In this document: positions 1 to 64,000 of the stretch, piece by piece
Position numbering within the stretch: the stretch's first letter is position 1
Layout: the number at the start of each line of letters is the position of its first letter
Source of the DNA: Litorivicinus sp.
GTDB taxonomy: Bacteria; Pseudomonadota; Gammaproteobacteria; Pseudomonadales; Litorivicinaceae
Length of the DNA: 64,000 bases
Assembly (NCBI GenBank): GCA_028339155.1
Contig: JAOLBK010000007.1
Span: 62,001 to 126,000, forward strand
Direction of reading: 5' to 3'
Made by a program: the position numbers and the translations under genes
The notes under the pieces: generated by a model
The model's database searches: none
Told to the model about the DNA's origin: nothing
Seen by the model: only the letters and a program-made list of their open reading frames with translations

Positions 1-745
1 CGATTAAAATTCCTGCAAGTAAGAGGAGCGCCACAAGCATAACAACCATGCGAAATAATCTTGGTTTGACCAGCTTGGTAGAACTGACCTCTGACATATC
101 TGCATCAGATCCAGAAGCAGATGGCGCACCTTGCATTAAAGACCGCAACAAGTGCGTAGGCGTTTGGCCAAGTGTTCCAGAAAAAATAGAATCCCCTATT
201 CCCGACGCGACGTCCGGCTGAATCGTAGTAATACCACTTTCAAGATCTTTCTGATCCCAGGCTGGCAGCCTGACGATACTTGGCAATACCGAAAACGGCT
301 CGAGCGCAAGTAACCTTTTTAATACATACGCCTCGCCAATTAGTAAAACTGACCATCGGCGACCATACTCACCCTCAGAAAGTTCAAAAAACAGCTCAAG
401 GACATCGTCCGTCAAGCAATGGGAGTCCTCAACAACAATTTCAGGAATGCCATGAGCAGTGCTCAATGCATGCTTAGTTTGCATTCGAGCCAGCATGTTA
501 ACATCCGAGCCATCAGGCCGCAGCCCAATTAGGCCAATCAAGCGCAAGACCGCGTCATGCCGATCTGCAATCAATTTGCCATCTAGTTGCAAAGTCAAAA
601 ACGGGCTGCCCAGCAACAAACCCCGAACCACCGTGGACTTTCCTTGTCCCGCCGACCCGATTAGCAGCACTATACCACGCGTCCACTTCACAGCAGAACG
701 AATACGCTCAAGGCAGGCTCGCTGTGACCGGACTAATTGCAGCAT
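1..745 (-). CDS. damX: DamX-like AAA ATPase with membrane anchor (C-terminus outside window)
   Basis: Not in the ORF track because it runs off the left edge. I translated the minus strand by hand from the ATG at 745 and found an open frame of 248 codons to the edge. It begins MLQLVRSQRACLERIRSAVK and has a Walker A loop, GSAGQGKST, near residue 35, a probable Walker B stretch (IPEIVVEDSH) near residue 95, and a hydrophobic segment (MVVMLVALLLLAGILI) near residue 233. An ExeA/DamX-type ATPase domain followed by one membrane span, directly after aroB, is the usual damX arrangement. DamX proteins normally end in a SPOR domain that binds denuded septal peptidoglycan; that part would lie beyond the window. 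The start overlaps the end of aroB by 13 nt, implying one transcript with aroKB. The symbol rests on synteny plus domain order, since the SPOR domain is not visible. Confidence 0.8.
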   Translation of the reverse strand, partial: MLQLVRSQRACLERIRSAVKWTRGIVLLIGSAGQGKSTVVRGLLLGSPFLTLQLDGKLIADRHDAVLRLIGLIGLRPDGSDVNMLARMQTKHALSTAHGIPEIVVEDSHCLTDDVLELFFELSEGEYGRRWSVLLIGEAYVLKRLLALEPFSVLPSIVRLPAWDQKDLESGITTIQPDVASGIGDSIFSGTLGQTPTHLLRSLMQGAPSASGSDADMSEVSSTKLVKPRLFRMVVMLVALLLLAGILI

Positions 746-1794
746 GCAATCAGCAGTTCCATCAGATCTGACTGGCTGACTTCAGGCTCAATGTAAGCAT
801 TGCCCAGCTTATAAAGAAGCACCAAACGCATTTGACCATCAATATTTTTCTTGTCGGCCGCCATATATGTTAAAAAATCTACAGGAGTCATTTTTTTAGG
901 TGGATCCACCGGCAAACCTGCTGATAAGCACAAATAACGCACACGCTCAACGTCGCTTTCACTAAGATGGCCAAGATAGCAAGAGAAGCGCGCAGCCATC
1001 ACCATGCCTACTGACACCGCATCGCCATGTAGCCAATTACCAAAGCCCACATATGCTTCTATTGCATGCCCAAAAGTATGACCAAGATTCAGTAAAGCAC
1101 GCACGCTACCCTCGCGCTCATCCTGGGCAACAATTTCAGCTTTCATCCGACAAGAATGAAAAATCGCATGTTCAAGCACATCTATAGACCCTGATATTAG
1201 TTGATCAATATTTGATTCAATCCAAGCCAAAAATTCGACGTCCCCCAATAGCCCATATTTAATGACCTCAGCAAGACCAGCTGACAATTCTCTTGCCGGC
1301 AACGTCTGTAAAACTGAGGTATCAATTAAAACACCAACTGGCTGATGGAAAGCGCCAATCATGTTTTTGCCCAAGGGATGATTAACCCCAGTTTTACCGC
1401 CAACTGATGAGTCGACCTGCGCTAACAATGTGGTTGGAATTTGAACAAACGGCACACCACGCTGATAAGTCGCTGCGGCAAAGCCGGCCATATCACCGAC
1501 CACACCGCCGCCGAGCGCAATAAATGTTGCATTACGTGAAAAATTGCGGCGAAGCGCTTCCGTATGGATAAGGTCAAGCACCTGCATTGTCTTATGTCTT
1601 TCACCATCAGGCAGAACAACAACAGCTGTCTCGAAGACTGCCAGCGCGCGCTGGACATGAATAAGATAAAGTGGAGCAACGGTCTCATTCGTCACAATCA
1701 GCACCTGACGTCCAGAAACAAAAGTGCTCAGCTCAGACTCTTTCAATAAGTCACTGCCAATTCGAATAGGATAAGTACAGGTCGCCAAATTCAT
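733..1794 (-). CDS. aroB: 3-dehydroquinate synthase
   Basis: Catalyses the second shikimate-pathway step, turning DAHP into 3-dehydroquinate with NAD and a divalent metal in the cytoplasm. The NAD-binding motif GGGVVGDMAG is near residue 95, followed by IPTTLLAQVDSSVGGKTGVN. The C-terminal metal-ligand blocks LNLGHTFGHAIEAY and HGDAVSVGMVMAA are present. The track begins 36 residues earlier, but that extension lies inside aroK in another frame and is not AroB-like. I chose the ATG at 1794 (MNLATCTYPIRIGSDLL), giving 353 aa, close to the family's usual 360. The gap to the aroK stop is 16 nt, so the two are surely co-transcribed. No strong ribosome site is visible, which suggests coupling to aroK translation. 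Confidence 0.95.
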   Translation of the reverse strand: MNLATCTYPIRIGSDLLKESELSTFVSGRQVLIVTNETVAPLYLIHVQRALAVFETAVVVLPDGERHKTMQVLDLIHTEALRRNFSRNATFIALGGGVVGDMAGFAAATYQRGVPFVQIPTTLLAQVDSSVGGKTGVNHPLGKNMIGAFHQPVGVLIDTSVLQTLPARELSAGLAEVIKYGLLGDVEFLAWIESNIDQLISGSIDVLEHAIFHSCRMKAEIVAQDEREGSVRALLNLGHTFGHAIEAYVGFGNWLHGDAVSVGMVMAARFSCYLGHLSESDVERVRYLCLSAGLPVDPPKKMTPVDFLTYMAADKKNIDGQMRLVLLYKLGNAYIEPEVSQSDLMELLIACCN

Positions 1795-1810
1795 GTTTAA
1801 AATGCGCACG

Positions 1811-2335
1811 TCAATGGACCCTCGAAAGCTGTAAAATCTGACGAACCACTGAGGCCGGACTGGCTTTACCGGTTTGAATCTGAATGCTCGAACAAGCTTC
1901 ATAGAGCGGTTCGCGCTCTATGGCCATTTTTCTCAGTTTTTCCTTAGGATCACGTACCTGTAACAGCGGACGATTTTTATCATGCTTAAGCCGCTCAGCC
2001 TGATTTTTTAAATCTACTTTTAACCAAATCACATGGCATCGATACAACCTGAGAACGGCTTGATTTTCAGGCCTAAGCACAACTCCAGCACCTGTCGAGA
2101 TCACAACCTCTTCCATCGGCGCTAATTCTCCCAAAAATTTTACTTCTCGATCACGAAAGCCAGCCTCACCTTCAACATCAAAAATCCAGGGGATATCTGC
2201 ACCACACAGACTCTCAATCTCTTCATCAAGATCCAAATACTGCCATCCCAGCTTGGCGGCCAACAACCTGCCAACTGTCGTTTTCCCAGCGCCAGTGGCA
2301 CCAATTAAAAAAAACTTAGACGAAATGCGGGACAT
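1811..2335 (-). CDS. aroK: Shikimate kinase
   Basis: Phosphorylates shikimate at the 3-hydroxyl with ATP. The P-loop GATGAGKT is at residues 12-19, followed by LDLDEEIE (shikimate-binding Asp region) and GEAGFRDREV, whose Arg belongs to the substrate site. The lid region KNRPLL is near residue 117. At 174 aa it is the normal family length. It heads the aroK-aroB-damX transcript. In many gammaproteobacteria the pilMNOPQ genes lie just upstream; here the upstream neighbour is a divergent ponA. Confidence 0.95.
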   Translation of the reverse strand: MSRISSKFFLIGATGAGKTTVGRLLAAKLGWQYLDLDEEIESLCGADIPWIFDVEGEAGFRDREVKFLGELAPMEEVVISTGAGVVLRPENQAVLRLYRCHVIWLKVDLKNQAERLKHDKNRPLLQVRDPKEKLRKMAIEREPLYEACSSIQIQTGKASPASVVRQILQLSRVH

Positions 2336-2654
2336 GCAACCTCTAATTCACCAAGGATCGAACTATGCCAAAGAATAACAGCTCTAATCAAAAGCCTCGA
2401 TCTCCCATTTCTAAAAAACCAGCCAGACGGCACAAGATCTAAATCTTCGTAAATAACGAAAAGCCCCTAAATTCGCTCTTGCCTTAGCCGAATCGCTCCG
2501 TCTTATGCTAGGGAGAATCGACCTTAAAAAGACCGAGAAGTTTTCAATAGCTTAGAGAAACGCCTACAGAAAAGTATTGGATCGAAAAAACCCAAATCGC
2601 TATTAGACTTTGATTTTAGGTACACTAGATTGATAGAAAATTATTGGTGTAATC
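2336..2654. other. 319-bp divergent intergenic region between aroK and ponA
   Basis: This gap holds the start sites of aroK (minus) and ponA (plus). I find no ORF with coding character, no RNA gene and no long inverted repeat. It must contain promoters for both directions, but no -35/-10 pair with correct spacing was convincing. It is AT-rich towards the ponA side. The pilMNOPQ cluster that often occupies this position is not present, even as a recognisable fragment. Confidence 0.6.
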
Positions 2655-5078
2655 GTGTCCCGAACTCTGCATTTTTTTACTGGCATATCGATAATCCTGA
2701 TGCTTATTGGAACAGGCTCGCTTGCAGGTGTCTATCTATACCTTAAACCAGGACTGCCGGATGCTGAACTACTTAAAACTGTTCAGTTACAGACACCATT
2801 ACAAGTCTTTACTTCAGATGGACAACTACTTGCCCAGTTCGGAGAAAAAAGACGCGAGCCCACTACGATCAATGAAGTCCCACTTAAACTAGTTAGGGCT
2901 TTTTTAGCAGCTGAAGACGATAACTTCCGAAATCATCTGGGAATTGATCCTCTGGGTCTTTTGCGTGCGGCTTGGCAATTAATTTCCAGCGGTCAAATTC
3001 AGTCCGGGGGATCCACCATTACCATGCAGGTAGCGAAAAATTATTTTTTAAGCCATGAACGCACCTTCGCTCGTAAATTCAATGAAATTTTGCTTGCTCT
3101 CGAAATCGAAAAAACACTGACCAAAGACGAAATACTAGAACTTTATTTTAATGTTATTTTTTTGGGCCACCGTGCCTATGGGGTCAATGCCGCTGCACAA
3201 ATCTATTATGGAAAAACAACGAATGATCTAACACTTGCAGAAGCTGCGATGATTGCGGGCCTGCCAAAAGCGCCCTCAAAATACAATCCCATAACGAATC
3301 CAACCCGAGCCAAGGAGCGAAGAGACTGGATATTGGGCCGGATGCTAAAGCTAGGTTTTATAGAAAAATCTGATCTAAATCAAGCGATTAATCAGCCAAT
3401 AACAGCGATGTTGCATGGTGTTCAGCTTGACCTAGCGGCACCTTACGTGGCTGAAGAGGCGAGGCGGGCTGCTCTTGAGATTTTCAATGACCGAGCATAC
3501 ATAGACGGCCTAAGGGTATATACAACCATCAATGGTAAGCAGCAAAAAGCCGCGCAGAATGCAGTCATTAAGGGGTTACTCGAATACGATAAACGTCATG
3601 GCTGGCGAGGAATCAAGACAAAACTTTCTGGGGACAATCTGAATGACTGGAAGTCCCAGCTCGCAAATCATAAGAATATTGGCGCCCTAAAGGCAGCCGT
3701 TGTGGTTGCCGCTACCGAGAATCAGATTTCTGCGATAACTCGCGATAAAGAAATGATTAAAATCGAACCAGCGGGTTTTAACTGGGCGCGAGTTCACCAA
3801 AGTGTCGACAGCATTGGTTCAACTGTTAACGATGCGCGGCGCCTTGTTCAACCAGGCGACCTAATCAGAGTCCTTTATGATCAAGATCTCTGGTGGCTAG
3901 CGCAGCAACCAGAGGTAGAAGCAGGATTTGTGGCACTTGACCCAGAGAACGGAGCAATTCGCGCCATGGTGGGTGGATTCAATTACTTTGAATCTAAATT
4001 CAATCGCGCCACACAAGGAGGTCGATTAGTTGGCTCCGGCATTAAACCACTAATTTATACGGCAGCCTTGGAATCGGGCATGACACCAGCCACTTTAATT
4101 AACGACTCACCCGTAGTATTTGATCAAACAGAGGGGGCAACTGACTGGCGGCCGCAAAACTCTAGCGGAACTTTTTTAGGGCCTACCCGCTTGCGGAAAG
4201 CGTTATATCGTTCTCGTAACCTCGTGTCTGTGCGGCTAGTACGGGAGCTTGGCATCGACAGCGTCATCGATATCGCCGGTCGATTTGGCCTAGATACAGC
4301 AAAGCTGCCGCGCGATCTCTCTATCTCCCTAGGTACCGCATCACTAACACCCCTCGAAATGGCAGAAACATACGCCGTTTTCGCTAACGGGGGATTCAAA
4401 GTAAAGCACCATTTGATTGATCGCATCGAATCAGCAAACGGGACTATACTTTATCAAACTCGCGCAGTTAGCGTGTGTCGAGAAAACTGTGAAAAACGAT
4501 TAGTCTCGATTGACGCAGCATTTGATAACCGACTCCAACCAACTCAATCAGAATTTTTTGATCTTGAGCTCACTGAGCGAATGGCGCCAAGAGTCCTAAA
4601 TCCGCGTATTCATTTTTTAATTGATGATATGTTAAGAGATGTAATTCAGGTAGGCACTGCCAAGAAAGCAAGCAAGCTGGGCCGAAAGGATATTGCGGGG
4701 AAAACAGGGACCACTAATGATCAAGTGGACGCTTGGTTCAGTGGTTATCATCCGACGTTAGTGGCTTCAGTCTGGGTCGGATTTGATCAACCAAAAACAC
4801 TTGGCAGATCAGAATACGGGGGCCGAGCCGCCCTACCAATATGGATCGAATTTATGCGAACTGCGCTAAAAAATATTCCTGAAAGAAATCCAACTCTCCC
4901 AGCAGGGTTGATTGCTACACGCATTGACCCCGATACCGGGGCAAAAGCACTTAACTCAGAAAGCGCATCGATCCGCGAGTTCTTTTTGATCGAAAATCCG
5001 CCAAAAGAACCAGCGCCTAAGGCACTTGTTCCTGCAGACTCTGGCTCCGGAATGTCATCACCTCAACAATTATTTTAA
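2655..5078 (+). CDS. mrcA: Penicillin-binding protein 1A (bifunctional class A PBP)
   Basis: Polymerises and cross-links peptidoglycan at the outer face of the inner membrane. A membrane anchor spans residues 8-30. The glycosyltransferase domain shows EDDNFRNHLG with catalytic Glu near residue 87, GGSTITMQVAKN near 118, and the EILELYFN block near 159. The transpeptidase domain has the SxxK motif SGIK (Ser461-Lys464), SRN (520-522) and KTGTT near residue 680. The region between them includes the OB-like insert typical of PBP1a. The length of 807 aa is normal. The start is GTG at 2655; it places the hydrophobic anchor correctly but has no strong ribosome site. Confidence 0.95.
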   Translation: MSRTLHFFTGISIILMLIGTGSLAGVYLYLKPGLPDAELLKTVQLQTPLQVFTSDGQLLAQFGEKRREPTTINEVPLKLVRAFLAAEDDNFRNHLGIDPLGLLRAAWQLISSGQIQSGGSTITMQVAKNYFLSHERTFARKFNEILLALEIEKTLTKDEILELYFNVIFLGHRAYGVNAAAQIYYGKTTNDLTLAEAAMIAGLPKAPSKYNPITNPTRAKERRDWILGRMLKLGFIEKSDLNQAINQPITAMLHGVQLDLAAPYVAEEARRAALEIFNDRAYIDGLRVYTTINGKQQKAAQNAVIKGLLEYDKRHGWRGIKTKLSGDNLNDWKSQLANHKNIGALKAAVVVAATENQISAITRDKEMIKIEPAGFNWARVHQSVDSIGSTVNDARRLVQPGDLIRVLYDQDLWWLAQQPEVEAGFVALDPENGAIRAMVGGFNYFESKFNRATQGGRLVGSGIKPLIYTAALESGMTPATLINDSPVVFDQTEGATDWRPQNSSGTFLGPTRLRKALYRSRNLVSVRLVRELGIDSVIDIAGRFGLDTAKLPRDLSISLGTASLTPLEMAETYAVFANGGFKVKHHLIDRIESANGTILYQTRAVSVCRENCEKRLVSIDAAFDNRLQPTQSEFFDLELTERMAPRVLNPRIHFLIDDMLRDVIQVGTAKKASKLGRKDIAGKTGTTNDQVDAWFSGYHPTLVASVWVGFDQPKTLGRSEYGGRAALPIWIEFMRTALKNIPERNPTLPAGLIATRIDPDTGAKALNSESASIREFFLIENPPKEPAPKALVPADSGSGMSSPQQLF

Positions 5079-5170
5079 ATTAAAAATTGAAGGATATTCA
5101 CAAATGATGGGCGCATAAAAATCTAGCGCGAACATACGGAATCAATCAAAGAAAGCCTTATGAAGAAAAC

Positions 5171-5201
5171 AAAAAGGGCCGCTATTTAGGAGGCCCTTTT
5201 T
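5171..5201 (-). terminator. Rho-independent terminator of rpmE, possibly bidirectional
   Basis: A perfect 10-bp inverted repeat, AAAAAGGGCC and GGCCCTTTTT, surrounds an 11-nt loop. Read on the minus strand it lies 8 nt past the rpmE stop and ends in a T-rich run (TTTTTGTTTTC). Read on the plus strand it also ends in T5 about 90 nt after ponA, so it may serve both converging genes. Confidence 0.85.
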
Positions 5202-5208
5202 AGCCATT

Positions 5209-5424
5209 TTATTTAGCAATAGACCGGCCACCAAAACGCTTGTTGAAGCGGTCAATTCGACCTCCTGTATCAAGCACTTTTTGCTTACCCGTGTAAAATG
5301 GATGGCATTCTTGACATACATCTACCGTAAAATCTTCCCCCTTTGTTGAGCGGGTCTCATAACAAGCCCCACAGGAGCACGTTACTTTCACTTCTGAATA
5401 CGCTGGATGAATATCCGCTCTCAT
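5209..5424 (-). CDS. rpmE: 50S ribosomal protein L31, zinc-binding form
   Basis: A small large-subunit ribosomal protein of 71 aa. The N-terminus MRADIHPAY is typical of L31. Cysteines at 16, 18, 37 and 40 (CSC and CQEC) are the metal ligands, so this is the C+ zinc type rather than the cysteine-free paralogue made under zinc starvation. The C-terminal [20 protein letters not shown] block is the conserved rRNA-binding tail. It is divergent from priA across about 95 bp and has its own terminator, so it is probably monocistronic. Confidence 0.98.
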
Positions 5425-5518
5425 CTGTTCTATCCTCTGTTATAACAATGTCGCAACCTTAACCGCATACGCGTCAAGAACCACATCGAAGTTTGGGCGC
5501 GGAGTCTATCAAAAAGCA

Positions 5519-7498
5519 ATGTCTAACAGGAAGCTTATGCCACGCATTTTCCTCAAAATTTTTGTGCCCGGGCCTTTTCACGATGGTTTACATTACCATT
5601 TCAGCACGAATGTAGCAGCGGGGGTGCGCGTACGAGTTCAGCTTGGAACCCGCGAAATTATTGGGATCTCGGGCGGAAAGATTGAATCAGATGCCAAGAT
5701 TCCAGAGACAAAGCCTATTCTTGAAGTTCTGGATGACGAACCGATCATTACGAATGAAATTTTCGCACTGGCTGGCTTTGCGAGCGATTATTACATGGCG
5801 CCTCTCGGTGATTTACTTCTATCGGGGCTACCTAATACATTAAGGAAAGGTAAGCCGCTTCCTAAACCCAAGACGAATACGGGCCTAGCAAAACCTCGGG
5901 GGTATCAGTTAACAAACGAACAAAATGTAGCCATTGAATGCATCGATTCATCTACCGGTCAATTTAATTGCTTCTTACTACAGGGAGTCACCGGATCAGG
6001 TAAAACACAAGTATTCTCAGAACTAATCGCGCACTCCATTGCAAGAAAACAGAAAGTCTTAATCCTCGTGCCAGAGATCGGCTTGACGGGCCAAATGGCT
6101 GATCGAATTCAAGCACAGCTTAAAGGAATATTGAGCGTATCTCACTCGGGGCTCTCAGATGGTGATCGCTCTCGAGCATTTGTTGCCGCCAAAGATGGGT
6201 TGATCGACGTCTTGATTGGCACGCGCTCGGCATTATTTACACCCATCAAACAGTTGGGGCTAATATTGGTCGACGAAGAGCATGACAGTGCTTACAAAAA
6301 TCAAGAGGGAGCCCGATATTCAGCACGAGATTTATCAATTATCCGTGCCAAGCAAGCAAATATTCCTATCGTTTTAAGCTCTGCCACTCCGTCCCTAGAG
6401 ACTTGGCAAGCGGCTCAACAGGGACGGTACCGCAAACTCATTTTAAAAGAACGACCAGGAGCAGCAACATCTACTAAAATCGAGTTGATCGATTCAAGAC
6501 GAGACAAACCTGTAGGTGGTCTAACTCAAACAGCGCGCCAAGCCATTATCCGAGCACTAGAAAACGGACAACAAGCACTCGTCTTTCTAAATCGCCGAGG
6601 TTATGCACCTGTTATGATGTGCGCTGATTGTGGCTGGACCCCCGTGTGCAAGCACTGTGATGCCAAGCCCACCTTGCATCGAAGCCCAAACCTCTTATGG
6701 TGCCATCACTGCGATAATAAAAGCAGGCCTCCATTAATTTGCCCGGCTTGCTCAAAATCAACGCTAATAGCGATCGGTCACGGCACTGAGCGAGTGGCCG
6801 AGGCCCTGACTCAAATTCTTCCTGAATTTCCGATTATACGTATTGATCGCGATACGACCGCGCGTCGACGATCCTTTAAGACTCTCATTGAGCCAGTTAT
6901 CGAAGGGAAGCCGTGTGTTTTGGTCGGCACTCAGATGCTGGCCAAAGGCCATGATTTCAAGCATCTCTCCACTGTCATTGTCGCTGATGGGGATCAGGGG
7001 TTATTGGGGGCCGATTTCCGGTCCATTGAACACTTTTCTCAGCTTTTAACGCAGGTTACCGGACGGGCTGGTCGCCATCAAAATCAGGGCTACGTATACA
7101 TCCAGACCCATAGACCTGATTCACACTGGTTTTCGCTCATTTTAGCGAATCAATACGACACGCTGGCGGCGGCTTTAGTGAAGGAGCGCATTCAGTTTAA
7201 GTGGCCGCCCACAACACACATCGCGCTCATCACTGGTCGCTCTGGTAATCCCGGATCTGTATTCGCAGCACTCGACCAAATCAAGCTCACATTTAAACAG
7301 CTCAATAGCTCACTTCAGATTCTTGGGCCCGCGCCGTCCCCTATGGAGCACCGAAATCGTCAATACCATGGCCAATTATTACTTGCGGGTCCTCGCCAGT
7401 TGTTGCAGTGGGCCCTCAAAGAAACCGGTCCATGGGCCTACAGACGGCAAGGAAAGGTCGTTTTTCAACTGGATGTGGATCCCTGGGACCTCTGGTAA
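5519..7498 (+). CDS. priA: Replication restart helicase PriA, short form
   Basis: PriA recognises stalled forks and helps reload the replicative helicase. Walker A GVTGSGKT is near residue 157, the DEEH box (LILVDEEHDSAYK) near 250, and GTQMLAKGHDF and TGRAGR belong to the second helicase domain. Eight cysteines in four pairs (CADC, CKHC, CHHC, CPAC) form the two zinc sites. At 659 aa it is about 70 residues shorter than the 732-aa E. coli protein. The missing part is the winged-helix domain between the N-terminal DNA-binding domain and the helicase: LPNTLRKGKPLPKPKT runs almost directly into YQLTNEQNVAIE. The start may be the ATG at 5519 or the Met at codon 7; each has weak ribosome-site support. 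Confidence 0.93.
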   Translation: MSNRKLMPRIFLKIFVPGPFHDGLHYHFSTNVAAGVRVRVQLGTREIIGISGGKIESDAKIPETKPILEVLDDEPIITNEIFALAGFASDYYMAPLGDLLLSGLPNTLRKGKPLPKPKTNTGLAKPRGYQLTNEQNVAIECIDSSTGQFNCFLLQGVTGSGKTQVFSELIAHSIARKQKVLILVPEIGLTGQMADRIQAQLKGILSVSHSGLSDGDRSRAFVAAKDGLIDVLIGTRSALFTPIKQLGLILVDEEHDSAYKNQEGARYSARDLSIIRAKQANIPIVLSSATPSLETWQAAQQGRYRKLILKERPGAATSTKIELIDSRRDKPVGGLTQTARQAIIRALENGQQALVFLNRRGYAPVMMCADCGWTPVCKHCDAKPTLHRSPNLLWCHHCDNKSRPPLICPACSKSTLIAIGHGTERVAEALTQILPEFPIIRIDRDTTARRRSFKTLIEPVIEGKPCVLVGTQMLAKGHDFKHLSTVIVADGDQGLLGADFRSIEHFSQLLTQVTGRAGRHQNQGYVYIQTHRPDSHWFSLILANQYDTLAAALVKERIQFKWPPTTHIALITGRSGNPGSVFAALDQIKLTFKQLNSSLQILGPAPSPMEHRNRQYHGQLLLAGPRQLLQWALKETGPWAYRRQGKVVFQLDVDPWDLW

Positions 7499-7530
7499 TG
7501 CTACACTCGCACTTGCACTCGGAGGGAAAT

Positions 7531-9273
7531 ATGAAGGAAATTGTTGCGGCACTTTTTGATCAAGCGCTGGACGTACTAATTGATCAAAACGTTCTGGAAC
7601 CTCGAGCAAGATGCGCGGTACAGATAGAAAATACGCGCGATCCTGCACATGGAGATTTAGCAACCAATGTGGCAATGATCCATGCCAAATCAGCCAACAT
7701 GTCACCCAGAAATCTGGCGGCAAAAATTCTTGAATACATGCCCGATTGTGGCGATATCAGCGCACTCGAGATCGCGGGGCCGGGCTTCATAAATATCCGA
7801 CTCGCTAAAGCGACCACCTTTGAGCCACTAATGCAATGTTTAGAAGACGCCGATTATTATGGACAATTTGCTCCAACCGGACAAAAGGTCCAGGTGGAAT
7901 ACGTGTCTGCAAATCCAACAGGACCATTGCATGTCGGCCATGGTCGTGGCGCAGCCTATGGCGCCACACTCCTAAATCTGATGAAAGCGCGGGGCCATCA
8001 GGTTGAGGGCGAGTATTATATTAACGATGCTGGACGTCAGATGAATATCTTGGCCCTAAGCGTCTTTTTAAGATACCTCGAAAGCATTGGCGAACCCATC
8101 TCGTTCCCAATAGCAGGCTATCAAGGTAACTACATCAGAGACCTTGGGATACGCCTTAGCAATCAGGCTGGCGACCGACTAAGAAAACCGTTCAATTCCA
8201 TAAAAGACGGGGCACCTCTTGATTCCGAAAACTCGAGTGATGCCCATATCGACTCACTTATCCAGAAAACAAAAATATTGCTCAACACGGACTGGAAGGA
8301 GCCTTTTGATCTCGCGCTAGCTGCCATTTTAGAAGATATCAAAGAAGACCTCGGTGAGTTTGGTGCAAGCTACCACGAGTGGTTCCACGAAAAATCATTA
8401 GTCACGTCAGGTGAAATCGACAGAGTAATTGTAAAGCTGGAGGGCGGCGGGCATCTCTACAACAAAAATGGTGCTCTTTGGTTTCGATCCACCGATTTTG
8501 GTGATGACAAGGATCGAGTCGTACGCAGAGATAATGGGGAAACAACTTATTTTGCCAGTGACATCGCCTACATCGCAAATAAGTTCAGCCGCGGATTTGA
8601 CCGCATTATTTATGTTTGGGGCGCCGATCACCATGGCTACATCGCGCGGATCAGAGCAGCAGCTGAGGCGCTCGGCTTTGACCCTAAACGCTTGACCATC
8701 CGGCTGGTCCAATTTGCTATTCTCTACAAAGAAGGAGAGCGATTGCAAATGTCTACACGCTCAGGATCTTTTGTAACCCTAAGAGAGCTTCGCAATGAAG
8801 TCGGTCGAGACGCATGTCGTTATTTCTATGTGATGCGAAAAGCAGATCAACATCTTGACTTCGATTTGTCGCTGGCAACGAGCCAAACCAAAGACAATCC
8901 AGTATATTACGTTCAATATGCACATGCGCGTATTTGCCGGGTATTCGAAGGGCTGGGTGAAGAAATCTTCGATAGGAAGCGTGGGCTAAACAACCTAACC
9001 CTCCTCACTTCACAAGAAGAACATGACCTCGCAACTGCTATTGGCCGATTTCCAGAAATCATAAGCAAAGCTGCTGAATCTCTAGAGGTACATTTGATTT
9101 GTTATTATTTACAAGATTTGGCATCCGACTTTCATCGCTGGTACAACGGCACACGATTTTTAGTCGAGGATTTAGCATTACGAGACGCCCGTCTTGCGCT
9201 TGCACTTGCTGTCCGGCAGACCCTAAAAAATGGCCTTTCTATTTTGGGTGTTAGTGCGCCAGAGACGATGTAA
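7531..9273 (+). CDS. argS: Arginyl-tRNA synthetase
   Basis: Class I synthetase charging tRNA-Arg. The signature HVGHGRG (HIGH-like) is near residue 130 in VSANPTGPLHVGHGRGAAYG. The KMSKS-equivalent loop is QMSTRSGSF, the usual ArgRS variant. The C-terminal DALR-type anticodon-binding domain is recognisable from VYYVQYAHARI onward. The track starts 41 residues too early, inside priA. The ATG at 7531 has a clear GGAGGG 4 nt upstream, giving 580 aa. It lies 32 nt after priA and overlaps the next gene by one base (TAATG). Confidence 0.96.
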   Translation: MKEIVAALFDQALDVLIDQNVLEPRARCAVQIENTRDPAHGDLATNVAMIHAKSANMSPRNLAAKILEYMPDCGDISALEIAGPGFINIRLAKATTFEPLMQCLEDADYYGQFAPTGQKVQVEYVSANPTGPLHVGHGRGAAYGATLLNLMKARGHQVEGEYYINDAGRQMNILALSVFLRYLESIGEPISFPIAGYQGNYIRDLGIRLSNQAGDRLRKPFNSIKDGAPLDSENSSDAHIDSLIQKTKILLNTDWKEPFDLALAAILEDIKEDLGEFGASYHEWFHEKSLVTSGEIDRVIVKLEGGGHLYNKNGALWFRSTDFGDDKDRVVRRDNGETTYFASDIAYIANKFSRGFDRIIYVWGADHHGYIARIRAAAEALGFDPKRLTIRLVQFAILYKEGERLQMSTRSGSFVTLRELRNEVGRDACRYFYVMRKADQHLDFDLSLATSQTKDNPVYYVQYAHARICRVFEGLGEEIFDRKRGLNNLTLLTSQEEHDLATAIGRFPEIISKAAESLEVHLICYYLQDLASDFHRWYNGTRFLVEDLALRDARLALALAVRQTLKNGLSILGVSAPETM

Positions 9274-9860
9274 TGAAGGACTATTCGACACAAGCTAGCA
9301 AGCACAGAAACTCATCCGCACGCAGACCCAATGCGGTTGTCGCTATTGTGCTCAGCATGATCACTGTTGGCGCATTCGTAGCGGCGTTAGTATGGCTTGA
9401 TCAGAATGACCAGAACCAGCCTCTGGAGATCCCGACAGCCGCACCCGATTCGTTACCAAGATCTGCATCAGAACTCACAGATTCTAAAATTCAATTTCCC
9501 AACATTGCAATCCATGATTTGCCACAAGCACCCCAAAAATTTTATACCTTTCCTGGCTTGCTAAAAGAAGACGAATTAATAACTGATACTCAAGCTGGCG
9601 AGGCGCAGGATAAATCTATTGGCAAAGAACTAACATCTAAACTCGTGCAAACAGGCTCTTTCAAAAGTCTAGAGGCTGCAGAAAATACTCGTATTGCACT
9701 TCTCTTTCTGGACCTAAAAGCTCGAGTGATCCCACCAAGTAAAAGTAACGGGGGCTGGTATCGAGTAGTGATTGGTCCCTTTCAAGCAGTTCGCGATATG
9801 CGTGCAACAATAGACGTCCTTGTAAAAAATGGTCATAACGCTCAACAAGTACCGGAGTAA
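9273..9860 (+). CDS. SPOR-domain membrane protein, FtsN-like
   Basis: A 195-aa protein with a basic cytoplasmic N-terminus (ASKHRNSSARRPN), one membrane span at about residues 22-42, a Pro/Ser-rich periplasmic linker, and a C-terminal SPOR domain from about residue 120 (LVQTGSFKSLEAAENTRIALL, ending GGWYRVVIGPFQ). SPOR domains bind septal glycan strands lacking stem peptides. The place between argS and hslV is where ftsN-like genes occur in Pseudomonas-type genomes, so a late divisome role is likely. The linker is short compared with E. coli FtsN, and the essential FtsN helix region cannot be judged by eye. It overlaps argS by one base. Confidence 0.8.
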   Translation: MKDYSTQASKHRNSSARRPNAVVAIVLSMITVGAFVAALVWLDQNDQNQPLEIPTAAPDSLPRSASELTDSKIQFPNIAIHDLPQAPQKFYTFPGLLKEDELITDTQAGEAQDKSIGKELTSKLVQTGSFKSLEAAENTRIALLFLDLKARVIPPSKSNGGWYRVVIGPFQAVRDMRATIDVLVKNGHNAQQVPE

Positions 9861-9864
9861 TTAA

Positions 9865-10413
9865 ATGGAGCAATTTCACGGCACTACAATCGTTTCAGTC
9901 CGACGCGGGAATTCAGTCTGTATCGGCGGAGATGGTCAAGTTTCCCTCGGGAATACAATAATGAAGGGAAACGCAAGAAAAGTGCGCCGTTTGCACCAAA
10001 ATAAAGTGCTCGCAGGCTTTGCTGGAGGTACAGCCGATGCCTTCACACTATTTGAGCGATTCGATGCCAAACTAGAAAAGCATCAAGGAAACTTGACACG
10101 CGCCGCAGTTGAATTAGCCAAAGACTGGCGCCAAGATCGTATGCTCCGTCGCTTAGAAGCCATTTTGGCAGTCGCTGATGAAGAGACATCATTAATCATC
10201 ACTGGTAATGGCGACGTTATGGAGCCAGAAGAGGGTATTATTGCTGTTGGCTCAGGTGGCCCATTTGCGCAAGCTGCTGCATTAACGCTGCTCAGAAATA
10301 CGGATCTCTCTGCTCGACAAATCGTCGAAGAAGCATTGAAGACTGCTAGCGAGATCTGCATTTACACTAATAGTAATTTCACAATCGACGAACTGGGCCC
10401 ATCAAATGACTGA
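9865..10413 (+). CDS. hslV: ATP-dependent protease HslVU, peptidase subunit
   Basis: Proteasome-like Ntn hydrolase forming dodecamers capped by HslU. The sequence begins MEQFHG followed by TTIVSVRRG; the first Thr of TTIV is the catalytic nucleophile, so six residues must be removed, unlike E. coli HslV where only Met is cleaved. [14 protein letters not shown] and [13 protein letters not shown] are conserved core blocks. At 182 aa it is slightly longer than E. coli because of the propeptide and tail. A GGAG motif lies 7 nt before the ATG. It overlaps hslU by 8 nt. Confidence 0.97.
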
Positions 10414-11728
10414 TCTAACCCCCAAAAATATCGTCGCACAGCTCGACCGACATATTATCGGACAAGCAAACGCCAAACGCGCCGTTGCCATCGCCTTAAG
10501 AAATAGGTGGCGTCGCATGCAACTTTCTGATGACCTCGCAAGAGAAATAACGCCGAAGAATATCCTAATGATCGGGCCAACCGGGGTGGGCAAGACCGAA
10601 ATCGCTAGACGGCTCGCCCGTCTAGCAGGAGCACCATTTATAAAAGTGGAGGCCACCAAATTCACCGAAGTGGGCTATGTGGGCCGAGATGTGGAATCAA
10701 TCATCCGAGATTTGGTTGGCATTGCAATTAAAGATGAACGAGAAAGACGCGTTGAAATTGTGCGGGACCAAGCCAAAGATGCTGCTGAAGAGCGGATCCT
10801 TGATATTTTGTTGCCAGCTCCTCGAGGTAATCAGCCGATACAATCAGAAACGAGTGGAGCTCGCCAGGTCTTTCGAAAAAAGCTTCGCGAAGGAGATCTC
10901 GACGCTAAGGAAATTGAAATTGATTTGAAAGCTGTGTCGATTGGCGTAGATTTAATGACTCCTCCTGGTATGGAGGATATGGCAAGCCAATTACAAGATA
11001 TGTTCTCTAAGTTTGGTCAAGAAAAAAAGAAGTCGCGAAAATTACCAATTAGAGATGCTTTAAAACTGTTAGCCGAGGAAGAATCCTCACGGCTTATTTC
11101 AGACGATGAAATTAAATTAGCAGCCATCTCGCATGTTGAAAATAGAGGCATCGTTTTTTTGGATGAAATCGACAAAGTTTGTCGGCGCGACAACGCTCAA
11201 GGAACTGATGTTAGTAGAGAAGGTGTTCAAAGAGACTTGCTCCCTCTAATCGAGGGAACAACAGTACAAACCAAATTTGGCGCATTAAAGACTGACCATA
11301 TCTTATTTATTGCATCTGGCGCATTTCACTTAGCCAAGCCATCAGATCTAGTTCCTGAGCTACAAGGTAGGCTTCCTATTCGAGTGGAACTCAATGCCCT
11401 AACCCCGTCAGATTTTGCACGCATTCTGACCGAACCTGATCATTCTCTAGTGCATCAATACCAAGCACTCCTCAAAACAGAGAATGTTGAAATCAACTTC
11501 ACAGTAAGTGGAATTGATGCACTTGCCGAGATTGCGGCAGAAGTAAACGAAAGAACCGAAAATATTGGAGCCAGACGACTGCACACGCTAATGGAAAAGG
11601 TTCTAGAGGATTTGTTATTTGAAACCAACCAAAATTCAACAGATACAATTATAATTGATCGGGAATATGTCCAAATAAGATTAACCGAGTTAAGCCAGGA
11701 TGAGGATTTGTCCCAATACATTCTTTGA
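10406..11728 (+). CDS. hslU: ATP-dependent protease HslVU, unfoldase subunit
   Basis: AAA+ unfoldase that feeds substrates to HslV. Walker A GPTGVGKT is near residue 58 and Walker [11 protein letters not shown] near 250. The pore-loop motif [14 protein letters not shown] follows the Walker A block. The intermediate I-domain lies at about residues 110-230. The C-terminus ends EDLSQYIL, the tail that inserts between HslV subunits to activate the peptidase. Its 440 aa matches the family. Confidence 0.97.
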
Positions 11729-11734
11729 GGCCCT

Positions 11735-12478
11735 ATGAAAGACACAACACACTTCGGGTATCAAGAAGTCCCCATAAACGAGAAGACCTATCGAGTTAGA
11801 GAAGTCTTCAACCGGGTCGCGCGACGTTACGACTTGATGAACGACCTCATGTCCTTGGGTCTTCACCGCCTGTGGAAGCGGGTTGCAATTGAAACGCTTG
11901 CTATCCGACCAGGCATGCGAATTCTCGACCTAGCTGCAGGAACTGGTGATCTAGCCCGCGCAATGGCCCGCCGAACCGGCTCAGATGGGTCCATTTTTTT
12001 AGCCGACATCAATGATCAAATGTTGCGTGCTGGTCGCGACAGCGCTATCGATGCTGGCCAGCTTTCTGGACTACATTGGTGTCAGTGTGATGCAGAGGCG
12101 CTTCCCTTTCCAACGCACTATTTCGACCGTGTCACCATCGGCTTCGGATTACGCAATGTCACCAAGAAAGAGGATGCACTAGGAGAAATATTCCGGGTGC
12201 TAAAACCAGGCGGCCAAGCCCTAATTCTTGAATTCTCAAAGCCGACATCGCATTCACTCACTCAGGCATATAACTTGTATAGTTTTTCGGTATTACCGCT
12301 TTTAGGAAAGGTAGTCGCAGGAGATATGGACTCCTATCAGTACCTAGCTGAGTCAATACGTAAACACCCAGACCAAAACACGCTAAAAGCTATGATGGAG
12401 ACCGCTGGCTTTGAATCAGTTCGCTACCAGAATCTTACCGGCGGCATTGTCGCTATCCACAACGGAACCCGGCCATGA
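11735..12478 (+). CDS. ubiE: Ubiquinone/menaquinone C-methyltransferase
   Basis: SAM-dependent methyltransferase acting on the benzoquinol ring of ubiquinone (and on demethylmenaquinone where present). The SAM motif is LDLAAGTGDLA near residue 67, and the UbiE signatures YDLMNDLMSLGLHRLWK and IGFGLRNVTKKEDAL are both intact. GAGG lies 5 nt before the ATG. It starts a tight operon ubiE-ubiJ-ubiB-hisI-hisE-hinT-tatABC and overlaps ubiJ by 4 nt (ATGA). Confidence 0.97.
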   Translation: MKDTTHFGYQEVPINEKTYRVREVFNRVARRYDLMNDLMSLGLHRLWKRVAIETLAIRPGMRILDLAAGTGDLARAMARRTGSDGSIFLADINDQMLRAGRDSAIDAGQLSGLHWCQCDAEALPFPTHYFDRVTIGFGLRNVTKKEDALGEIFRVLKPGGQALILEFSKPTSHSLTQAYNLYSFSVLPLLGKVVAGDMDSYQYLAESIRKHPDQNTLKAMMETAGFESVRYQNLTGGIVAIHNGTRP

Positions 12479-13098
12479 TTTCTCGCGTAATACTCGCTAG
12501 TCTTGTGAGTGCATCTGAAAAGGCTATATCGCTCGGGATGAGTGCGGCAGAAATCTCTAAAAACGACCTTGTCCCGATGGTCGGCAAAGTGCTTAAACTT
12601 CACGTCACCGACATGAACCTTGAGATCTGGATTGTTTGTGGTGAAGAGCGCTGGTGGCTCTCGACAGAATCCCAAGGCTCCCCAGATGTCGAGCTTTTAG
12701 GAGATCTGGGGAGCTTGGTAGATACCGCCCGCACAATGACTAAGGCAAATACTCCCTTAGTACTCGAGGGCCTGGATATACGAGGCAACGTTGGTGTTCT
12801 GCAGACAATGCAGGGAATGCTACAATCAATCGATCTAAATTGGGAAGATATGGCCACTAAAACACTTGGCCCACTCCAAGCCAGCATACTAATCAGAACT
12901 CTTCGCGGAGCTCGAGAACAATGGCTAGTAAGCCGGGACTCACTCAAACGGCAAGCGGAGGACTTTCTTAGAGCTGAGCAAGCGACCATTCTTACCGAGG
13001 ATCACTATCTAAAGACAACCGCCCGAATCCTTAAGCTTAGCCGGAACGCTGAACGCTTAGTAAGTCGCCTCAAACGTTTGGAGGTGCATAATGGGTAG
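12475..13098 (+). CDS. ubiJ: Ubiquinone biosynthesis accessory factor UbiJ (SCP2-like)
   Basis: A 207-aa soluble protein. UbiJ proteins carry an N-terminal SCP2 lipid-binding domain and scaffold the cytosolic ubiquinone-modifying complex together with UbiK. Sequence conservation is low, as is usual for this family. I rely on position between ubiE and ubiB, the length, the SCP2-like stretch LKLHVTDMNLEIWIVCGEERWWLS, and a charged C-terminal helical tail (KLSRNAERLVSRLKRLE). It overlaps both neighbours. Confidence 0.85.
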   Translation: MISRVILASLVSASEKAISLGMSAAEISKNDLVPMVGKVLKLHVTDMNLEIWIVCGEERWWLSTESQGSPDVELLGDLGSLVDTARTMTKANTPLVLEGLDIRGNVGVLQTMQGMLQSIDLNWEDMATKTLGPLQASILIRTLRGAREQWLVSRDSLKRQAEDFLRAEQATILTEDHYLKTTARILKLSRNAERLVSRLKRLEVHNG

Positions 13099-14710
13099 CT
13101 CAATTCGACTATTAAAAATTATTAAAGTTCTTTTTTCACAGCGCATCGACGAGTTCCTTCCCAAACCAAAGCGTGGCTTCATGAGTGCAATCACTTTTCT
13201 CATTCCGCGCGTGCGTGCAAAAAAGGCACGTGGCGAACGACTTCGTGATGCGTTACAAACACTAGGACCGGTGTTTGTTAAGTTTGGACAAATGTTATCG
13301 ACACGCAGAGATCTGCTGCCACCAGATATCGCGCGGTATTTAGCTGAGCTCCAGGATCGCGTCCGACCATTTCCTGGAGATATCGCCAAACAGATCATTG
13401 AAAATGATCTGGAGGTTTCAATAGATGACATCTTCAATGAATTCTCAGCCGAACCCATGGCCTCGGCCTCTGTCGCTCAAGTACATACGGCTCAACTAAA
13501 AACTGGCGAAGACGTTATTGTAAAGGTGATTCGCCCCAGCATAGAAAAGGTGATCGAAGAAGATCTAAAATTAATGATGACCCTCGCAAGGTTTATAGAA
13601 AAGAACTTTGTCGATGGTAAACGACTTAAATTAGTTCAAGTCGTAGCCGACTACCGCATGACAATCCTAGATGAGCTGGATCTGATGCGGGAAGCAGCAA
13701 ATACAGCTCTCATACGAAGAAATTTTGAGAATTCGACAATCTGCTACGTCCCACAAATCTATTGGGATTACACCCGCCGGAATGTAATGGTCGAGGAGAG
13801 GATTTATGGAGTTCCTATATCACGGATTGATATCTTCAAAGAACGTAACGTCAATATGGAAAAATTGGCAGAACGTGGTGTTGAGATTTTTTTTACACAG
13901 GTATTTGATCACAGTTTTTTTCATGCTGACATGCACCCAGGTAACGTGTTTGTCGACATCGAGGACCCTGGAAATCCTATCTACAACGCAATTGATTTCG
14001 GAATAGTTGGCACTCTTGACCCCGAATCTCAAGCCTATTTGGCGCAAAATTTAATCGCTTTTTTCGATCGAGATTATCGCGCAGTTGCAGAACTTCATGT
14101 TGAATCAGGCTGGGTCCCTAAAGATACAAAAGTTAGTGACTTTGAGAGCGCAATACGTACTGTATGTGAACCAATTTTTCAAAAGCCGCTCGGCGAAATT
14201 AGTTTTGGTCTTGTTCTGATTAGACTATTTGAAGTTGCGAGACGCTTTCGGATGGAAGTTCAGCCACAATTGATACTCCTGCAGAAAACACTCCTGAATA
14301 TTGAGGGCCTAGGCCGAGAGCTCTACCCAGAGCTTGACCTCTGGAATACAGGAAAGCCATTTCTCCAAAGATGGGTCCGTGAAAGACTCGGTCCGAAAGG
14401 AGTCATCGAATACGCCAAACGGAATGGTTCACGGTGGGTCGTACAATTCCCAGCGATAACAAATGCTATCCTCTCCACACCTGAGCGCCTCGAAAGAATG
14501 GAAAACTTGCAAGCAGAGCAGACCAAAGCGCTGACACTTATGACCAAAGAAATGCGCCATAACCGCTTTGGTCGGCATTTTTCATTACTAATTAGCCTAA
14601 TAGGACTCACCGCGGCTGCGATCGGACTCCTTAGTGAGAGGCTTGCATTCGCTGAAAACTGGCCATTGGCAATTGGCATATTATCTTTAGTGCTTCTTTT
14701 AAGGCGGTGA
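13091..14710 (+). CDS. ubiB: Atypical kinase/ATPase UbiB of ubiquinone synthesis
   Basis: Membrane-bound ABC1/ADCK-family protein needed for ubiquinone production. The family KxGQ motif is present as FVKFGQMLSTR near residue 60, followed by the Ala-rich loop MASASVAQVHTAQ. HADMHPGNV is the catalytic-loop equivalent and AIDFGIVG the DFG motif. Two hydrophobic C-terminal helices (about residues 497-515 and 525-537) anchor it. The 539 aa is normal. It overlaps ubiJ by 8 nt and hisI by 4 nt. Confidence 0.97.
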   Translation: MGSSIRLLKIIKVLFSQRIDEFLPKPKRGFMSAITFLIPRVRAKKARGERLRDALQTLGPVFVKFGQMLSTRRDLLPPDIARYLAELQDRVRPFPGDIAKQIIENDLEVSIDDIFNEFSAEPMASASVAQVHTAQLKTGEDVIVKVIRPSIEKVIEEDLKLMMTLARFIEKNFVDGKRLKLVQVVADYRMTILDELDLMREAANTALIRRNFENSTICYVPQIYWDYTRRNVMVEERIYGVPISRIDIFKERNVNMEKLAERGVEIFFTQVFDHSFFHADMHPGNVFVDIEDPGNPIYNAIDFGIVGTLDPESQAYLAQNLIAFFDRDYRAVAELHVESGWVPKDTKVSDFESAIRTVCEPIFQKPLGEISFGLVLIRLFEVARRFRMEVQPQLILLQKTLLNIEGLGRELYPELDLWNTGKPFLQRWVRERLGPKGVIEYAKRNGSRWVVQFPAITNAILSTPERLERMENLQAEQTKALTLMTKEMRHNRFGRHFSLLISLIGLTAAAIGLLSERLAFAENWPLAIGILSLVLLLRR

Positions 14711-15126
14711 TGATGCAAATCGAAAATGAGCAAAGCCGGCAAAAATTACTTGATTTAGTTCTTTTTGATAAAAATGGATTAATCGCTGCGATAGCCCAAG
14801 ATCATGTAACTAGGGAAGTATTAATGCTTGCGTGGATGAATCGTGAAGCGTTAGACAAAACACTGGAAACTGGGCAAGTAGTTTACTTCTCCCGCTCAAG
14901 GCAAGCGCTCTGGCAAAAAGGTGAAACTTCTGCTCAAACCCAAACGCTCCTTGATATCCATATCGACTGTGATAAAGATGCTGTACTAATTGGTGTCCAG
15001 CAAAACGGCGTTGCCTGTCATACTGGCCGCGCAAGTTGTTTCTCCTGGACCCTGGATGGGGCCAAGTGGGCACCCGTAAAGCCCGTAATCATCGATCCGG
15101 AAACCTTATACGGAAGTGGTAAATGA
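14707..15126 (+). CDS. hisI: Phosphoribosyl-AMP cyclohydrolase
   Basis: Third step of histidine synthesis, opening the adenine ring of PR-AMP. Conserved blocks are [24 protein letters not shown] with the magnesium-binding aspartates, and the zinc cysteines in CHTGRASCF. It is monofunctional (139 aa) and followed by a separate hisE, the arrangement of pseudomonads rather than the fused enterobacterial HisIE. The other his genes in this window lie 14 kb away. Overlaps ubiB and hisE by 4 nt each. Confidence 0.96.
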
Positions 15127-15458
15127 CAGTTATTGAAATGCTCGAAGATGTGCTAACAGAGCGTCGTCATGACGATCCAGAAAAGTCTTACGTTGCAAAA
15201 CTACACCACAAAGGCCTTGACCACATTTTAAAAAAAGTGGGCGAGGAAACGACTGAAGTCGTGATAGCGGCAAAGGATGCTGCTCATTCAGAAAACAATA
15301 GCAATGTTATTTATGAAGTTGCAGATCTTTGGTTTCATACCTTGGTTTTACTTTCGCACCTTAACGAGCCGCCATCGGCAGTTTTAAAAGAACTTGAGCG
15401 GCGACTTGGTACAAGCGGGTTAGTGGAAAAAGCAAACCGAAAGGACGACCATGACTGA
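15123..15458 (+). CDS. hisE: Phosphoribosyl-ATP pyrophosphatase
   Basis: Second histidine step, hydrolysing PR-ATP to PR-AMP. The MazG-like all-alpha fold is shown by [15 protein letters not shown], carrying the metal-binding Glu residues, and by [14 protein letters not shown]. The 111 aa is typical. It is coupled to hisI by ATGA and to the HIT gene by an 8-nt overlap. Confidence 0.96.
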
Positions 15459-15789
15459 TTGTTTATTCTGCAAAATAAGAGATAGTGAAATTCCGGCAGA
15501 GATAATATACAAAGACGATCACTGTCTTGCCTTTAAGGACATCAATCCCAAAGCTCCGGTTCATTTTTTGGTCATCCCCGTAAAACATATAGTGAACTTG
15601 TTCGACGTCGAAGCTCTAGATGAAGGTCTTTTGGGGCGCATTCAGATGAAGATTCCGGAGATCGCAAAAGAACAAGGGCTGGATTCGGGGTTCAGAACAG
15701 TGTTGAATACGGGTCCCGGTGGGATGCAGGAAGTGTATCACTTACACTACCATGTTCTTGGCGGTGGGCCGTTCACCGGTTTTAATTAG
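15451..15789 (+). CDS. hinT: HIT-family purine nucleoside phosphoramidase (HinT)
   Basis: Hydrolyses AMP-lysine and related phosphoramidates; in E. coli it clears lysyl-AMP. The triad HLHYHVLGG matches the histidine-triad pattern HxHxH with Tyr in the fourth place. CLFCKI at residues 4-9 is the usual N-terminal zinc-type pair. The location between hisE and tatA is conserved in many beta- and gammaproteobacteria. Confidence 0.93.
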
Positions 15790-15818
15790 ATAACTTAAAT
15801 AAAGATAGGAGCCCATAT

Positions 15819-16073
15819 ATGGGAGTTGGTGGAATCAGCATTTGGCAGCTTTTAATAGTTTTAGCCATCGTAATCATGATCTTTGGCACTAAAAAGTTAA
15901 AGTCTCTTGGGTCCGATTTAGGTGGTGCGGTCAAAGGTTTCCGTCAATCGATGACGGAAAAGACCGAGGATAAAGTGATAGACGAAACAACTCAAAAAGC
16001 TGAGTCAGCAGGTGAAGTTGATGAGAAAGGATCCAGTATAAACGAGCAAGCCGAAGTCAAAGAGAAAGTCTAA
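15819..16073 (+). CDS. tatA: Twin-arginine translocase subunit TatA
   Basis: Forms the size-adjustable Tat channel. One N-terminal membrane helix ([19 protein letters not shown]) is followed by the hinge [20 protein letters not shown] and an amphipathic helix, then an acidic tail. The 84 aa is normal. An AGGAG motif 7 nt before the ATG supports the start. The Tat substrates in this window include the amide-binding protein at 36838. Confidence 0.97.
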
Positions 16074-16367
16074 GTGTTTGATATTGGTGCAACCGAACTA
16101 CTCTTGGTTGCTATCATAGGATTGGTTGTCGTTGGCCCAGAGCGGTTGCCAAAACTCGCGAGGACTATTGGTCTTTGGGTAAAGCGTGCGCGTGGACAAA
16201 TGGCATCCATTCAACGAGACATTAACCGTGAGCTTGAGCTTGAAGATTTAAAACAACAGCTGCAAGCACAAAGCGGCGGCCTTAAGCTCGAAGATCTAAC
16301 CGGTAACAATCCGCTAGATATTGAAAAACCGTCGACTTCGATATCCAGCGAAACCAGCAAGAAATGA
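16074..16367 (+). CDS. tatB: Twin-arginine translocase subunit TatB
   Basis: Partners TatC in recognising twin-arginine signals. The start is GTG, immediately after the tatA stop. MFDIGATELLLVAIIGLVVVGPERLP is the classic TatB N-terminus, with Glu8 in the membrane and the GPERLP hinge. An amphipathic helix follows (RTIGLWVKRARGQMASIQ). At 97 aa it is shorter than the E. coli protein (171 aa); the cytoplasmic tail is reduced. Overlaps tatC by 4 nt. Confidence 0.96.
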   Translation: MFDIGATELLLVAIIGLVVVGPERLPKLARTIGLWVKRARGQMASIQRDINRELELEDLKQQLQAQSGGLKLEDLTGNNPLDIEKPSTSISSETSKK

Positions 16368-17338
16368 GCGACCCGGTTGTACATGATCAGCCTCTGATTG
16401 CTCATCTAATCGAACTTCGTGATCGTGTAATCCGTATTTTAATCGTGATTCTAATTTTCTTCCTTGGCTTTATAGCTTTTGCCAATGATCTCTACGCCTA
16501 TCTCGCGGAACCCCTGCAATCGCTTTTGCCAGAAGGGGCATCAATGATTGCTACCCAGGTCGCCTCACCATTTTTAGCTCCCTTTAAGCTGGCTTTATAC
16601 TTAAGCATTTATTGTGGGGCACCAATGATGCTCTACCAAATGTGGGGGTTTATAGCTCCTGGCCTATATCAAAATGAAAAACGTCTAGCTGGCCCCCTTG
16701 TAGCTTCCAGTGTCATCTTATTTTATGCCGGAATGGCTTTTGCGTACTTTGTTGTTTTCCCTTTAATCTTTAAGTTTTTCACAACAGTGGTTCCAACAGG
16801 CGTCACTGTAATGACAGATATTGATGCTTATTTAAGTTTTGTTCTAAAACTGTTTTTGGCCTTTGGTCTAGCCTTTGAGATTCCAGTAGTAACGATGGTC
16901 CTGATAAAAGCAGGCATCACAACAGTTACATCACTTAAAGCAAAGCGGCCCTACGTATTTATTGGGTGTTTTGTAATTGGAATGCTCGTAACACCTCCGG
17001 ATGTAATCAGCCAGACATTATTGGCGGTGCCGATGTGGTTACTTTTTGAAGTCGGGCTTATAGGATCACGATTTCTAGGGCAACCTCGCGGCGCAGATCA
17101 AGAAACTGAAACAGACGACAACGAGCGCGCGTCACAGACAGACGGAACTCCAGTGGAAAATGAGGCATCAAATGATGATAAGTCCAAAGGCATAGAGACT
17201 ATAGACGAATTTGACCTCTACGCGCCCGTGACGCCAAGTGACGATAATGCTCAAATATTTGAAGAACTTGACAAAGAAGAGGGTAAGCCATCGGATGATG
17301 ACGGCGACGAAGTGGATCCACCAAAATCCAACCCTTAA
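16364..17338 (+). CDS. tatC: Twin-arginine translocase subunit TatC with acidic C-terminal extension
   Basis: Six-span signal-peptide receptor of the Tat pathway. It begins PLIAHLIELRDRVIR, the conserved cytoplasmic N-terminus, and contains YQMWGFIAPGLYQNEKR in the first periplasmic-to-cytoplasmic loop area. The six-helix core ends at about residue 245. A further 75 or so residues, rich in Asp and Glu and ending PSDDDGDEVDPPKSNP, have no counterpart in E. coli TatC (258 aa) and should lie in the cytoplasm. No clear terminator with a T-run follows. Confidence 0.96.
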   Translation: MSDPVVHDQPLIAHLIELRDRVIRILIVILIFFLGFIAFANDLYAYLAEPLQSLLPEGASMIATQVASPFLAPFKLALYLSIYCGAPMMLYQMWGFIAPGLYQNEKRLAGPLVASSVILFYAGMAFAYFVVFPLIFKFFTTVVPTGVTVMTDIDAYLSFVLKLFLAFGLAFEIPVVTMVLIKAGITTVTSLKAKRPYVFIGCFVIGMLVTPPDVISQTLLAVPMWLLFEVGLIGSRFLGQPRGADQETETDDNERASQTDGTPVENEASNDDKSKGIETIDEFDLYAPVTPSDDNAQIFEELDKEEGKPSDDDGDEVDPPKSNP

Positions 17339-17433
17339 CTAGAACTTTACACCGCGCACTTTACGCGCGCAGTATATATCTGACCAACTCTAACCGACTG
17401 TCCCTAGACCGGTTCACCTACGATCAGATTCTT

Positions 17434-19248
17434 TTACCTTCGACCAGCCCGCTTACGATCGGTTTCTTTCAAAAGCTTTTTCCGCAAGCGAATATTATTT
17501 GGCGTGACCTCTACAAGTTCATCATCATCAATAAATTCCAAAGCCGTTTCAAGGGTTAAGCGCATGGGTGGAGAAAGGGTCAGAGCCTCATCAGTTCCAG
17601 ATGCTCTAACGTTGGTAAGCTGCTTTCCTCTCACTGGATTTACAGACAAATCATTAGTCCGAGAATGAATTCCAAGCAACATACCCTCGTACACGTCAAC
17701 CCCTGCACCAATAATTAACCGACCTCGATCCTGGAGCGGGAATAGTGAATAAGCCGTGGTTGATCCACCAACCATAGAGATTAGCACTCCGTTAATTCGG
17801 TTACCCAAATCACCCTCTTTTACAGGGCCATAATGATCAAATACCTGATTCATAATGCCGGTGCCTGAGGTCATGGTAAGGAATTGCGACCTAAAGCCAA
17901 TGAGTCCGCGGGCCGCTATGATATATTCAAGACGCAAACGCCCTTGTCCACTATTAGGTACCATATTTTTCATCTCGCCCTTACGAAGACCGAGCGTCTC
18001 CATAATTGCACCTTGATGCTTATCCTCGATGTCAATAACGACGTATTCAAAAGGCTCATGACGCTTACCATCAATCTCACGAACAATTACTTCTGGCCGC
18101 GAAACACCCAGCTCAAAACCTTCACGCCGCATAGATTCAATTAAAACAGAAAGGTGCAATTCGCCACGGCCTGAGACCTTAAACTTATCTGGTGTCTCTC
18201 CTGGCTCTACACGCAATGCCACGTTATGAATTAGCTCTCGTTCTAAACGCTCTTTGATGTTTCTAGAAGTGACATACTTTCCATCCTGCCCGGCGAACGG
18301 GCTGTCATTTACCTGAAAGGTCATGCTCACAGTTGGCTCGTCGACAGACAAGGGCGGTAAACCATCAGGATGATCAATAGCGCAAATGGTGTCAGAAATC
18401 GAAAGGGGATCAACGCCAGTGATACAAACAATATCTCCAGCCCTAGCGTCAGCCTGTTCAATTCGGTCCAATCCGAGATACCCAAGAATTTGCAAAACCT
18501 TACCCCGGCGTGTTGCACCGCTGGGATCAACAACGGCCACTTGCTGATTGCGCTTGAGTTCACCACGACGAATTCGGCCAACACCGATCACCCCCTGAAA
18601 ACTGTTGTAATCCAATGCGGATATTTGCAGCTGTAAAGAACCTTCGATATCAACCTCAGGTGCAGGACAATGATCTATGATCGACTGCAATATTGGATCC
18701 ATGCTTTCCTGTAAATCATCCGGATCCAATCCGGAGAGGCCATTAACAGCAGAGGAATAGACAACCGGAAAGTCTAACTGCTCATCTGTGGCCTCTAGCT
18801 GATCAAAAAGATCAAAAATTTTGTCAATTGTGCCATGAGGATCAGCACCAGCTTTGTCCACTTTATTAACTATAACAATTGGCTTTAATCCGAGAGCAAA
18901 AGCTTTTTGAGTTACAAACCGCGTTTGCGGCATAGGCCCCTCAGCGGCATCTACAACTAAGAGCACTGCATCTACCATTGAGAGAACACGCTCGACCTCG
19001 CCACCAAAATCGGCATGGCCGGGAGTATCTACGACGTTAATTCGAAAATCATGCCAGTGCAGACCTGTATTTTTAGCGAGAATAGTAATCCCACGTTCTT
19101 TTTCTTGGTCATTAGAATCCATGACACGTTCATTAAGAATTTCTTTCCGACCCAGTGTTCCAGATGCAGCCAACAACTTATCGACCAGCGTAGTTTTTCC
19201 GTGGTCAACGTGAGCGATAATGGCAACGTTACGTATGCGTTCAATCAT
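17434..19248 (-). CDS. typA: Ribosome-associated translational GTPase TypA/BipA
   Basis: Translation-factor GTPase aiding 50S assembly at low temperature and under stress. The G1 motif [15 protein letters not shown] is at residues 10-24, G2 RGITI, G3 [12 protein letters not shown] near 73 and G4 NKVDKAGAD near 127. EF-G-like domains III and V and the TypA-specific C-terminal domain ([16 protein letters not shown]) are all present. The 604 aa is standard. GGGGAGAG lies just before the ATG. The gene is divergent from glnA, as typA/bipA is in E. coli. Confidence 0.97.
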
Positions 19249-19325
19249 GTGATCTCTCCCCGAGCGCGCGGGAGTATAGCCGTATCAAGACACAAAACGT
19301 GTGATTTTTTCTAGTTTTGTGAAAT

Positions 19326-19342
19326 CGCCCCTCTTTGGGGCG
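19326..19342. repeat. Perfect 6-bp inverted repeat between typA and glnA
   Basis: CGCCCC-TCTTT-GGGGCG forms a small GC-rich hairpin in the divergent typA/glnA intergenic region, about 80 bp upstream of the typA start. No T-run follows on either strand in the right orientation for a classical terminator. It could be an operator or a leader structure in typA mRNA. Confidence 0.4.
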
Positions 19343-19357
19343 GAAAAAAATCAAATC

Positions 19358-19372
19358 GCACAAATTGGGTGC
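19358..19372 (+). promoter_or_regulatory. NtrC enhancer site for glnA
   Basis: GCACAAATTGGGTGC has the exact GCAC-N7-GTGC dyad that NtrC binds, comparable with the glnAp2 enhancer of E. coli. A second, weaker site begins 31 bp downstream (GCACCACAATAGTTT at 19389), which is three helical turns and resembles the tandem enhancer spacing of E. coli. It lies about 80 bp upstream of the sigma-54 promoter. Confidence 0.75.
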
Positions 19373-19437
19373 AATTTTACGTTCTTTTGCACCACAATAG
19401 TTTCACAATTACGCTAAGACGAGGCCTTCTGCAAATT

Positions 19438-19453
19438 AGGCATGAGGCTTGCT
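19438..19453 (+). promoter_or_regulatory. Sigma-54 promoter of glnA-ntrBC
   Basis: AGGCATGAGGCTTGCT carries the invariant GG at 19439-19440 and GC at 19451-19452 with exactly 10 nt between, and matches the -24/-12 consensus at most other places. Transcription would begin near 19464, leaving a leader of about 55 nt before the glnA ATG. With the NtrC dyad upstream this predicts nitrogen-responsive control by the ntrBC genes in the same cluster. Confidence 0.75.
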
Positions 19454-19518
19454 AATTGTTTCTAAGTGCTCGCACCACCAGGGTAGCGGGATTTTGAGTA
19501 CTAAACATGGAGTCAGAC

Positions 19519-20925
19519 ATGTCTGAGAACACACTGAAACTTATTGCTGAAAGTGAAGCCCGATGGGTTGACCTTCGTTTTACCGATCCACGCGGCAAAG
19601 AACAACACGTAACTTTCCCTGCCTCAACTATAAATAGCGAGTTTTTTGTTGAAGGAGCGATGTTCGACGGATCATCAATAGCTGGCTGGAAATCGATTAA
19701 TGAATCAGACATGATTTTGATGCCCGACGATACCACGGCGGTGATTGATCCTTTTACCGAAGAAGTAACTTTGAACCTACGCTGCGATATCGTTGAGCCA
19801 ACCACTATGCAAGGCTACGAACGAGACCCTCGGTCTGTTGCGCGCCGTGCAGAAGATTATTTGAAATCGACTGGAATTGGTGATCAATGTTTCTTTGGAC
19901 CAGAACCAGAATTTTTTGTATTTGATAACGTCCAATGGAAAGCTGATATATCAGGCGCAATGTACAAAATTGATTCGGAAGAAGCTGCTTGGTCGAATCA
20001 AGCAGTATTTGATGGTGGAAATATGGGTCACCGTCCAGGAGTCAAAGGCGGATATTTCCCAGTGCCACCGGTCGACTCAGCAATGGACTTGAGAACCGCT
20101 ATGTGCGAGACCCTGGAAGCCATGGGGCAAATTGTTGAAGTCCACCACCACGAAGTAGCAACCGCCTGTCAAAACGAAATCGGTGTGAAATTTAACACTT
20201 TAGTGAAAAAGGCGGATGAAGTTCAAGTTCTGAAATATGTTGTGCACAACGTAGCTCACGCCTACGGGAAAACTGCTACTTTTATGCCAAAGCCACTCGT
20301 CGGTGACAATGGCTCAGGAATGCACTGCCACCAATCGATCTGGAAAGATGGCCAAAACTTATTTGCTGGCAATGGTTATGCTGGCTTGTCCGATGAAGCA
20401 CTCTTCTATATCGGCGGCATCATCAAGCATGCCCGCGCAATCAACGCATTTGCGAACGCTTCAACAAATTCTTATAAGCGTTTGGTTCCTGGATTCGAGG
20501 CACCAGTCTTACTCGCTTACTCAGCACGTAACCGCTCTGCGTCCATTCGCATCCCTTACGTGTCGAGCGCCAAAGGTCGTCGGATTGAAGTTCGCTTCCC
20601 CGACCCGACAGCCAATCCATATTTAGCATTTTCGGCGATGCTGATGGCCGGGCTTGATGGAATCAAAAATAAAATCCATCCAGGCGAAGCAGCAGATAAA
20701 GATTTATATGATTTACCTGCAGAAGAGGCCTCAGCGATTCCTACAGTTTGCTCAAGCTTTGAGCAGGCACTGGATGCGCTCGATGCAGATCGACAGTTTC
20801 TGACTGCCGGTGGGGTATTCACCGATGATATGATAGATGGTTACATTGAGCTCAAGCGAGGCGAGGTCGAATTACTTAATATGACTACGCATCCTGTCGA
20901 ATTCGGCATGTACTACAGCGTTTAA
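19519..20925 (+). CDS. glnA: Glutamine synthetase type I
   Basis: ATP-dependent condensation of ammonia with glutamate, the main entry of ammonium when nitrogen is scarce. Conserved parts are [28 protein letters not shown], the ATP-binding [16 protein letters not shown], and [10 protein letters not shown]. The adenylylation loop [10 protein letters not shown] with its Tyr is present, so activity should be controlled by GlnE. I take the second ATG (19519) because GGAG lies 6 nt upstream; this gives 468 aa, matching E. coli. The track's first ATG contains that ribosome site within its own codons. Confidence 0.97.
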
Positions 20926-20930
20926 GCGAT

Positions 20931-22034
20931 TTGGACGGCCGGGGACAAACTTTCCCGGCCACCTTTTACGCTGTGGACACCCGGCTTTTAGACGCACTCA
21001 ACACCGGAATCGTTTTGTTAGACGAGCATCGAGTAGTTTGCTGGGCAAATGAAGCTGCCCGTCGTATTACTTCAATGGGTATGCGTCAATTGACCTCAGT
21101 CCCATTTGAATTTTGGGCGGCTGAGAGTCAATCGACTGAATTACAAGAATCCCTTTCGCACTGTCTCACTAGCGGTCACAACTTTACCTTTCGAGAACTG
21201 GTTTTGATCCGAGATAATGTGGCAACTACCACAGATGCTTCATTTAGCAGGCTGCAAGGGCCTAAAGATCAAGGCTGTGTACTTGTGGAACTATCAGAAG
21301 TGGATCATTTGATAAAAATAGCACGCGATAACAGGCTGTTCAGCGATGAAGCAGGATTTCGCCAGCTCGTGCATGGACTTGCGCACGAAGTGAAGAATCC
21401 ACTCGGCGGCATAAAAGGCGCGGCACAACTGCTTGCAAAAGAAGCAGGAGCATCAAATTACAAGGACTATTTAGAGATAATCATCTCAGAAGCTGATCGC
21501 TTGAAAGCGCTAGTAGATCGCCTTCTAGGCTCACCTCAATCACACGCAGAAGAAACGTTCAATATTCACCAAATTCTCGAGCGCACCCGCTCATTAATCT
21601 CTGCTGAATCGGGCGGAATCATCTTGACCCAACGAGACTACGACCCCAGTCTTCCGGAGCTGACAGGTGATCGCAGTCAATTATTTCAGGCGTGCCTGAA
21701 CATCGCGAAAAATGCTCTTGAATCAGTCACCGAGGCTAGATCAGAAAACCCCCAAATCACTTTCAATACTCGAGCCGTTCGACGTAAGCATCCCGGTTCC
21801 AAAGGTGCTGATACCCTTATACGCATACGAATTGAAGACAACGGCCCCGGGATTCCCGATGACCTGAAAGATCGCCTATTTTTTCCTATGGTGTCAGGTC
21901 GGCCCCAGGGATCTGGGATTGGCCTTTCAATTACGCAAACCATCATTTCCCGCCACAACGGATGGATTGAAGTCACTTCAGAGCCCGGATATACCGCATT
22001 CGACATTTTTCTACCATTTGGAGTCAAACGATGA
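20931..22034 (+). CDS. glnL: Nitrogen regulation sensor kinase NtrB
   Basis: Phosphorylates and dephosphorylates NtrC according to the PII state. It has an N-terminal PAS-like domain (LNTGIVLLDEHRVVCWANEAA), the H-box HGLAHEVKNPLGGIKGAAQLL near residue 147, an N-box (NIAKNALESV), and the ATP-lid motifs EDNGPGIP and MVSGRPQGSGIGLSI. No membrane span is seen, as expected. The track's TTG start is uncertain: a hairpin lies between it and a GTG at 20973 that would begin MDTRLLDALNTG and fits the family better. It overlaps ntrC by 4 nt. Confidence 0.94.
   Translation: MDGRGQTFPATFYAVDTRLLDALNTGIVLLDEHRVVCWANEAARRITSMGMRQLTSVPFEFWAAESQSTELQESLSHCLTSGHNFTFRELVLIRDNVATTTDASFSRLQGPKDQGCVLVELSEVDHLIKIARDNRLFSDEAGFRQLVHGLAHEVKNPLGGIKGAAQLLAKEAGASNYKDYLEIIISEADRLKALVDRLLGSPQSHAEETFNIHQILERTRSLISAESGGIILTQRDYDPSLPELTGDRSQLFQACLNIAKNALESVTEARSENPQITFNTRAVRRKHPGSKGADTLIRIRIEDNGPGIPDDLKDRLFFPMVSGRPQGSGIGLSITQTIISRHNGWIEVTSEPGYTAFDIFLPFGVKR
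20937..20960 (+). terminator. Hairpin between glnA and ntrB, likely partial terminator
   Basis: GGCCGGG and CCCGGCC form a perfect 7-bp GC-rich stem around a 10-nt loop, 11 nt after the glnA stop, followed by ACCTTTTA. A partial terminator here would give more glnA than ntrBC transcript, as described for the E. coli glnALG operon. Its presence inside the TTG-initiated ntrB frame argues for a later ntrB start. Confidence 0.5.
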
Positions 22035-23455
22035 ACACACCTTCTGTCTGGGTCGTCGACGACGACCGCTCGATTCGCTGGGTTCTAGAAAAAGCTTTGT
22101 CCATCGCTGGCCTTGAACACGAAATGTTCGACTCAGCAAAAGCAGTGCGAAAAGCACTTGAAACCAATATACCCTCAGTCGTTATGACCGACATTCGGAT
22201 GCCCGGTGAAGATGGCCTTTCCCTATTAGAACACTTACATACGATTTCTTCAGAACTCCCCGTAATTGTAATGACTGCACATTCAGACCTTGATAGCGCA
22301 GTCGCATCATATAGCCGAGGCGCCTTCGAGTATTTGCCAAAGCCCTTTGACGTTGATAATGCTATCTTGCTTGTTCAGCGTGCACTCGAGCGAAACAATG
22401 AACCGTCGCAATTGCCGACTGAGACTCATACAGACCAGGCACCAACTATTTTGGGTGAAGCGCCTGCTATGCAAGACGTATTCCGAGCAATTGGACGGCT
22501 ATCACAATCTGAAATCACTGTTCTCATTAATGGCGAGTCCGGAACCGGGAAGGAACTGGTCGCCCAAGCTGTGCATTCGAACTCTCCACGGAAAAATCAG
22601 CCCTTCATCGCACTGAATATGGCCGCCATTCCCAAAGATTTAGTGGAATCAGAATTATTTGGACACGAGAAAGGATCATTTACCGGAGCAGTGGGGGCAC
22701 GCTCCGGACGTTTTGAGCAAGCTAATGGGGGCACACTTTTTCTTGATGAAATAGGAGACATGCCTTTTGATACACAAACGCGTTTGCTCCGCGTCTTATC
22801 TGACAATGAATTCTATAAGGTTGGTGGCACGACTCCAGTGAAGGCAAACGTTAGAATCATTGCTGCTACCCATCAAAATTTAGATCATCGTGTCAAAGAA
22901 GGACTTTTTCGTGAGGACCTCTTCCACCGGCTAAATGTCATCAGGATTCAACTGCCTGCTCTTCGCGACCGCGGTGCTGACGTCCCGGCGCTTGCTGAAC
23001 ATTTTCTAGCTCGTGCGGCCAAAGAAATTGGCGCTGAACACAAACATCTATCAGATGATGCTAAGCGCATTCTCGCAGACTTCAATTGGCCGGGCAACGT
23101 TAGGCAATTAGAAAATTCTTGCAGATGGTTATCGGTCATGGCTCCCAACCCATTGATTCAATCGCAAGATTTACCTCCTGAGATCATCTCTCCAGAGCAA
23201 AAAAAAATCAGAACGGCACTGACATGGACCGAGCTATTACGCGAGCGAGTAAATACTTTGCTGAAATCGCACGAAGGTGAAGTCGTCGAAAAACTCACCG
23301 AAGAATTTGAACGCACATTGATTGAGGTCGCCCTGACAGACACCGGCGGTCGAAAAAAAGAAGCCGCAGAAAAACTTGGATGGGGTCGCAATACCTTGAC
23401 CCGCAAACTCAAAGAACTCGGTTTTTTGGACAACGGGCCATCGGACCACAACTAA
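22031..23455 (+). CDS. glnG: Nitrogen regulation response regulator NtrC
   Basis: Sigma-54 activator. The receiver domain has DDD near residues 10-12 and the phospho-acceptor Asp in VVMTDIRMPGEDG near 54. The AAA+ domain has GESGTGKE (Walker A) and GGTLFLDEIGD (Walker B); the sigma-54 contact loop reads GSFTGA rather than the commoner GAFTGA. The C-terminal Fis-type helix-turn-helix is KKEAAEKLGWGRNTLTRKLKEL. The 474 aa is normal. It converges with secB and overlaps its end by 4 nt. It should act on the enhancer upstream of glnA. Confidence 0.97.
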   Translation: MNTPSVWVVDDDRSIRWVLEKALSIAGLEHEMFDSAKAVRKALETNIPSVVMTDIRMPGEDGLSLLEHLHTISSELPVIVMTAHSDLDSAVASYSRGAFEYLPKPFDVDNAILLVQRALERNNEPSQLPTETHTDQAPTILGEAPAMQDVFRAIGRLSQSEITVLINGESGTGKELVAQAVHSNSPRKNQPFIALNMAAIPKDLVESELFGHEKGSFTGAVGARSGRFEQANGGTLFLDEIGDMPFDTQTRLLRVLSDNEFYKVGGTTPVKANVRIIAATHQNLDHRVKEGLFREDLFHRLNVIRIQLPALRDRGADVPALAEHFLARAAKEIGAEHKHLSDDAKRILADFNWPGNVRQLENSCRWLSVMAPNPLIQSQDLPPEIISPEQKKIRTALTWTELLRERVNTLLKSHEGEVVEKLTEEFERTLIEVALTDTGGRKKEAAEKLGWGRNTLTRKLKELGFLDNGPSDHN

Positions 23456-23886
23456 TTCGTGACTTGCTCCTTTCTTTGCTCAAGCAAAGCATCAAAATTG
23501 ATTGGCGCCAACATCGGTGCAGGGAATGTCGCCTTCACAGCCAAGGAATCAATAGTTTCACGCGCATAAGGAAATAAAATATTAGGGCACATGGATCCCA
23601 GTACGTGCTCTACTGTCGCGTCATCAAATCCCTGAACCAAGAAAACACCAGCCTGCTGGATTTCGATCAGAAATGCCACTTCTTCGTCAGTTTGAACGGT
23701 TACACCCATCTTCAAGACTACTTCGTAAGTATAATCAGCCAACTTATTGTTGGTAACAGCCACTTCCAATGCCAGTTTTGGATCCCACTTCTTTTCAAAG
23801 ATTTGCGGAGCCTTTGGCGACTCTAGTGACAAATCCTTCGTAAAAATCCGTACAATTGAGAAATTCTGCGTGTCTTGTTCAGACAT
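23452..23886 (-). CDS. secB: Protein-export chaperone SecB
   Basis: Tetrameric cytosolic chaperone that delivers unfolded preproteins to SecA. The FSIVRIFTKDLSLESPKAP N-terminus and the FLIEIQQAGVF and CPNILFPYARETI blocks are characteristic. At 144 aa it is slightly shorter than E. coli SecB. It overlaps grxC by 8 nt in the order rhodanese-grxC-secB, the same as E. coli yibN-grxC-secB. Confidence 0.96.
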   Translation of the reverse strand: MSEQDTQNFSIVRIFTKDLSLESPKAPQIFEKKWDPKLALEVAVTNNKLADYTYEVVLKMGVTVQTDEEVAFLIEIQQAGVFLVQGFDDATVEHVLGSMCPNILFPYARETIDSLAVKATFPAPMLAPINFDALLEQRKEQVTN

Positions 23887-24148
23887 TAATATTTATTCCC
23901 TTTAACCATTGTTTTAGATCCCCATTACGCAGTGCATCCTGGGCATCGTCAAATCCACCGACATGGCGATCAGCGATGAAGATCTGAGGCACCGTTCGTC
24001 GCCCGCTAAGCGTTACCATTTCCTGACGAACGTCAGGTTGCTGATCAACATGGATCTCTTGATAACAAACGCCTAAATCATCAAAAAGCCGCTTCGCCAT
24101 TACACAGAACGGGCAAAATTGAGTTGTATAAATGACTACAGTAGTCAA
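23879..24148 (-). CDS. grxC: Glutaredoxin 3
   Basis: Glutathione-dependent dithiol oxidoreductase of 89 aa. The active site is CPFC (TTQFCPFCVMAK) instead of the usual CPYC. The cis-Pro loop is RTVPQIFIADRHVGGFDD, with the glutathione-binding GGFDD intact. It overlaps the rhodanese gene by 4 nt and secB by 8 nt. Confidence 0.95.
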   Translation of the reverse strand: MTTVVIYTTQFCPFCVMAKRLFDDLGVCYQEIHVDQQPDVRQEMVTLSGRRTVPQIFIADRHVGGFDDAQDALRNGDLKQWLKGININV

Positions 24149-24570
24149 GCCGATTTACCTTTTTTAACTGGCAAAGAAGTAGCGGTCCATTCAGATATCC
24201 CGCCCGCCAAGCGAACAACATTTTCGAAGCCTCGCTTCTTCATTGATTTCACAATGGATCCAGCGGAGGTGCCCATTTTACAAACGACGATGACTTGCCG
24301 GCTCTTGTAACGATCAATCTCCGAAGCTTTTGCATCGAATATGCTGGCGGGCAGATTATGCGCACCCGAGATATGACCTAATGCAAAATCTTTTTGTTCG
24401 CGAATATCTAAAATCAATGCGTTGTCATGATTAATCATTCGCGTAGCCTCGGTCGTATTAACTGACTTCCCAGCTTTTTTTGTCTCCGTATAATAGAGCG
24501 TGCCGACAGCCGAGATCCATAAGACCATAAGCACCCAGTTTTCCTGAGAAAATTCAATAAATTCCTGCAT
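24145..24570 (-). CDS. Membrane-anchored rhodanese-like sulfurtransferase (YibN type)
   Basis: One N-terminal span (WVLMVLWISAVGTLYY, about residues 12-28) carries a single cytoplasmic rhodanese domain. The active-site loop is VVCKMGTSAGS with its catalytic Cys, preceded by LILDIREQKDFALGHISGAHNLP. The arrangement and the neighbours grxC and secB match E. coli yibN, whose exact substrate is unsettled. The 141 aa is typical. Confidence 0.9.
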   Translation of the reverse strand: MQEFIEFSQENWVLMVLWISAVGTLYYTETKKAGKSVNTTEATRMINHDNALILDIREQKDFALGHISGAHNLPASIFDAKASEIDRYKSRQVIVVCKMGTSAGSIVKSMKKRGFENVVRLAGGISEWTATSLPVKKGKSA

Positions 24571-24693
24571 ATATTAAGAGAGACCGTGATCCAAATTAAG
24601 ACGTCGAGTATAATGATGTTACAGGCGAAGTCACGGGTCCCTCGCCAGTTCTCTTGCTAGATTCGTAATAAACACGACCTTATGGATACGTAA

Positions 24694-26223
24694 ATGCACC
24701 CAAAACCCCTCATACTGCTTATTCTGGATGGTTTCGGCGCCCGTGAGGGGACGGATGACAATGCCATCTATCATGCCAATACGCCGACCTTTGATCACCT
24801 GGCGTCCACAGCACCGGCCGCCGTACTCCAAACCTCGGGCGAGGCTGTTGGATTACCGGAGGGGCAAATGGGTAATTCAGAGGTCGGTCACATGAGTCTG
24901 GGAACAGGGCGGGTGGTCTATCAAGATTTTAGTCGTATCAGTAAGGCCATCGATGAGGGCGACTTTGAAACTAATGAAGTCCTAGTGAGTGCCTGCAGAC
25001 AAGCCAAAGATCAGGGCGGGACGCTACATATCCTTGGATTACTAAGCCCCGGCGGCGTGCACAGTCATGAGGATCATATTGAGGCAATGATTGGACTTGC
25101 AGACTCTCTTGGCGTCCCCTTGACAAGACTCCATTCCTTTTTAGATGGACGTGACACTCCGCCACGTTCGGCTAAAGATACTCTAATACGTTTTCAGCGA
25201 CTCGAAACAACTTATTCAAACTACAAATTATCAAGCCTGTGTGGGCGTTATCATGCAATGGATCGCGATAATAATTGGGAGCGCATTCAAATCGCTTTTG
25301 ATTTGATCACAAAGAGCCAAGCTGAATTTTCTGCGGGAACTGCCATCGAAGCCCTCAACCAAGCCTATCAGCGAGGCGAGAACGACGAATTTGTTAAGCC
25401 AACACGCCTTGGTGAATCATGGGAAATGCGCCCAGAGGATGTGGCAGTAGTTATGAATTTCCGAGCAGATCGAGCCCGGCAGATTACTCAGGCCCTAACC
25501 GCGACAAATATTCCCGAGTTGAATGTACCAAAATGGATAAGCCAGGTTTCAGTCGTCACACTCACCCAATACGCCGAAGGCATCAAAGCAGCGATTGCAT
25601 TCCCTCCAAAAACTGTCGAGAACACTTTGGGTGAAGTGATTTCGCATGCCGGGCTGTCTCAACTCCGCATCGCGGAGACAGAAAAATATGCGCACGTTAC
25701 TTTTTTCTTTAGTGGTGGTAAGGAAGCTCCTGTTGACGGCGAGCATCGCGAATTAATCCCGTCACCAAAGGTCGCCACGTACGATTTACAGCCCGAAATG
25801 AGTGCACCGGAAATTACCGATTATTTAGTACAGGCCATCGGTAAGCAGCGCTTTGACTTAATAATTTGCAACTACGCGAACGGGGATATGGTAGGGCATA
25901 CGGGTAATTTTGTGGCGGCTGTTAAAGCGATAGAAAGCTTAGATAAACAAGTTGGCAGAGTCATTGCCGCGTGCGAATCTGCTGGTGCATCATGTTTGAT
26001 CACAGCAGACCATGGCAACGCAGAACAAATGACCGATCTGAGAACTAGCCAACCACATACGGCACACACGATCGGTCCAGTGCCCGTCTGGCTTGCCGCC
26101 AATAATGTTCGAGTTAAAGGATTGTCTGATGGAGCACTAGAAGATGTAGCACCAACATTGCTAGCACTACTTGGCCTCAAACAGCCCTCACAAATGACCG
26201 GGAAGTCTCTATTGCAATTCTGA
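24694..26223 (+). CDS. gpmI: 2,3-bisphosphoglycerate-independent phosphoglycerate mutase
   Basis: Interconverts 3- and 2-phosphoglycerate with two manganese ions. The N-terminal LILDGFGAREGTDDNAI supplies the metal Asp, GQMGNSEVGHMSLGTGRVV carries the catalytic Ser (NSEVGH), and ITADHGNAEQM and HTAHTIGPVPV hold the C-terminal metal ligands. The 509 aa is standard. It is divergent from the rhodanese gene and overlaps envC by one base. Confidence 0.97.
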   Translation: MHPKPLILLILDGFGAREGTDDNAIYHANTPTFDHLASTAPAAVLQTSGEAVGLPEGQMGNSEVGHMSLGTGRVVYQDFSRISKAIDEGDFETNEVLVSACRQAKDQGGTLHILGLLSPGGVHSHEDHIEAMIGLADSLGVPLTRLHSFLDGRDTPPRSAKDTLIRFQRLETTYSNYKLSSLCGRYHAMDRDNNWERIQIAFDLITKSQAEFSAGTAIEALNQAYQRGENDEFVKPTRLGESWEMRPEDVAVVMNFRADRARQITQALTATNIPELNVPKWISQVSVVTLTQYAEGIKAAIAFPPKTVENTLGEVISHAGLSQLRIAETEKYAHVTFFFSGGKEAPVDGEHRELIPSPKVATYDLQPEMSAPEITDYLVQAIGKQRFDLIICNYANGDMVGHTGNFVAAVKAIESLDKQVGRVIAACESAGASCLITADHGNAEQMTDLRTSQPHTAHTIGPVPVWLAANNVRVKGLSDGALEDVAPTLLALLGLKQPSQMTGKSLLQF

Positions 26224-27308
26224 TGCGTATTTTATCCATCTTTATCTTCACTCTTTATTGCCTGGAAGTGAAAAGTAATGAGATCAAAGAAGCGGAAAAT
26301 CAGCGAGATAAAGCTGAGCAAACATTGCATAGCCTCAAAAATGACGTGCAACTTGGCACGAAAAAAATCCGTATAATAAAAAGTGAAATTAATCGGCTTA
26401 GTGCAGACTCCAAATCCCTGACGCTCAAGATTCGTGAATCAGAACTAAAACTCAATGGCCTACGCAAAGCCCAAAAGAAAACTGAAGAAACTATTGCTGA
26501 TAAACACCTAGTTCTTACTCGCCTTGTTGAGGCATATCGAATGGAGTTGATCGCCTATTATACGACCGGACGGACAATCCGCCCCGATGCGACCAAATCA
26601 AACATAGAGACTAATTATCTTCCATTCATTCTCAAAGCAAGACAATTAAAGGTGGCCGAGATTTCGAGACAGCGTGAACAACTCAATACTCTACTGAAAC
26701 AGCAAGCTAAGAATTCTGAATTATTGGAAAATGCATTAGCTAAAATGACAGATGGTCGCAATGAGCTCTCACGAAAAACCCAGGATCAGCGGCAACTTAT
26801 AGCAAGTATTACCCAAGACCTCTCAACAACATCAAGAAGAGAAGCAGCTTTGCTCAAGGACTTGGGGGCACTAGACCGACGAATTCAGACATTAAAAATC
26901 AAGACTACAACAGCATCAATTTCACAATTAAAAGGAAAGCTCAGCTGGCCAGTTGATGGACGTGTTTTGAGGCGGTTTGGGCAACCCCGAGATGATGGAT
27001 TTGGGGGTTGGCAAGGGATGGTCATTAGCGCACCCGAAAATAGTGAAGTCAGATCAGTACAGGGAGGGAAAGTGGCGTATGCCGGATACCTACTTGGCTA
27101 TGGGCTTGTTGTAGTCATTGGTCACAACAATGGGGACGCCACTATTTATGGGCACAATCAAAGACTTTTAGTAGAGACTGGTCAAACCATCGCTGCACGG
27201 CAAGTAATTGCCGCCGTAGGAGACACTGGCAGCCTCGATGTTTCTGGCGTGTATTTCGGGCTTACTCGCGATGGAAAGGCTGTAAACCCGAGTACCTGGC
27301 TAAATTAG
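26223..27308 (+). CDS. envC: Murein hydrolase activator EnvC
   Basis: Periplasmic activator of the AmiA/AmiB amidases during septum splitting. A short signal sequence (MRILSIFIFTLYCLEVKS) precedes about 200 residues of coiled coil rich in Lys and Glu, then a C-terminal degenerate LytM domain (PVDGRVLRRFGQPRDDGFGGWQGMV to AVNPSTWLN). As in other EnvC proteins, LytM metal ligands are missing: the first His position reads RRFGQPRD. It sits between gpmI and ctpA. Confidence 0.93.
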   Translation: MRILSIFIFTLYCLEVKSNEIKEAENQRDKAEQTLHSLKNDVQLGTKKIRIIKSEINRLSADSKSLTLKIRESELKLNGLRKAQKKTEETIADKHLVLTRLVEAYRMELIAYYTTGRTIRPDATKSNIETNYLPFILKARQLKVAEISRQREQLNTLLKQQAKNSELLENALAKMTDGRNELSRKTQDQRQLIASITQDLSTTSRREAALLKDLGALDRRIQTLKIKTTTASISQLKGKLSWPVDGRVLRRFGQPRDDGFGGWQGMVISAPENSEVRSVQGGKVAYAGYLLGYGLVVVIGHNNGDATIYGHNQRLLVETGQTIAARQVIAAVGDTGSLDVSGVYFGLTRDGKAVNPSTWLN

Positions 27309-27315
27309 GAGTCTA

Positions 27316-28575
27316 ATGAAGATCATCAAAGGTTTCCTCGCTATAGCGATTTTAGTTGCTTCGTTTTCTGCTCAAACACAAGAAAAAAGAGCTTTCCCCG
27401 ATATAGACTCGCTTAATGCTCTAAGGGCCTTCATTGAAGTCTATGAGCGAATCAAAAAGGAATACGTACAAGCAATCGATGACCAGACTCTTTTAGACCA
27501 CGCCATCCAAGGAATGCTTGCCGAACTAGATCCGCACTCGGCCTATCTCAAGCCTAAAGACTTATCACAGTTGCGTGACTCCGCGTCTGGATCTTTCGGA
27601 GGAATCGGAATTGAAATGGACATAGTCGATGGACTAATCCATGTTATTTCTCCAATTGATGATTCTCCTGCTGACATTGCAGGTATTCAGACACGTGACA
27701 TCATTACTGCAATTAATGGTAAAGAAGTCCGGGATATCACTCTGCAGAATGCTGCGGAACTATTGAGAGGGGCCGTTGGCGAAGAGCTCACACTAAGTAT
27801 ACTCCGTGAAGAAAGTGGTCATGCCAACAAACTGTTAGTGACCCTCGAACGCGCAATTATCCGTTTCACGAGTGTGCGCCATGAGATGCTGCCGAATGGC
27901 GTGGGGTACCTAAGAATCTCACAATTCCAAAACCGGACCAGTGTCGATCTGATTAAGGCGATTACAAAGCTACAGTCAGGTAGCCTAATCAACGGTTTGA
28001 TTTTAGATTTGCGCAATAATCCAGGCGGAATATTGTCAGCTGCAATTAGTGTGGCCGATGCATTCTTATCCGATGGTTTAGTTGTTTCTACCAGGGGTCG
28101 TGATAATTCCTTAGACTCCAAATACGAGGCGACCGAGGAAACCATTCTGAACGATAAACCAATCGTCGTTCTAATCAATGGCGGCTCCGCATCAGCAGCC
28201 GAGATCGTTGCTGGCGCACTACAAGATCACAATCGGGCAGTCCTTGTAGGAACGCCATCATTTGGCAAAGGCTCGGTACAAACTATTTTACCACTTCAAA
28301 ATGACTACGCTCTCAAGCTCACGACGGCCCGTTATTTCACTCCAAAGGGCCGCTCTATACAGGCCAAAGGAATCAGTCCAACCTTTTTCGTACCGAAGGG
28401 GAAAGAAACCACTATTCCAGACACAAGAATACGCGAAGCAGATCTTCCAAAACATCTCAAGAATTCAAGCACCACTGAGATGACTGAAGCTACAGAAACA
28501 GAATGGTTTAAAAACGACAACCAATTATTGTACGCGTATAACCTCATCCGAAGCATGCAGATCTTGAAGCGCTAG
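27316..28575 (+). CDS. ctpA: Carboxyl-terminal processing protease (S41 family)
   Basis: Periplasmic serine protease. A signal peptide ends near SAQTQ (residue 21). The PDZ domain runs from about 85 to 170 ([25 protein letters not shown]). The catalytic Ser lies in [17 protein letters not shown] and the general-base Lys in [11 protein letters not shown]. In Pseudomonas, CtpA cleaves cell-wall cross-link hydrolases with an adaptor lipoprotein; the same gpmI-envC-ctpA order there suggests a similar role. It overlaps hisF by 4 nt on the opposite strand. Confidence 0.95.
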
Positions 28576-29333
28576 AGGCGAACTTCGATGCCTGCGGTAT
28601 GCATGCATGCTTTCGCCTCGGCGATTGTATAACGCCCGAAATGGAAAATACTGGCTGCCAATACTGCCTGTGCATGACCCTCGATGATACCAGCCACTAA
28701 ATGATCAAGATTTCCCACACCACCTGAGGCAATTACCGGAACCGTGACTGCATCGGCAACTGCGCGTGTAACACCAAGATCAAATCCATCACGAGTTCCG
28801 TCTCTATCCATTGACGTCAACAGGATTTCTCCAGCCCCAAATTCAACCATTTGAATTGCCCACTCAACCGCATCCAATCCGGTTGATTTACGTCCTCCAT
28901 GGGTAAAAATCTCCCAACGATTCAACTCAACCTGTTTGGCGTCAATGGCAACCACGATGCACTGCGATCCGAATTTATCGGCAGCACGTTTAACGAATTC
29001 AGGTTCAAATACAGCTGCCGTGTTTATAGAAACCTTGTCCGCACCGGAGAGTAAAAGATCTCGGATATTGTCAGTATTACGAACACCACCCCCGACGGTA
29101 AGCGGTATAAATACTTCACTAGCCATTCGCGATACTGTCTCGTAAGTAGTTGCGCGATTTTCATGACTCGCCGTGATGTCAAGGAATGTAATTTCATCAG
29201 CGCCGTCTTTGTTGTAGCGTCGACTGACCTCCACTGGATCCCCGGCGTCTCGAATGTCTCCGAACTGCACTCCTTTAACCACCCGACCTTGGTCAACATC
29301 GAGACACGGAATAATGCGTTTGGCAAGGCCCAC
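28572..29333 (-). CDS. hisF: Imidazole glycerol phosphate synthase, cyclase subunit
   Basis: With HisH makes imidazole glycerol phosphate and AICAR. The TIM barrel starts [19 protein letters not shown] and carries the catalytic Asp in PCLDVD and in [15 protein letters not shown]. The phosphate loops TVGGGVRN and IASGGVGN are intact. The 253 aa is standard. It lies end to start with hisA. Confidence 0.97.
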
Positions 29334-30065
29334 TTAGTTTTTCTCCGCTAACACGATGGCTTCACGCAGATCGAGCGCTCCTTCGTAAATTGCCCGGCCT
29401 GTAATAGCGCCAATAACTCCATCGTTTTGCACCTTAAGCAGCGCTGCCACATCCGACAAGTCCTTAAGTCCGCCTGAGGCAATGACTGGGCAACCTGTTG
29501 CTCTCGCAAGTTCCGCAGTCGAATGAATATTTACGCCAGATAACATCCCGTCACGCCCAATATCGGTGTAGACGACAGATGACACACCGTCATCAGTGAA
29601 CCGCTTAACAACTTCGACAGCAGAAACCGTGCTCTCTTCGGCCCAGCCCTCAGTCGCCACCCAACCATTTTTAGCGTCAACACCTACAATTATCTGACCT
29701 GGAAACCTCCGACAGGCCTCAGCAACAAATGAAGGGTCCTTAACTGCCTGGGTCCCAATAATGACCCAATGCAGACCAATCTCTAGATAAAGTTCGACAG
29801 TCGCCAAATCTCGGATCCCGCCGCCAAGCTGTACGGGTAAGTTCGGATGTGCACCCAGAATCCCTTTCACAGCATCCTTATTCTCAGGTTTCCCAGCAAA
29901 CGCACCATCAAGATCAACCAGATGAAGTCGTTTACAACCCTGATCAACCCAACGAGATGCTGTTGCCACAGGATCGTCAGAATATATTGTCGAATCCTGC
30001 ATTCGACCCTGGCGTAATCGCACGCAAGCACCGTCTTTCAAATCAATTGCCGGGATAATTAGCAT
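29334..30065 (-). CDS. hisA: ProFAR isomerase HisA
   Basis: Amadori isomerase of ProFAR to PRFAR. It begins [20 protein letters not shown] with the catalytic Asp in AIDLK, and has the second Asp in [14 protein letters not shown]. Phosphate loops are QLGGGIRD and IASGGLKD. The track's TTG start adds four residues; I use the ATG at 30065 because it matches the conserved N-terminus and gives 243 aa. It overlaps the end of hisH by 7 nt. Confidence 0.96.
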
Positions 30066-30700
30066 GTGCCGTCCCAAGTTAGAAAATTGGCATACAACTC
30101 CAATCCAGCCTGATGTGACTTTTCTGGATGAAATTGCACGGCGAAGACGCCCTCTCGGGCCAGAGCGGCTGCGAAGGGAGCCCCATAATTACAAACGCCA
30201 ACAACGCAGTCTGCCTCTGAATCGGCATACCGATAACTGTGCACAAAATAAAATCGAGTGGCGTCAGCAATGCCAGACCACATCGGGTGAGCATTTTTTT
30301 GCACTTGATTCCAACCCATATGAGGGACTTTCAGCGCTGAGTCATCTACTGCGACCATGCATTTCGGAAACGCAGTAATCTGCCCAGAAAATACACCGAG
30401 AGCCTTTACACCTGAGCTTTCCTCACCAAATTCTGTGAGAATTTGCATGCCAACACAAACACCCATTAAAGGGACGCGTCCAATCAAGTCAAGTACCAGC
30501 TCATCCAGGCCGCGGTGTTTCAAGCCCGCCATGCAGTCCCCCATCGCACCGACGCCTGGCAAAATTACACGATTGGCTTGACGTATCGCATCCGGATCTC
30601 CCGATACTTGTACTTTGCAGTTCCCAGCTCGCTCAAGAGCCTTCGCAACGCTATGCAAATTTCCGGATCCATAATCGATCACCGCGATCTGTTGCGTCAT
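30059..30700 (-). CDS. hisH: Imidazole glycerol phosphate synthase, glutaminase subunit
   Basis: Class I amidotransferase supplying ammonia to HisF. It begins [18 protein letters not shown]; the nucleophile Cys is in [11 protein letters not shown] and the His-Glu pair in [13 protein letters not shown]. The 213 aa is normal. It overlaps hisB by one base. Confidence 0.97.
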
Positions 30701-31293
30701 TAAAGCGAGCCTTTAGTTGAGGGAATGATTCCACTCATCCGCTCATCATTGCTAATCGCCATACGCAAAGCTCGGCCAAATGCCTTAAAGACTGTTTCGA
30801 TTTGGTGATGCGAGTTATCGCCTTTCAAATTATCAATATGCAGCGTTACTTGAGCATGATTAACAAATCCCTGGAAAAATTCACGGAATAAATCCACATC
30901 AAAGCCACCAACCGCTGATCGTGTAAAGGGCACCTCATAAAAAAGCCCTGGGCGACCCGAAAAATCAATTACTACGCGGCTTAAAGCCTCATCTAATGGA
31001 ACATAAGCATGGCCGTAACGGGACATACCTTTCTTGTCGCCAACCGCTTTTGCAAAGGCCTGGCCTAATGTAATACCAACATCCTCGACAGTATGATGCT
31101 CATCAATTTCTAAATCGCCTGTCGCTCGTATTTGCAGATCAACCAAACCATGACGCGATACTTGATCGAGCATGTGCTCGAAAAATGGAATGCCCGTAGA
31201 AAATTCAGACAAACCAGAACCGTCAAGGTTGAGGTTGATCTGGATTTGTGTTTCGAGCGTGTTACGCTCAACTAAGGCGATGCGGTCTGCCAT
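30700..31293 (-). CDS. hisB: Imidazoleglycerol-phosphate dehydratase, monofunctional
   Basis: Dehydrates IGP using two manganese ions bound by conserved histidines ([39 protein letters not shown]). The protein lacks the phosphatase domain fused to it in E. coli. The track begins 18 residues upstream; the ATG at 31293 ([12 protein letters not shown]) has GAGG 8 nt upstream and gives 197 aa, the usual size. It is the first gene of hisB-hisH-hisA-hisF on the minus strand; an HisB/AsmA divergent promoter region of about 70 bp lies upstream. Confidence 0.96.
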
Positions 31294-31364
31294 GGCCTGT
31301 TCCTCAAACCGTTGTAAAGATCGTAGTATAGCGGCAGGAACACTCACTGACGACAGAGGTTGCT

Positions 31365-33203
31365 ATGCGATTACTTAAAGGCTTGTTGTATACCATTGTG
31401 GCTGTTCTAATTTTAATGGCTGCTAGCGCAGCCTATGTCACGCAAGTTCTTGATCCTAATGCATTAAAACCAACAATCGTAAAAGCTGCCAAAAAACACC
31501 AAATTAGCCTGGAACTCAACGGCCCAATCACGTGGACGTTCTATCCTTGGTTTGGCATGACGATCGAAAACATTAACGCAAGAGGCCCGAACGGAACCAT
31601 TCAAGCAGAACGCCTAGAAGGGTCAATTTCGCTCCTAGCATTATTTTCCGAGATTATTGTGATCGACCGGCTAAAAGCCGTCAAACCTCAGATCAAACTC
31701 CAACTTGCTTCTTCAAATACGATTGCACCTACAAAACAAGAATGGCCAAAATCACCAACTGTTGTTATCCGCGAACTTATTATTGATGATGGAGAGATCC
31801 GAGGCGTAGCACCGGGCCTGGCTCTTAATCAAGTGAACTTGTCGGTCGAGGAACTAGACCCCTCATCAGAAAGTCGTCTAAATCTAGACGCGCGCATCAA
31901 TTACCGTGATGTCATTTTACCTTTAAATATTTCTGCTGGCATTATTCCGGGAACAAACTTTGAAAGCCTCACAATTCAGGATTTAAGGCTTACAAGTCGT
32001 AGCTTGCGACTTACCCTAGATGGCTACTTAAGTGCATCAACAAGAGGCCAGATTGCGGCCGAAGGCACTATTGAATTGAGTGAGTTCTCGCTAAGGAAGT
32101 GGCTGCGAGCGGCCAATCTTCCTATGCCAGAAACGACCGATCTAACGACTTTTGATCACCTTGAATTGCAGGCCACCATGAAGCTCTCAGATGAGTTACT
32201 AGCATTGCAGTCTTTACAATTAACTCTCGATGACAGCATCGTACAGGCCGACGTCAATCTGAACCTGAGTCCGCTAAATCTAAATGTTTCAGGCACTTTA
32301 AATAAACTCAATATGGATCGTTATATAGGATCAACAACAGATAAAGAACGGTGGATTGCAACCACCGATTTCGACCTCATTCCCGGCGCTTACAAATTTG
32401 AAATCGGCGCTTTACAGGTCGCGGATACAATGATTCAAAAACTCAACCTGGAGATCGGCTTACAACCCGAAGAGATTACAATTGGCATGATGGATGCCGA
32501 AGTATTTGGCGGCCTTATCCGGACGTCAGGTAGTCATCTGATCGCTCCACAAATTACCAATTTAAGCGGCACTTTCGATGGGCTGTTATTGCAACAAATT
32601 CCCCGAGAGCCATTACTAGAATCACTTTCGGGGACCATGACCGGAGCCTTCGATTTGAGGGCGGCAGGGTGGACCATTGCAGACTTTAAAACATCCCTTT
32701 CTGGGCCGCTACACATGAATGTTTCTGATGGTGACCTAGGTGCGTTCAATTTATCAGAATCCATTTGCAAATCAGCTTCTGATTCATCCGATAAACTCAG
32801 CGATACAACATCGGTTCGCGCAAATTTTAATGAAGGGGTCGCAAATATAACTACCCTCACAGCTAAGATCTCGGGCATCCCGATCAATGGGGCTGGACGA
32901 TTTAGCCTCGTATCCTCTGCACTAAATGTTCAAGGTGAAGCTAGTATATCAGTCGCTGAACTCCCTGAAAATTGCAGTGCTCTGAGCGAGTTGCGCGGAC
33001 TTCGGGTTCCCTTATCATGCCGAGGGCGTATTCTTGTGGACAAACTAAAATGCGATATCGATACAAAGTCGATTAGTCAATTCGCGAAAAAAAATCTCAA
33101 AGGATCAACAAGCACTGTGGTCGAAAAGAACCAGAACAGAAGCCTCAAACAAGAATCGCAGCAGGAAATTCAGAACACATTCAAAAATTCATTAGGGCAA
33201 TGA
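31365..33203 (+). CDS. AsmA-family envelope protein
   Basis: A 612-aa protein with one N-terminal anchor (residues 5-26) and a long periplasmic beta-rich region. It has the AsmA beginning NGPITWTFYPWFGMTIENI and the C-terminal AsmA block (SLSGTMTGAFDLRAAG through NGAGRFSLVSSALNVQGEAS). AsmA-like proteins are members of the bridge-like lipid-transport group and affect outer-membrane assembly. The position before mutY is the same as for asmA-like genes in other gammaproteobacteria. Which paralogue it is cannot be settled by eye. It overlaps mutY by 4 nt. Confidence 0.88.
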   Translation: MRLLKGLLYTIVAVLILMAASAAYVTQVLDPNALKPTIVKAAKKHQISLELNGPITWTFYPWFGMTIENINARGPNGTIQAERLEGSISLLALFSEIIVIDRLKAVKPQIKLQLASSNTIAPTKQEWPKSPTVVIRELIIDDGEIRGVAPGLALNQVNLSVEELDPSSESRLNLDARINYRDVILPLNISAGIIPGTNFESLTIQDLRLTSRSLRLTLDGYLSASTRGQIAAEGTIELSEFSLRKWLRAANLPMPETTDLTTFDHLELQATMKLSDELLALQSLQLTLDDSIVQADVNLNLSPLNLNVSGTLNKLNMDRYIGSTTDKERWIATTDFDLIPGAYKFEIGALQVADTMIQKLNLEIGLQPEEITIGMMDAEVFGGLIRTSGSHLIAPQITNLSGTFDGLLLQQIPREPLLESLSGTMTGAFDLRAAGWTIADFKTSLSGPLHMNVSDGDLGAFNLSESICKSASDSSDKLSDTTSVRANFNEGVANITTLTAKISGIPINGAGRFSLVSSALNVQGEASISVAELPENCSALSELRGLRVPLSCRGRILVDKLKCDIDTKSISQFAKKNLKGSTSTVVEKNQNRSLKQESQQEIQNTFKNSLGQ

Positions 33204-34231
33204 TTCCAGAGTTCTCAATCCGTCTTGCTAAATGGCATCAAGTGTCTGGCCGGCACAATTTGCCATGGCAGGGCCAAGGTCCCTACAGCACTTGGATCTC
33301 CGAAATTATGCTGCAGCAAACTCAGGTGCAAGTCGTAATCCCCTACTATGAAAGTTTTTTAGTAGAATTTCCTAACCCTACTGTCCTAGCAAATTCTTGT
33401 CTCGATCAAGTACTCGCTCTCTGGGCTGGCCTTGGTTATTACGCTCGCGCAAGAAATTTACATGAGGCCGCAAAACAGATACGCGAGGATCATGCAGGTA
33501 TAGTTCCAGACAACCTGGATGACTTGATGCGACTTAAGGGAATTGGACGGTCTACCGCAGGGGCGATCCTTTCACTTGGTTTCAAAAAATCAGGAGTAAT
33601 TCAAGATGGTAATGTGCGACGCGTATTAGCCAGATTATTTCTAATCGACGACGACCTGAGTACCTCGAATTCCCAACGATTACTCTGGAATATCGCCCAT
33701 CAACTGGCTCCGAATGCTGGCCATGATGCCGCCATTCATACACAGGCGATGATGGATTTTGGGGCGCTTTTGTGTACCAAACATAAACCGGGATGTGAAA
33801 AATGTCTCTTTCGAAAGGAATGTCTGGCCAACCAATCCAAGCGTGTTAGCGAGATACCAACGCCTAAAAGAGCCAAGCGAAAAGAACTGAAACAGTGGAT
33901 CATGCTCGAAGTTCGTAATGAGAAAAATAGGATACTGCTGATTAAGAGGCCGGAGAAAGGCATTTGGGGCGGACTTTACGCCCCCCCTATAGGCGAAAGT
34001 CTGTTAACTCTCGGAGCAACTATCGGAATTGAAGAAGTACTCGAAGCATCTGAATTGACAACGCTGGAACATTCCTTCAGCCATTTTAGTATTCAACTTC
34101 TTCATTTTCGTCTATGCGCTGAACCAAAAACGATTCCTGCCGGCGCCTTTTGGGCTGAGATTGACACATTCCAAGGTGGATTGCCCGCACCCGTAAAAAA
34201 GTTACTAAAAAACGAGGAGAAATATTCATGA
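33200..34231 (+). CDS. mutY: Adenine DNA glycosylase MutY
   Basis: Removes adenine mispaired with 8-oxoguanine. The catalytic Glu is in WISEIMLQQTQV near residue 34. The helix-hairpin-helix LMRLKGIGRSTAGAILSLGF and the iron-sulfur cluster pattern C-x6-C-x2-C-x5-C (CTKHKPGCEKCLFRKEC) are intact. The C-terminal NUDIX-like domain that reads the oxidised base begins near residue 228. The 343 aa is normal. It is coupled to yggX by ATGA. Confidence 0.96.
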   Translation: MIPEFSIRLAKWHQVSGRHNLPWQGQGPYSTWISEIMLQQTQVQVVIPYYESFLVEFPNPTVLANSCLDQVLALWAGLGYYARARNLHEAAKQIREDHAGIVPDNLDDLMRLKGIGRSTAGAILSLGFKKSGVIQDGNVRRVLARLFLIDDDLSTSNSQRLLWNIAHQLAPNAGHDAAIHTQAMMDFGALLCTKHKPGCEKCLFRKECLANQSKRVSEIPTPKRAKRKELKQWIMLEVRNEKNRILLIKRPEKGIWGGLYAPPIGESLLTLGATIGIEEVLEASELTTLEHSFSHFSIQLLHFRLCAEPKTIPAGAFWAEIDTFQGGLPAPVKKLLKNEEKYS

Positions 34232-34500
34232 CCCGGACCGTATTTTGTAAAAAATTCCAGAAAACGTTGCCTGGCTTAGCTTTACCGCCTTTGCCAGGAG
34301 TACTCGGACAAACCATCTATGAGTCTATTTCTGCAGAGGCCTGGCATCAGTGGCAAGAAAATCAAACCATGCTGATCAACGAATATAGGCTGAGCCTGAT
34401 GGACTCAAAAGCACGAGAATTCTTAACGACAGAGATGCAACGCTTTCTCGATAATGAAGAGTATGCAAAGCCTGCTGGGTACGTCGCACCTTCAAGTTGA
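34228..34500 (+). CDS. yggX: Fe(2+)-trafficking / oxidative protection protein YggX
   Basis: A 90-aa protein beginning TRTVFCKKFQKTLPGLALPPLPG, the family hallmark with the conserved Cys. It also has ISAEAWHQWQENQTMLINEYRLSLMD. YggX guards iron-sulfur enzymes such as MutY against superoxide, and the mutY-yggX pair is widely conserved. Its stop codon overlaps the -35 element of the tRNA-Phe promoter. Confidence 0.95.
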   Translation: MTRTVFCKKFQKTLPGLALPPLPGVLGQTIYESISAEAWHQWQENQTMLINEYRLSLMDSKAREFLTTEMQRFLDNEEYAKPAGYVAPSS

Positions 34501-34525
34501 CAGTTGGTTTCATTTTCTGTTCAAT
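34497..34525 (+). promoter_or_regulatory. Sigma-70 promoter of tRNA-Phe
   Basis: A perfect -35 box TTGACA (34497-34502) and a -10 box TTCAAT (34520-34525) are separated by 17 nt. Transcription would begin about 8 nt before the mature tRNA. The -35 overlaps the yggX stop codon. Confidence 0.6.
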
Positions 34526-34540
34526 AGCCGCCTATTATAT

Positions 34541-34616
<76 letters not shown>

Positions 34617-34652
34617 AATATAAATTCATTTAAATCAATAATTTATGAAGTT

Positions 34653-36665
34653 TCAGGCCATTAATATTTCGGTAACAGGGTAAAATCGCCCATCACTTGC
34701 CAGCGTTGCCACTACAGATTTTCGATCAATAATATTTCCAGAGGAACCTAAACCGATAGGGTGGCCATTGGATGGACACATAGCTCTTGCCTCGCGTAGG
34801 GCCGATCGCACTGCAGCTAGGTTATCGGATTGCGCTATTTCGACCGCTTTAGACCACAAACTTATTGCATTGAGAGTCGATATCGCCGGATCAGTAATTG
34901 GAAGGCTGGCGAGAACAGGGTGCTTAGACCACGAGTCAACTAGATCGTCGTTAACATCATTATTTGCAGCTTGTTGAAAATATCCCCAACAAGTAATTAG
35001 CCCTTCAAGACTTGAACAGTCCATTTCGAAAGTGTCTAAATCAGTCGCGTCAAAAGCAATCATCTGGATTTGATCGAGTTCTAAATCCAACACCGCAAAC
35101 TGGCTCAAAAAGCTCCGAAGAGATGGGCCGACTAGTGAAATGCAGAGCAATATGGGCTCTCGGTTGTATGCCTGAGTAATAGCGCGCAACTCGTCTTCGA
35201 ACTCGACAAAGCCGAGTGGATAGTAGCGGCTTGTGATCCTTGAGCCATCCATGCCCGAAGCTTTCAAATACGAACTGATTGTCTCGTTAATGGTGCGCGG
35301 CCAGACGTAATCCGAGCCAATTGTGATGACGCGCGCGTTTTCTGGATGTCTTTTTCTCGCGTAGTCGAGTGCTGGAATGACAGACTTGGTGGGGGGAGCG
35401 TTCAGATACACCACATCATCTGAGAACTCATTACCTTCAAAGTGGAGCGGGTAAAATAAAATACCCTTGCTCGGCGCGAGCGCCGGCATAACCTTTTTGC
35501 GCGCAGCTGACGTCCAACAACCAAAGAAATACTTGCAGTCATTCGCGATAGAGGCTTTGGTACATTCAAAATAGTTATCCCACTTTGATGCAGGATCAGG
35601 CTGATGAATTTCGACGTTTCGCCCAAGAAGGCCCCCTCGCTCATTGATTCCATCCACGGCCATTTTCGCAACAGCATTCAAAGGGGATTCCCAAGGGCTC
35701 ATGAACCCAGTTTCAGAAAACAAACTACAGATTTTGATTGGCAATGGTTTTGGTTTGTGGACAACCTTCTTGGCGCAATCGGGATCTGCGGTGAAATACG
35801 TGGCAAAGAACGTTTTAATCGCCTCTAGGCGAGGCGCGCCCCTTAAATGCTCTGGATAAGACAAAAAGACATCGATTTCACGAGCGAATTTTGCCGATAG
35901 CCCACCAAGGTCGCTTAGCCCGTCATCCCTAATCCAACTCGGCAGAATTCCAATGCCAAGACCTTCTTTGACGGCAACATACATTTCGCTGATCTTGGTC
36001 ACTTCGAGTACGCACTGCCTCGACACATCTATCGACAGAGACAGTTCAGAGAACGCTTGCCTCTGGGGCAAGAGACTCTCCTTCGGGAAAACGATTATCG
36101 GACTTTTTCGTACAGCCAATGGTTGATGTTCCGTGTCGATCTCAAGATCCGCCAGAAGACGATCACTGATAAGAAAATGAAATCCTGACCGAACGATCTG
36201 TTTTTCGATGAGATTTAGATTTTGACTTTTTCGCAGCGAAATATATGCGTCTGGCAGTCGAGAGTGCTCCGCATCCAGCATCTGTTGGTCGACAATCTCA
36301 ATAAGGTACTCAGGAAAGGATCGATAGAAATCAGGTAGTTTTGGCAGCAACCATGTCAATAAAAACTCGTCGTCGACCACAATGCGAATGACTTTATCCG
36401 ATTGTCGAGTTAGCTCCCCGATCGTTGAACCTAAGATTTGAGACTCGTCATAAATTTTCTTGGCAGAAGCGAACACAGCTGCTCCTTCGCTCGTCAGCTC
36501 AACACCGCGCGAATGTCGAATCAACAAAGTCGCGCCAAGTGCTTCTTCAAGATTTTTAACTCTTCGACTGACTGACGAAATATTTGTACGCAACGCCGTC
36601 GCAGCGCGACTGAACGACTTCTTGTCCGCAACGAAATAAAAATACCTGATGTCATCGAGATTCAT
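34653..36665 (-). CDS. LysR-type regulator fused to a UrtA/FmdD-like ligand-binding domain
   Basis: A 670-aa fusion. Residues 1-60 form a LysR winged helix-turn-helix (DDIRYFYFVADKKSFSRAA, then VSRRVKNLEEALG). Residues 90-292 look like a complete LysR inducer-binding domain ending with GLGIGILPSWI and a helical tail. After a short linker, residues 308-670 are a type I periplasmic-binding fold without signal peptide, and closely resemble the divergent binding protein at 36838: both contain FGCWTS, YPLHFEG and GSDYVWPRTIN. The start is the second ATG of the pair (36665), with AGGGA 5 nt upstream; the track's TTG start adds 11 residues. A cytoplasmic copy of the transporter's receptor attached to a DNA-binding protein suggests direct sensing of the imported amide or urea analogue. 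AmiC of Pseudomonas is a known cytoplasmic sensor of this fold, but it works through AmiR, not LysR. No frameshift or stop interrupts the fusion. Confidence 0.9.
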   Translation of the reverse strand: MNLDDIRYFYFVADKKSFSRAATALRTNISSVSRRVKNLEEALGATLLIRHSRGVELTSEGAAVFASAKKIYDESQILGSTIGELTRQSDKVIRIVVDDEFLLTWLLPKLPDFYRSFPEYLIEIVDQQMLDAEHSRLPDAYISLRKSQNLNLIEKQIVRSGFHFLISDRLLADLEIDTEHQPLAVRKSPIIVFPKESLLPQRQAFSELSLSIDVSRQCVLEVTKISEMYVAVKEGLGIGILPSWIRDDGLSDLGGLSAKFAREIDVFLSYPEHLRGAPRLEAIKTFFATYFTADPDCAKKVVHKPKPLPIKICSLFSETGFMSPWESPLNAVAKMAVDGINERGGLLGRNVEIHQPDPASKWDNYFECTKASIANDCKYFFGCWTSAARKKVMPALAPSKGILFYPLHFEGNEFSDDVVYLNAPPTKSVIPALDYARKRHPENARVITIGSDYVWPRTINETISSYLKASGMDGSRITSRYYPLGFVEFEDELRAITQAYNREPILLCISLVGPSLRSFLSQFAVLDLELDQIQMIAFDATDLDTFEMDCSSLEGLITCWGYFQQAANNDVNDDLVDSWSKHPVLASLPITDPAISTLNAISLWSKAVEIAQSDNLAAVRSALREARAMCPSNGHPIGLGSSGNIIDRKSVVATLASDGRFYPVTEILMA

Positions 36666-36682
36666 CATTGTCCCTTTCACGA

Positions 36683-36699
36683 TTTGCGTGATTCGCAAA
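36683..36699. promoter_or_regulatory. Candidate LysR operator (T-N11-A dyad)
   Basis: TTTGCG-TGATT-CGCAAA is a perfect 6-bp dyad containing the T-N11-A core (TGCGTGATTCGCA) typical of LysR-type regulators. It lies 18 bp upstream of the fusion regulator start, suited to autorepression. A second half site, TCGCAAA at 36714-36720, is exactly 21 bp (two turns) from the first one (36693-36699), and GCATT-N7-AATGC at 36793-36809 lies nearer the binding-protein gene. Confidence 0.6.
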
Positions 36700-36837
36700 C
36701 CAGATTATCTTTTTCGCAAATCTCAGGTCAACAATCAATAACTCATTCCTATTTTCATGGCTTCTCTGGGTCACGCATCATCGATAATGTGTGCATTGCA
36801 AACAAATGCTCCCGAATGACTTTAAGAAGGATTAAAC

Positions 36838-38079
36838 ATGATTAATCGTCGTAAATTTCTCCAAGCATCAGGATTGCTGGCGGGCTCTTCTTTGGCTCCT
36901 GCATTCTTGAGTAGTACTTTTGGCGCTGGGCACTCTGGCACCCAGAAGGTAGGTTGCCTTTTCTCATCTTCCGGCGCTATGGCCAACGTAGAGGGGCGCT
37001 TAAACTCAGTCGTTGAAATGGCTGTAGCAGAGCTTAATGCTGCCGGTGGCGTGCTGGGTAAAACAATCGAGACTGTGATTACAGATCCGGCTTCAGACTG
37101 GCCACTTTATGCACAGAATGGCAGACAACTGCTTCTTCAAGAGCAATGCAAGGCGCTTTTCGGTTGCTGGACTTCTGTGTCGCGGAAATCAGTTCTACCT
37201 GTAGTTGAACAAAATGATGGCCTCCTTTACTACCCCTTGCACTTCGAGGGCGAGGAGAATTCAAATAGCGTTGTGTATATGAATTCTCCACCTGCAAGCT
37301 CGGTTCTTCCTGCTCTGGAATACATGATGTCAGAGGACGGTGGCTCCGCCTCGAGATTCTACATGGTCGGCTCAGACTACGTATGGCCTCGGACGATCAA
37401 CAAAATTAACAAAGGATATTTCGCATCCAAAGGAATCACCGAAGAGTCTTATCGCGAAACATACGTGCCATTCGGCTTCAGCAATTTCCAAAACATCATT
37501 AATGATATTCGCGACTTCGCCAATCAGCCCGGTGGAAAACCGACCATTATTCTGACCGTAGTAGGCAACTCGATCCCAGCGTTCTTCAAAGAGATCATTA
37601 ACCAAGGAATTCTCGCCAGCGACATTCCTATCCTCGGACTCGATGTTCTAGAGGCCGATCTTGAAGGACTCGATACAAGCTCTCTCGTCGGTCATTTAAA
37701 TTGTTGGGCCTACCTGCAAAACGTCGAAAATGCAGAGAACACGAAAATCAAAAGTGCGTGGTCACAATTCGTGAGCGCGAACGGGCTCCCATACAGCCCA
37801 GATGTGATGATTGATCCAATGGTATCGGCATATGATGGCGTGCATATGTGGGGCAAAGCTGTCGAGCGCGCGGGTACATTCGAGGTCCCAGCGGTTAAAG
37901 AAGCATTTGATGGAATCACATTTAACTGCCCATCCGGCTATGAGATTTCCATGTCTGGAGAAAATAATTACGTTGCCCGCGGCGTCTTTATCGGATCTGT
38001 AAACGAAAACCAAGGATTTGACATTCTTTGGCAGTCAGATGACACGCCAACACCGGTCCCATATAGCCCGTACGCCTAA
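36838..38079 (+). CDS. Amide/urea ABC transporter substrate-binding protein (UrtA/FmdD type) with Tat signal
   Basis: A 413-aa periplasmic receptor of the branched-chain amide-binding class. The N-terminus INRRKFLQASGLLAGSSLAPA is a twin-arginine signal, so export should use the TatABC in this window. The binding fold shows FGCWTS (about 108), YPLHFEG (about 132) and GSDYVWPRTIN (about 178). From memory, UrtA and AmiC usually have YPxxYEG where this has YPLHFEG, so this is a distinct subgroup. Ligand: urea, formamide or another short amide; the formamidase-like gene downstream and the absence of urease in the window favour an amide. AAGAAGG lies 7 nt before the ATG. First gene of a transcript running to 43341. 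Confidence 0.9.
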   Translation: MINRRKFLQASGLLAGSSLAPAFLSSTFGAGHSGTQKVGCLFSSSGAMANVEGRLNSVVEMAVAELNAAGGVLGKTIETVITDPASDWPLYAQNGRQLLLQEQCKALFGCWTSVSRKSVLPVVEQNDGLLYYPLHFEGEENSNSVVYMNSPPASSVLPALEYMMSEDGGSASRFYMVGSDYVWPRTINKINKGYFASKGITEESYRETYVPFGFSNFQNIINDIRDFANQPGGKPTIILTVVGNSIPAFFKEIINQGILASDIPILGLDVLEADLEGLDTSSLVGHLNCWAYLQNVENAENTKIKSAWSQFVSANGLPYSPDVMIDPMVSAYDGVHMWGKAVERAGTFEVPAVKEAFDGITFNCPSGYEISMSGENNYVARGVFIGSVNENQGFDILWQSDDTPTPVPYSPYA

Positions 38080-38127
38080 TCCTCGGGATCGCTTGTTGTA
38101 TCCGAATACAGGAATGCGGAACTTTTT

Positions 38128-38150
38128 ACGAACAAGGATGTTCGTTTTTT
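38128..38150 (+). terminator. Attenuating terminator between the binding-protein and permease genes
   Basis: ACGAACA-AGGA-TGTTCGT followed by a T-run forms a 7-bp hairpin with a 4-nt loop, 49 nt after the binding-protein stop and 10 nt before the next ATG. It has the form of an intrinsic terminator. Partial read-through would yield more binding protein than membrane components, a common need in ABC importers. Confidence 0.7.
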
Positions 38151-38159
38151 GGTGGAATC

Positions 38160-39812
38160 ATGACTTTTCTTAGGACCTATCTTCTGAGCGTCTTATTGGC
38201 CATCGCTGGCTCCGTGTCAGCAGATGGTCAGGACAGACAAGACACAAGTGCCATAGTTGGCGGGCTCTGTAGCTCTAAACCAACACAGATGAATCAAGCA
38301 CTCAACGCCCTAGGTTCATTCACAGTAGAGTCATCTGATCCCTTAGTCATCGAAAACAACGCTCGATGGGCGTTATGGATTATTTCGGCACTCACCAAGA
38401 AACAACTGGTTTGCTCCCCAACAGGCTCAGGCTTCGTAAAAGGAGAGGATGAACTACGTGAGGCTGTGACACGTGAGCTCACAAAAGTTGATGAGAATGT
38501 AAAGCTCAAAGCCCCTTTTCTGCATCTTCCGGTCAGGCCGACGGCTGAGATTATCGCAGCAACCACTGAAATGATCCTCGCTAGTGTCACAAACGACGCA
38601 GTCAGCGATAAATCGCTCGAATCACTCGATAAAAAGCCTGAACAGGTTAACTCACGGCAATTTAGTTACCTACTTAAGCAATCAAACCTCCCCGAGCGCC
38701 AGGTAAAGCAACTGGAGCTCGTTGAAGCGTATCAATTATTGAGATCCGAAGACCTTACAGACTATTCCACTGCACTTGCGGTCTTGCGTGAAAATGCATC
38801 AAGAAAAAGTCTCACGGCACTTATTGAGATTCAATCTAGCCTTTCACCCGAGGCATCAGGTAGCAAAGTCGAGATGACTTCTAACGCGATAAATGCGATC
38901 GAGACAGAGTTACAAATCGGACAATTTCTATCGGTTTTATATAGCGGCTTGAGCTATTCAAGCATCCTATTCTTAGCGGCGATTGGACTTGCGATTGTTT
39001 TCGGCCTCATGGGGGTAATCAACTTAGCCCAAGGCGAATTCATCATGATTGGCGCCTACATTACTTTTGTGATCCAAGAGTTGCTTGCAAGCTTTGCGTA
39101 CGGCCTTATGCCATTTTATCTCCTGATCAGTATTCCATTCGTTTTCGTACTTACAGGTGGTATTGGCGCAGCCATTGAATACTCTGTAATCCGACATCTC
39201 TACACGCGACCACTCATGACCCTTCTGGCGACTTGGGGGGTCAGTATTTTTCTCGTAAATGCTGTTCGGGTCCTTTTCGGGACTCAAAACCTAGAATTTT
39301 ATGTTCCCGACTATTTGGTGGGTGGCGTCACGCTATTTGGTGACTTCCTTGTGACTTGGAATCGTCTAGCAACAATCGGATTTGCAGTACTCGTTCTTCT
39401 GCTGACCTGGATCCTCGTCAATAAAACTCGATTTGGCGTGAACGTCCGTGCAGTCACGGAAAATCGCAATATGGCCGGCGCTATAGGGATCGACACGAGG
39501 AAAGTCGACGTCTTAAGTTTTGCACTTGGCTCCGGTTTAGCTGGCCTGGCAGGGCTCGCGCTCTCGACCATCTATAACGTCAACCCGACCATGGGAACCA
39601 ACTTCATCGTCGATGCCTTCATGGTGGTTGTCTTAGGGGGAGTAGGAAGCATCTGGGGAACCCTACTTGCTGCCCTATTAGTCGGCATCGTCAATGTCGC
39701 TATCGAGCCAGTTTACGGTGCAGTAGCGGCGAAAGTGATCGTGATGACACTGATTATCGTAGTGATTCAATTCCGGCCCGAGGGCCTCTTCTCATTGAAG
39801 GTCAGAAAGTGA
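38160..39812 (+). CDS. urtB: ABC transporter permease, UrtB type
   Basis: A 550-aa protein with a signal-like N-terminus (LLSVLLAIAGSVSA), a soluble region of about 230 residues, and a C-terminal LivH-like membrane domain of about 290 residues starting LSVLYSGLSYSSILFLAAIGLAIVFGLMGVINLAQGEF. The extra N-terminal domain is characteristic of UrtB rather than plain LivH. The cytoplasmic coupling segment is VRAVTENRNMAGAIGIDTRKV. In this locus it should pair with the following permease. The symbol follows family resemblance, not a proven urea substrate. Confidence 0.85.
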   Translation: MTFLRTYLLSVLLAIAGSVSADGQDRQDTSAIVGGLCSSKPTQMNQALNALGSFTVESSDPLVIENNARWALWIISALTKKQLVCSPTGSGFVKGEDELREAVTRELTKVDENVKLKAPFLHLPVRPTAEIIAATTEMILASVTNDAVSDKSLESLDKKPEQVNSRQFSYLLKQSNLPERQVKQLELVEAYQLLRSEDLTDYSTALAVLRENASRKSLTALIEIQSSLSPEASGSKVEMTSNAINAIETELQIGQFLSVLYSGLSYSSILFLAAIGLAIVFGLMGVINLAQGEFIMIGAYITFVIQELLASFAYGLMPFYLLISIPFVFVLTGGIGAAIEYSVIRHLYTRPLMTLLATWGVSIFLVNAVRVLFGTQNLEFYVPDYLVGGVTLFGDFLVTWNRLATIGFAVLVLLLTWILVNKTRFGVNVRAVTENRNMAGAIGIDTRKVDVLSFALGSGLAGLAGLALSTIYNVNPTMGTNFIVDAFMVVVLGGVGSIWGTLLAALLVGIVNVAIEPVYGAVAAKVIVMTLIIVVIQFRPEGLFSLKVRK

Positions 39813-39840
39813 TGACCTCAAATTTCAGGGGTGCAGTTTA

Positions 39841-40923
39841 ATGTTTCAAGCAAGTGAAAAGGCGGGAATACTGCTCGCGCTTTGTGGGCTCCTCCTAATC
39901 GGTGCAACATCGCTAGGCTTCAGCACTTCGCAATATGCAATGAACCTTATTGGACAAATTGCTGCATTCGCACTGCTAGCACTGTCACTTGATCTGCTCT
40001 GGGGCTTCTGTGGAATATTAAGTTTAGGCCATGGGCTCTTCTTCGCGATCGGTGGCTATTTGGTAGCCATGCATCTTGTAAAAGTTACGTTTGACGCGAC
40101 AGGTACCCCACCCGATTTTATGTTGTTTATGGGCTGGGACAGCCTTCCTTTTTACTACTTCCAACTCGACAGCATTGCCTACCTAATCGTCGCAATCGCA
40201 GCAGTCACAACAGTCGTTTCTTTTGTCTTCGGATACGTGTCTTTTAGGTCACGCGTTACGGGCGTTTACTTCGCAATCATCACGCAGGCGCTGGTTTATA
40301 TGGTGATGCTTTACATGTTTAGAAACGACTCCGGCTTCGGCGGGAACAACGGCATGACAGGTTTTAAAGAGATATTTGGCATGCCGGCCAGCGGTAGCAC
40401 CACCGCAGCTTTTCTTTGCGGCGGATCACTCGCCACGCTTGGATTATGCCTGTATGGCTGCAAAAAGCTCGTCGACTCCCCGATTGGACAATTTATGCTC
40501 GCTGTTCGAGAGGATGAATCGAGGCTCAGATTCCTCGGCGTGAATACCGTCCATATCAAGCTTATAGCGTGGTGCATCTCAGCAATCCTTGCAGCGATGG
40601 CTGGATTTCTCTACGTGCCGCAAGTTGGCATTGTGAATCCAACGATCTTGAGCCCCGAACTGTCAATAGAGATTGCTGCTTGGGTGGCCCTAGGCGGCCG
40701 AGGCTCTCTCTTGGGACCTATTCTCGGCGCAGTTGTGATAAGCGGCCTAAAATTCATCCTAACCGGTCTAGCTCCTGATTTATGGCCTTTCATTCTCGCC
40801 ACATTAATTATTTGCGTCGTAATTTGGTCTCCAAATGGCCTAGCAGATACCAGCTCACATGTGGCTTCATTTTACAGGCGCTTAGGCTCTCTCACGTCGA
40901 TCAAAGGGAGAAGTCAACCATGA
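39841..40923 (+). CDS. urtC: ABC transporter permease, UrtC type
   Basis: A 360-aa LivM-like permease with 8-10 hydrophobic helices. Conserved parts are LDLLWGFCGILSLGHGLFFAIGGYL, the coupling-loop stretch LAVREDESRLRFLGVNT, and AGFLYVPQVGIVNPTI. It lies 28 nt after urtB. Its last codons overlap the ATPase start by 4 nt (ATGA), so I reject the longer track start for the next gene. Confidence 0.88.
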   Translation: MFQASEKAGILLALCGLLLIGATSLGFSTSQYAMNLIGQIAAFALLALSLDLLWGFCGILSLGHGLFFAIGGYLVAMHLVKVTFDATGTPPDFMLFMGWDSLPFYYFQLDSIAYLIVAIAAVTTVVSFVFGYVSFRSRVTGVYFAIITQALVYMVMLYMFRNDSGFGGNNGMTGFKEIFGMPASGSTTAAFLCGGSLATLGLCLYGCKKLVDSPIGQFMLAVREDESRLRFLGVNTVHIKLIAWCISAILAAMAGFLYVPQVGIVNPTILSPELSIEIAAWVALGGRGSLLGPILGAVVISGLKFILTGLAPDLWPFILATLIICVVIWSPNGLADTSSHVASFYRRLGSLTSIKGRSQP

Positions 40924-41687
40924 CCACGAAACAAGCACTCTATGTATCTGGTCTCAATGTGTCCTTCGGTAATTTCGCCGTGTTGAAGAATTTGAGTTGG
41001 ACCGTCGACTTTGGTGAGGTACGGGGAGTAATCGGCCCGAATGGAGCGGGAAAAACCACGCTTTTGGACTCGCTTACTGGTAAGACTAGATATCAAAGCG
41101 GCGATATCTATGTCAAAGACACCGTTTCCATAAAAAACCTGACGGAAATTGAAATTGCCAAGCTAGGTATTGGACGAAAATTCCAAAAGCCCAGCGTCTT
41201 CAGCGGCCTTTCTGGTTTCCAAAACTTAGAGATTGCGCTAAGAGCTGGTCATAGCAGATCAATTTACCAACCGAAACTCACATCTCGGCAGAGAGAGAAA
41301 ATCCACGAGACGAGTGAGCTAATCGGTCTCAGTTCCGAGCTCTCTCGAAATGCCGGAACACTGGCACATGGTCAGAAACAGTGGTTAGAAATAGGAATGC
41401 TCATTATTGCCGAGCCATCGGTGATACTTCTTGACGAACCAGTCGCAGGCATGAACAGCGAAGAACGAGGAAAAACGGCTGAACTCATTAGCAATATACG
41501 CGGCCCTAACATTGCCGTAGTTGTTGTAGAACATGACATGGAATTTGTCGGGCAAGTCTGCGACACAGTCACCGTACTTCATGATGGTAGGGTGATGATT
41601 GAGGGTCCAATGGGGGTGGTCCAAGCAGATCCACAGGTCATCGATGTGTACCTAGGCAAGGAGGCTGCAAGTGCTTCAAGCCATTAA
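40920..41687 (+). CDS. urtD: ABC transporter ATPase, UrtD type
   Basis: ATPase of 255 aa. Walker A is GPNGAGKTT near residue 40, the signature LAHGQKQWLEIGMLI replaces the usual LSGGQ (the H variant is normal for UrtD/LivG), Walker B is VILLDEPVAGM, and the switch His is VVVEHDMEF. The track extends it 46 residues upstream into urtC; the ATG at 40920 with AAAGGGAG upstream is preferred. It overlaps urtE by 17 nt. Confidence 0.9.
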   Translation: MTTKQALYVSGLNVSFGNFAVLKNLSWTVDFGEVRGVIGPNGAGKTTLLDSLTGKTRYQSGDIYVKDTVSIKNLTEIEIAKLGIGRKFQKPSVFSGLSGFQNLEIALRAGHSRSIYQPKLTSRQREKIHETSELIGLSSELSRNAGTLAHGQKQWLEIGMLIIAEPSVILLDEPVAGMNSEERGKTAELISNIRGPNIAVVVVEHDMEFVGQVCDTVTVLHDGRVMIEGPMGVVQADPQVIDVYLGKEAASASSH

Positions 41688-42363
41688 CATTAATCAATTC
41701 TATGACAGCTCCCATTGCTTGAAAGACCTTTCGTTTAGCATCGCGGATAAACAATGTCTGGCAGTACTTGGCCTGAACGGCGCGGGCAAAACGACCCTCG
41801 CAAAGACTCTAATGGGTATAGAGCCCATGCGATCCGGAACACTACTGTTGGATGACATTGATTTAGGACGGCTCCCTTCGTATCGACGGGTCGAGCTAGG
41901 ACTGGGGTACGTCCCTCAAGGTAGAGAAATCTTTAGTGGTTTAACCGTAGAAGAAAATCTGTCGATTGGAGAACGAATTGGCAATAACTCTCCAAGCAGA
42001 ATAAGCCGAACCGAGATTCACGAGATTTTTCCTGTCCTGAGGGAAATGCGGTCTCGGCGTGGCGGCGATCTGTCCGGCGGCCAACAGCAACAGCTCAGTA
42101 TCGCTCGAGCACTTATGACAGGCCCCTCGGTTTTAGTTCTTGATGAGCCTACAGAAGGTATTCAGCCATCAATCGTCAGTGATATTCGGCGCTTAATTCT
42201 TGAGCTCAAAGGCCAATTTACGATCATCTTAATCGAGCAGTACATCGACTTTGCTAAAGAGGTCTGCGATGAATTTATCGTTCTTACGCGGGGAGAAATT
42301 GGGGCGGCAGGTCAAGCATCTGAATTGAATTCAAACATCGAAAAACAGTTTTTAAAAGGTTAG
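41671..42363 (+). CDS. urtE: ABC transporter ATPase, UrtE type
   Basis: ATPase of 230 aa. Walker A is GLNGAGKTT, the signature LSGGQQQQLSIARAL, and Walker B VLVLDEPTEGIQPSI, the last being typical of UrtE/LivF. The start is GTG with an ideal AAGGAGG 6 nt upstream, located inside the end of urtD. It is followed 9 nt later by the hydrolase gene. Confidence 0.92.
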   Translation: MLQAININQFYDSSHCLKDLSFSIADKQCLAVLGLNGAGKTTLAKTLMGIEPMRSGTLLLDDIDLGRLPSYRRVELGLGYVPQGREIFSGLTVEENLSIGERIGNNSPSRISRTEIHEIFPVLREMRSRRGGDLSGGQQQQLSIARALMTGPSVLVLDEPTEGIQPSIVSDIRRLILELKGQFTIILIEQYIDFAKEVCDEFIVLTRGEIGAAGQASELNSNIEKQFLKG

Positions 42364-42372
42364 GAGTTTTCT

Positions 42373-43341
42373 ATGACAAACATGAAAATTGACGCCGCCC
42401 CAGCCAATATCCATTGGGGTTATTTTGACGCACAACTGGCTCCTGTCGCTGAAATCGAGTCAGGCAGCACGGTCGTCATCGAAACCCTCCCCGCAGCTTT
42501 CCCTGAGGATTTGCCAGCAGACACAAGTCTTCTCACGCCAGACCATATCAAAGCCCTAAAAGAAGTGCGTCTGGGCGGTCCAAGTGATCGGTTTGTGAAC
42601 GGGCCAATCGGGCCTCACATGTTAACGGGGCCGATCTATGTCAAAAATGCGAAACCCGGTGATGTATTGCAAGTCGACATCCTCGATATTGAATTAAAAC
42701 AGGATTGGGGATTTTCTGCGATCCTACCAAATCTCGGAACGCTACCCGATGAATTCACTAACTATCAAAGAAAGCACACCCTAATAGATAGGCAAAGCAA
42801 AACTGGTAAATGTCCCTGGGGATCAGTTGTAGACCTCGACCCGTTCTTCGGGATTATGGCAGTTGCACCTCCCCCTGAATGGGGTCCCGTCGGCACACCC
42901 GAGCCCCGAGCATTCGGCGGGAATATGGATAACAAAGATCTGAGGCCCGGAACAACACTTTATTTACCCATTTTTGCCGAAGGGGCTCTATTTTCTGTAG
43001 GTGACGGGCACGGGAAACAAGGACATGGTGAAGTTTGTATCACCGCACTAGAGACCGCACTTACCGGAACATTTCGCCTGACTGTTCGTAAAGATCTCGA
43101 AATTGCCATGCCCTACGCAGAGACGGAAGACTGGTTCTTAGCGATGGGATTCAATATGAGCCTCGATGAAGCCGCCAAACAAGCGGTTCGCGAGATGCTG
43201 AAAATCGTGCAAGCCAACACAAGCATGGATCGAGACGACGCCTACATGTTGTTAAGCATGGTTGCTGACCTGCACGTCACACAACTTGTCGACATAAACA
43301 AAGGGGTTCATATGATTTTAGAGAAGAAATATCTGCCTTAG
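42373..43341 (+). CDS. fmdA: Acetamidase/formamidase family hydrolase
   Basis: A 322-aa enzyme of the FmdA/AmdA family, which releases ammonia from formamide, acetamide or related short amides. Recognisable blocks are NGPIGPHMLTGPIYVKNAKPGDVLQVDIL, RAFGGNMDNKDLRPGTTLYLPI and the metal-site-like GDGHGKQGHGEVC. No signal peptide is visible, so it acts in the cytoplasm on what the upstream importer brings in. Methylophilus methylotrophus has a comparable set, fmdA with the fmdDEF transporter. AGGAG precedes the ATG. The true substrate cannot be told from sequence. Confidence 0.88.
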   Translation: MTNMKIDAAPANIHWGYFDAQLAPVAEIESGSTVVIETLPAAFPEDLPADTSLLTPDHIKALKEVRLGGPSDRFVNGPIGPHMLTGPIYVKNAKPGDVLQVDILDIELKQDWGFSAILPNLGTLPDEFTNYQRKHTLIDRQSKTGKCPWGSVVDLDPFFGIMAVAPPPEWGPVGTPEPRAFGGNMDNKDLRPGTTLYLPIFAEGALFSVGDGHGKQGHGEVCITALETALTGTFRLTVRKDLEIAMPYAETEDWFLAMGFNMSLDEAAKQAVREMLKIVQANTSMDRDDAYMLLSMVADLHVTQLVDINKGVHMILEKKYLP

Positions 43342-43411
43342 TCGCTGCCACGGCTCGGTTGGCTCAAGCCCGACTGGGTGAAGAGCCAACTTATTCAATC
43401 AGTAAAAACTG

Positions 43412-43451
43412 AAAAATTCGGTTAGCACATTCTGTAGCACACCGATTTTTT
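43412..43451 (+). terminator. Terminator of the amide operon
   Basis: TCGGT (43418-43422) pairs with ACCGA (43441-43445), extended imperfectly by AAAAA and TTTTT on either side and followed by TTTTTTATTT. It lies about 75 nt after the fmdA stop. Confidence 0.55.
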
Positions 43452-43497
43452 ATTTATATAAGCTACTGTATTTACAGAGGATATTTTGCAATACGCC

Positions 43498-43543
43498 ATT
43501 GAAAATCCTCGTGTCGGCGGTTCGATTCCGTCTCTGGCCACCA
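43498..43543 (+). repeat. Right att-like direct repeat (displaced tRNA-Phe 3' fragment)
   Basis: ATTGAAAATCCTCGTGTCGG and the rest through CCA match tRNA-Phe 34571-34616 at 44 of 46 positions. The two differences (G to C at tRNA position 51, C to G at position 63) pair with each other, so the T stem is preserved. No tRNA 5' half precedes it, so it is not a gene. It marks the far end of the inserted element. Confidence 0.8.
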
Positions 43544-43702
43544 CTCAAATCAGAGTATTACACATAACCCATTGAACTATCTGCAAATACGTTTTTAAAA
43601 GCATTATAGGTACAACAAATGAGTGCACAAATTGATGCCCCGAAGTACACCTATCTCAAACGCGGTGTACATTAACTGCTCACATGATTTTTTTGAGGCT
43701 GA

Positions 43703-44455
43703 ATGCTCCTTAGTATGATCTATCTTCATAAAATTTTGCCCCTACTGATATCACCTCTGGGGCTAATAGTTGGGCTAATGGTGCTGAGCCTCGTTCTTCG
43801 TCGCCTATGGCCAACATGCCTCGCGCTTTTCACAACGCTTTTCTGTTCATTCTCCGTGACCGCAGACCTAATATGGAATGGGTTGGAATCGGACTATCCA
43901 TACAAATCGATAGAACAAGCCGATAAGCGTGATGCTGTATTGGTATTGAGTGGAATGCTCAGTGGATTTAAAACAGAACATGGTTTCGTAACCCAGTGGA
44001 AGGACCCAGATAGATTCTTTGCAGGCATTGATTTAGTTAAATCAGGGAAGTCTGATCGCATCATTTTCACACGCGGACTTTTGCCATGGGCTGATGGGCC
44101 TCCAGAAGGCGAATTATTGCGGTTAAAGGCGATTGAATTGGGCGTCAAAGAATCGCAAATCTACCTAACAGATGTGGCGGTAAATACAGCTGATGAAGCC
44201 AAAGCAACAAAGAAGTTGATGGAGCAAAAAGGGTTGCAAAATATTTTACTGGTAACGTCGAGTTTTCACATGCCCAGATCAAAGCGGCTATTCGATAAAG
44301 CTGGAATAAAGAGCGAAGCATATCCAACAGACTTCAGGGCTAAGCAACATCTTTCTTGGTTACACTTTATCCCTAGCGCCGAAGCATTTAAAGATACTTC
44401 ATCAGGCATTAGGGAATACATTGGTCGGCTTTATTATTGGATAAAATATTCTTAA
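43703..44455 (+). CDS. DUF218 (YdcF/ElyC-like) membrane protein
   Basis: A 250-aa protein with two N-terminal hydrophobic helices (residues 8-30 and 38-55) and a DUF218 domain. Typical blocks are DAVLVLSG, FAGIDLVKSGKSDRIIFTRG, AVNTADEAKATKKL and VTSSFHMPRSKRLFDKAGI. The topology matches ElyC of E. coli, which affects envelope and enterobacterial common antigen/peptidoglycan homeostasis, but YdcF and SanA share the fold and function is open. It is the first gene after the island. Confidence 0.8.
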   Translation: MLLSMIYLHKILPLLISPLGLIVGLMVLSLVLRRLWPTCLALFTTLFCSFSVTADLIWNGLESDYPYKSIEQADKRDAVLVLSGMLSGFKTEHGFVTQWKDPDRFFAGIDLVKSGKSDRIIFTRGLLPWADGPPEGELLRLKAIELGVKESQIYLTDVAVNTADEAKATKKLMEQKGLQNILLVTSSFHMPRSKRLFDKAGIKSEAYPTDFRAKQHLSWLHFIPSAEAFKDTSSGIREYIGRLYYWIKYS

Positions 44456-44626
44456 GTATCTTTACCAACCAATAGATTTTTCTATAGCTCTAGAGAAGCA
44501 CCGCTAAACGTTGCCGTCCCATAATTAAAAAATGTTCTAATGATGGCTGAGGTCTAATATTTATGGCGCCGTCTGAGCACTCCCAGTAACATAAATAAAC
44601 ACTCATAAAACGTGGGCACAATCGTG

Positions 44627-44932
44627 ATGATCAAGCAGCACCAATGCTTTTGCGTACTAATTTTTCTTATCCTTTCAAGCCTAAGCGGTTGCGCCGGCGT
44701 TAAGAAAAATATGGAGGGCTGGATGGGCGCTTCTGAGTTCAGTTTATTCGAACAATTAGGGATGCCTTACCAATCAATCAGCAGCAACTCTAGGCAAGTA
44801 CATTTTTGGCGCAGATCCGATGATAAGGATTCATGCATAGACAAGTTTACCGTCAGAAATACCCAGATTATTGGTTACTACTCAAACTGTGGAATCTGGG
44901 GTGGATTATCAGCACCCAAAAATAAAAAATAA
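44627..44932 (+). CDS. Small predicted lipoprotein
   Basis: A protein of about 101 aa with a hydrophobic signal (CFCVLIFLILSSLSGC) ending in a lipobox LSGC, so Cys near residue 22 should be lipidated. The mature part (FSLFEQLGMPYQSISSNSRQVHFWRR) has two further cysteines, CIDKF and SNCGIWGG, that could form a disulfide. The beginning of the mature part resembles small outer-membrane lipoproteins with a 'lets you compute a flexible loop' type fold (SmpA/BamE-like), but this is only an impression. The track starts at GTG 44612; the ATG at 44627 gives a better signal peptide. Confidence 0.6.
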   Translation: MIKQHQCFCVLIFLILSSLSGCAGVKKNMEGWMGASEFSLFEQLGMPYQSISSNSRQVHFWRRSDDKDSCIDKFTVRNTQIIGYYSNCGIWGGLSAPKNKK

Positions 44933-45056
44933 AAAATAAAATAGTTTTTTGGCCGTGGCTTTAATCATGATTTTTTTATAAAGGCATCTATTTAAATATG
45001 CTAAGTCCCTGTCAGCTAGACTAGACTAGTGTTTTACTTTTTAAGATTGAACTTAA

Positions 45057-45878
45057 ATGTTGTCAACCATAGAGCTTTTAGAACATGTAGGAGCATACGC
45101 TCAAGAATGCGACATTCGGGTCGAAGACGTTCGTGGACAAATAGCTTTAGGTCATGCCTATGTCATTACCGAAGGTTCAGCCCTTTTTTTAGACCGCGGC
45201 TATTTAACAAGCGGACATGTTGCAACGCAAACCTTTGTAAAAGGTGATCCCATTGGATTCGCCGAAATTATTTCTAAGCAAATCGAAGATTTTGAATTCA
45301 AAACAATTAAACCAATCTCATTAGTGCAAGTTGATGGCGATCGTATCCGCAAAGAAGTCGACAAGGCTGGATTCCTGGCGAAAGAAATAATTCGATACAG
45401 TGTCGCTCGCATTTTTGGCCGTGAACGAGGCCGTCTCAACGCTATTTTTGAAGACCGTTTGCTGGCAAAGTATAGAAACGAGTTGATTCCCATCCGTTAT
45501 AAAAAAGGGGACACTATTTTCAACTGGGATTCACACGCGGGGGCAATGTTCTTCATTGAAAAAGGCTCTATAGACCTTCGAACGATGCGCGGCAAAAATT
45601 TGGCAACCCTTGACGTAACAGAGTGCTTCGGTGAGAGCTCTCTCATCTCGGGTAGACGACGGAGTTTGCAGGCCGTAGCAAAATCGGACTGCTCGCTTCT
45701 TAGATTAGAAGAAGATGCAATCCAGCCCGCGATGGAGAAAGAGCACCCATTGGTCAAGCTCGCTCTCGCGCAGGTCCTCAAGCGGATTCATCTTATGAAC
45801 CAACTAAGGCTCATAAAAAGTGGTGACGGTGTTTTCGAAATTTCAGTGGATATAGAAGATTCCGAGCTAGAAGCCTAA
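45057..45878 (+). CDS. Protein with two tandem cyclic-nucleotide-binding-like domains
   Basis: A 273-aa soluble protein. An N-terminal beta-roll-like domain (FVKGDPIGFAEIISKQ near residue 61, then ISLVQVDGDRIRKEV) is followed by a clearer cNMP domain (YKKGDTIFNWDSHAGAMFFIEKGSIDLR near 150, then CFGESSLISGRRRSLQAVAKSDCSLLRL). The FGE and downstream Arg belong to the phosphate-binding cassette, so cAMP or cGMP binding is possible in the second domain. There is no helix-turn-helix, kinase or membrane segment, so it is not a CRP-type regulator. Its partner is unknown. The nearest neighbours (lipoprotein, alternative oxidase) give no operon link. Confidence 0.75.
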   Translation: MLSTIELLEHVGAYAQECDIRVEDVRGQIALGHAYVITEGSALFLDRGYLTSGHVATQTFVKGDPIGFAEIISKQIEDFEFKTIKPISLVQVDGDRIRKEVDKAGFLAKEIIRYSVARIFGRERGRLNAIFEDRLLAKYRNELIPIRYKKGDTIFNWDSHAGAMFFIEKGSIDLRTMRGKNLATLDVTECFGESSLISGRRRSLQAVAKSDCSLLRLEEDAIQPAMEKEHPLVKLALAQVLKRIHLMNQLRLIKSGDGVFEISVDIEDSELEA

Positions 45879-46340
45879 ATTGCGTTCACGCCAAAAAGAG
45901 GCGGGGGCGCTGGCACAAGAATAAATGCAGTCACTTATTTAGTGGGTACTTTTGTTGTTTTATCCGCGACAAGGTTCCGCTTCAACAAGTTAGCAACTGC
46001 TTTCGGATTTTCCTTAATCTGCTTTTGCAGCTTTAAAAAAGCTTTAATTCGATCATTGTCTGCCAATTGAGACTCCCTGCTCTCAAAATAGTCATCACTC
46101 TCGCTTCACCGTGCCAAAGCAAATAGCCTCTGACATCGATCATTAACTAAATTGGCTGTCTTCCCACGCTTTTTAGACCTAAACCTGAGCGGCCACTCAA
46201 ATAGGAGGATAAAAAAGCAAAGTATCCAAAAAAATCTAAAGAATAGATAACGTAATTGAGAAAATTACTGAATTTCGCGTATCAAAAACACCCTACTCCA
46301 CAAACCCAGCCATGCGCTCAACTTACTGAACAGATCCTAA
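45879..46340. other. 462-bp gap between the cNMP protein and alternative oxidase
   Basis: Apart from a possible 43-codon minus-strand gene at 45935-46066, I see no coding frame, RNA gene or long repeat. The right part (46080-46340) is AT-rich and featureless to the eye. Confidence 0.5.
45935..46066 (-). CDS. Possible small basic protein (43 aa), below ORF-track size
   Basis: Hand translation of the minus strand gives a frame starting TTG at 46066, with AGGGAG placed 6 nt upstream, and ending TAA. It reads (M)ADNDRIKAFLKLQKQIKEN and continues PKAVANLLKRNLVADKTTKV. The composition (Lys-rich, helical, no rare codons or hydrophobic core) looks protein-like. No family is recognised. The nearest same-strand gene, the alternative oxidase, lies upstream by about 270 nt. 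Confidence 0.4.
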   Translation of the reverse strand: MADNDRIKAFLKLQKQIKENPKAVANLLKRNLVADKTTKVPTK

Positions 46341-46985
46341 TTACAAATAGTTTTTGGGCGATTTTTTCTCCAACGGTTCACTATCGTTGGCTTCGAGAAA
46401 ATCAGCCATTCCATGATTCGCCTCACTATGACCCATTTCATCCGCTCTAACTGCAATAATAACGTCTTTTAGCGTTGCCTCCGGGGACAAGGAGTAATAG
46501 TCAATAGCTATAATGGGTGCAAGCACATTCGGGATTTTACCGCTCTCCACCTCATCCAGGTACTGCGTATAGCTTATGACGGCTTGCTCTTCAAAATATC
46601 CAACCATCCGGTGAGCAATTTTTGGAAAAAAAATGTAGAGAACGAAATAGAAATTCCAAAATACCGCTTGAGCGATCAACACTAGGTAACGCTCAGCCGT
46701 ATTTGGCCTCGCGATTTCCATGAAAATCATTAGATGCATGCGCTCATTTTCTGCTTCTTCCAAAAGCGTGTGAATCCAACCGCGCGAATCATGCTTCATA
46801 CCTCTTAAACTTCTCAGATGCTGCCACATGCCGGCAACCATTCCTGGCACTCCAGCAACCGTTTCAAGGACCACCGCACGATGTCCGTATCGTTTCGCAA
46901 AAAAAGTATCTGCAAAGAAACGCAACATCAAAGTCAGGGTCAAAGCAATTCGATCAGACATGTTTGAAGGTTTTCGATGCATCAT
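46341..46985 (-). CDS. aox: Alternative oxidase (cyanide-insensitive quinol oxidase)
   Basis: A 214-aa diiron membrane enzyme that passes electrons from ubiquinol to oxygen without pumping protons. All ligand motifs are visible: Glu41 in VLETVAGVPGMV, Glu81 and His84 in EEAENERMHLM, Glu132/133 in GYFEEQAVISYT, and Glu183 and His186 in RADEMGHSEANH. The last motif normally reads ADEAHH, but the ExxH spacing is kept. It is short because it lacks the mitochondrial targeting region. Bacterial homologues are scattered and often found in marine proteobacteria. It stands alone with about 150 bp of upstream sequence. Confidence 0.92.
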   Translation of the reverse strand: MMHRKPSNMSDRIALTLTLMLRFFADTFFAKRYGHRAVVLETVAGVPGMVAGMWQHLRSLRGMKHDSRGWIHTLLEEAENERMHLMIFMEIARPNTAERYLVLIAQAVFWNFYFVLYIFFPKIAHRMVGYFEEQAVISYTQYLDEVESGKIPNVLAPIIAIDYYSLSPEATLKDVIIAVRADEMGHSEANHGMADFLEANDSEPLEKKSPKNYL

Positions 46986-47139
46986 ATTAAAATCGCCTGC
47001 TTTGTGGAAATGCGCTCAAAAAATAACGTTATTTTCAAAAAATATACCAGCATTGATCTGTAAAAACTGATTTTGGCATCATCACCCATCAAATCCAAGC
47101 CGGATCTGCATTAAAAGGTAACGATTCTTATTGCTCAGT

Positions 47140-47844
47140 TTAATGACCATTGCCACGGAGAAAATCCGTTAGGCTGGGAACTTCAAAATCAGGTTTAATT
47201 GGCAATCTGTCGCGAATAGCAGCTCCACGATTCAACCATACTGTGGTAAAACCAAACTGACCTGCGCCTGCGATATCCCATCCATTTGATGAAAAAAATA
47301 ACACCTTACTGGGATCGGTAATTAAAAATCGATCTATTACCATCTGATACGTTTGAGGACTTGTTTTAAATACACCCACAGCATCAGCAGACAACACTGC
47401 ATCAAAGAATTGATTAAATTCTGATCCTTGAATAGCAGAATTCAACATATCGCTGGAGCCATTTGATAAAATTGCAAAGTAGGCGGACTCGCGCACAGAC
47501 CTCAAGGTACTTAAAGCAGTTGGTACTTCGGCAAAAGCGGGCAACGACAAATAAATCTTAAGTAATGGACCCCGCCATTTATCAGAATCCAACTGATGAA
47601 ATTCCAAAGCATAATCGAGCGCATCTTGTGTGACCTGCCAAAATGATCGCCACGGTGACTGCATCAATGAACAAACCCAGGAATACTCGAGCTGCTTCTG
47701 CCGCCATAAATTAGAAAGATCAGGCCAGACTGGGCCGAGATCATTTGCTAATTTTTCTGCAGCAGCATTTACATCAAATAAAGTCCCATACGCGTCGAAA
47801 ACAAATGCTCTGAATTGTGAGAGTTCTAGCACCTGGTTTGTCAT
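47140..47844 (-). CDS. Haloacid dehalogenase, type II (L-2-haloacid dehalogenase family)
   Basis: A 234-aa HAD enzyme with the type II dehalogenase residues: nucleophile Asp in FDAYGTLFDV, Arg in LWRQKQLEYSWVCSLM, Ser-Asn in ILSNGSSDML, Lys in FKTSPQTYQM and Asn-x-x-Asp in FSSNGWDIAGA. This full set is found in enzymes that hydrolyse (S)-2-haloacids to hydroxy acids with inversion. The track's upstream start adds six residues; the ATG at 47844 has GGGGG 6 nt before it. No transporter or regulator for haloacids is adjacent. Confidence 0.9.
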   Translation of the reverse strand: MTNQVLELSQFRAFVFDAYGTLFDVNAAAEKLANDLGPVWPDLSNLWRQKQLEYSWVCSLMQSPWRSFWQVTQDALDYALEFHQLDSDKWRGPLLKIYLSLPAFAEVPTALSTLRSVRESAYFAILSNGSSDMLNSAIQGSEFNQFFDAVLSADAVGVFKTSPQTYQMVIDRFLITDPSKVLFFSSNGWDIAGAGQFGFTTVWLNRGAAIRDRLPIKPDFEVPSLTDFLRGNGH

Positions 47845-48009
47845 GGCAATCCCCCTTCTCAAGTTTTTTTCAAAAAATTCTTACCAGTGGCGTGCGTTTG
47901 CGCGAATAGCGCAAGAGCATTCAGTCTTAATTCGCTCAAATGATTGAAATGTTGTTGAATTATCCACTAGCATGCAATGATCTTTAATGCTTTAAAAGGA
48001 TAAATACTT

Positions 48010-48294
48010 GTGCGCACTTGCTCTGTTTGCGATTCTGAAATAGATAAGACAACGGCCTATACCGTTTCCGGTGAACAAAAGCCCCAAGGGCGTCGATGCG
48101 TCAATTGTGTGGATAGCACCAAAAAGGTGGTGAGCACTCCTGTTCAAGTGGCCCCTACGCCGACAACCAAGGCAGATATCGCCACACAGACTGATGCATC
48201 CGGTCATGACCAAAAGGCCAATGGAGGTAACTCCAAGCTACTTTATATTGGTGCAGCAATCGCAGTGATCGTCGTACTGTGGGCCTTACGGTAG
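48010..48294 (+). CDS. Small zinc-ribbon protein with C-terminal membrane anchor
   Basis: A 94-aa protein starting GTG. Two CxxC pairs, CSVC (residues 4-7) and CVNC (30-33), should bind zinc. A Thr/Pro/Gln-rich linker follows (STPVQVAPTPTTKADIATQT), then a single C-terminal span (LLYIGAAIAVIVVLWAL) that ends at the C-terminus, the topology of a tail-anchored protein with the ribbon in the cytoplasm. AAGGA lies 11 nt upstream. No family or function recognised. Confidence 0.6.
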   Translation: MRTCSVCDSEIDKTTAYTVSGEQKPQGRRCVNCVDSTKKVVSTPVQVAPTPTTKADIATQTDASGHDQKANGGNSKLLYIGAAIAVIVVLWALR

Positions 48295-48367
48295 TCTCAA
48301 TTTAGTCCCTGAGAGCAAACAGGGGGCATCGACAAAAATTACGAGAATTGCTTTCCTTCAAAGCCGA

Positions 48368-49145
48368 CTAAACTCTAGGTGTGTCGGGGCAGTCTAGACT
48401 ATCTAGCCAGCCTTCAAGCTCAGCGGCAACGGGCTTCTCATGCTCGCCTAAAAAGCTAAGCACACGCCGGGCTGTCATAGTTACGATTCGTTCTTCCGGA
48501 AAATCAACTGCCCTGATTCGACTGAGCGCAGCCTCAACGTTTCCAATACTGTAGTGCACGTGTGAGTCGCTTGATAGCACCACTTTCCAATCCAGCCGAT
48601 GGACAGTTTCGAGAATTTTCATGCACTGAGGTTCACTGCCTGATCGCGAACTCAAAAAGGATCAATTATTGATTTCAATCAGCACGTTATGGTCCCAAGC
48701 AGCACGCACAACCTCTTCGATATGAATCGGATAATTTGGCTTACCTGGATGGTCCAGTATTTGAATCTTTCCTGATTCAATTGCTTGGATCGCCGCCACA
48801 GTGTGCGTATTGATGTCTGCTGGAGTAAAAACGGGCTCGTGAAAACTCGCAATTCCAAAATCCATAAATTGCATCAATGTATCGGTTACATCAAGAACTT
48901 TTGGCCCTGGGAGAATATTCGCCTCGACACGACGTAACATCGCCACACCGTAATTTATACGAGGTAAAATAAGTATATTTCCGAATATGCCAAGGATGCG
49001 GAGAATCCGGCATTTCGGGTCCATGATCAGTGATACTGAACAACGGTAAGCCCTTCTCAGATGCTTCTCGAAAATATTCATCAATAGTGGAATATGCGTG
49101 GGTGCTTGCAACCGTGTGTGCATGAGTGTCCGTCAAATGCCGCAT
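48368..49145 (-). pseudogene. PHP-domain phosphohydrolase (YcdX-like), broken by a frameshift and a stop codon
   Basis: Three track ORFs (48891..49145, 48662..49123, 48368..48655) join into one YcdX-type protein. The first gives [20 protein letters not shown] and [16 protein letters not shown]; the second resumes [24 protein letters not shown] and FHEPVFTP to LIEINN; the third gives SSRSGSEPQCMKILETVHRL and VLSSDSH. One extra base near 48986 breaks the frame after WH, and removing it restores alignment. A TGA at 48662-48664 then replaces a Ser-type codon between INN and SFLSSRSG. Metal-binding His and Asp residues remain in all parts, so the loss is recent, or the lesions are sequencing errors. 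Confidence 0.85.
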
Positions 49146-49218
49146 AGCTCTATCTTCGAATTATTTTTATATTGTATAAAGGCCTTATGATAGAGCCCTT
49201 ACGCTAGGTAAATACAAG

Positions 49219-50022
49219 TTGAAAGCCAAAGCCATCTCATATGCTGAAGATTGGATGCCCCTTCCGCAGCGATCATTGATCAAAACTATGGAATTCTTTA
49301 GCGGCCGTGGTCACTTGACTAAGCGCTATCGCAAATTTCAAAGCACCTCCAATCAGTTCATAGGGCAAGATGCATGGGACTTGGCACTGGACCACCTTGG
49401 CGTGCGAGGAAACTCTACAGAGACACTAGTGGTGCCCAAGCGTCGATCTGGAAAAGGCCTTTTGCTGGTAGCCAATCATCCATTTGGAATATTAGACGGA
49501 GTGACCTTGGCCTGGATCGCTTCCCGTATCGACCCAAATTTTAGGGTGATCGCCAACAGGATATTGCGTCAAGAGCCTTCCCTAAATCCCAACATCTTAC
49601 CAATCGAATTCAGACCTGGCCGAGAAGCAACTAAGCTCAACGTCGGTACCCGCCGAAAAGCGATCGAGATACTGCGCTCCGGTGGAGTTCTGGCATTATT
49701 TCCAGCCGGAGCAGTATCTTGGTCACCCGAGCCAGGTGTCGCTGCTCGGGACGATATTTGGAAACCGTTAGTTGGTAGACTTATCAAGGCATCTAGTACG
49801 GATGTGCTTCCAATTCGTTTTAACGGGGCTAATTCAAAACTTTTTCAACAAGCCTCACGAATCTCGTTAACCTTACGCTTAGGTCTTTACATGCACGAAG
49901 TTTGTAGAAGAATTGATAACCCGATTGACTTCATATTAGCCCCAGCTATTCCATTTGAAGAGATTCCAGATTTACCTGACCAAGAACTCGCCAATTGGCT
50001 TCGAAACCAAGTCATTCGTTAG
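49219..50022 (+). CDS. PlsC-like acyltransferase family protein
   Basis: A 267-aa glycerolipid-type acyltransferase. The NHx4D motif appears as NHPFGILDG near residue 91, PILPIEF-type block II as NILPIEFRPGREATKLN, and the FPEG-type block as LFPAGAVSWSP. The NHPFG and FPAG variants are common in lysophospholipid acyltransferases resembling OlsA or hemolysin-associated forms. The start is TTG with AGGTAA upstream; the next Met is codon 13. No membrane span is obvious. Substrate unknown. Confidence 0.8.
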   Translation: MKAKAISYAEDWMPLPQRSLIKTMEFFSGRGHLTKRYRKFQSTSNQFIGQDAWDLALDHLGVRGNSTETLVVPKRRSGKGLLLVANHPFGILDGVTLAWIASRIDPNFRVIANRILRQEPSLNPNILPIEFRPGREATKLNVGTRRKAIEILRSGGVLALFPAGAVSWSPEPGVAARDDIWKPLVGRLIKASSTDVLPIRFNGANSKLFQQASRISLTLRLGLYMHEVCRRIDNPIDFILAPAIPFEEIPDLPDQELANWLRNQVIR

Positions 50023-50044
50023 GCGCGGGGTAATGGAATCAATT

Positions 50045-50862
50045 CTACTTCTTCAGGCACTCCAGAAAATCAACCGCTTTCCTAGTCATCCTTGGCTTAT
50101 TCAATCCGCTCAACTGAAGTTGACACGAAATTCCACCACAAGTGGCGAAGTCCATCCAATGGCTCGCCGCCAACAACCGAATACCACGACCAGGCGCCAA
50201 AACAAGTAACTCAGACTCCGGGTAAATAATCCCATCAACTACAATCGGTCCATTCATACTGGAGAGAGCACGCTCTTCAACTGAGGCTGGAGCCTCGATC
50301 TCCCCACCCTGAAAAAGCTCAAGATCCACACAAAGAGTTTCACTCGGAAAGCCCACCGCGCTCTTCAAACCATGCCACTCTCCCATCAAAAACCGTCCAC
50401 AGAAGCCAACATCCGAAAAGACCGGGAGCATCCCTTTCTCAAAATGAAAAAAGTCCAGGGAACACCCCCCCATTTCGGTCGGCAAAGCCACCCAACTCTG
50501 AATACCGCACAATTTACCTATCGGTTGGTGAGAAAATGCATCCGACCGTTCCGAGTGAACGACCCCTGCCCTGCCCCTGCAAGCATTAAACTAACTGCCC
50601 CTAGCCGACAAATCACGCTGGAGCCCAAGCTATCACGATGCTGAATTTGCCCTTCGAACAAATAACTCAGGGAGACAAGCCCAATATGCGGTTGCGGCCG
50701 AACATCTAGCCCGATGCCAGCCAGTAATTGACTAGGGCCAAACTGGTCCCAGAACACAAAAGGGCCAACACTTCGGCGCTCTATTGATGGCCACGCCTGC
50801 TTCACTTTTAAGTTACCGATATCCGATGTGCGCGGGACGACCTTCGTAATGACTGAATTCAT
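50045..50862 (-). pseudogene. Pirin family protein, split by a 5-nt slippage frameshift
   Basis: ORF 50518..50862 is the N-terminal pirin cupin (RRSVGPFVFWDQFGPS, DVRPQPHIGLVSLSYLFEG, HRDSLGS) and ORF 50045..50512 is the rest (GIQSWVALPTE, and the second cupin). The frame breaks after LMLAGAGQG in the repeat GCAGGGGCAGGGCAGGGG; deleting five bases gives AGAGVVHSERSDAFSHQPIG, the expected continuation. The first cupin keeps its iron ligands His and Glu. Pirins are iron cupins, some of which act as quercetinases or transcription co-factors. Either a pseudogene or a slip-switchable gene. Confidence 0.85.
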
Positions 50863-50992
50863 AAATACTTATTTTTATGATGTTGGTGGCTAGTTAATCT
50901 CAAAAACAGATCAGCTCCGACATAAGTTTCATTCCGTTTTGGAAGAGTTAGAATTGCTTTTCTTTGTTGTAGAAGCGGCGTATCGTCTCGCG

Positions 50993-51457
50993 ATGCTGAC
51001 AGTCTGCCTCTTTGAACCGGAAATTCCCCCAAACACCGGAAACATAATTCGATTGTGCGCGAATACTGGAAGCCGGCTGCATTTAATCCGACCACTTGGA
51101 TTCTCATTGGATCAAAAAGCAGTCAGGCGCTCAGGACTCGACTACCATGATTTGGCCAAGATCACTGAGTTTCCAAATTGGAAATCCTATCTACAGGATC
51201 AATCACAACGGAAATTTGCGGTCTCTACCAGGGGCACTGTTTGCTATAATCAAGTCGAATATCAGCCCAATGATATTTTAGTTTTTGGTCCAGAAACTCG
51301 TGGGCTACCTGATGACGTGCGGGACAGTGACGCGTTCGAGTCAGTAATTAAAATTCCGATGCAGCCAAATAACCGCAGCCTTAATTTGTCAAACTCAGTC
51401 GCGATTGTGCTGTACGAGGCATGGCGTCAACTAAGTTTTACGGGAGCTCAAACGTGA
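50993..51457 (+). CDS. trmL: tRNA (cytidine/uridine-34-2'-O)-methyltransferase TrmL
   Basis: SPOUT-class methyltransferase modifying the wobble base of tRNA-Leu. It starts [25 protein letters not shown] and contains the knot motifs [11 protein letters not shown] and [27 protein letters not shown]. The ATG at 50993 is chosen over the longer track start since the family begins here; 154 aa. It overlaps the following ABC-F gene by 4 nt (GTGA). Confidence 0.93.
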
Positions 51458-53340
51458 GTGTAATCAATCTTAAAAGTGTTCACATCAGCTTTGGAGGACC
51501 TGCGATTTTAGAAGGTGTAAATCTAACAATTGAACCTCGTGAGCGACTGGGCTTACTTGGACGCAATGGCGCAGGCAAGTCAACGCTGATGAAGTTGCTT
51601 GCCAATGAATTGCAAGCTGATTCAGGTGAAATTAATAAGCCTCAGGAGCTTAAGGTCGCCCGTCTTGTCCAGGACGTTCCACTGGAAATACAAGGCTCTA
51701 TTTTTGATGTTGTAGCTTCAGGGCTCGGCGATATGGCCCCACTGCTTGAACGTTACCACAAGATCCTCCAACGGATTATCGAAGATCATTCCCCAGAAGC
51801 CATGGCAGAACTTGAAGCTTCACAGCACGCTCTTGAATCCGTGAACGGATGGCGTATCGAGCAAACGGTCGAGCAAACGCTGTCTAAATTCAACTTAGAC
51901 CCTCAAGCTCAATTCAACTCACTATCTGGCGGCATGAAGCGACGCGTTTTACTTGCTAGAACCCTGGTGATCGAACCTGACCTGCTATTGCTCGATGAGC
52001 CGACCAACCACCTGGATATCCCCGCCATCGAATGGCTAGAAGAGCAAATTCAGCAGTTTCAAGGGTCGGTTCTTTTTATTACTCATGATCGAAGGTTCCT
52101 GCAAGCACTGGCGACCCGCATTGTTGACTTGGACAGAGGCGTATTACGAAGTTATCAGTGTAATTATCAAACATACCTTGACCGTCGAGATCAAGAATTA
52201 GCTGCTGAATTAGACCAGTTTGCACAATTTGATAAGAAACTCGCGAAAGAGGAAGAATGGATTCGGCAAGGCGTGAAAGCACGACGCACCCGCAACGAAG
52301 GGCGTGTACGGGCACTCGAACAGCTCCGGCGAGAACGCGCAGATAGACGTGAGCGACAAGGCTCCGCTGATCTAAATTTGGCGGACGCATCCAGATCTGG
52401 AAAACTCGTGTTTGAAGCACAAAATCTAGGCCTCACGATCGGTGACAAAAAATTATTCTCGAACTTCTCGACCACTGTGCTTAGAGGAGATCGAATCGGC
52501 TTAATTGGCCCAAATGGCGCTGGAAAAAGCACACTCATCAAAACTTTACTCGGTGAACTTGAGCCTACCAATGGGCTTGTTCGGACTGGAACCAACCTTA
52601 AAATCGCGGTCTTTGATCAGCTCAGAGAAAGCCTTGACGATGAAGCGTCCGTAATTGACAACTTGCAGCACGGCTCTGATTTTGTCGAAATCGGCGAAAG
52701 TAGAAAGCATATCATCGGGTACTTGCAAGACTTCCTATTTTCACCTGAGCGCTCAAGAGGCCCGGCTCGCGTACTATCCGGAGGCGAAAGAAACCGTCTT
52801 TTATTGGCCCGCTTGTTTTTAAAGCCAGCCAATCTGCTAATCATGGACGAGCCCACAAATGACCTTGATCTTGAGACGCTCGATTTGCTTCGAGATACCC
52901 TATTGCAATATCAGGGGACACTGATCTTGATAAGTCATGATCGAGATTTTATTGATTCAGTTGTTACCAGTCTTTGGTCTTTTGATCCGGATGGACCTCT
53001 GCGCGAGTACGTGGGCGGATATACAGACTGGCTACGTCAGCGCTCAAATAGGATAGCCAAAAAAGAATCAAGGGCAGATTTTTCCCAGTCGAAATCATCT
53101 AATCCAAAAAAACAAAACAAGCTCGCATTTCATGAGAAACGAGAATACGAGACACTCGAACACGAAATCGAGGCGCTCGAACACGAACTTAAATTACTCG
53201 AATCAGCCATGTCTAATCCGGAGTTTTTCACCCAGAATTCAGAACAAGCTGTTGGCAAAACGAAGGATTATCAAACCTTAAAAGAACAGCTCGAATCAAA
53301 GTTTGAACGTTTTTTAGAGCTCGATGAACGAACAGGCTGA
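51454..53340 (+). CDS. uup: ABC-F family ATPase, Uup type
   Basis: A 628-aa cytosolic protein with two ATPase domains and no membrane part. Domain 1 has GRNGAGKST and [15 protein letters not shown]; domain 2 has GPNGAGKST and [15 protein letters not shown]; both have Walker [11 protein letters not shown] and MDEPTNDLD. The linker is charged ([23 protein letters not shown]), and a C-terminal coiled coil ([19 protein letters not shown]) is characteristic of Uup. Uup acts on ribosomes and also limits transposon excision. The start is GTG at 51454 with GGGAG upstream; the track's start is in trmL. Confidence 0.92.
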
Positions 53341-53567
53341 ACCACATAAAAAATTTACCAAAAAGCTAAAGAAATACGCCTCTAAATTCAGAGGAAAAAA
53401 CCAATCGCGCCCGACCAGCCTCAATTAGCAAGTGGCATATCCAGAAAGTTTTACTATGATTACTGCTGAACTTTGAAAGCCGGCCGCATCTAACAATTTT
53501 GAAACGAAAACTAAATTGGTACCCATCAACTCATATTATTTCTTTCGACCCCATGACAGGACTGCTC

Positions 53568-53921
53568 ATGAAAACGATCCCAGGACTCAAACTAAAGCTA
53601 ATATTGCAAGATAATGCAACCCTCCTAGGGCGCGGTAAAATTGAGCTCCTAAAAGCAATTGCCAAAGAACATTCTCTTTCACAAGCAGCCAAATCTTTAG
53701 GCATGTCTTATCGCCGAGCCTGGCTTTTAATTCGAGAACTTAACGATTCGATGAAAACACCTGTGCTAATTACACAAACAGGAGGCCAGTCAGGCGGAGG
53801 AAGTGAGTTAACAGAGACCGCAACCCGGTTAATCGAACTTTACGAAAAGTTGGCGGCTGACGCAGAGCTGGCAACGAAGGCAACCCGCGAGCAGGTTGCC
53901 TACCTACTTAAATCAAATTAA
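53568..53921 (+). CDS. ModE-type winged-helix DNA-binding protein, N-terminal domain only
   Basis: A 117-aa protein matching the DNA-binding half of ModE: ARGKIELLKAIAKEHSLSQAAKSLGMSYRRAWLLI-like sequence is present as GRGKIELLKAIAKEHSLSQA and KSLGMSYRRAWLLIRELN, followed by GGQSGGGSELTETATRLIELY. The C-terminal molybdate-binding domains of full ModE (about 260 aa) are absent. Such short forms exist in other proteobacteria, where a ligand may not be molybdate. AGGA is 6 nt before the ATG at 53568; earlier starts in the track lack support. No molybdenum genes are adjacent. Overlaps tpx by 4 nt tail to tail. Confidence 0.85.
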   Translation: MKTIPGLKLKLILQDNATLLGRGKIELLKAIAKEHSLSQAAKSLGMSYRRAWLLIRELNDSMKTPVLITQTGGQSGGGSELTETATRLIELYEKLAADAELATKATREQVAYLLKSN

Positions 53922-54412
53922 ACCGCCGCGAGCGCCACCTCATAATTAGGCTCCTGAGACACCTCTGGAAGCAATTCAACATGCTTAACTAAACCTTCTG
54001 GATCGATCACAACGACCGCTCGAGCCGTCAATCCTCTGCGCATTCCAGTCAACACCGTAACTCCGTAATCATCCGAAAAACTGGAACGGAAAGTCGAACC
54101 CGTTTGCACGCGCTCCAACCCCTCGGCTCCACAAAACCGCGCCTGTGCAAAAGGCAAATCTGCGCTGACGCAGAGAACTTGGACATTCCTCAGGGCTGAC
54201 AGTTCTTCGTTAAACCGACGCGCACTTCGCGCACAAGTCGGCGTATCAATCGACGGAAATATATTAAGAATTAGGTTTTGGCCCTTGAAGTCACTAAGGC
54301 TGACGTCGGATAAGTCTTTTGCCACAAGTGAGAAATTTGGGGCAACATTGCCAACAATGGGCAAACCACCGTGCACCTCAACTGTCTCATCTCGCCACGT
54401 AATTGTTACCAT
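53918..54412 (-). CDS. tpx: Thiol peroxidase (Tpx-type peroxiredoxin)
   Basis: A 164-aa atypical 2-Cys peroxiredoxin that reduces peroxides using thioredoxin. The peroxidatic Cys is in FPSIDTPTCARSARRFNEEL near residue 60 and the resolving Cys in FAQARFCGAEGLERV near 94. It starts VTITWRDETVEVHGGLP, the usual Tpx N-terminus. It lies near msrAB, another oxidative-repair gene on the same strand, 35 nt apart, and they may be co-transcribed. Confidence 0.95.
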   Translation of the reverse strand: MVTITWRDETVEVHGGLPIVGNVAPNFSLVAKDLSDVSLSDFKGQNLILNIFPSIDTPTCARSARRFNEELSALRNVQVLCVSADLPFAQARFCGAEGLERVQTGSTFRSSFSDDYGVTVLTGMRRGLTARAVVVIDPEGLVKHVELLPEVSQEPNYEVALAAV

Positions 54413-54447
54413 AGAATCTCCGATTTATTTTGTTTCAAATGCTGGGA

Positions 54448-55536
54448 TTAATTAACGTTCTCTCGCTTAATTTCATCGATCGTCTCAAAGTCGTTAATAA
54501 AAACGCCATATCCGCGCCTTTCCAAATGAGCCAAGGGGACAAATTCTAATGAAGCAGAATTGATGCAATATCGAAGCCCTGTAGGCAGAGGACCGTCAGG
54601 AAAAAGGTGTCCAAGATGAGAGTCACCATTTTTCGATCGCACTTCTGTACGGCGCATCCACAACTTAGTATCGGTCCGCTCTACGATAAATGACTTATTA
54701 ATTGGCCTCCAGAACGACGGCCAGCCCGAACCCGAATCATATTTATGGAGGGAACTAAATAATGGCTCTCCAGAAACCACATCTACGTAAATACCAAGCT
54801 CTTTAAGATCCCAATAGGCATTTTGAAATGCCGGCTCAGTGCCATCTTCTTGTGTTACTTTATACTGTAAGGCAGTTAGTTTTGATTGGATCACTTTCTC
54901 GGGAGGGCGGGCATACGGCATCCTGGGCGGCTCAACCTCCTTGAATAAACGAAACGCTTTATAGTCGCTCCATACCCGCTCCAGAAACTGATCGCGACCC
55001 GAGCGAAAAAGGTAATATTTATACCGCAAACTGTTGATTTTATAGTAATCCTGATGATACAACTCAGCAGGATAGAAAGGTTGAGCCGGCACAACCTCGG
55101 TCACCACCGGTTGACCAAAAATACCTGATTCCTGCAAGCGTTTTTTTGATTTTTTAGCGAGCGCGTCCTGCTGCTTATTATGTGAAAAGATGACAGGCCG
55201 ATATTGAGGCCCGCGATCAACAAACTGCCCCTCCGCATCGGTCGGATCAATCTGGCGCCAAAACGTTTCCAATAATTCTTTATAGTTGGTCACGCTATCA
55301 TCATAAGTAATCTGAACTACCTCGACATGGCCTGTTTTGCCGGCCGCCACTTGTTCATAAGACGGATTCACTTCGGCACCCCCCATATAACCAGAAACCA
55401 CCTCTGTGACGCCCTGCATTTCTTCAAAAGGAGCCTCCATGCACCAAAAGCAGCCACCTGCAAAGGTCGCCTTCTGGATTTCAGCTGACACCATTGCAGC
55501 AAAGCACAGGCCTAACCATGCGACAAGAATTCGCAT
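54448..55536 (-). CDS. msrAB: Periplasmic methionine sulfoxide reductase, MsrA-MsrB fusion
   Basis: A 362-aa fusion repairing both S and R epimers of oxidised methionine. A signal peptide ([18 protein letters not shown]) sends it out of the cytoplasm. MsrA has the catalytic Cys in [14 protein letters not shown]; MsrB runs from about residue 230 ([18 protein letters not shown]) with [12 protein letters not shown] and the catalytic Cys in [15 protein letters not shown]. MsrB zinc CxxC pairs are absent ([12 protein letters not shown]), a usual variant. The ATG at 55536 has AAGGAG 5 nt upstream and overlaps the EamA stop by one base. There is no N-terminal thioredoxin domain as in PilB. Confidence 0.95.
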
Positions 55537-56468
55537 TAACACTCCTTATGGGGTTCGTCGTTCTGAGTATGCAACTTATCTATTTTTATTCCAAGCATCC
55601 TGAAAATCCGCCCATCAATCGCAGCTAGCCCAGTTGCAATTAGGCAATAGGCCAAAATATCCTGTAAACCCAAGGTTTCTTTTAAAAACAAAATACCAAG
55701 AGCAGAAGCAGAGACCGGGATGAGAAAAGTGACTAACGTCACGTTGCTAGCCCCAGCCGTTTCTAAAACTCGAAAGTAAAGGTAAAACGCGAATGAGGTC
55801 GAGAGCAATCCGATGCCAAATATGGCAGTAACAACTGAAAGTCCTGGTACTTCAAGGTTCCACGGTGAATCAACAAGAGCGACCAGTGGCGTCATCCAGA
55901 TGACTGCATAAAATACCTGCCCTACTGCATTAATCATGGGCGGATTCCGCTTTAAACGCTTTGAGAAAACCGACCCAAATGCATAGCAAACCGTTGCTGA
56001 CAAACCGGCGAACATGCCAAAAAAACTTACATCAACACCAAGTACTGCTGGACCGAAAAGAACTAGCACCCCCAAAAATCCGAGTCCAATTCCAATAATT
56101 TTATTCAACGAGAGGCGTTCATCACGAGTTAACCAGTGAGCGATTAATGCGGTCATTATAGGTGTCGCAGCATTAATAATCGAAGCCAAAGCGCCTGTAA
56201 TTTCTGTTTGACCAAACGTAATTAAGGTGAAAGGTAACGCGGTATTAACGAGACCGATAAATGCAAACGCACGCCACTGTGTGATCAAAGAGTCAAACTG
56301 GTAGCCCAAAATTGCCAACAATCCAATCAAACCTGCCAGACCAACTAACAATCGACTATAAACAGCGGTCAAGGGGGGCAGGGCCTCTAGCATAATTTCG
56401 ACGAAGAAAAATGATCCGCCCCAGAGCACGGACAGAACCAAAATACGTAACCAATCGGCGATCGCCAT
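55536..56468 (-). CDS. EamA/DMT-family permease
   Basis: A 310-aa membrane protein with ten predicted helices arranged as two EamA repeats. The first starts [21 protein letters not shown] and the second covers [23 protein letters not shown]. Members of this drug/metabolite transporter group export amino acids, metabolites or unknown compounds; the substrate cannot be predicted. It lies upstream of msrAB with a one-base overlap and is divergent from the oligopeptidase gene across 40 bp. Confidence 0.88.
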
Positions 56469-56508
56469 AAGACCTCACAAAACAACTGGGCTAGCGTACA
56501 CTAGTAAA

Positions 56509-58566
56509 ATGCAAATTTTGAATTCTGATACTTCATGGCTCAAAGCAGATAACTGGCAAGAAGTGCTCGAAAACCCCAGCGCGTTGCCGGAAGATATTCG
56601 GGCATACCTAAAAGCTCGCAATTCAGAGACTGAAGACTGGCTGGGAGATGCTGATACTCGAGCCTGGATCATTGATGAACTCAAGGCGACCATTCGTGAC
56701 AAAGACGACTCCGTTCCAATCACACAAGATGGATTTAGTTACTGGCAACGATTCAATGAGGGCGCGGAACATCCAGATTTCCTCAGGATGGCAGATGGGG
56801 AAACGGAGCCTATGGTGCTTTTGTATGGCGATGAAAGAGCCGCCGGTGAGCCTTATTATGATATCGGTGCCGCAGATCACTCACCTAACCATCGACTATT
56901 TGCCGTTACCGAGGACTGTCAAGGTTCTGAACGCTACCAACTCACGATATTTCAAGCAGGAAATAGATCAGCAATTGAGGCCCCTCTGACCGATTGTCGT
57001 GGAGATTTTGAGTGGGGTTCTGACAGTACCAGGCTGCTTTATACCCGCTTAGACCCAAATCAAAGACCCAAATCTGTTTGGTGTCACCGCATCGGAACGC
57101 CCCAAAGCGAAGACCAGCTAGTTTTTGAGCTCGATGATCCAGGCCGTTTCATCGGTCTCGGCAAGACCAGTTCCGAGGCATACATCTCAATCGACAGCCA
57201 CGATCATCAAACCAATCAAAGCTTCTTATTGCCAGCAAATTTGACAGACCTTTGTCCAATGGCCGTCACGGATTGGGTTGCCGGACTGGAGTATGAGCTC
57301 GAGCATGTCGATCAAAACTTGATTCTTCGCAGCAATTATCGACATGAAGACTTTGCGTTGTTCAGAGCGCCGATACCTCAAGCTGGAATAACCACTCTCC
57401 CCGAACAGTGGGACTTGCTTTGGACGCCTGAGCCAGGTGAATTATTTAGTGATTTCGAAGTATTAAAAAACCACTGGGTGATTGAAGTCTGTCGTGAAGG
57501 CTGCGGGCATTACTTCATTACAGAGCCGGATCCAGAGTTCTTTCGCTACAGAGCCCCTCTTGCTCTTGAGACCAGCATCCACGACACCCAACTAGATCCA
57601 TTGCCTGGCTTTGACCGAGAGAAAATTCGCATGCGACTTTCCACACCTGCTAAGCCACCACGCATTATCGAGATTGATCTAAAGACGGGGAGTCAAGTCG
57701 AACTAAAAGTATCAACTCCCCCTAACGGGCATACCGAAACGAATTATGTCGTAAAACGTCTCTACGGGACCTCAAGTGATGGCACCCCAATTCCTCTTAC
57801 AGTCGTTCATCACCGGGGCGTAGCCCCCAATTCTGAAACGCCGCTTCTATTAACTGGTTATGGCGCATACGGAATGAGCCTAACGCCTGGTTTCAGCGCG
57901 GCCCGACGAATACTTCTGACGCGAGGGGTAATTCATGTCACGGCTCACGTTCGAGGAGGTATGGAAAACGGCTATCAGTGGTACAAAAATGGCCGTATGG
58001 AACAAAAAGATAATTCTTTTAACGACCTCATCGGCGCGGCAGAAGCTCTGATTCGAGAAGGTTTAACGTCAGCCGGTAAAATTATACTACACGGAGGAAG
58101 TGCAGGCGGGTTATTAGTCGGCACGGTCGCGATGCGGCGCCCTGAGCTTTTCCGGGGAGTCATCGCCGACGTTCCATTTGTCGACGTACTTGAGACAATG
58201 CTAGACGCGGACCTTCCTTTAACCCCCCCCGAGTGGCCTGAATGGGGTAACCCTATTGAATCAGCAAATGCCCGCCGCAGACTGGCTCATTTTTCACCAA
58301 CTATGATGGTAGAAGAAACAAGTTACCCTTGCATTTTGGCCACTGCAGGTCTAACCGATCCCCGAGTCACTTATTGGGAGCCGGCGAGATGGATCCATGC
58401 ACTGCAAAGCAAAGCCAGTGGCGGCCCATTCATGCTCTACACCGAACTAAATGCCGGACATGGCGGGCCGAGTGGTCGCTATTCAGGACTCGACGATATC
58501 GCGCGAATCTATCAAGCAATCATTCGTTTATTTAATTTGCCCGTGAAGGCCGTATATGAATTGTGA
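56509..58566 (+). CDS. ptrB: Oligopeptidase B (prolyl oligopeptidase family S9A)
   Basis: A 685-aa cytosolic serine peptidase cleaving short peptides after basic residues. The N-terminal beta-propeller covers about residues 70-400. The catalytic Ser is in LHGGSAGGLLVGTVAMRRPELF, followed by ADVPFVDVLETMLDADLPLTPPEWPEWGNP, which is characteristic of oligopeptidase B. Catalytic Asp (ATAGLTDPRVTYWEP) and His (ELNAGHGGPSGRY) are present. No signal peptide. It overlaps yrfG by 11 nt. Confidence 0.94.
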   Translation: MQILNSDTSWLKADNWQEVLENPSALPEDIRAYLKARNSETEDWLGDADTRAWIIDELKATIRDKDDSVPITQDGFSYWQRFNEGAEHPDFLRMADGETEPMVLLYGDERAAGEPYYDIGAADHSPNHRLFAVTEDCQGSERYQLTIFQAGNRSAIEAPLTDCRGDFEWGSDSTRLLYTRLDPNQRPKSVWCHRIGTPQSEDQLVFELDDPGRFIGLGKTSSEAYISIDSHDHQTNQSFLLPANLTDLCPMAVTDWVAGLEYELEHVDQNLILRSNYRHEDFALFRAPIPQAGITTLPEQWDLLWTPEPGELFSDFEVLKNHWVIEVCREGCGHYFITEPDPEFFRYRAPLALETSIHDTQLDPLPGFDREKIRMRLSTPAKPPRIIEIDLKTGSQVELKVSTPPNGHTETNYVVKRLYGTSSDGTPIPLTVVHHRGVAPNSETPLLLTGYGAYGMSLTPGFSAARRILLTRGVIHVTAHVRGGMENGYQWYKNGRMEQKDNSFNDLIGAAEALIREGLTSAGKIILHGGSAGGLLVGTVAMRRPELFRGVIADVPFVDVLETMLDADLPLTPPEWPEWGNPIESANARRRLAHFSPTMMVEETSYPCILATAGLTDPRVTYWEPARWIHALQSKASGGPFMLYTELNAGHGGPSGRYSGLDDIARIYQAIIRLFNLPVKAVYEL

Positions 58567-59236
58567 AATTGATTGGGCATCGATTGATGATGTGCTTCTC
58601 GACATGGATGGGACCTTATTAGATTTGCACTATGACTCAACATTCTGGTTGAAAAATGTGCATGCCTTGGTAGCCCTCTCGACAGGAGAGCCCGAAGAGC
58701 AGATCCGAGCAAGGTTTTTAAAAGAGCTTAAAAAGCATGAAGGAACTCTTACTTGGTACTGCACAGATTACTGGGCCAAGTTTTTTGGTATAGATCTTAT
58801 CAAAGCTAAACGCGAAGTTTCCCACTTAATACGATTTAGGCGCCATGCGGCCGAGTTTTTAGAGGTTTTGAAGAGCACATCAATTCGTACCCTAATTGCC
58901 ACTAACGCACATCGCGATGTAGTCCGCATGAAACTCGAGATCATACCTTTAGACCAATTAGTGGATGGGATCGTGTCAAGCCATGATTATGGAGTGGCAA
59001 AAGAACATCCAGACTTTTGGAAGCTACTTTTCGAAAAAAAGAAGATCGATCCATCACGCACTTTTTTTGCGGACGACTCTCCTAAGGTCCTCGACGCAGC
59101 CGACAAAGCAGGTATTCGCGAAATAGTAGAAATTCGACATCCTAATCTTGCAGAACCACCCAGATCTTTGTGGAAAAAAGGAATCGAAGACTTTGACCTC
59201 TTACTTCCCGAGCTCAAAAAACTGGCCTTACAATGA
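58556..59236 (+). CDS. yrfG: HAD-family GMP/IMP nucleotidase YrfG
   Basis: A 226-aa HAD phosphatase. The nucleophile motif is LLDMDGTLLDLHYD, with the family-specific LDLHYDSTFW stretch. Motif II is LIATNAHRD and motif IV FFADDSPKVLDAA. YrfG hydrolyses purine nucleoside monophosphates in E. coli. The order yrfG-hslR-hslO-pckA is preserved here, although the last gene has changed character. It overlaps both neighbours. Confidence 0.92.
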   Translation: MNCEIDWASIDDVLLDMDGTLLDLHYDSTFWLKNVHALVALSTGEPEEQIRARFLKELKKHEGTLTWYCTDYWAKFFGIDLIKAKREVSHLIRFRRHAAEFLEVLKSTSIRTLIATNAHRDVVRMKLEIIPLDQLVDGIVSSHDYGVAKEHPDFWKLLFEKKKIDPSRTFFADDSPKVLDAADKAGIREIVEIRHPNLAEPPRSLWKKGIEDFDLLLPELKKLALQ

Positions 59237-59616
59237 GTGGAGTCCGTCTCGATAAATGGCTGTGGGCTGCTCGATTTTTCAAAACAAGAGGGCTCGCTCG
59301 TAGCGCCATTGATGGTGGTAAAATCCGCATTGAAGGAAATAAAGCCAAACCATCAAAGCTGGTAACAACTGGGCTACTTATCAAAGTATCCAGAGGGCAA
59401 ACAGAAATAGAAGTTGAGATCTTGGGTGTGCGTGAAGATAGGCGTCCAGCCACAGAAGCGGCTTGGCTTTACCAGGAAACTAATGAGTCATGCAAGAAAA
59501 GAGAAGCCGAGTCAGACATGCGCCGCTTCGCTCTTAAGGGCTTTCAACCCTCTGATCAACGTCCAAGCAAACATGCACGCAAAGAACTCAACAAATTAAA
59601 AGGGCAGACAGAGTGA
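59233..59616 (+). CDS. hslR: Ribosome-associated heat shock protein Hsp15
   Basis: A 127-aa S4-domain RNA-binding protein (VRLDKWLWAARFFKTRGLARSAIDGGKIRIEG) that recycles 50S subunits still carrying nascent chain-tRNA. A basic C-terminal tail (KHARKELNKLKGQTE) follows. It overlaps yrfG and hslO by 4 nt each. Confidence 0.95.
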   Translation: MSGVRLDKWLWAARFFKTRGLARSAIDGGKIRIEGNKAKPSKLVTTGLLIKVSRGQTEIEVEILGVREDRRPATEAAWLYQETNESCKKREAESDMRRFALKGFQPSDQRPSKHARKELNKLKGQTE

Positions 59617-60503
59617 TGGAGATGGATACGGATCGCGATATTGTTCGCCGATACCTTTGTGATGATGCTCGAGACACTAGAATAATTACGACAAGATTGA
59701 TTGAGTCTGTTAATGCGATGTTATCTCATCAAAATATGCCAATTGATGTGCGAAAGTTATGCCAAGAAATGGCGGCGGCGGCGGCGATTCTGGCGAACAT
59801 ACTAAAATTTGAAGGCGAAATGATTCTGCAACTGAAAGGCAATGGTCCGATCAACTTTTTAATGGCCGAGTGTTCATCAAAGGGCCAGGTACGTGCCACC
59901 GGTCAATGGGAAGAAAGTATTAAAGCCGGCTCATTTCGCGAGCTTGTTGGAACGGGTCATCTGATAGTTACTGTTAGTCCAACGCAAGGCAAGCGCTACC
60001 AAAGCATGGTCTCGCTGAATTCTGATTCAATTGCTGAATGCTTAAACGAATACTTCAAGAATTCCGAGCAGCTGAATACGCGCGTTTGGCTCAGTAGCGA
60101 CGGCTCTTCGGTCGGAGGCCTACTGATCCAACGCCTTCCCTCAGAAGGCGGGTATCAACGTAAGCATGAAGATGCTTGGTCTACGGTCGCAGCTCTAGCT
60201 CAGACCGTAACAGAAGCAGAATTGATCTCCGATGCCGGCCCAGTTTTAGCCTACCGATTATTTAATGAGCTGCACCCAAGAGCCTTTAGCCCATGGCCAG
60301 TTATTTTTGAGTGCTCCTGCTCCAAAGAACGCTCAGCACGAGCTCTCCAAACACTTGGTAAAGCAGATCTCGAATTACTATTTCAAGACCAAACTGTCAT
60401 AAATCTAGACTGTCATTTTTGCGGGCAACTATACCTTTATCATCGGGCTGATTTAGAATGGATAATGTCTGATCAGTTGCCCAAGTCTGAAAGGTTGCAA
60501 TGA
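59613..60503 (+). CDS. hslO: Redox-regulated chaperone Hsp33
   Basis: A 296-aa holdase activated by oxidation. The C-terminal zinc switch is intact: CSC near residue 231 and CHFC near 265. The N-terminal domain contains LKGNGPINFLMAECSSKGQVRATG, and SSVGGLLIQRLP covers the linker-proximal region. Start: two close Met codons; the first overlaps hslR by 4 nt. It overlaps the PEPCK-like gene by 4 nt. Confidence 0.95.
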   Translation: MMEMDTDRDIVRRYLCDDARDTRIITTRLIESVNAMLSHQNMPIDVRKLCQEMAAAAAILANILKFEGEMILQLKGNGPINFLMAECSSKGQVRATGQWEESIKAGSFRELVGTGHLIVTVSPTQGKRYQSMVSLNSDSIAECLNEYFKNSEQLNTRVWLSSDGSSVGGLLIQRLPSEGGYQRKHEDAWSTVAALAQTVTEAELISDAGPVLAYRLFNELHPRAFSPWPVIFECSCSKERSARALQTLGKADLELLFQDQTVINLDCHFCGQLYLYHRADLEWIMSDQLPKSERLQ

Positions 60504-61999
60504 ACAATATTGAGTCGAGTCGGCACGACGATCTTCCCTTCGCGGAACTTATCGAGCACGCAGTTGCATTAAAAGAGGGCGTACTTACCGCCAACGGCGC
60601 TTTCGCAGTGAATACTGAACACAACTCCTTAATAAAACGATTCGTAGTTAACGAACCGTCCGTGACTGATGTTATTCGGGCTGGCGCAGAACTCAGTCTA
60701 CTCGGCGAGGTCGTCTTTGATGCGATGTGGGATCGTATCAAAGACGATATGGTCGAGAAAAATCGTTACCGCTTAAGCGCTCATATGGGCGTAAATCCTG
60801 ACATTGCGGTCCCATTACAAATCAATACCTTGAAAGCCTGGCACGCGATGAGCTGCCACCACCTTTGCCACATACCCAAACATTTCAATCCGAGAGAGAA
60901 ACCGCTCTGGAAAATTTTCTGGGTGCCAAGCAAAATGCTCGGCGATATTAGCGCGATCAGCGACAATAGTGGAGTCGTTCTGATGCACGTAGGCAAACGC
61001 CGCGTAGTTATAAGTGGTGACCTCAGCACCGGCGAGATACGCCGAACTCTTTTAACGGTTTTAAGCCTATTGCTGCCTGAAAAAAAAATGCTGCCATTGC
61101 ATGGTGCGGCAGCGCAAGGAGACAAAGAAATAACTTTATTTTTAGGCCCAGCAGGTACTCAAAAAACGACATGGGCTCTTCGGTGTGGGCGCCTCATTGG
61201 GGACCGCGGACTATCTTGGTCGGAATCTGGGCTGCATCGTCTTTCTGATGGCTGTCGACTGCACTTCGACCAGAACCTTCCGATCAGTCTCCACGACAAA
61301 CTGACTTTCGGTACAATTGCAGAAAATTTATCATTGGATGCAGGCCGAAATCCAATAGAAAGAGAAGCGTCTGAAAAAGACCCTGTTTCTACTCATCTTT
61401 TAATCCCAATGAACCGATTACACACGACTCAAGAATCTGAAACGCGCGGACCCAGCCAGTTGGTCATTCTGGCCACAGATCCACTCGGTGTCTTGCCGCC
61501 ATTGGCTAAGATTTCGCCTGAGCAGGCGCTTGCTTGGTTTATCCTTGGGTACGGCAATCACCTTGGGCCTCTCGAGGAGCGAGAAGCCAGCATCAATATT
61601 CGGTTCACACCAGGATTCATGGATTCATTATTGCCGCGAAATCTTGACGACTACATATATATTCTTGAGGATCTCTTGGAGATACACGATTCACGTTGCT
61701 TTTTAGTTAATGCCGGCTGGCACGGGGGCAGAGCTGGCCAAGGCAAGCCACTCTCTGCGTCCAAAGAAAATGCAGTAATTACAGCCATGTACTACTGTAC
61801 CAACTGGGAATCATACGGCGCGCTTGGCCTCACAGTTCCTGCGCGCCATGCCGAAGGTGGTGACCCTTCGCATGCAGAAGCCGACTGGAGTTCTAGGGAG
61901 GACTATAAAATATGTCTGCACGAACTGACCCAGTCCATAAGAAACGAACTATCCCGTCGCAATGATTCGGAACGCTGGCTTAAGGCTTTGGATATTTAA
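60500..61999 (+). CDS. Divergent ATP-PEP carboxykinase homologue with degraded active site
   Basis: A 499-aa protein in the place where pckA normally follows hslO. The PckA framework is traceable: GVLTANGAFAVNT, LSLLLPEKKMLPLHGAAAQGDKEITLFLG, VILATDPLGVLPPLAKISPEQALAWFILGY and CFLVNAGWHGG. Key residues are changed. The substrate-binding TGRSPKDK is replaced by TEHNSLIKR, GEMKKG by GEIRRT (metal-binding Lys to Arg), the P-loop GLSGTGKT by GPAGTQKT, IGDDEHGW by IGDRGLSW (second metal Asp lost), and the TRVSYP-type Arg region by THLLIP. His201 and the P-loop Lys222-Thr223 remain. ATP binding is conceivable, but normal oxaloacetate decarboxylation is unlikely. The frame is intact and coupled to both neighbours, so the protein seems to be kept for some other job. 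Confidence 0.85.
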   Translation: MNNIESSRHDDLPFAELIEHAVALKEGVLTANGAFAVNTEHNSLIKRFVVNEPSVTDVIRAGAELSLLGEVVFDAMWDRIKDDMVEKNRYRLSAHMGVNPDIAVPLQINTLKAWHAMSCHHLCHIPKHFNPREKPLWKIFWVPSKMLGDISAISDNSGVVLMHVGKRRVVISGDLSTGEIRRTLLTVLSLLLPEKKMLPLHGAAAQGDKEITLFLGPAGTQKTTWALRCGRLIGDRGLSWSESGLHRLSDGCRLHFDQNLPISLHDKLTFGTIAENLSLDAGRNPIEREASEKDPVSTHLLIPMNRLHTTQESETRGPSQLVILATDPLGVLPPLAKISPEQALAWFILGYGNHLGPLEEREASINIRFTPGFMDSLLPRNLDDYIYILEDLLEIHDSRCFLVNAGWHGGRAGQGKPLSASKENAVITAMYYCTNWESYGALGLTVPARHAEGGDPSHAEADWSSREDYKICLHELTQSIRNELSRRNDSERWLKALDI

Positions 62000-63570
62000 T
62001 GCACATACACCTCCCCCATATCGATCACCACGCACTAAAAGGATCACGGTCAGATGAACTAAAAAAATCTTTGAAAGGCATGAAGTTCGGTCTTGAGAAA
62101 GAGGGACTCAGGGTAAATCCGGCAGATGGCAGCCTAGCAAAAACGGCTCATCCCAAAGAGCTTGGCTCCGCGCTTACACATCCTCAAATCACCACAGACT
62201 ATTCTGAAGTATTGCTAGAGTTTGTAACTGGAACGCACGCAAGACCAATGGAAGCATTAGCCGAGCTAGAAATGCTGCAATCCTATACAGCTTCAGTGAT
62301 AGGAAAAGAGCGTATCTGGCCCCTATCTATGCCATGCCGACTACCTCAATCCGACGCAGATATACCGCTCGCTTACTACGGTGAAAGCCATATTGGTCGG
62401 TTAAAGACAGTGTACAGACGAGGCCTGGGATTTCGATATGGCCGGCAAATGCAGACTATTGCTGGCGTACACTTCAACATGTCGTTTAGCGATAATTTTT
62501 GGGCATTTCACAGTGCCCTCCACAACCACCCTGTTGACTCTGATGTCAGAACTCGCCGCGACATAGGTTATTTTCATACCATTCGTAATTTCCGGCGCAT
62601 TCAGTGGATTTTCATGCTCCTAACCGGTGCCAGTCCCGCGGTGGATGAAAGCTTTCGCTTATTGGCTACAGATCGGTTCAAAGTGACTGGCCGAAGTCGA
62701 ATCGCAAAAGGATCTACAACACTGCGAATGAGCGATCTTGGCTATCAGTCAGCTGCGCAAGAATCGATCAACTTATGCTTTAATCACCTGAATACGTACT
62801 GTCATAGTTTGGCAGAGGCAGTTCACCAGCCGTGGCCGACATATGAAGGACTGGGTCTTAAAGATGGTGTCGGCTTCAAACAGTTAAATACAGCGGTATT
62901 ACAAATTGAAAATGAATACTATTCCAGTATCCGGCCAAAACGAGTGCAACTAAATGATGAACGACCTGTCAGAGCTCTTATCAACCGGGGCGTTGAATAC
63001 CTCGAAGTTCGTGCCATCGATCTAAATCCATTCGCAAGGAATGGCATTTCAGAAATAGAGGCCTGCTTGATCACGCTTTTGATGACGACCTCAGCCTTAG
63101 CAGATAGCCCGCTCAACTCCCCTCAAGAATCCGATGCGATCAGCGGAATAAATGCCAGAACTACTTGGGCGGGCCGCCAACCAGAACAAAAATTTGACCA
63201 AAAACACTCATTCAAAGCAGCAGCAATCGAATTTCTCTCTTCTTTGGATCCACTGGCCGAATCGCTTGATGAGGCTTTGGACACCAACGGACACACTGAA
63301 GCACTGATAGACGCACGCCTCAGGCTTGGTGGAACATGCCCGCTAATATCCGACGAGATTGAGGCTGCGGCTACTGACAACGGGCATTTGGAATTCGGGC
63401 TATCTATGGCAGATCAACACCATGAAATGTGGCTCAACCATTTCAATACAGACACAATCGATTTGCTGAAAAAAACAGCAAATAACAGTCTAAAGAAAGA
63501 AAAGACGCTCACAAGCACGAATAAAGGGAGTTTTGATGACTTCGTTCGTGCTTATGTAAACCTGCCCTAA
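61999..63570 (+). CDS. gshA: Glutamate-cysteine ligase (type 1)
   Basis: First step of glutathione synthesis. The N-terminal ATP-binding part is KGMKFGLEKEGLRVNPADGSLAKTAHP, with DYSEVLLEFVTGTH supplying the metal-binding Glu residues; IAGVHFNMSFSD and NRGVEYLEVRAIDLNPF are further type 1 blocks. The 523 aa is normal. It overlaps the PEPCK-like gene by one base (TAATG). Glutathione would serve GrxC from this window. Confidence 0.96.
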   Translation: MHIHLPHIDHHALKGSRSDELKKSLKGMKFGLEKEGLRVNPADGSLAKTAHPKELGSALTHPQITTDYSEVLLEFVTGTHARPMEALAELEMLQSYTASVIGKERIWPLSMPCRLPQSDADIPLAYYGESHIGRLKTVYRRGLGFRYGRQMQTIAGVHFNMSFSDNFWAFHSALHNHPVDSDVRTRRDIGYFHTIRNFRRIQWIFMLLTGASPAVDESFRLLATDRFKVTGRSRIAKGSTTLRMSDLGYQSAAQESINLCFNHLNTYCHSLAEAVHQPWPTYEGLGLKDGVGFKQLNTAVLQIENEYYSSIRPKRVQLNDERPVRALINRGVEYLEVRAIDLNPFARNGISEIEACLITLLMTTSALADSPLNSPQESDAISGINARTTWAGRQPEQKFDQKHSFKAAAIEFLSSLDPLAESLDEALDTNGHTEALIDARLRLGGTCPLISDEIEAAATDNGHLEFGLSMADQHHEMWLNHFNTDTIDLLKKTANNSLKKEKTLTSTNKGSFDDFVRAYVNLP

Positions 63571-64000
63571 TCAATTGGCAGGATTCACCTCGAGTAACTC
63601 AACCTCAAATACTAAAACAGAATTTGGCGGTATTGGACCAGTTCCTGAGGGACCGTAAGCCAAGGCTGCAGGGATCGTAAATTCAAACAGGGCACCCGGC
63701 CGCATCAATTGAACGCCTTCGGACCACCCTGGAATAACACCATTTAATGGAAAACTAACAGGCTCCCCCCGAGCACGCGAGCTATCAAAAATATCGCCAG
63801 AAATCAACTTGCCTTCATAATCGACACGAACAGTGTCTGTGATCGTTGGAGCTTTCCCAGATCCCACTTTTAAAACTCGATATTGCAGGCCTGAAGCCGT
63901 CACCTTCACGCCTTCTTTTTTGGCATTTTGTGCCAGATATTCTTCTCCTGATTTCAAATTCGCTTGTCCCATCGCTTCCATTTGCCTTTGTTGCTCTTCC
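63571..64000 (-). CDS. FKBP-type peptidyl-prolyl isomerase, FkpA/Mip-like (N-terminus outside window)
   Basis: The track starts at an internal ATG (63981), but the frame stays open to the window edge and reads [22 protein letters not shown], the helical N-terminal dimerisation region of FkpA/Mip proteins, so the gene is cut. The FKBP domain is complete: [51 protein letters not shown] and [28 protein letters not shown]. It is a periplasmic or membrane-attached chaperone in characterised relatives. Its stop abuts the gshA stop in tail-to-tail orientation. Confidence 0.93.

Follow-up and report, generated by a model that had tools for sequence, protein, structure and literature searches.

Regulators of the LysR type, which are among the largest bacterial regulator families, normally carry one ligand domain. 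In the 64,000-nucleotide stretch of DNA analyzed here (the window), taken from a genome of the marine gammaproteobacterial genus Litoricola (1.88 Mb, 34 contigs), one long frame appears to join a whole LysR regulator to a receptor of the kind that serves urea and short-chain amide ABC transporters. This raises the question of whether such a protein is real and, if it is, what a regulator with two different binding folds would sense.

The frame lies on the minus strand (36665–34653), runs from an ATG at 36665 to a stop codon at 34653–34655 and comprises 670 codons with zero internal stops; the initial annotation had claimed the uninterrupted 670-codon frame but named no strand. The opposite (plus) strand across the gene is stop-rich. 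Alignment with relatives backs this ATG as the start, although the immediately preceding codon, also an in-frame ATG, and a TTG at 36698 are other possible starts. The gene encodes, all on the minus strand, a LysR-type winged helix-turn-helix (HTH; residues 3–61, 36483–36659; Pfam HTH_1, 3.5e-18, 65.8 bits, above the Pfam cut-off of 26.6), a LysR effector-binding domain with a type II periplasmic-binding-protein (PBP) fold (residues 89–287, 35805–36401; LysR_substrate, 8.3e-11, 42.1 bits versus a cut-off of 28), a polar and variable junction linker of low hydropathy and low identity (residues 288–309, 35739–35804), and a type I PBP domain (residues 310–665, 34671–35738; Peripla_BP_5, 7.8e-72, 242.8 bits versus a cut-off of 27). 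The effector domain is essentially complete (profile positions 4–204 of 209), and the receptor domain spans profile positions 1–346 of 363. Pfam agrees with the earlier reading of a LysR HTH and an apparently complete inducer domain followed by a UrtA/FmdD-like domain.

The HTH, linker helix and LysR_substrate domain are shared with regulators such as CbnR and BenM, the best-scoring known members being choline-sulfate or GcvA-like. However, these proteins usually have ~300 residues and end after the effector domain, whereas the fusion adds a type I domain of 355 residues and so reaches twice that length. PDB relatives of that domain are 8tg1, the urea receptor UrtA (7s6e, 8hic) and the amide sensor AmiC (1pea), and it scores 226.4 bits against the NCBIfam UrtA model, below the cut-off of 492.75. 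An AlphaFold model of the whole protein was poor (mean pLDDT 58, pTM 0.48, from an alignment of six sequences).

A long frame of this kind could also arise from two genes merged by a sequencing or assembly error, or it could encode a transmembrane regulator with a periplasmic sensor. Complete fusions of 663 residues, each in one uninterrupted frame and 44–46% identical to the window protein, are present in three other Litoricola genomes (G021, G012 and G019, the stops flagged in the last being the natural gene end), and two further copies (G018 and G002) are interrupted solely by contig ends. In total, the fusion is present in 6 of the 22 Litoricola genomes examined, and the junction (residues 288–309) is open in every one of the six; the stop or frameshift at about residues 290–308 by which the initial annotation would have split the gene is absent from these independent genomes. 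An assembly error is rejected because independent genomes at this level of protein divergence carry the same open junction. Among the three genomes of a second fusion clade, dN/dS is 0 for the HTH (dN = 0), 0.16–0.19 for the LysR effector domain, 0.25–0.42 for the linker, which is under the weakest purifying selection of the parts, and 0.065–0.093 for the receptor domain. The low dN/dS in every domain rules out a frame that spans two genes and is open by chance. Comparison of the two fusion clades gives identities of 59% in the HTH, 33% in the effector domain, 15–25% in the linker and 53% in the receptor domain. The dN/dS profile is that of a genuine multi-domain protein with a loose linker; the LysR–receptor fusion exists as such and has been conserved across related species.

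The second form of the alternative, a membrane-anchored sensor, is ruled out by the lack of a membrane-length hydrophobic segment at the junction, where the mean hydropathy of every 19-residue window stays at or below 1.0 in all four orthologues analyzed. No observation spoke for either form, and we regard the chance that the fusion is an artefact or a transmembrane regulator as negligible. The protein also lacks a signal peptide, and Pfam finds no ANTAR domain in it. Separate translation of the receptor part from an internal start has little in its favor: the sole candidates are TTG at codon 308, TTG at 315 and an ATG at 322 that already lies within the domain, and no clear ribosome-binding site was seen.

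What the fusion might control is indicated by its neighborhood, which places it divergent to a receptor–UrtBCDE–hydrolase operon on the plus strand, with 172 bp between them; such a position relative to a presumed target operon is shared with other LysR-type regulators. The operon starts with an FmdD/UrtA-like substrate-binding protein (36838–38079; Peripla_BP_5, 9.9e-113) that has a Tat-like signal, MINRRKFLQASG, and scores 388.6 bits against the NCBIfam UrtA model (cut-off 492.75, not reached). It continues with a UrtB-like permease (38160–39812; TIGR03409, 360.8 bits, above cut-off), a UrtC-like permease (39841–40923; TIGR03408, 332.5 bits, above cut-off), a UrtD-like ATPase (40782–41687; TIGR03411, 301.5 bits, slightly below cut-off) whose domain starts at residue 52, so that the true start probably lies within the listed frame, and a UrtE-like ATPase (41671–42363; TIGR03410, 278.1 bits, slightly below cut-off). 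The UrtB-like protein has an N-terminal extension of ~250 residues, which is also found in G021. The last gene encodes a short hydrolase of the acetamidase/formamidase family (322 residues, 42373–43341; Pfam FmdA_AmdA, 5.8e-33) that reaches 68.4 bits against the NCBIfam formamidase model with its cut-off of 500. This protein is matched in two pieces and is operon-linked in five Litoricola genomes, a similar gene terminates an operon on an Agrobacterium plasmid, and it probably represents a distinct amidase subfamily.

The six Litoricola genomes (of 22) with the operon receptor are exactly the six with the fusion, the contig of G019 ending inside the operon receptor gene. A full-length acetamidase/formamidase gene directly follows the fusion in the same direction in G021 (L020 3653–4975) and G018 (G018:C15:2115–3233), and full-length genes of this family occur in fusion-less Litoricola genomes too. 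On the Agrobacterium plasmid, the closely similar operon is adjoined by an unfused ROK regulator, and the transport operon is therefore more widespread than the fusion. The ROK-family gene (L068 7467–8558) is likewise divergent to its operon, so that different regulator families stand beside the same operon. Clustering of transporter, hydrolase and regulator is also known from Methylophilus methylotrophus, in which fmdCABDEF combines an amide transporter, formamidase and regulator in one substrate-induced cluster (PMC10781810), although the regulator there is not described as a LysR–receptor fusion.

The binding pocket gives the most direct view of a possible ligand. In Prochlorococcus UrtA, nine residues surround urea, the urea site has eight strictly conserved residues, and changes at Q144 or N246 strongly reduce or abolish urea binding (PMC10392092). 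At the nine corresponding columns, the fused domain has W384, S386, Y405, H408, E410, Y453, W455, V512 and D539. These residues are identical in both fusion clades, match the operon receptor in nine of nine positions and recur in its relatives from Agrobacterium and two other proteobacteria. UrtA differs from both the fused domain and the operon receptor at four of the columns (Q144 to H, F192 to W, N246 to V and S274 to D), and the strictly conserved UrtA set is broken in the fused domain at Q144, N246 and S274. Urea is thus an unlikely ligand, because Q144 and N246, which are needed for urea binding by UrtA, are both replaced. A second receptor in the same genome (G000:C12:151339–152445) has a much higher Peripla_BP_5 score of 538.6 bits and keeps all UrtA urea-site residues except for Y in place of F192; urea uptake and an amide-type system seem to coexist in this genome.

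Conservation of the fused domain peaks around the pocket. Identity between the two fusion clades is 93% near it and 47% in the rest of the domain, and the corresponding values between fusion and operon receptor are 66% and 30%. From this pattern, the sensor domain and the transporter receptor probably bind the same ligand, although common ancestry of the two receptor clades, and not a retained ligand, could account for part of the shared residues. These numbers also bear on the idea that the receptor domain does not bind a ligand at all and is a protein-contact module, for example docking on the permease or ATPase to sense transporter activity. Contacts between transporters and regulators exist in other systems, and an identity of just 30% to the operon receptor outside the pocket would be in line with such a role; against this, conservation is concentrated at the pocket, all contact residues are retained, and the docking site of the operon receptor is on the periplasmic side, out of reach for a cytoplasmic domain. 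We consider a contact module very improbable.

Rather than urea, the probable ligand is a short amide or a related small C–N compound handled by the operon hydrolase; short amides are favored because acetamidase/formamidase-family hydrolases are found at the locus. AmiC of Pseudomonas, which works with AmiR, uses the same receptor fold as a cytoplasmic amide sensor, and amide binding is predicted for the fused domain. S85, Y104, E109 and Y150 of AmiC are kept, but P107 and T233 correspond to H408 and D539, and the pocket is not that of AmiC. The analogy to AmiC and AmiR drawn in the initial annotation is apt with regard to cytoplasmic sensing by this fold; it does not extend to the output, since AmiC, a protein of its own, governs an RNA-binding antiterminator, whereas the receptor studied here shares one chain with a DNA-binding LysR head. 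Neither UrtA nor AmiC has this pocket, and its conservation is also compatible with a shared non-amide ligand, such as guanidine, a carbamate or some other small nitrogenous molecule. The aspartate D539, at a position occupied by serine in UrtA, might accommodate a cationic ligand, and the operon hydrolase is short and divergent, far below the formamidase cut-off. Nevertheless, acetamidase/formamidase-family genes occur both within and beside the locus, and no guanidine or other metabolite riboswitch was found between 28000 and 46000, and we hold a cytoplasmic sensor for a non-amide ligand to be possible but rather unlikely.

Taken with the divergent operon, these features point to a one-component regulator that resides in the cytoplasm, detects imported substrate with a captured receptor domain and activates the receptor–UrtBCDE–hydrolase operon, a reading that we consider likely. 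A cytoplasmic location is supported by the missing signal peptide and membrane segment of the fusion next to the Tat-like signal of the operon receptor. The LysR HTH would bind within the 172-bp divergent intergenic region. There, a candidate operator, a T-N11-A-like dyad of the kind seen with LysR regulators (36683–36699, TTTGCG-TGATT-CGCAAA), precedes the fusion start codon by 17 nt, and a second CGCAAA half-site lies at 36715–36720, spaced from the first by 21 bp, or two helical turns. By itself the dyad is not significant, and shuffled sequences often contain such dyads. In the aligned divergent regions of four orthologues, however, the flanks ATTTGC and CAA-CC are invariant at the same place and spacing, 16–17 nt upstream of the start; AACAAG replaces the second CGCAAA at the aligned place in the other species. 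We find this positional conservation suggestive of a LysR operator.

In the steps that would follow, the C-terminal type I domain, which has no export signal, would bind the imported substrate inside the cell, as its pocket identity with the operon receptor suggests. Closure of the domain on its ligand would be relayed via the LysR effector domain, which may serve mainly for dimer or tetramer contacts, to the DNA-binding head, and the head would then turn on the receptor–UrtBCDE–hydrolase operon in the manner usual for LysR regulators of divergent operons.

The effector domain could do more than this. Should it detect a second signal, such as a nitrogen-status metabolite or the hydrolysis product, alongside the imported amide sensed by the receptor domain, the protein would integrate two inputs; the initial annotation had raised this possibility of two signals. 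LysR regulators with two effectors are known from work on BenM and CatM (see also PMC6628147), and the effector domain of the fusion is both essentially complete and under purifying selection. On the other hand, it is the fastest-diverging folded part of the protein (33% versus 53% identity for the receptor domain between clades, with dN/dS about twice that of the receptor domain), a fold retained for oligomerization would give the same pattern of divergence, and nothing indicates a particular second ligand or ties the domain to an internal nitrogen signal. A mainly structural, oligomerization or coupling role accounts for this faster divergence no less well than a second ligand site would. 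We consider a dual-input regulator a minority reading, and it is similarly doubtful that two different PBP folds in one chain integrate two ligands after a LysR regulator captured a transporter-type receptor domain in a single marine lineage.

The one-component regulator with a single captured sensor has natural parallels in the LacI/GalR and XylR (AraC)-type proteins, which also use a type I receptor fold as a cytoplasmic sensor, but these belong to other DNA-binding families and have sugar-type receptors and a single ligand domain. The periplasmic receptors UrtA and FmdD share Peripla_BP_5 with the fused domain, which differs in lacking a signal peptide, in being fused to LysR and in the four pocket positions that set it apart from UrtA. 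The closest design is a synthetic one, in which the CbnR DNA-binding domain was fused to a periplasmic binding protein to give an intracellular sensor (PMC6079105). This chimera likewise combines a LysR-family DNA-binding domain with a solute-binding protein; unlike the natural fusion, it is man-made, uses the DNA-binding domain without the whole LysR, has a benzoate receptor and carries a LacI oligomerization tail. In the literature we found such man-made chimeras only (PMC6079105) and no natural protein combining LysR with a type I receptor.

Full-length fusions were found nowhere outside Litoricola in draws of 392 genomes from the order, 369 from the class and 399 from the phylum (overlapping draws, with the best candidates per genome scored), the full-length matches of the order draw being confined to Litoricola. 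There was no match at 80% coverage among 72,556 plasmid records and none in a scan of IMG/VR; a pattern scan of 84,980 species, with sensitivity limited to close relatives, returned Litoricola alone. Five long-frame LysR matches elsewhere (L079–L082 and L084) have no receptor domain in the same frame. The initial annotation had supposed that the architecture was undescribed; we found no earlier description of a LysR–amide-receptor fusion in the literature and sequence collections searched, and a cytoplasmic LysR protein with type II and type I binding folds and an amide-type pocket is supported.

Regarding its origin, the fused receptor domains group together in a well-supported clade (100/100), apart from operon receptors and UrtA, although long branches make its exact placement unsure; identity is 33–37% with operon receptors versus 29–34% with UrtA. 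A recent duplication of the neighboring receptor is ruled out by this separate clade. The LysR half reaches ~140 bits against unfused LysR proteins of other proteobacterial classes and at most ~100 bits within its own order, and the nearest relatives found for the operon receptor outside the genus are likewise from other classes, which suggests that the module was acquired from outside the lineage. A tRNA-Phe gene (34541–34616) lies directly downstream of the fusion gene, and the module of G012 is near a tRNA-Pro gene (L022 10295–10371). These differing tRNA neighbors and the patchy presence (6 of 22) suggest a mobile island; the G+C content of the module does not stand out. In another proteobacterium (L081), a LysR relative (1561–2820, minus strand) is divergent to an unfused Peripla_BP_6 receptor gene (plus strand, from ~2962 onward), a layout that could be a precursor of such a fusion.

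The uptake system that this regulator presumably controls uses a receptor of the same type, so that one molecule would be recognized through one kind of pocket by both sensor and transporter. The fusion parallels, in nature, the synthetic biosensors that join a receptor to a DNA-binding domain; it provides a scaffold ready for building amide biosensors and allows tests of how a LysR oligomer becomes coupled to an added ligand domain. In this marine bacterium, a receptor type of amide uptake probably serves as an intracellular nutrient sensor.
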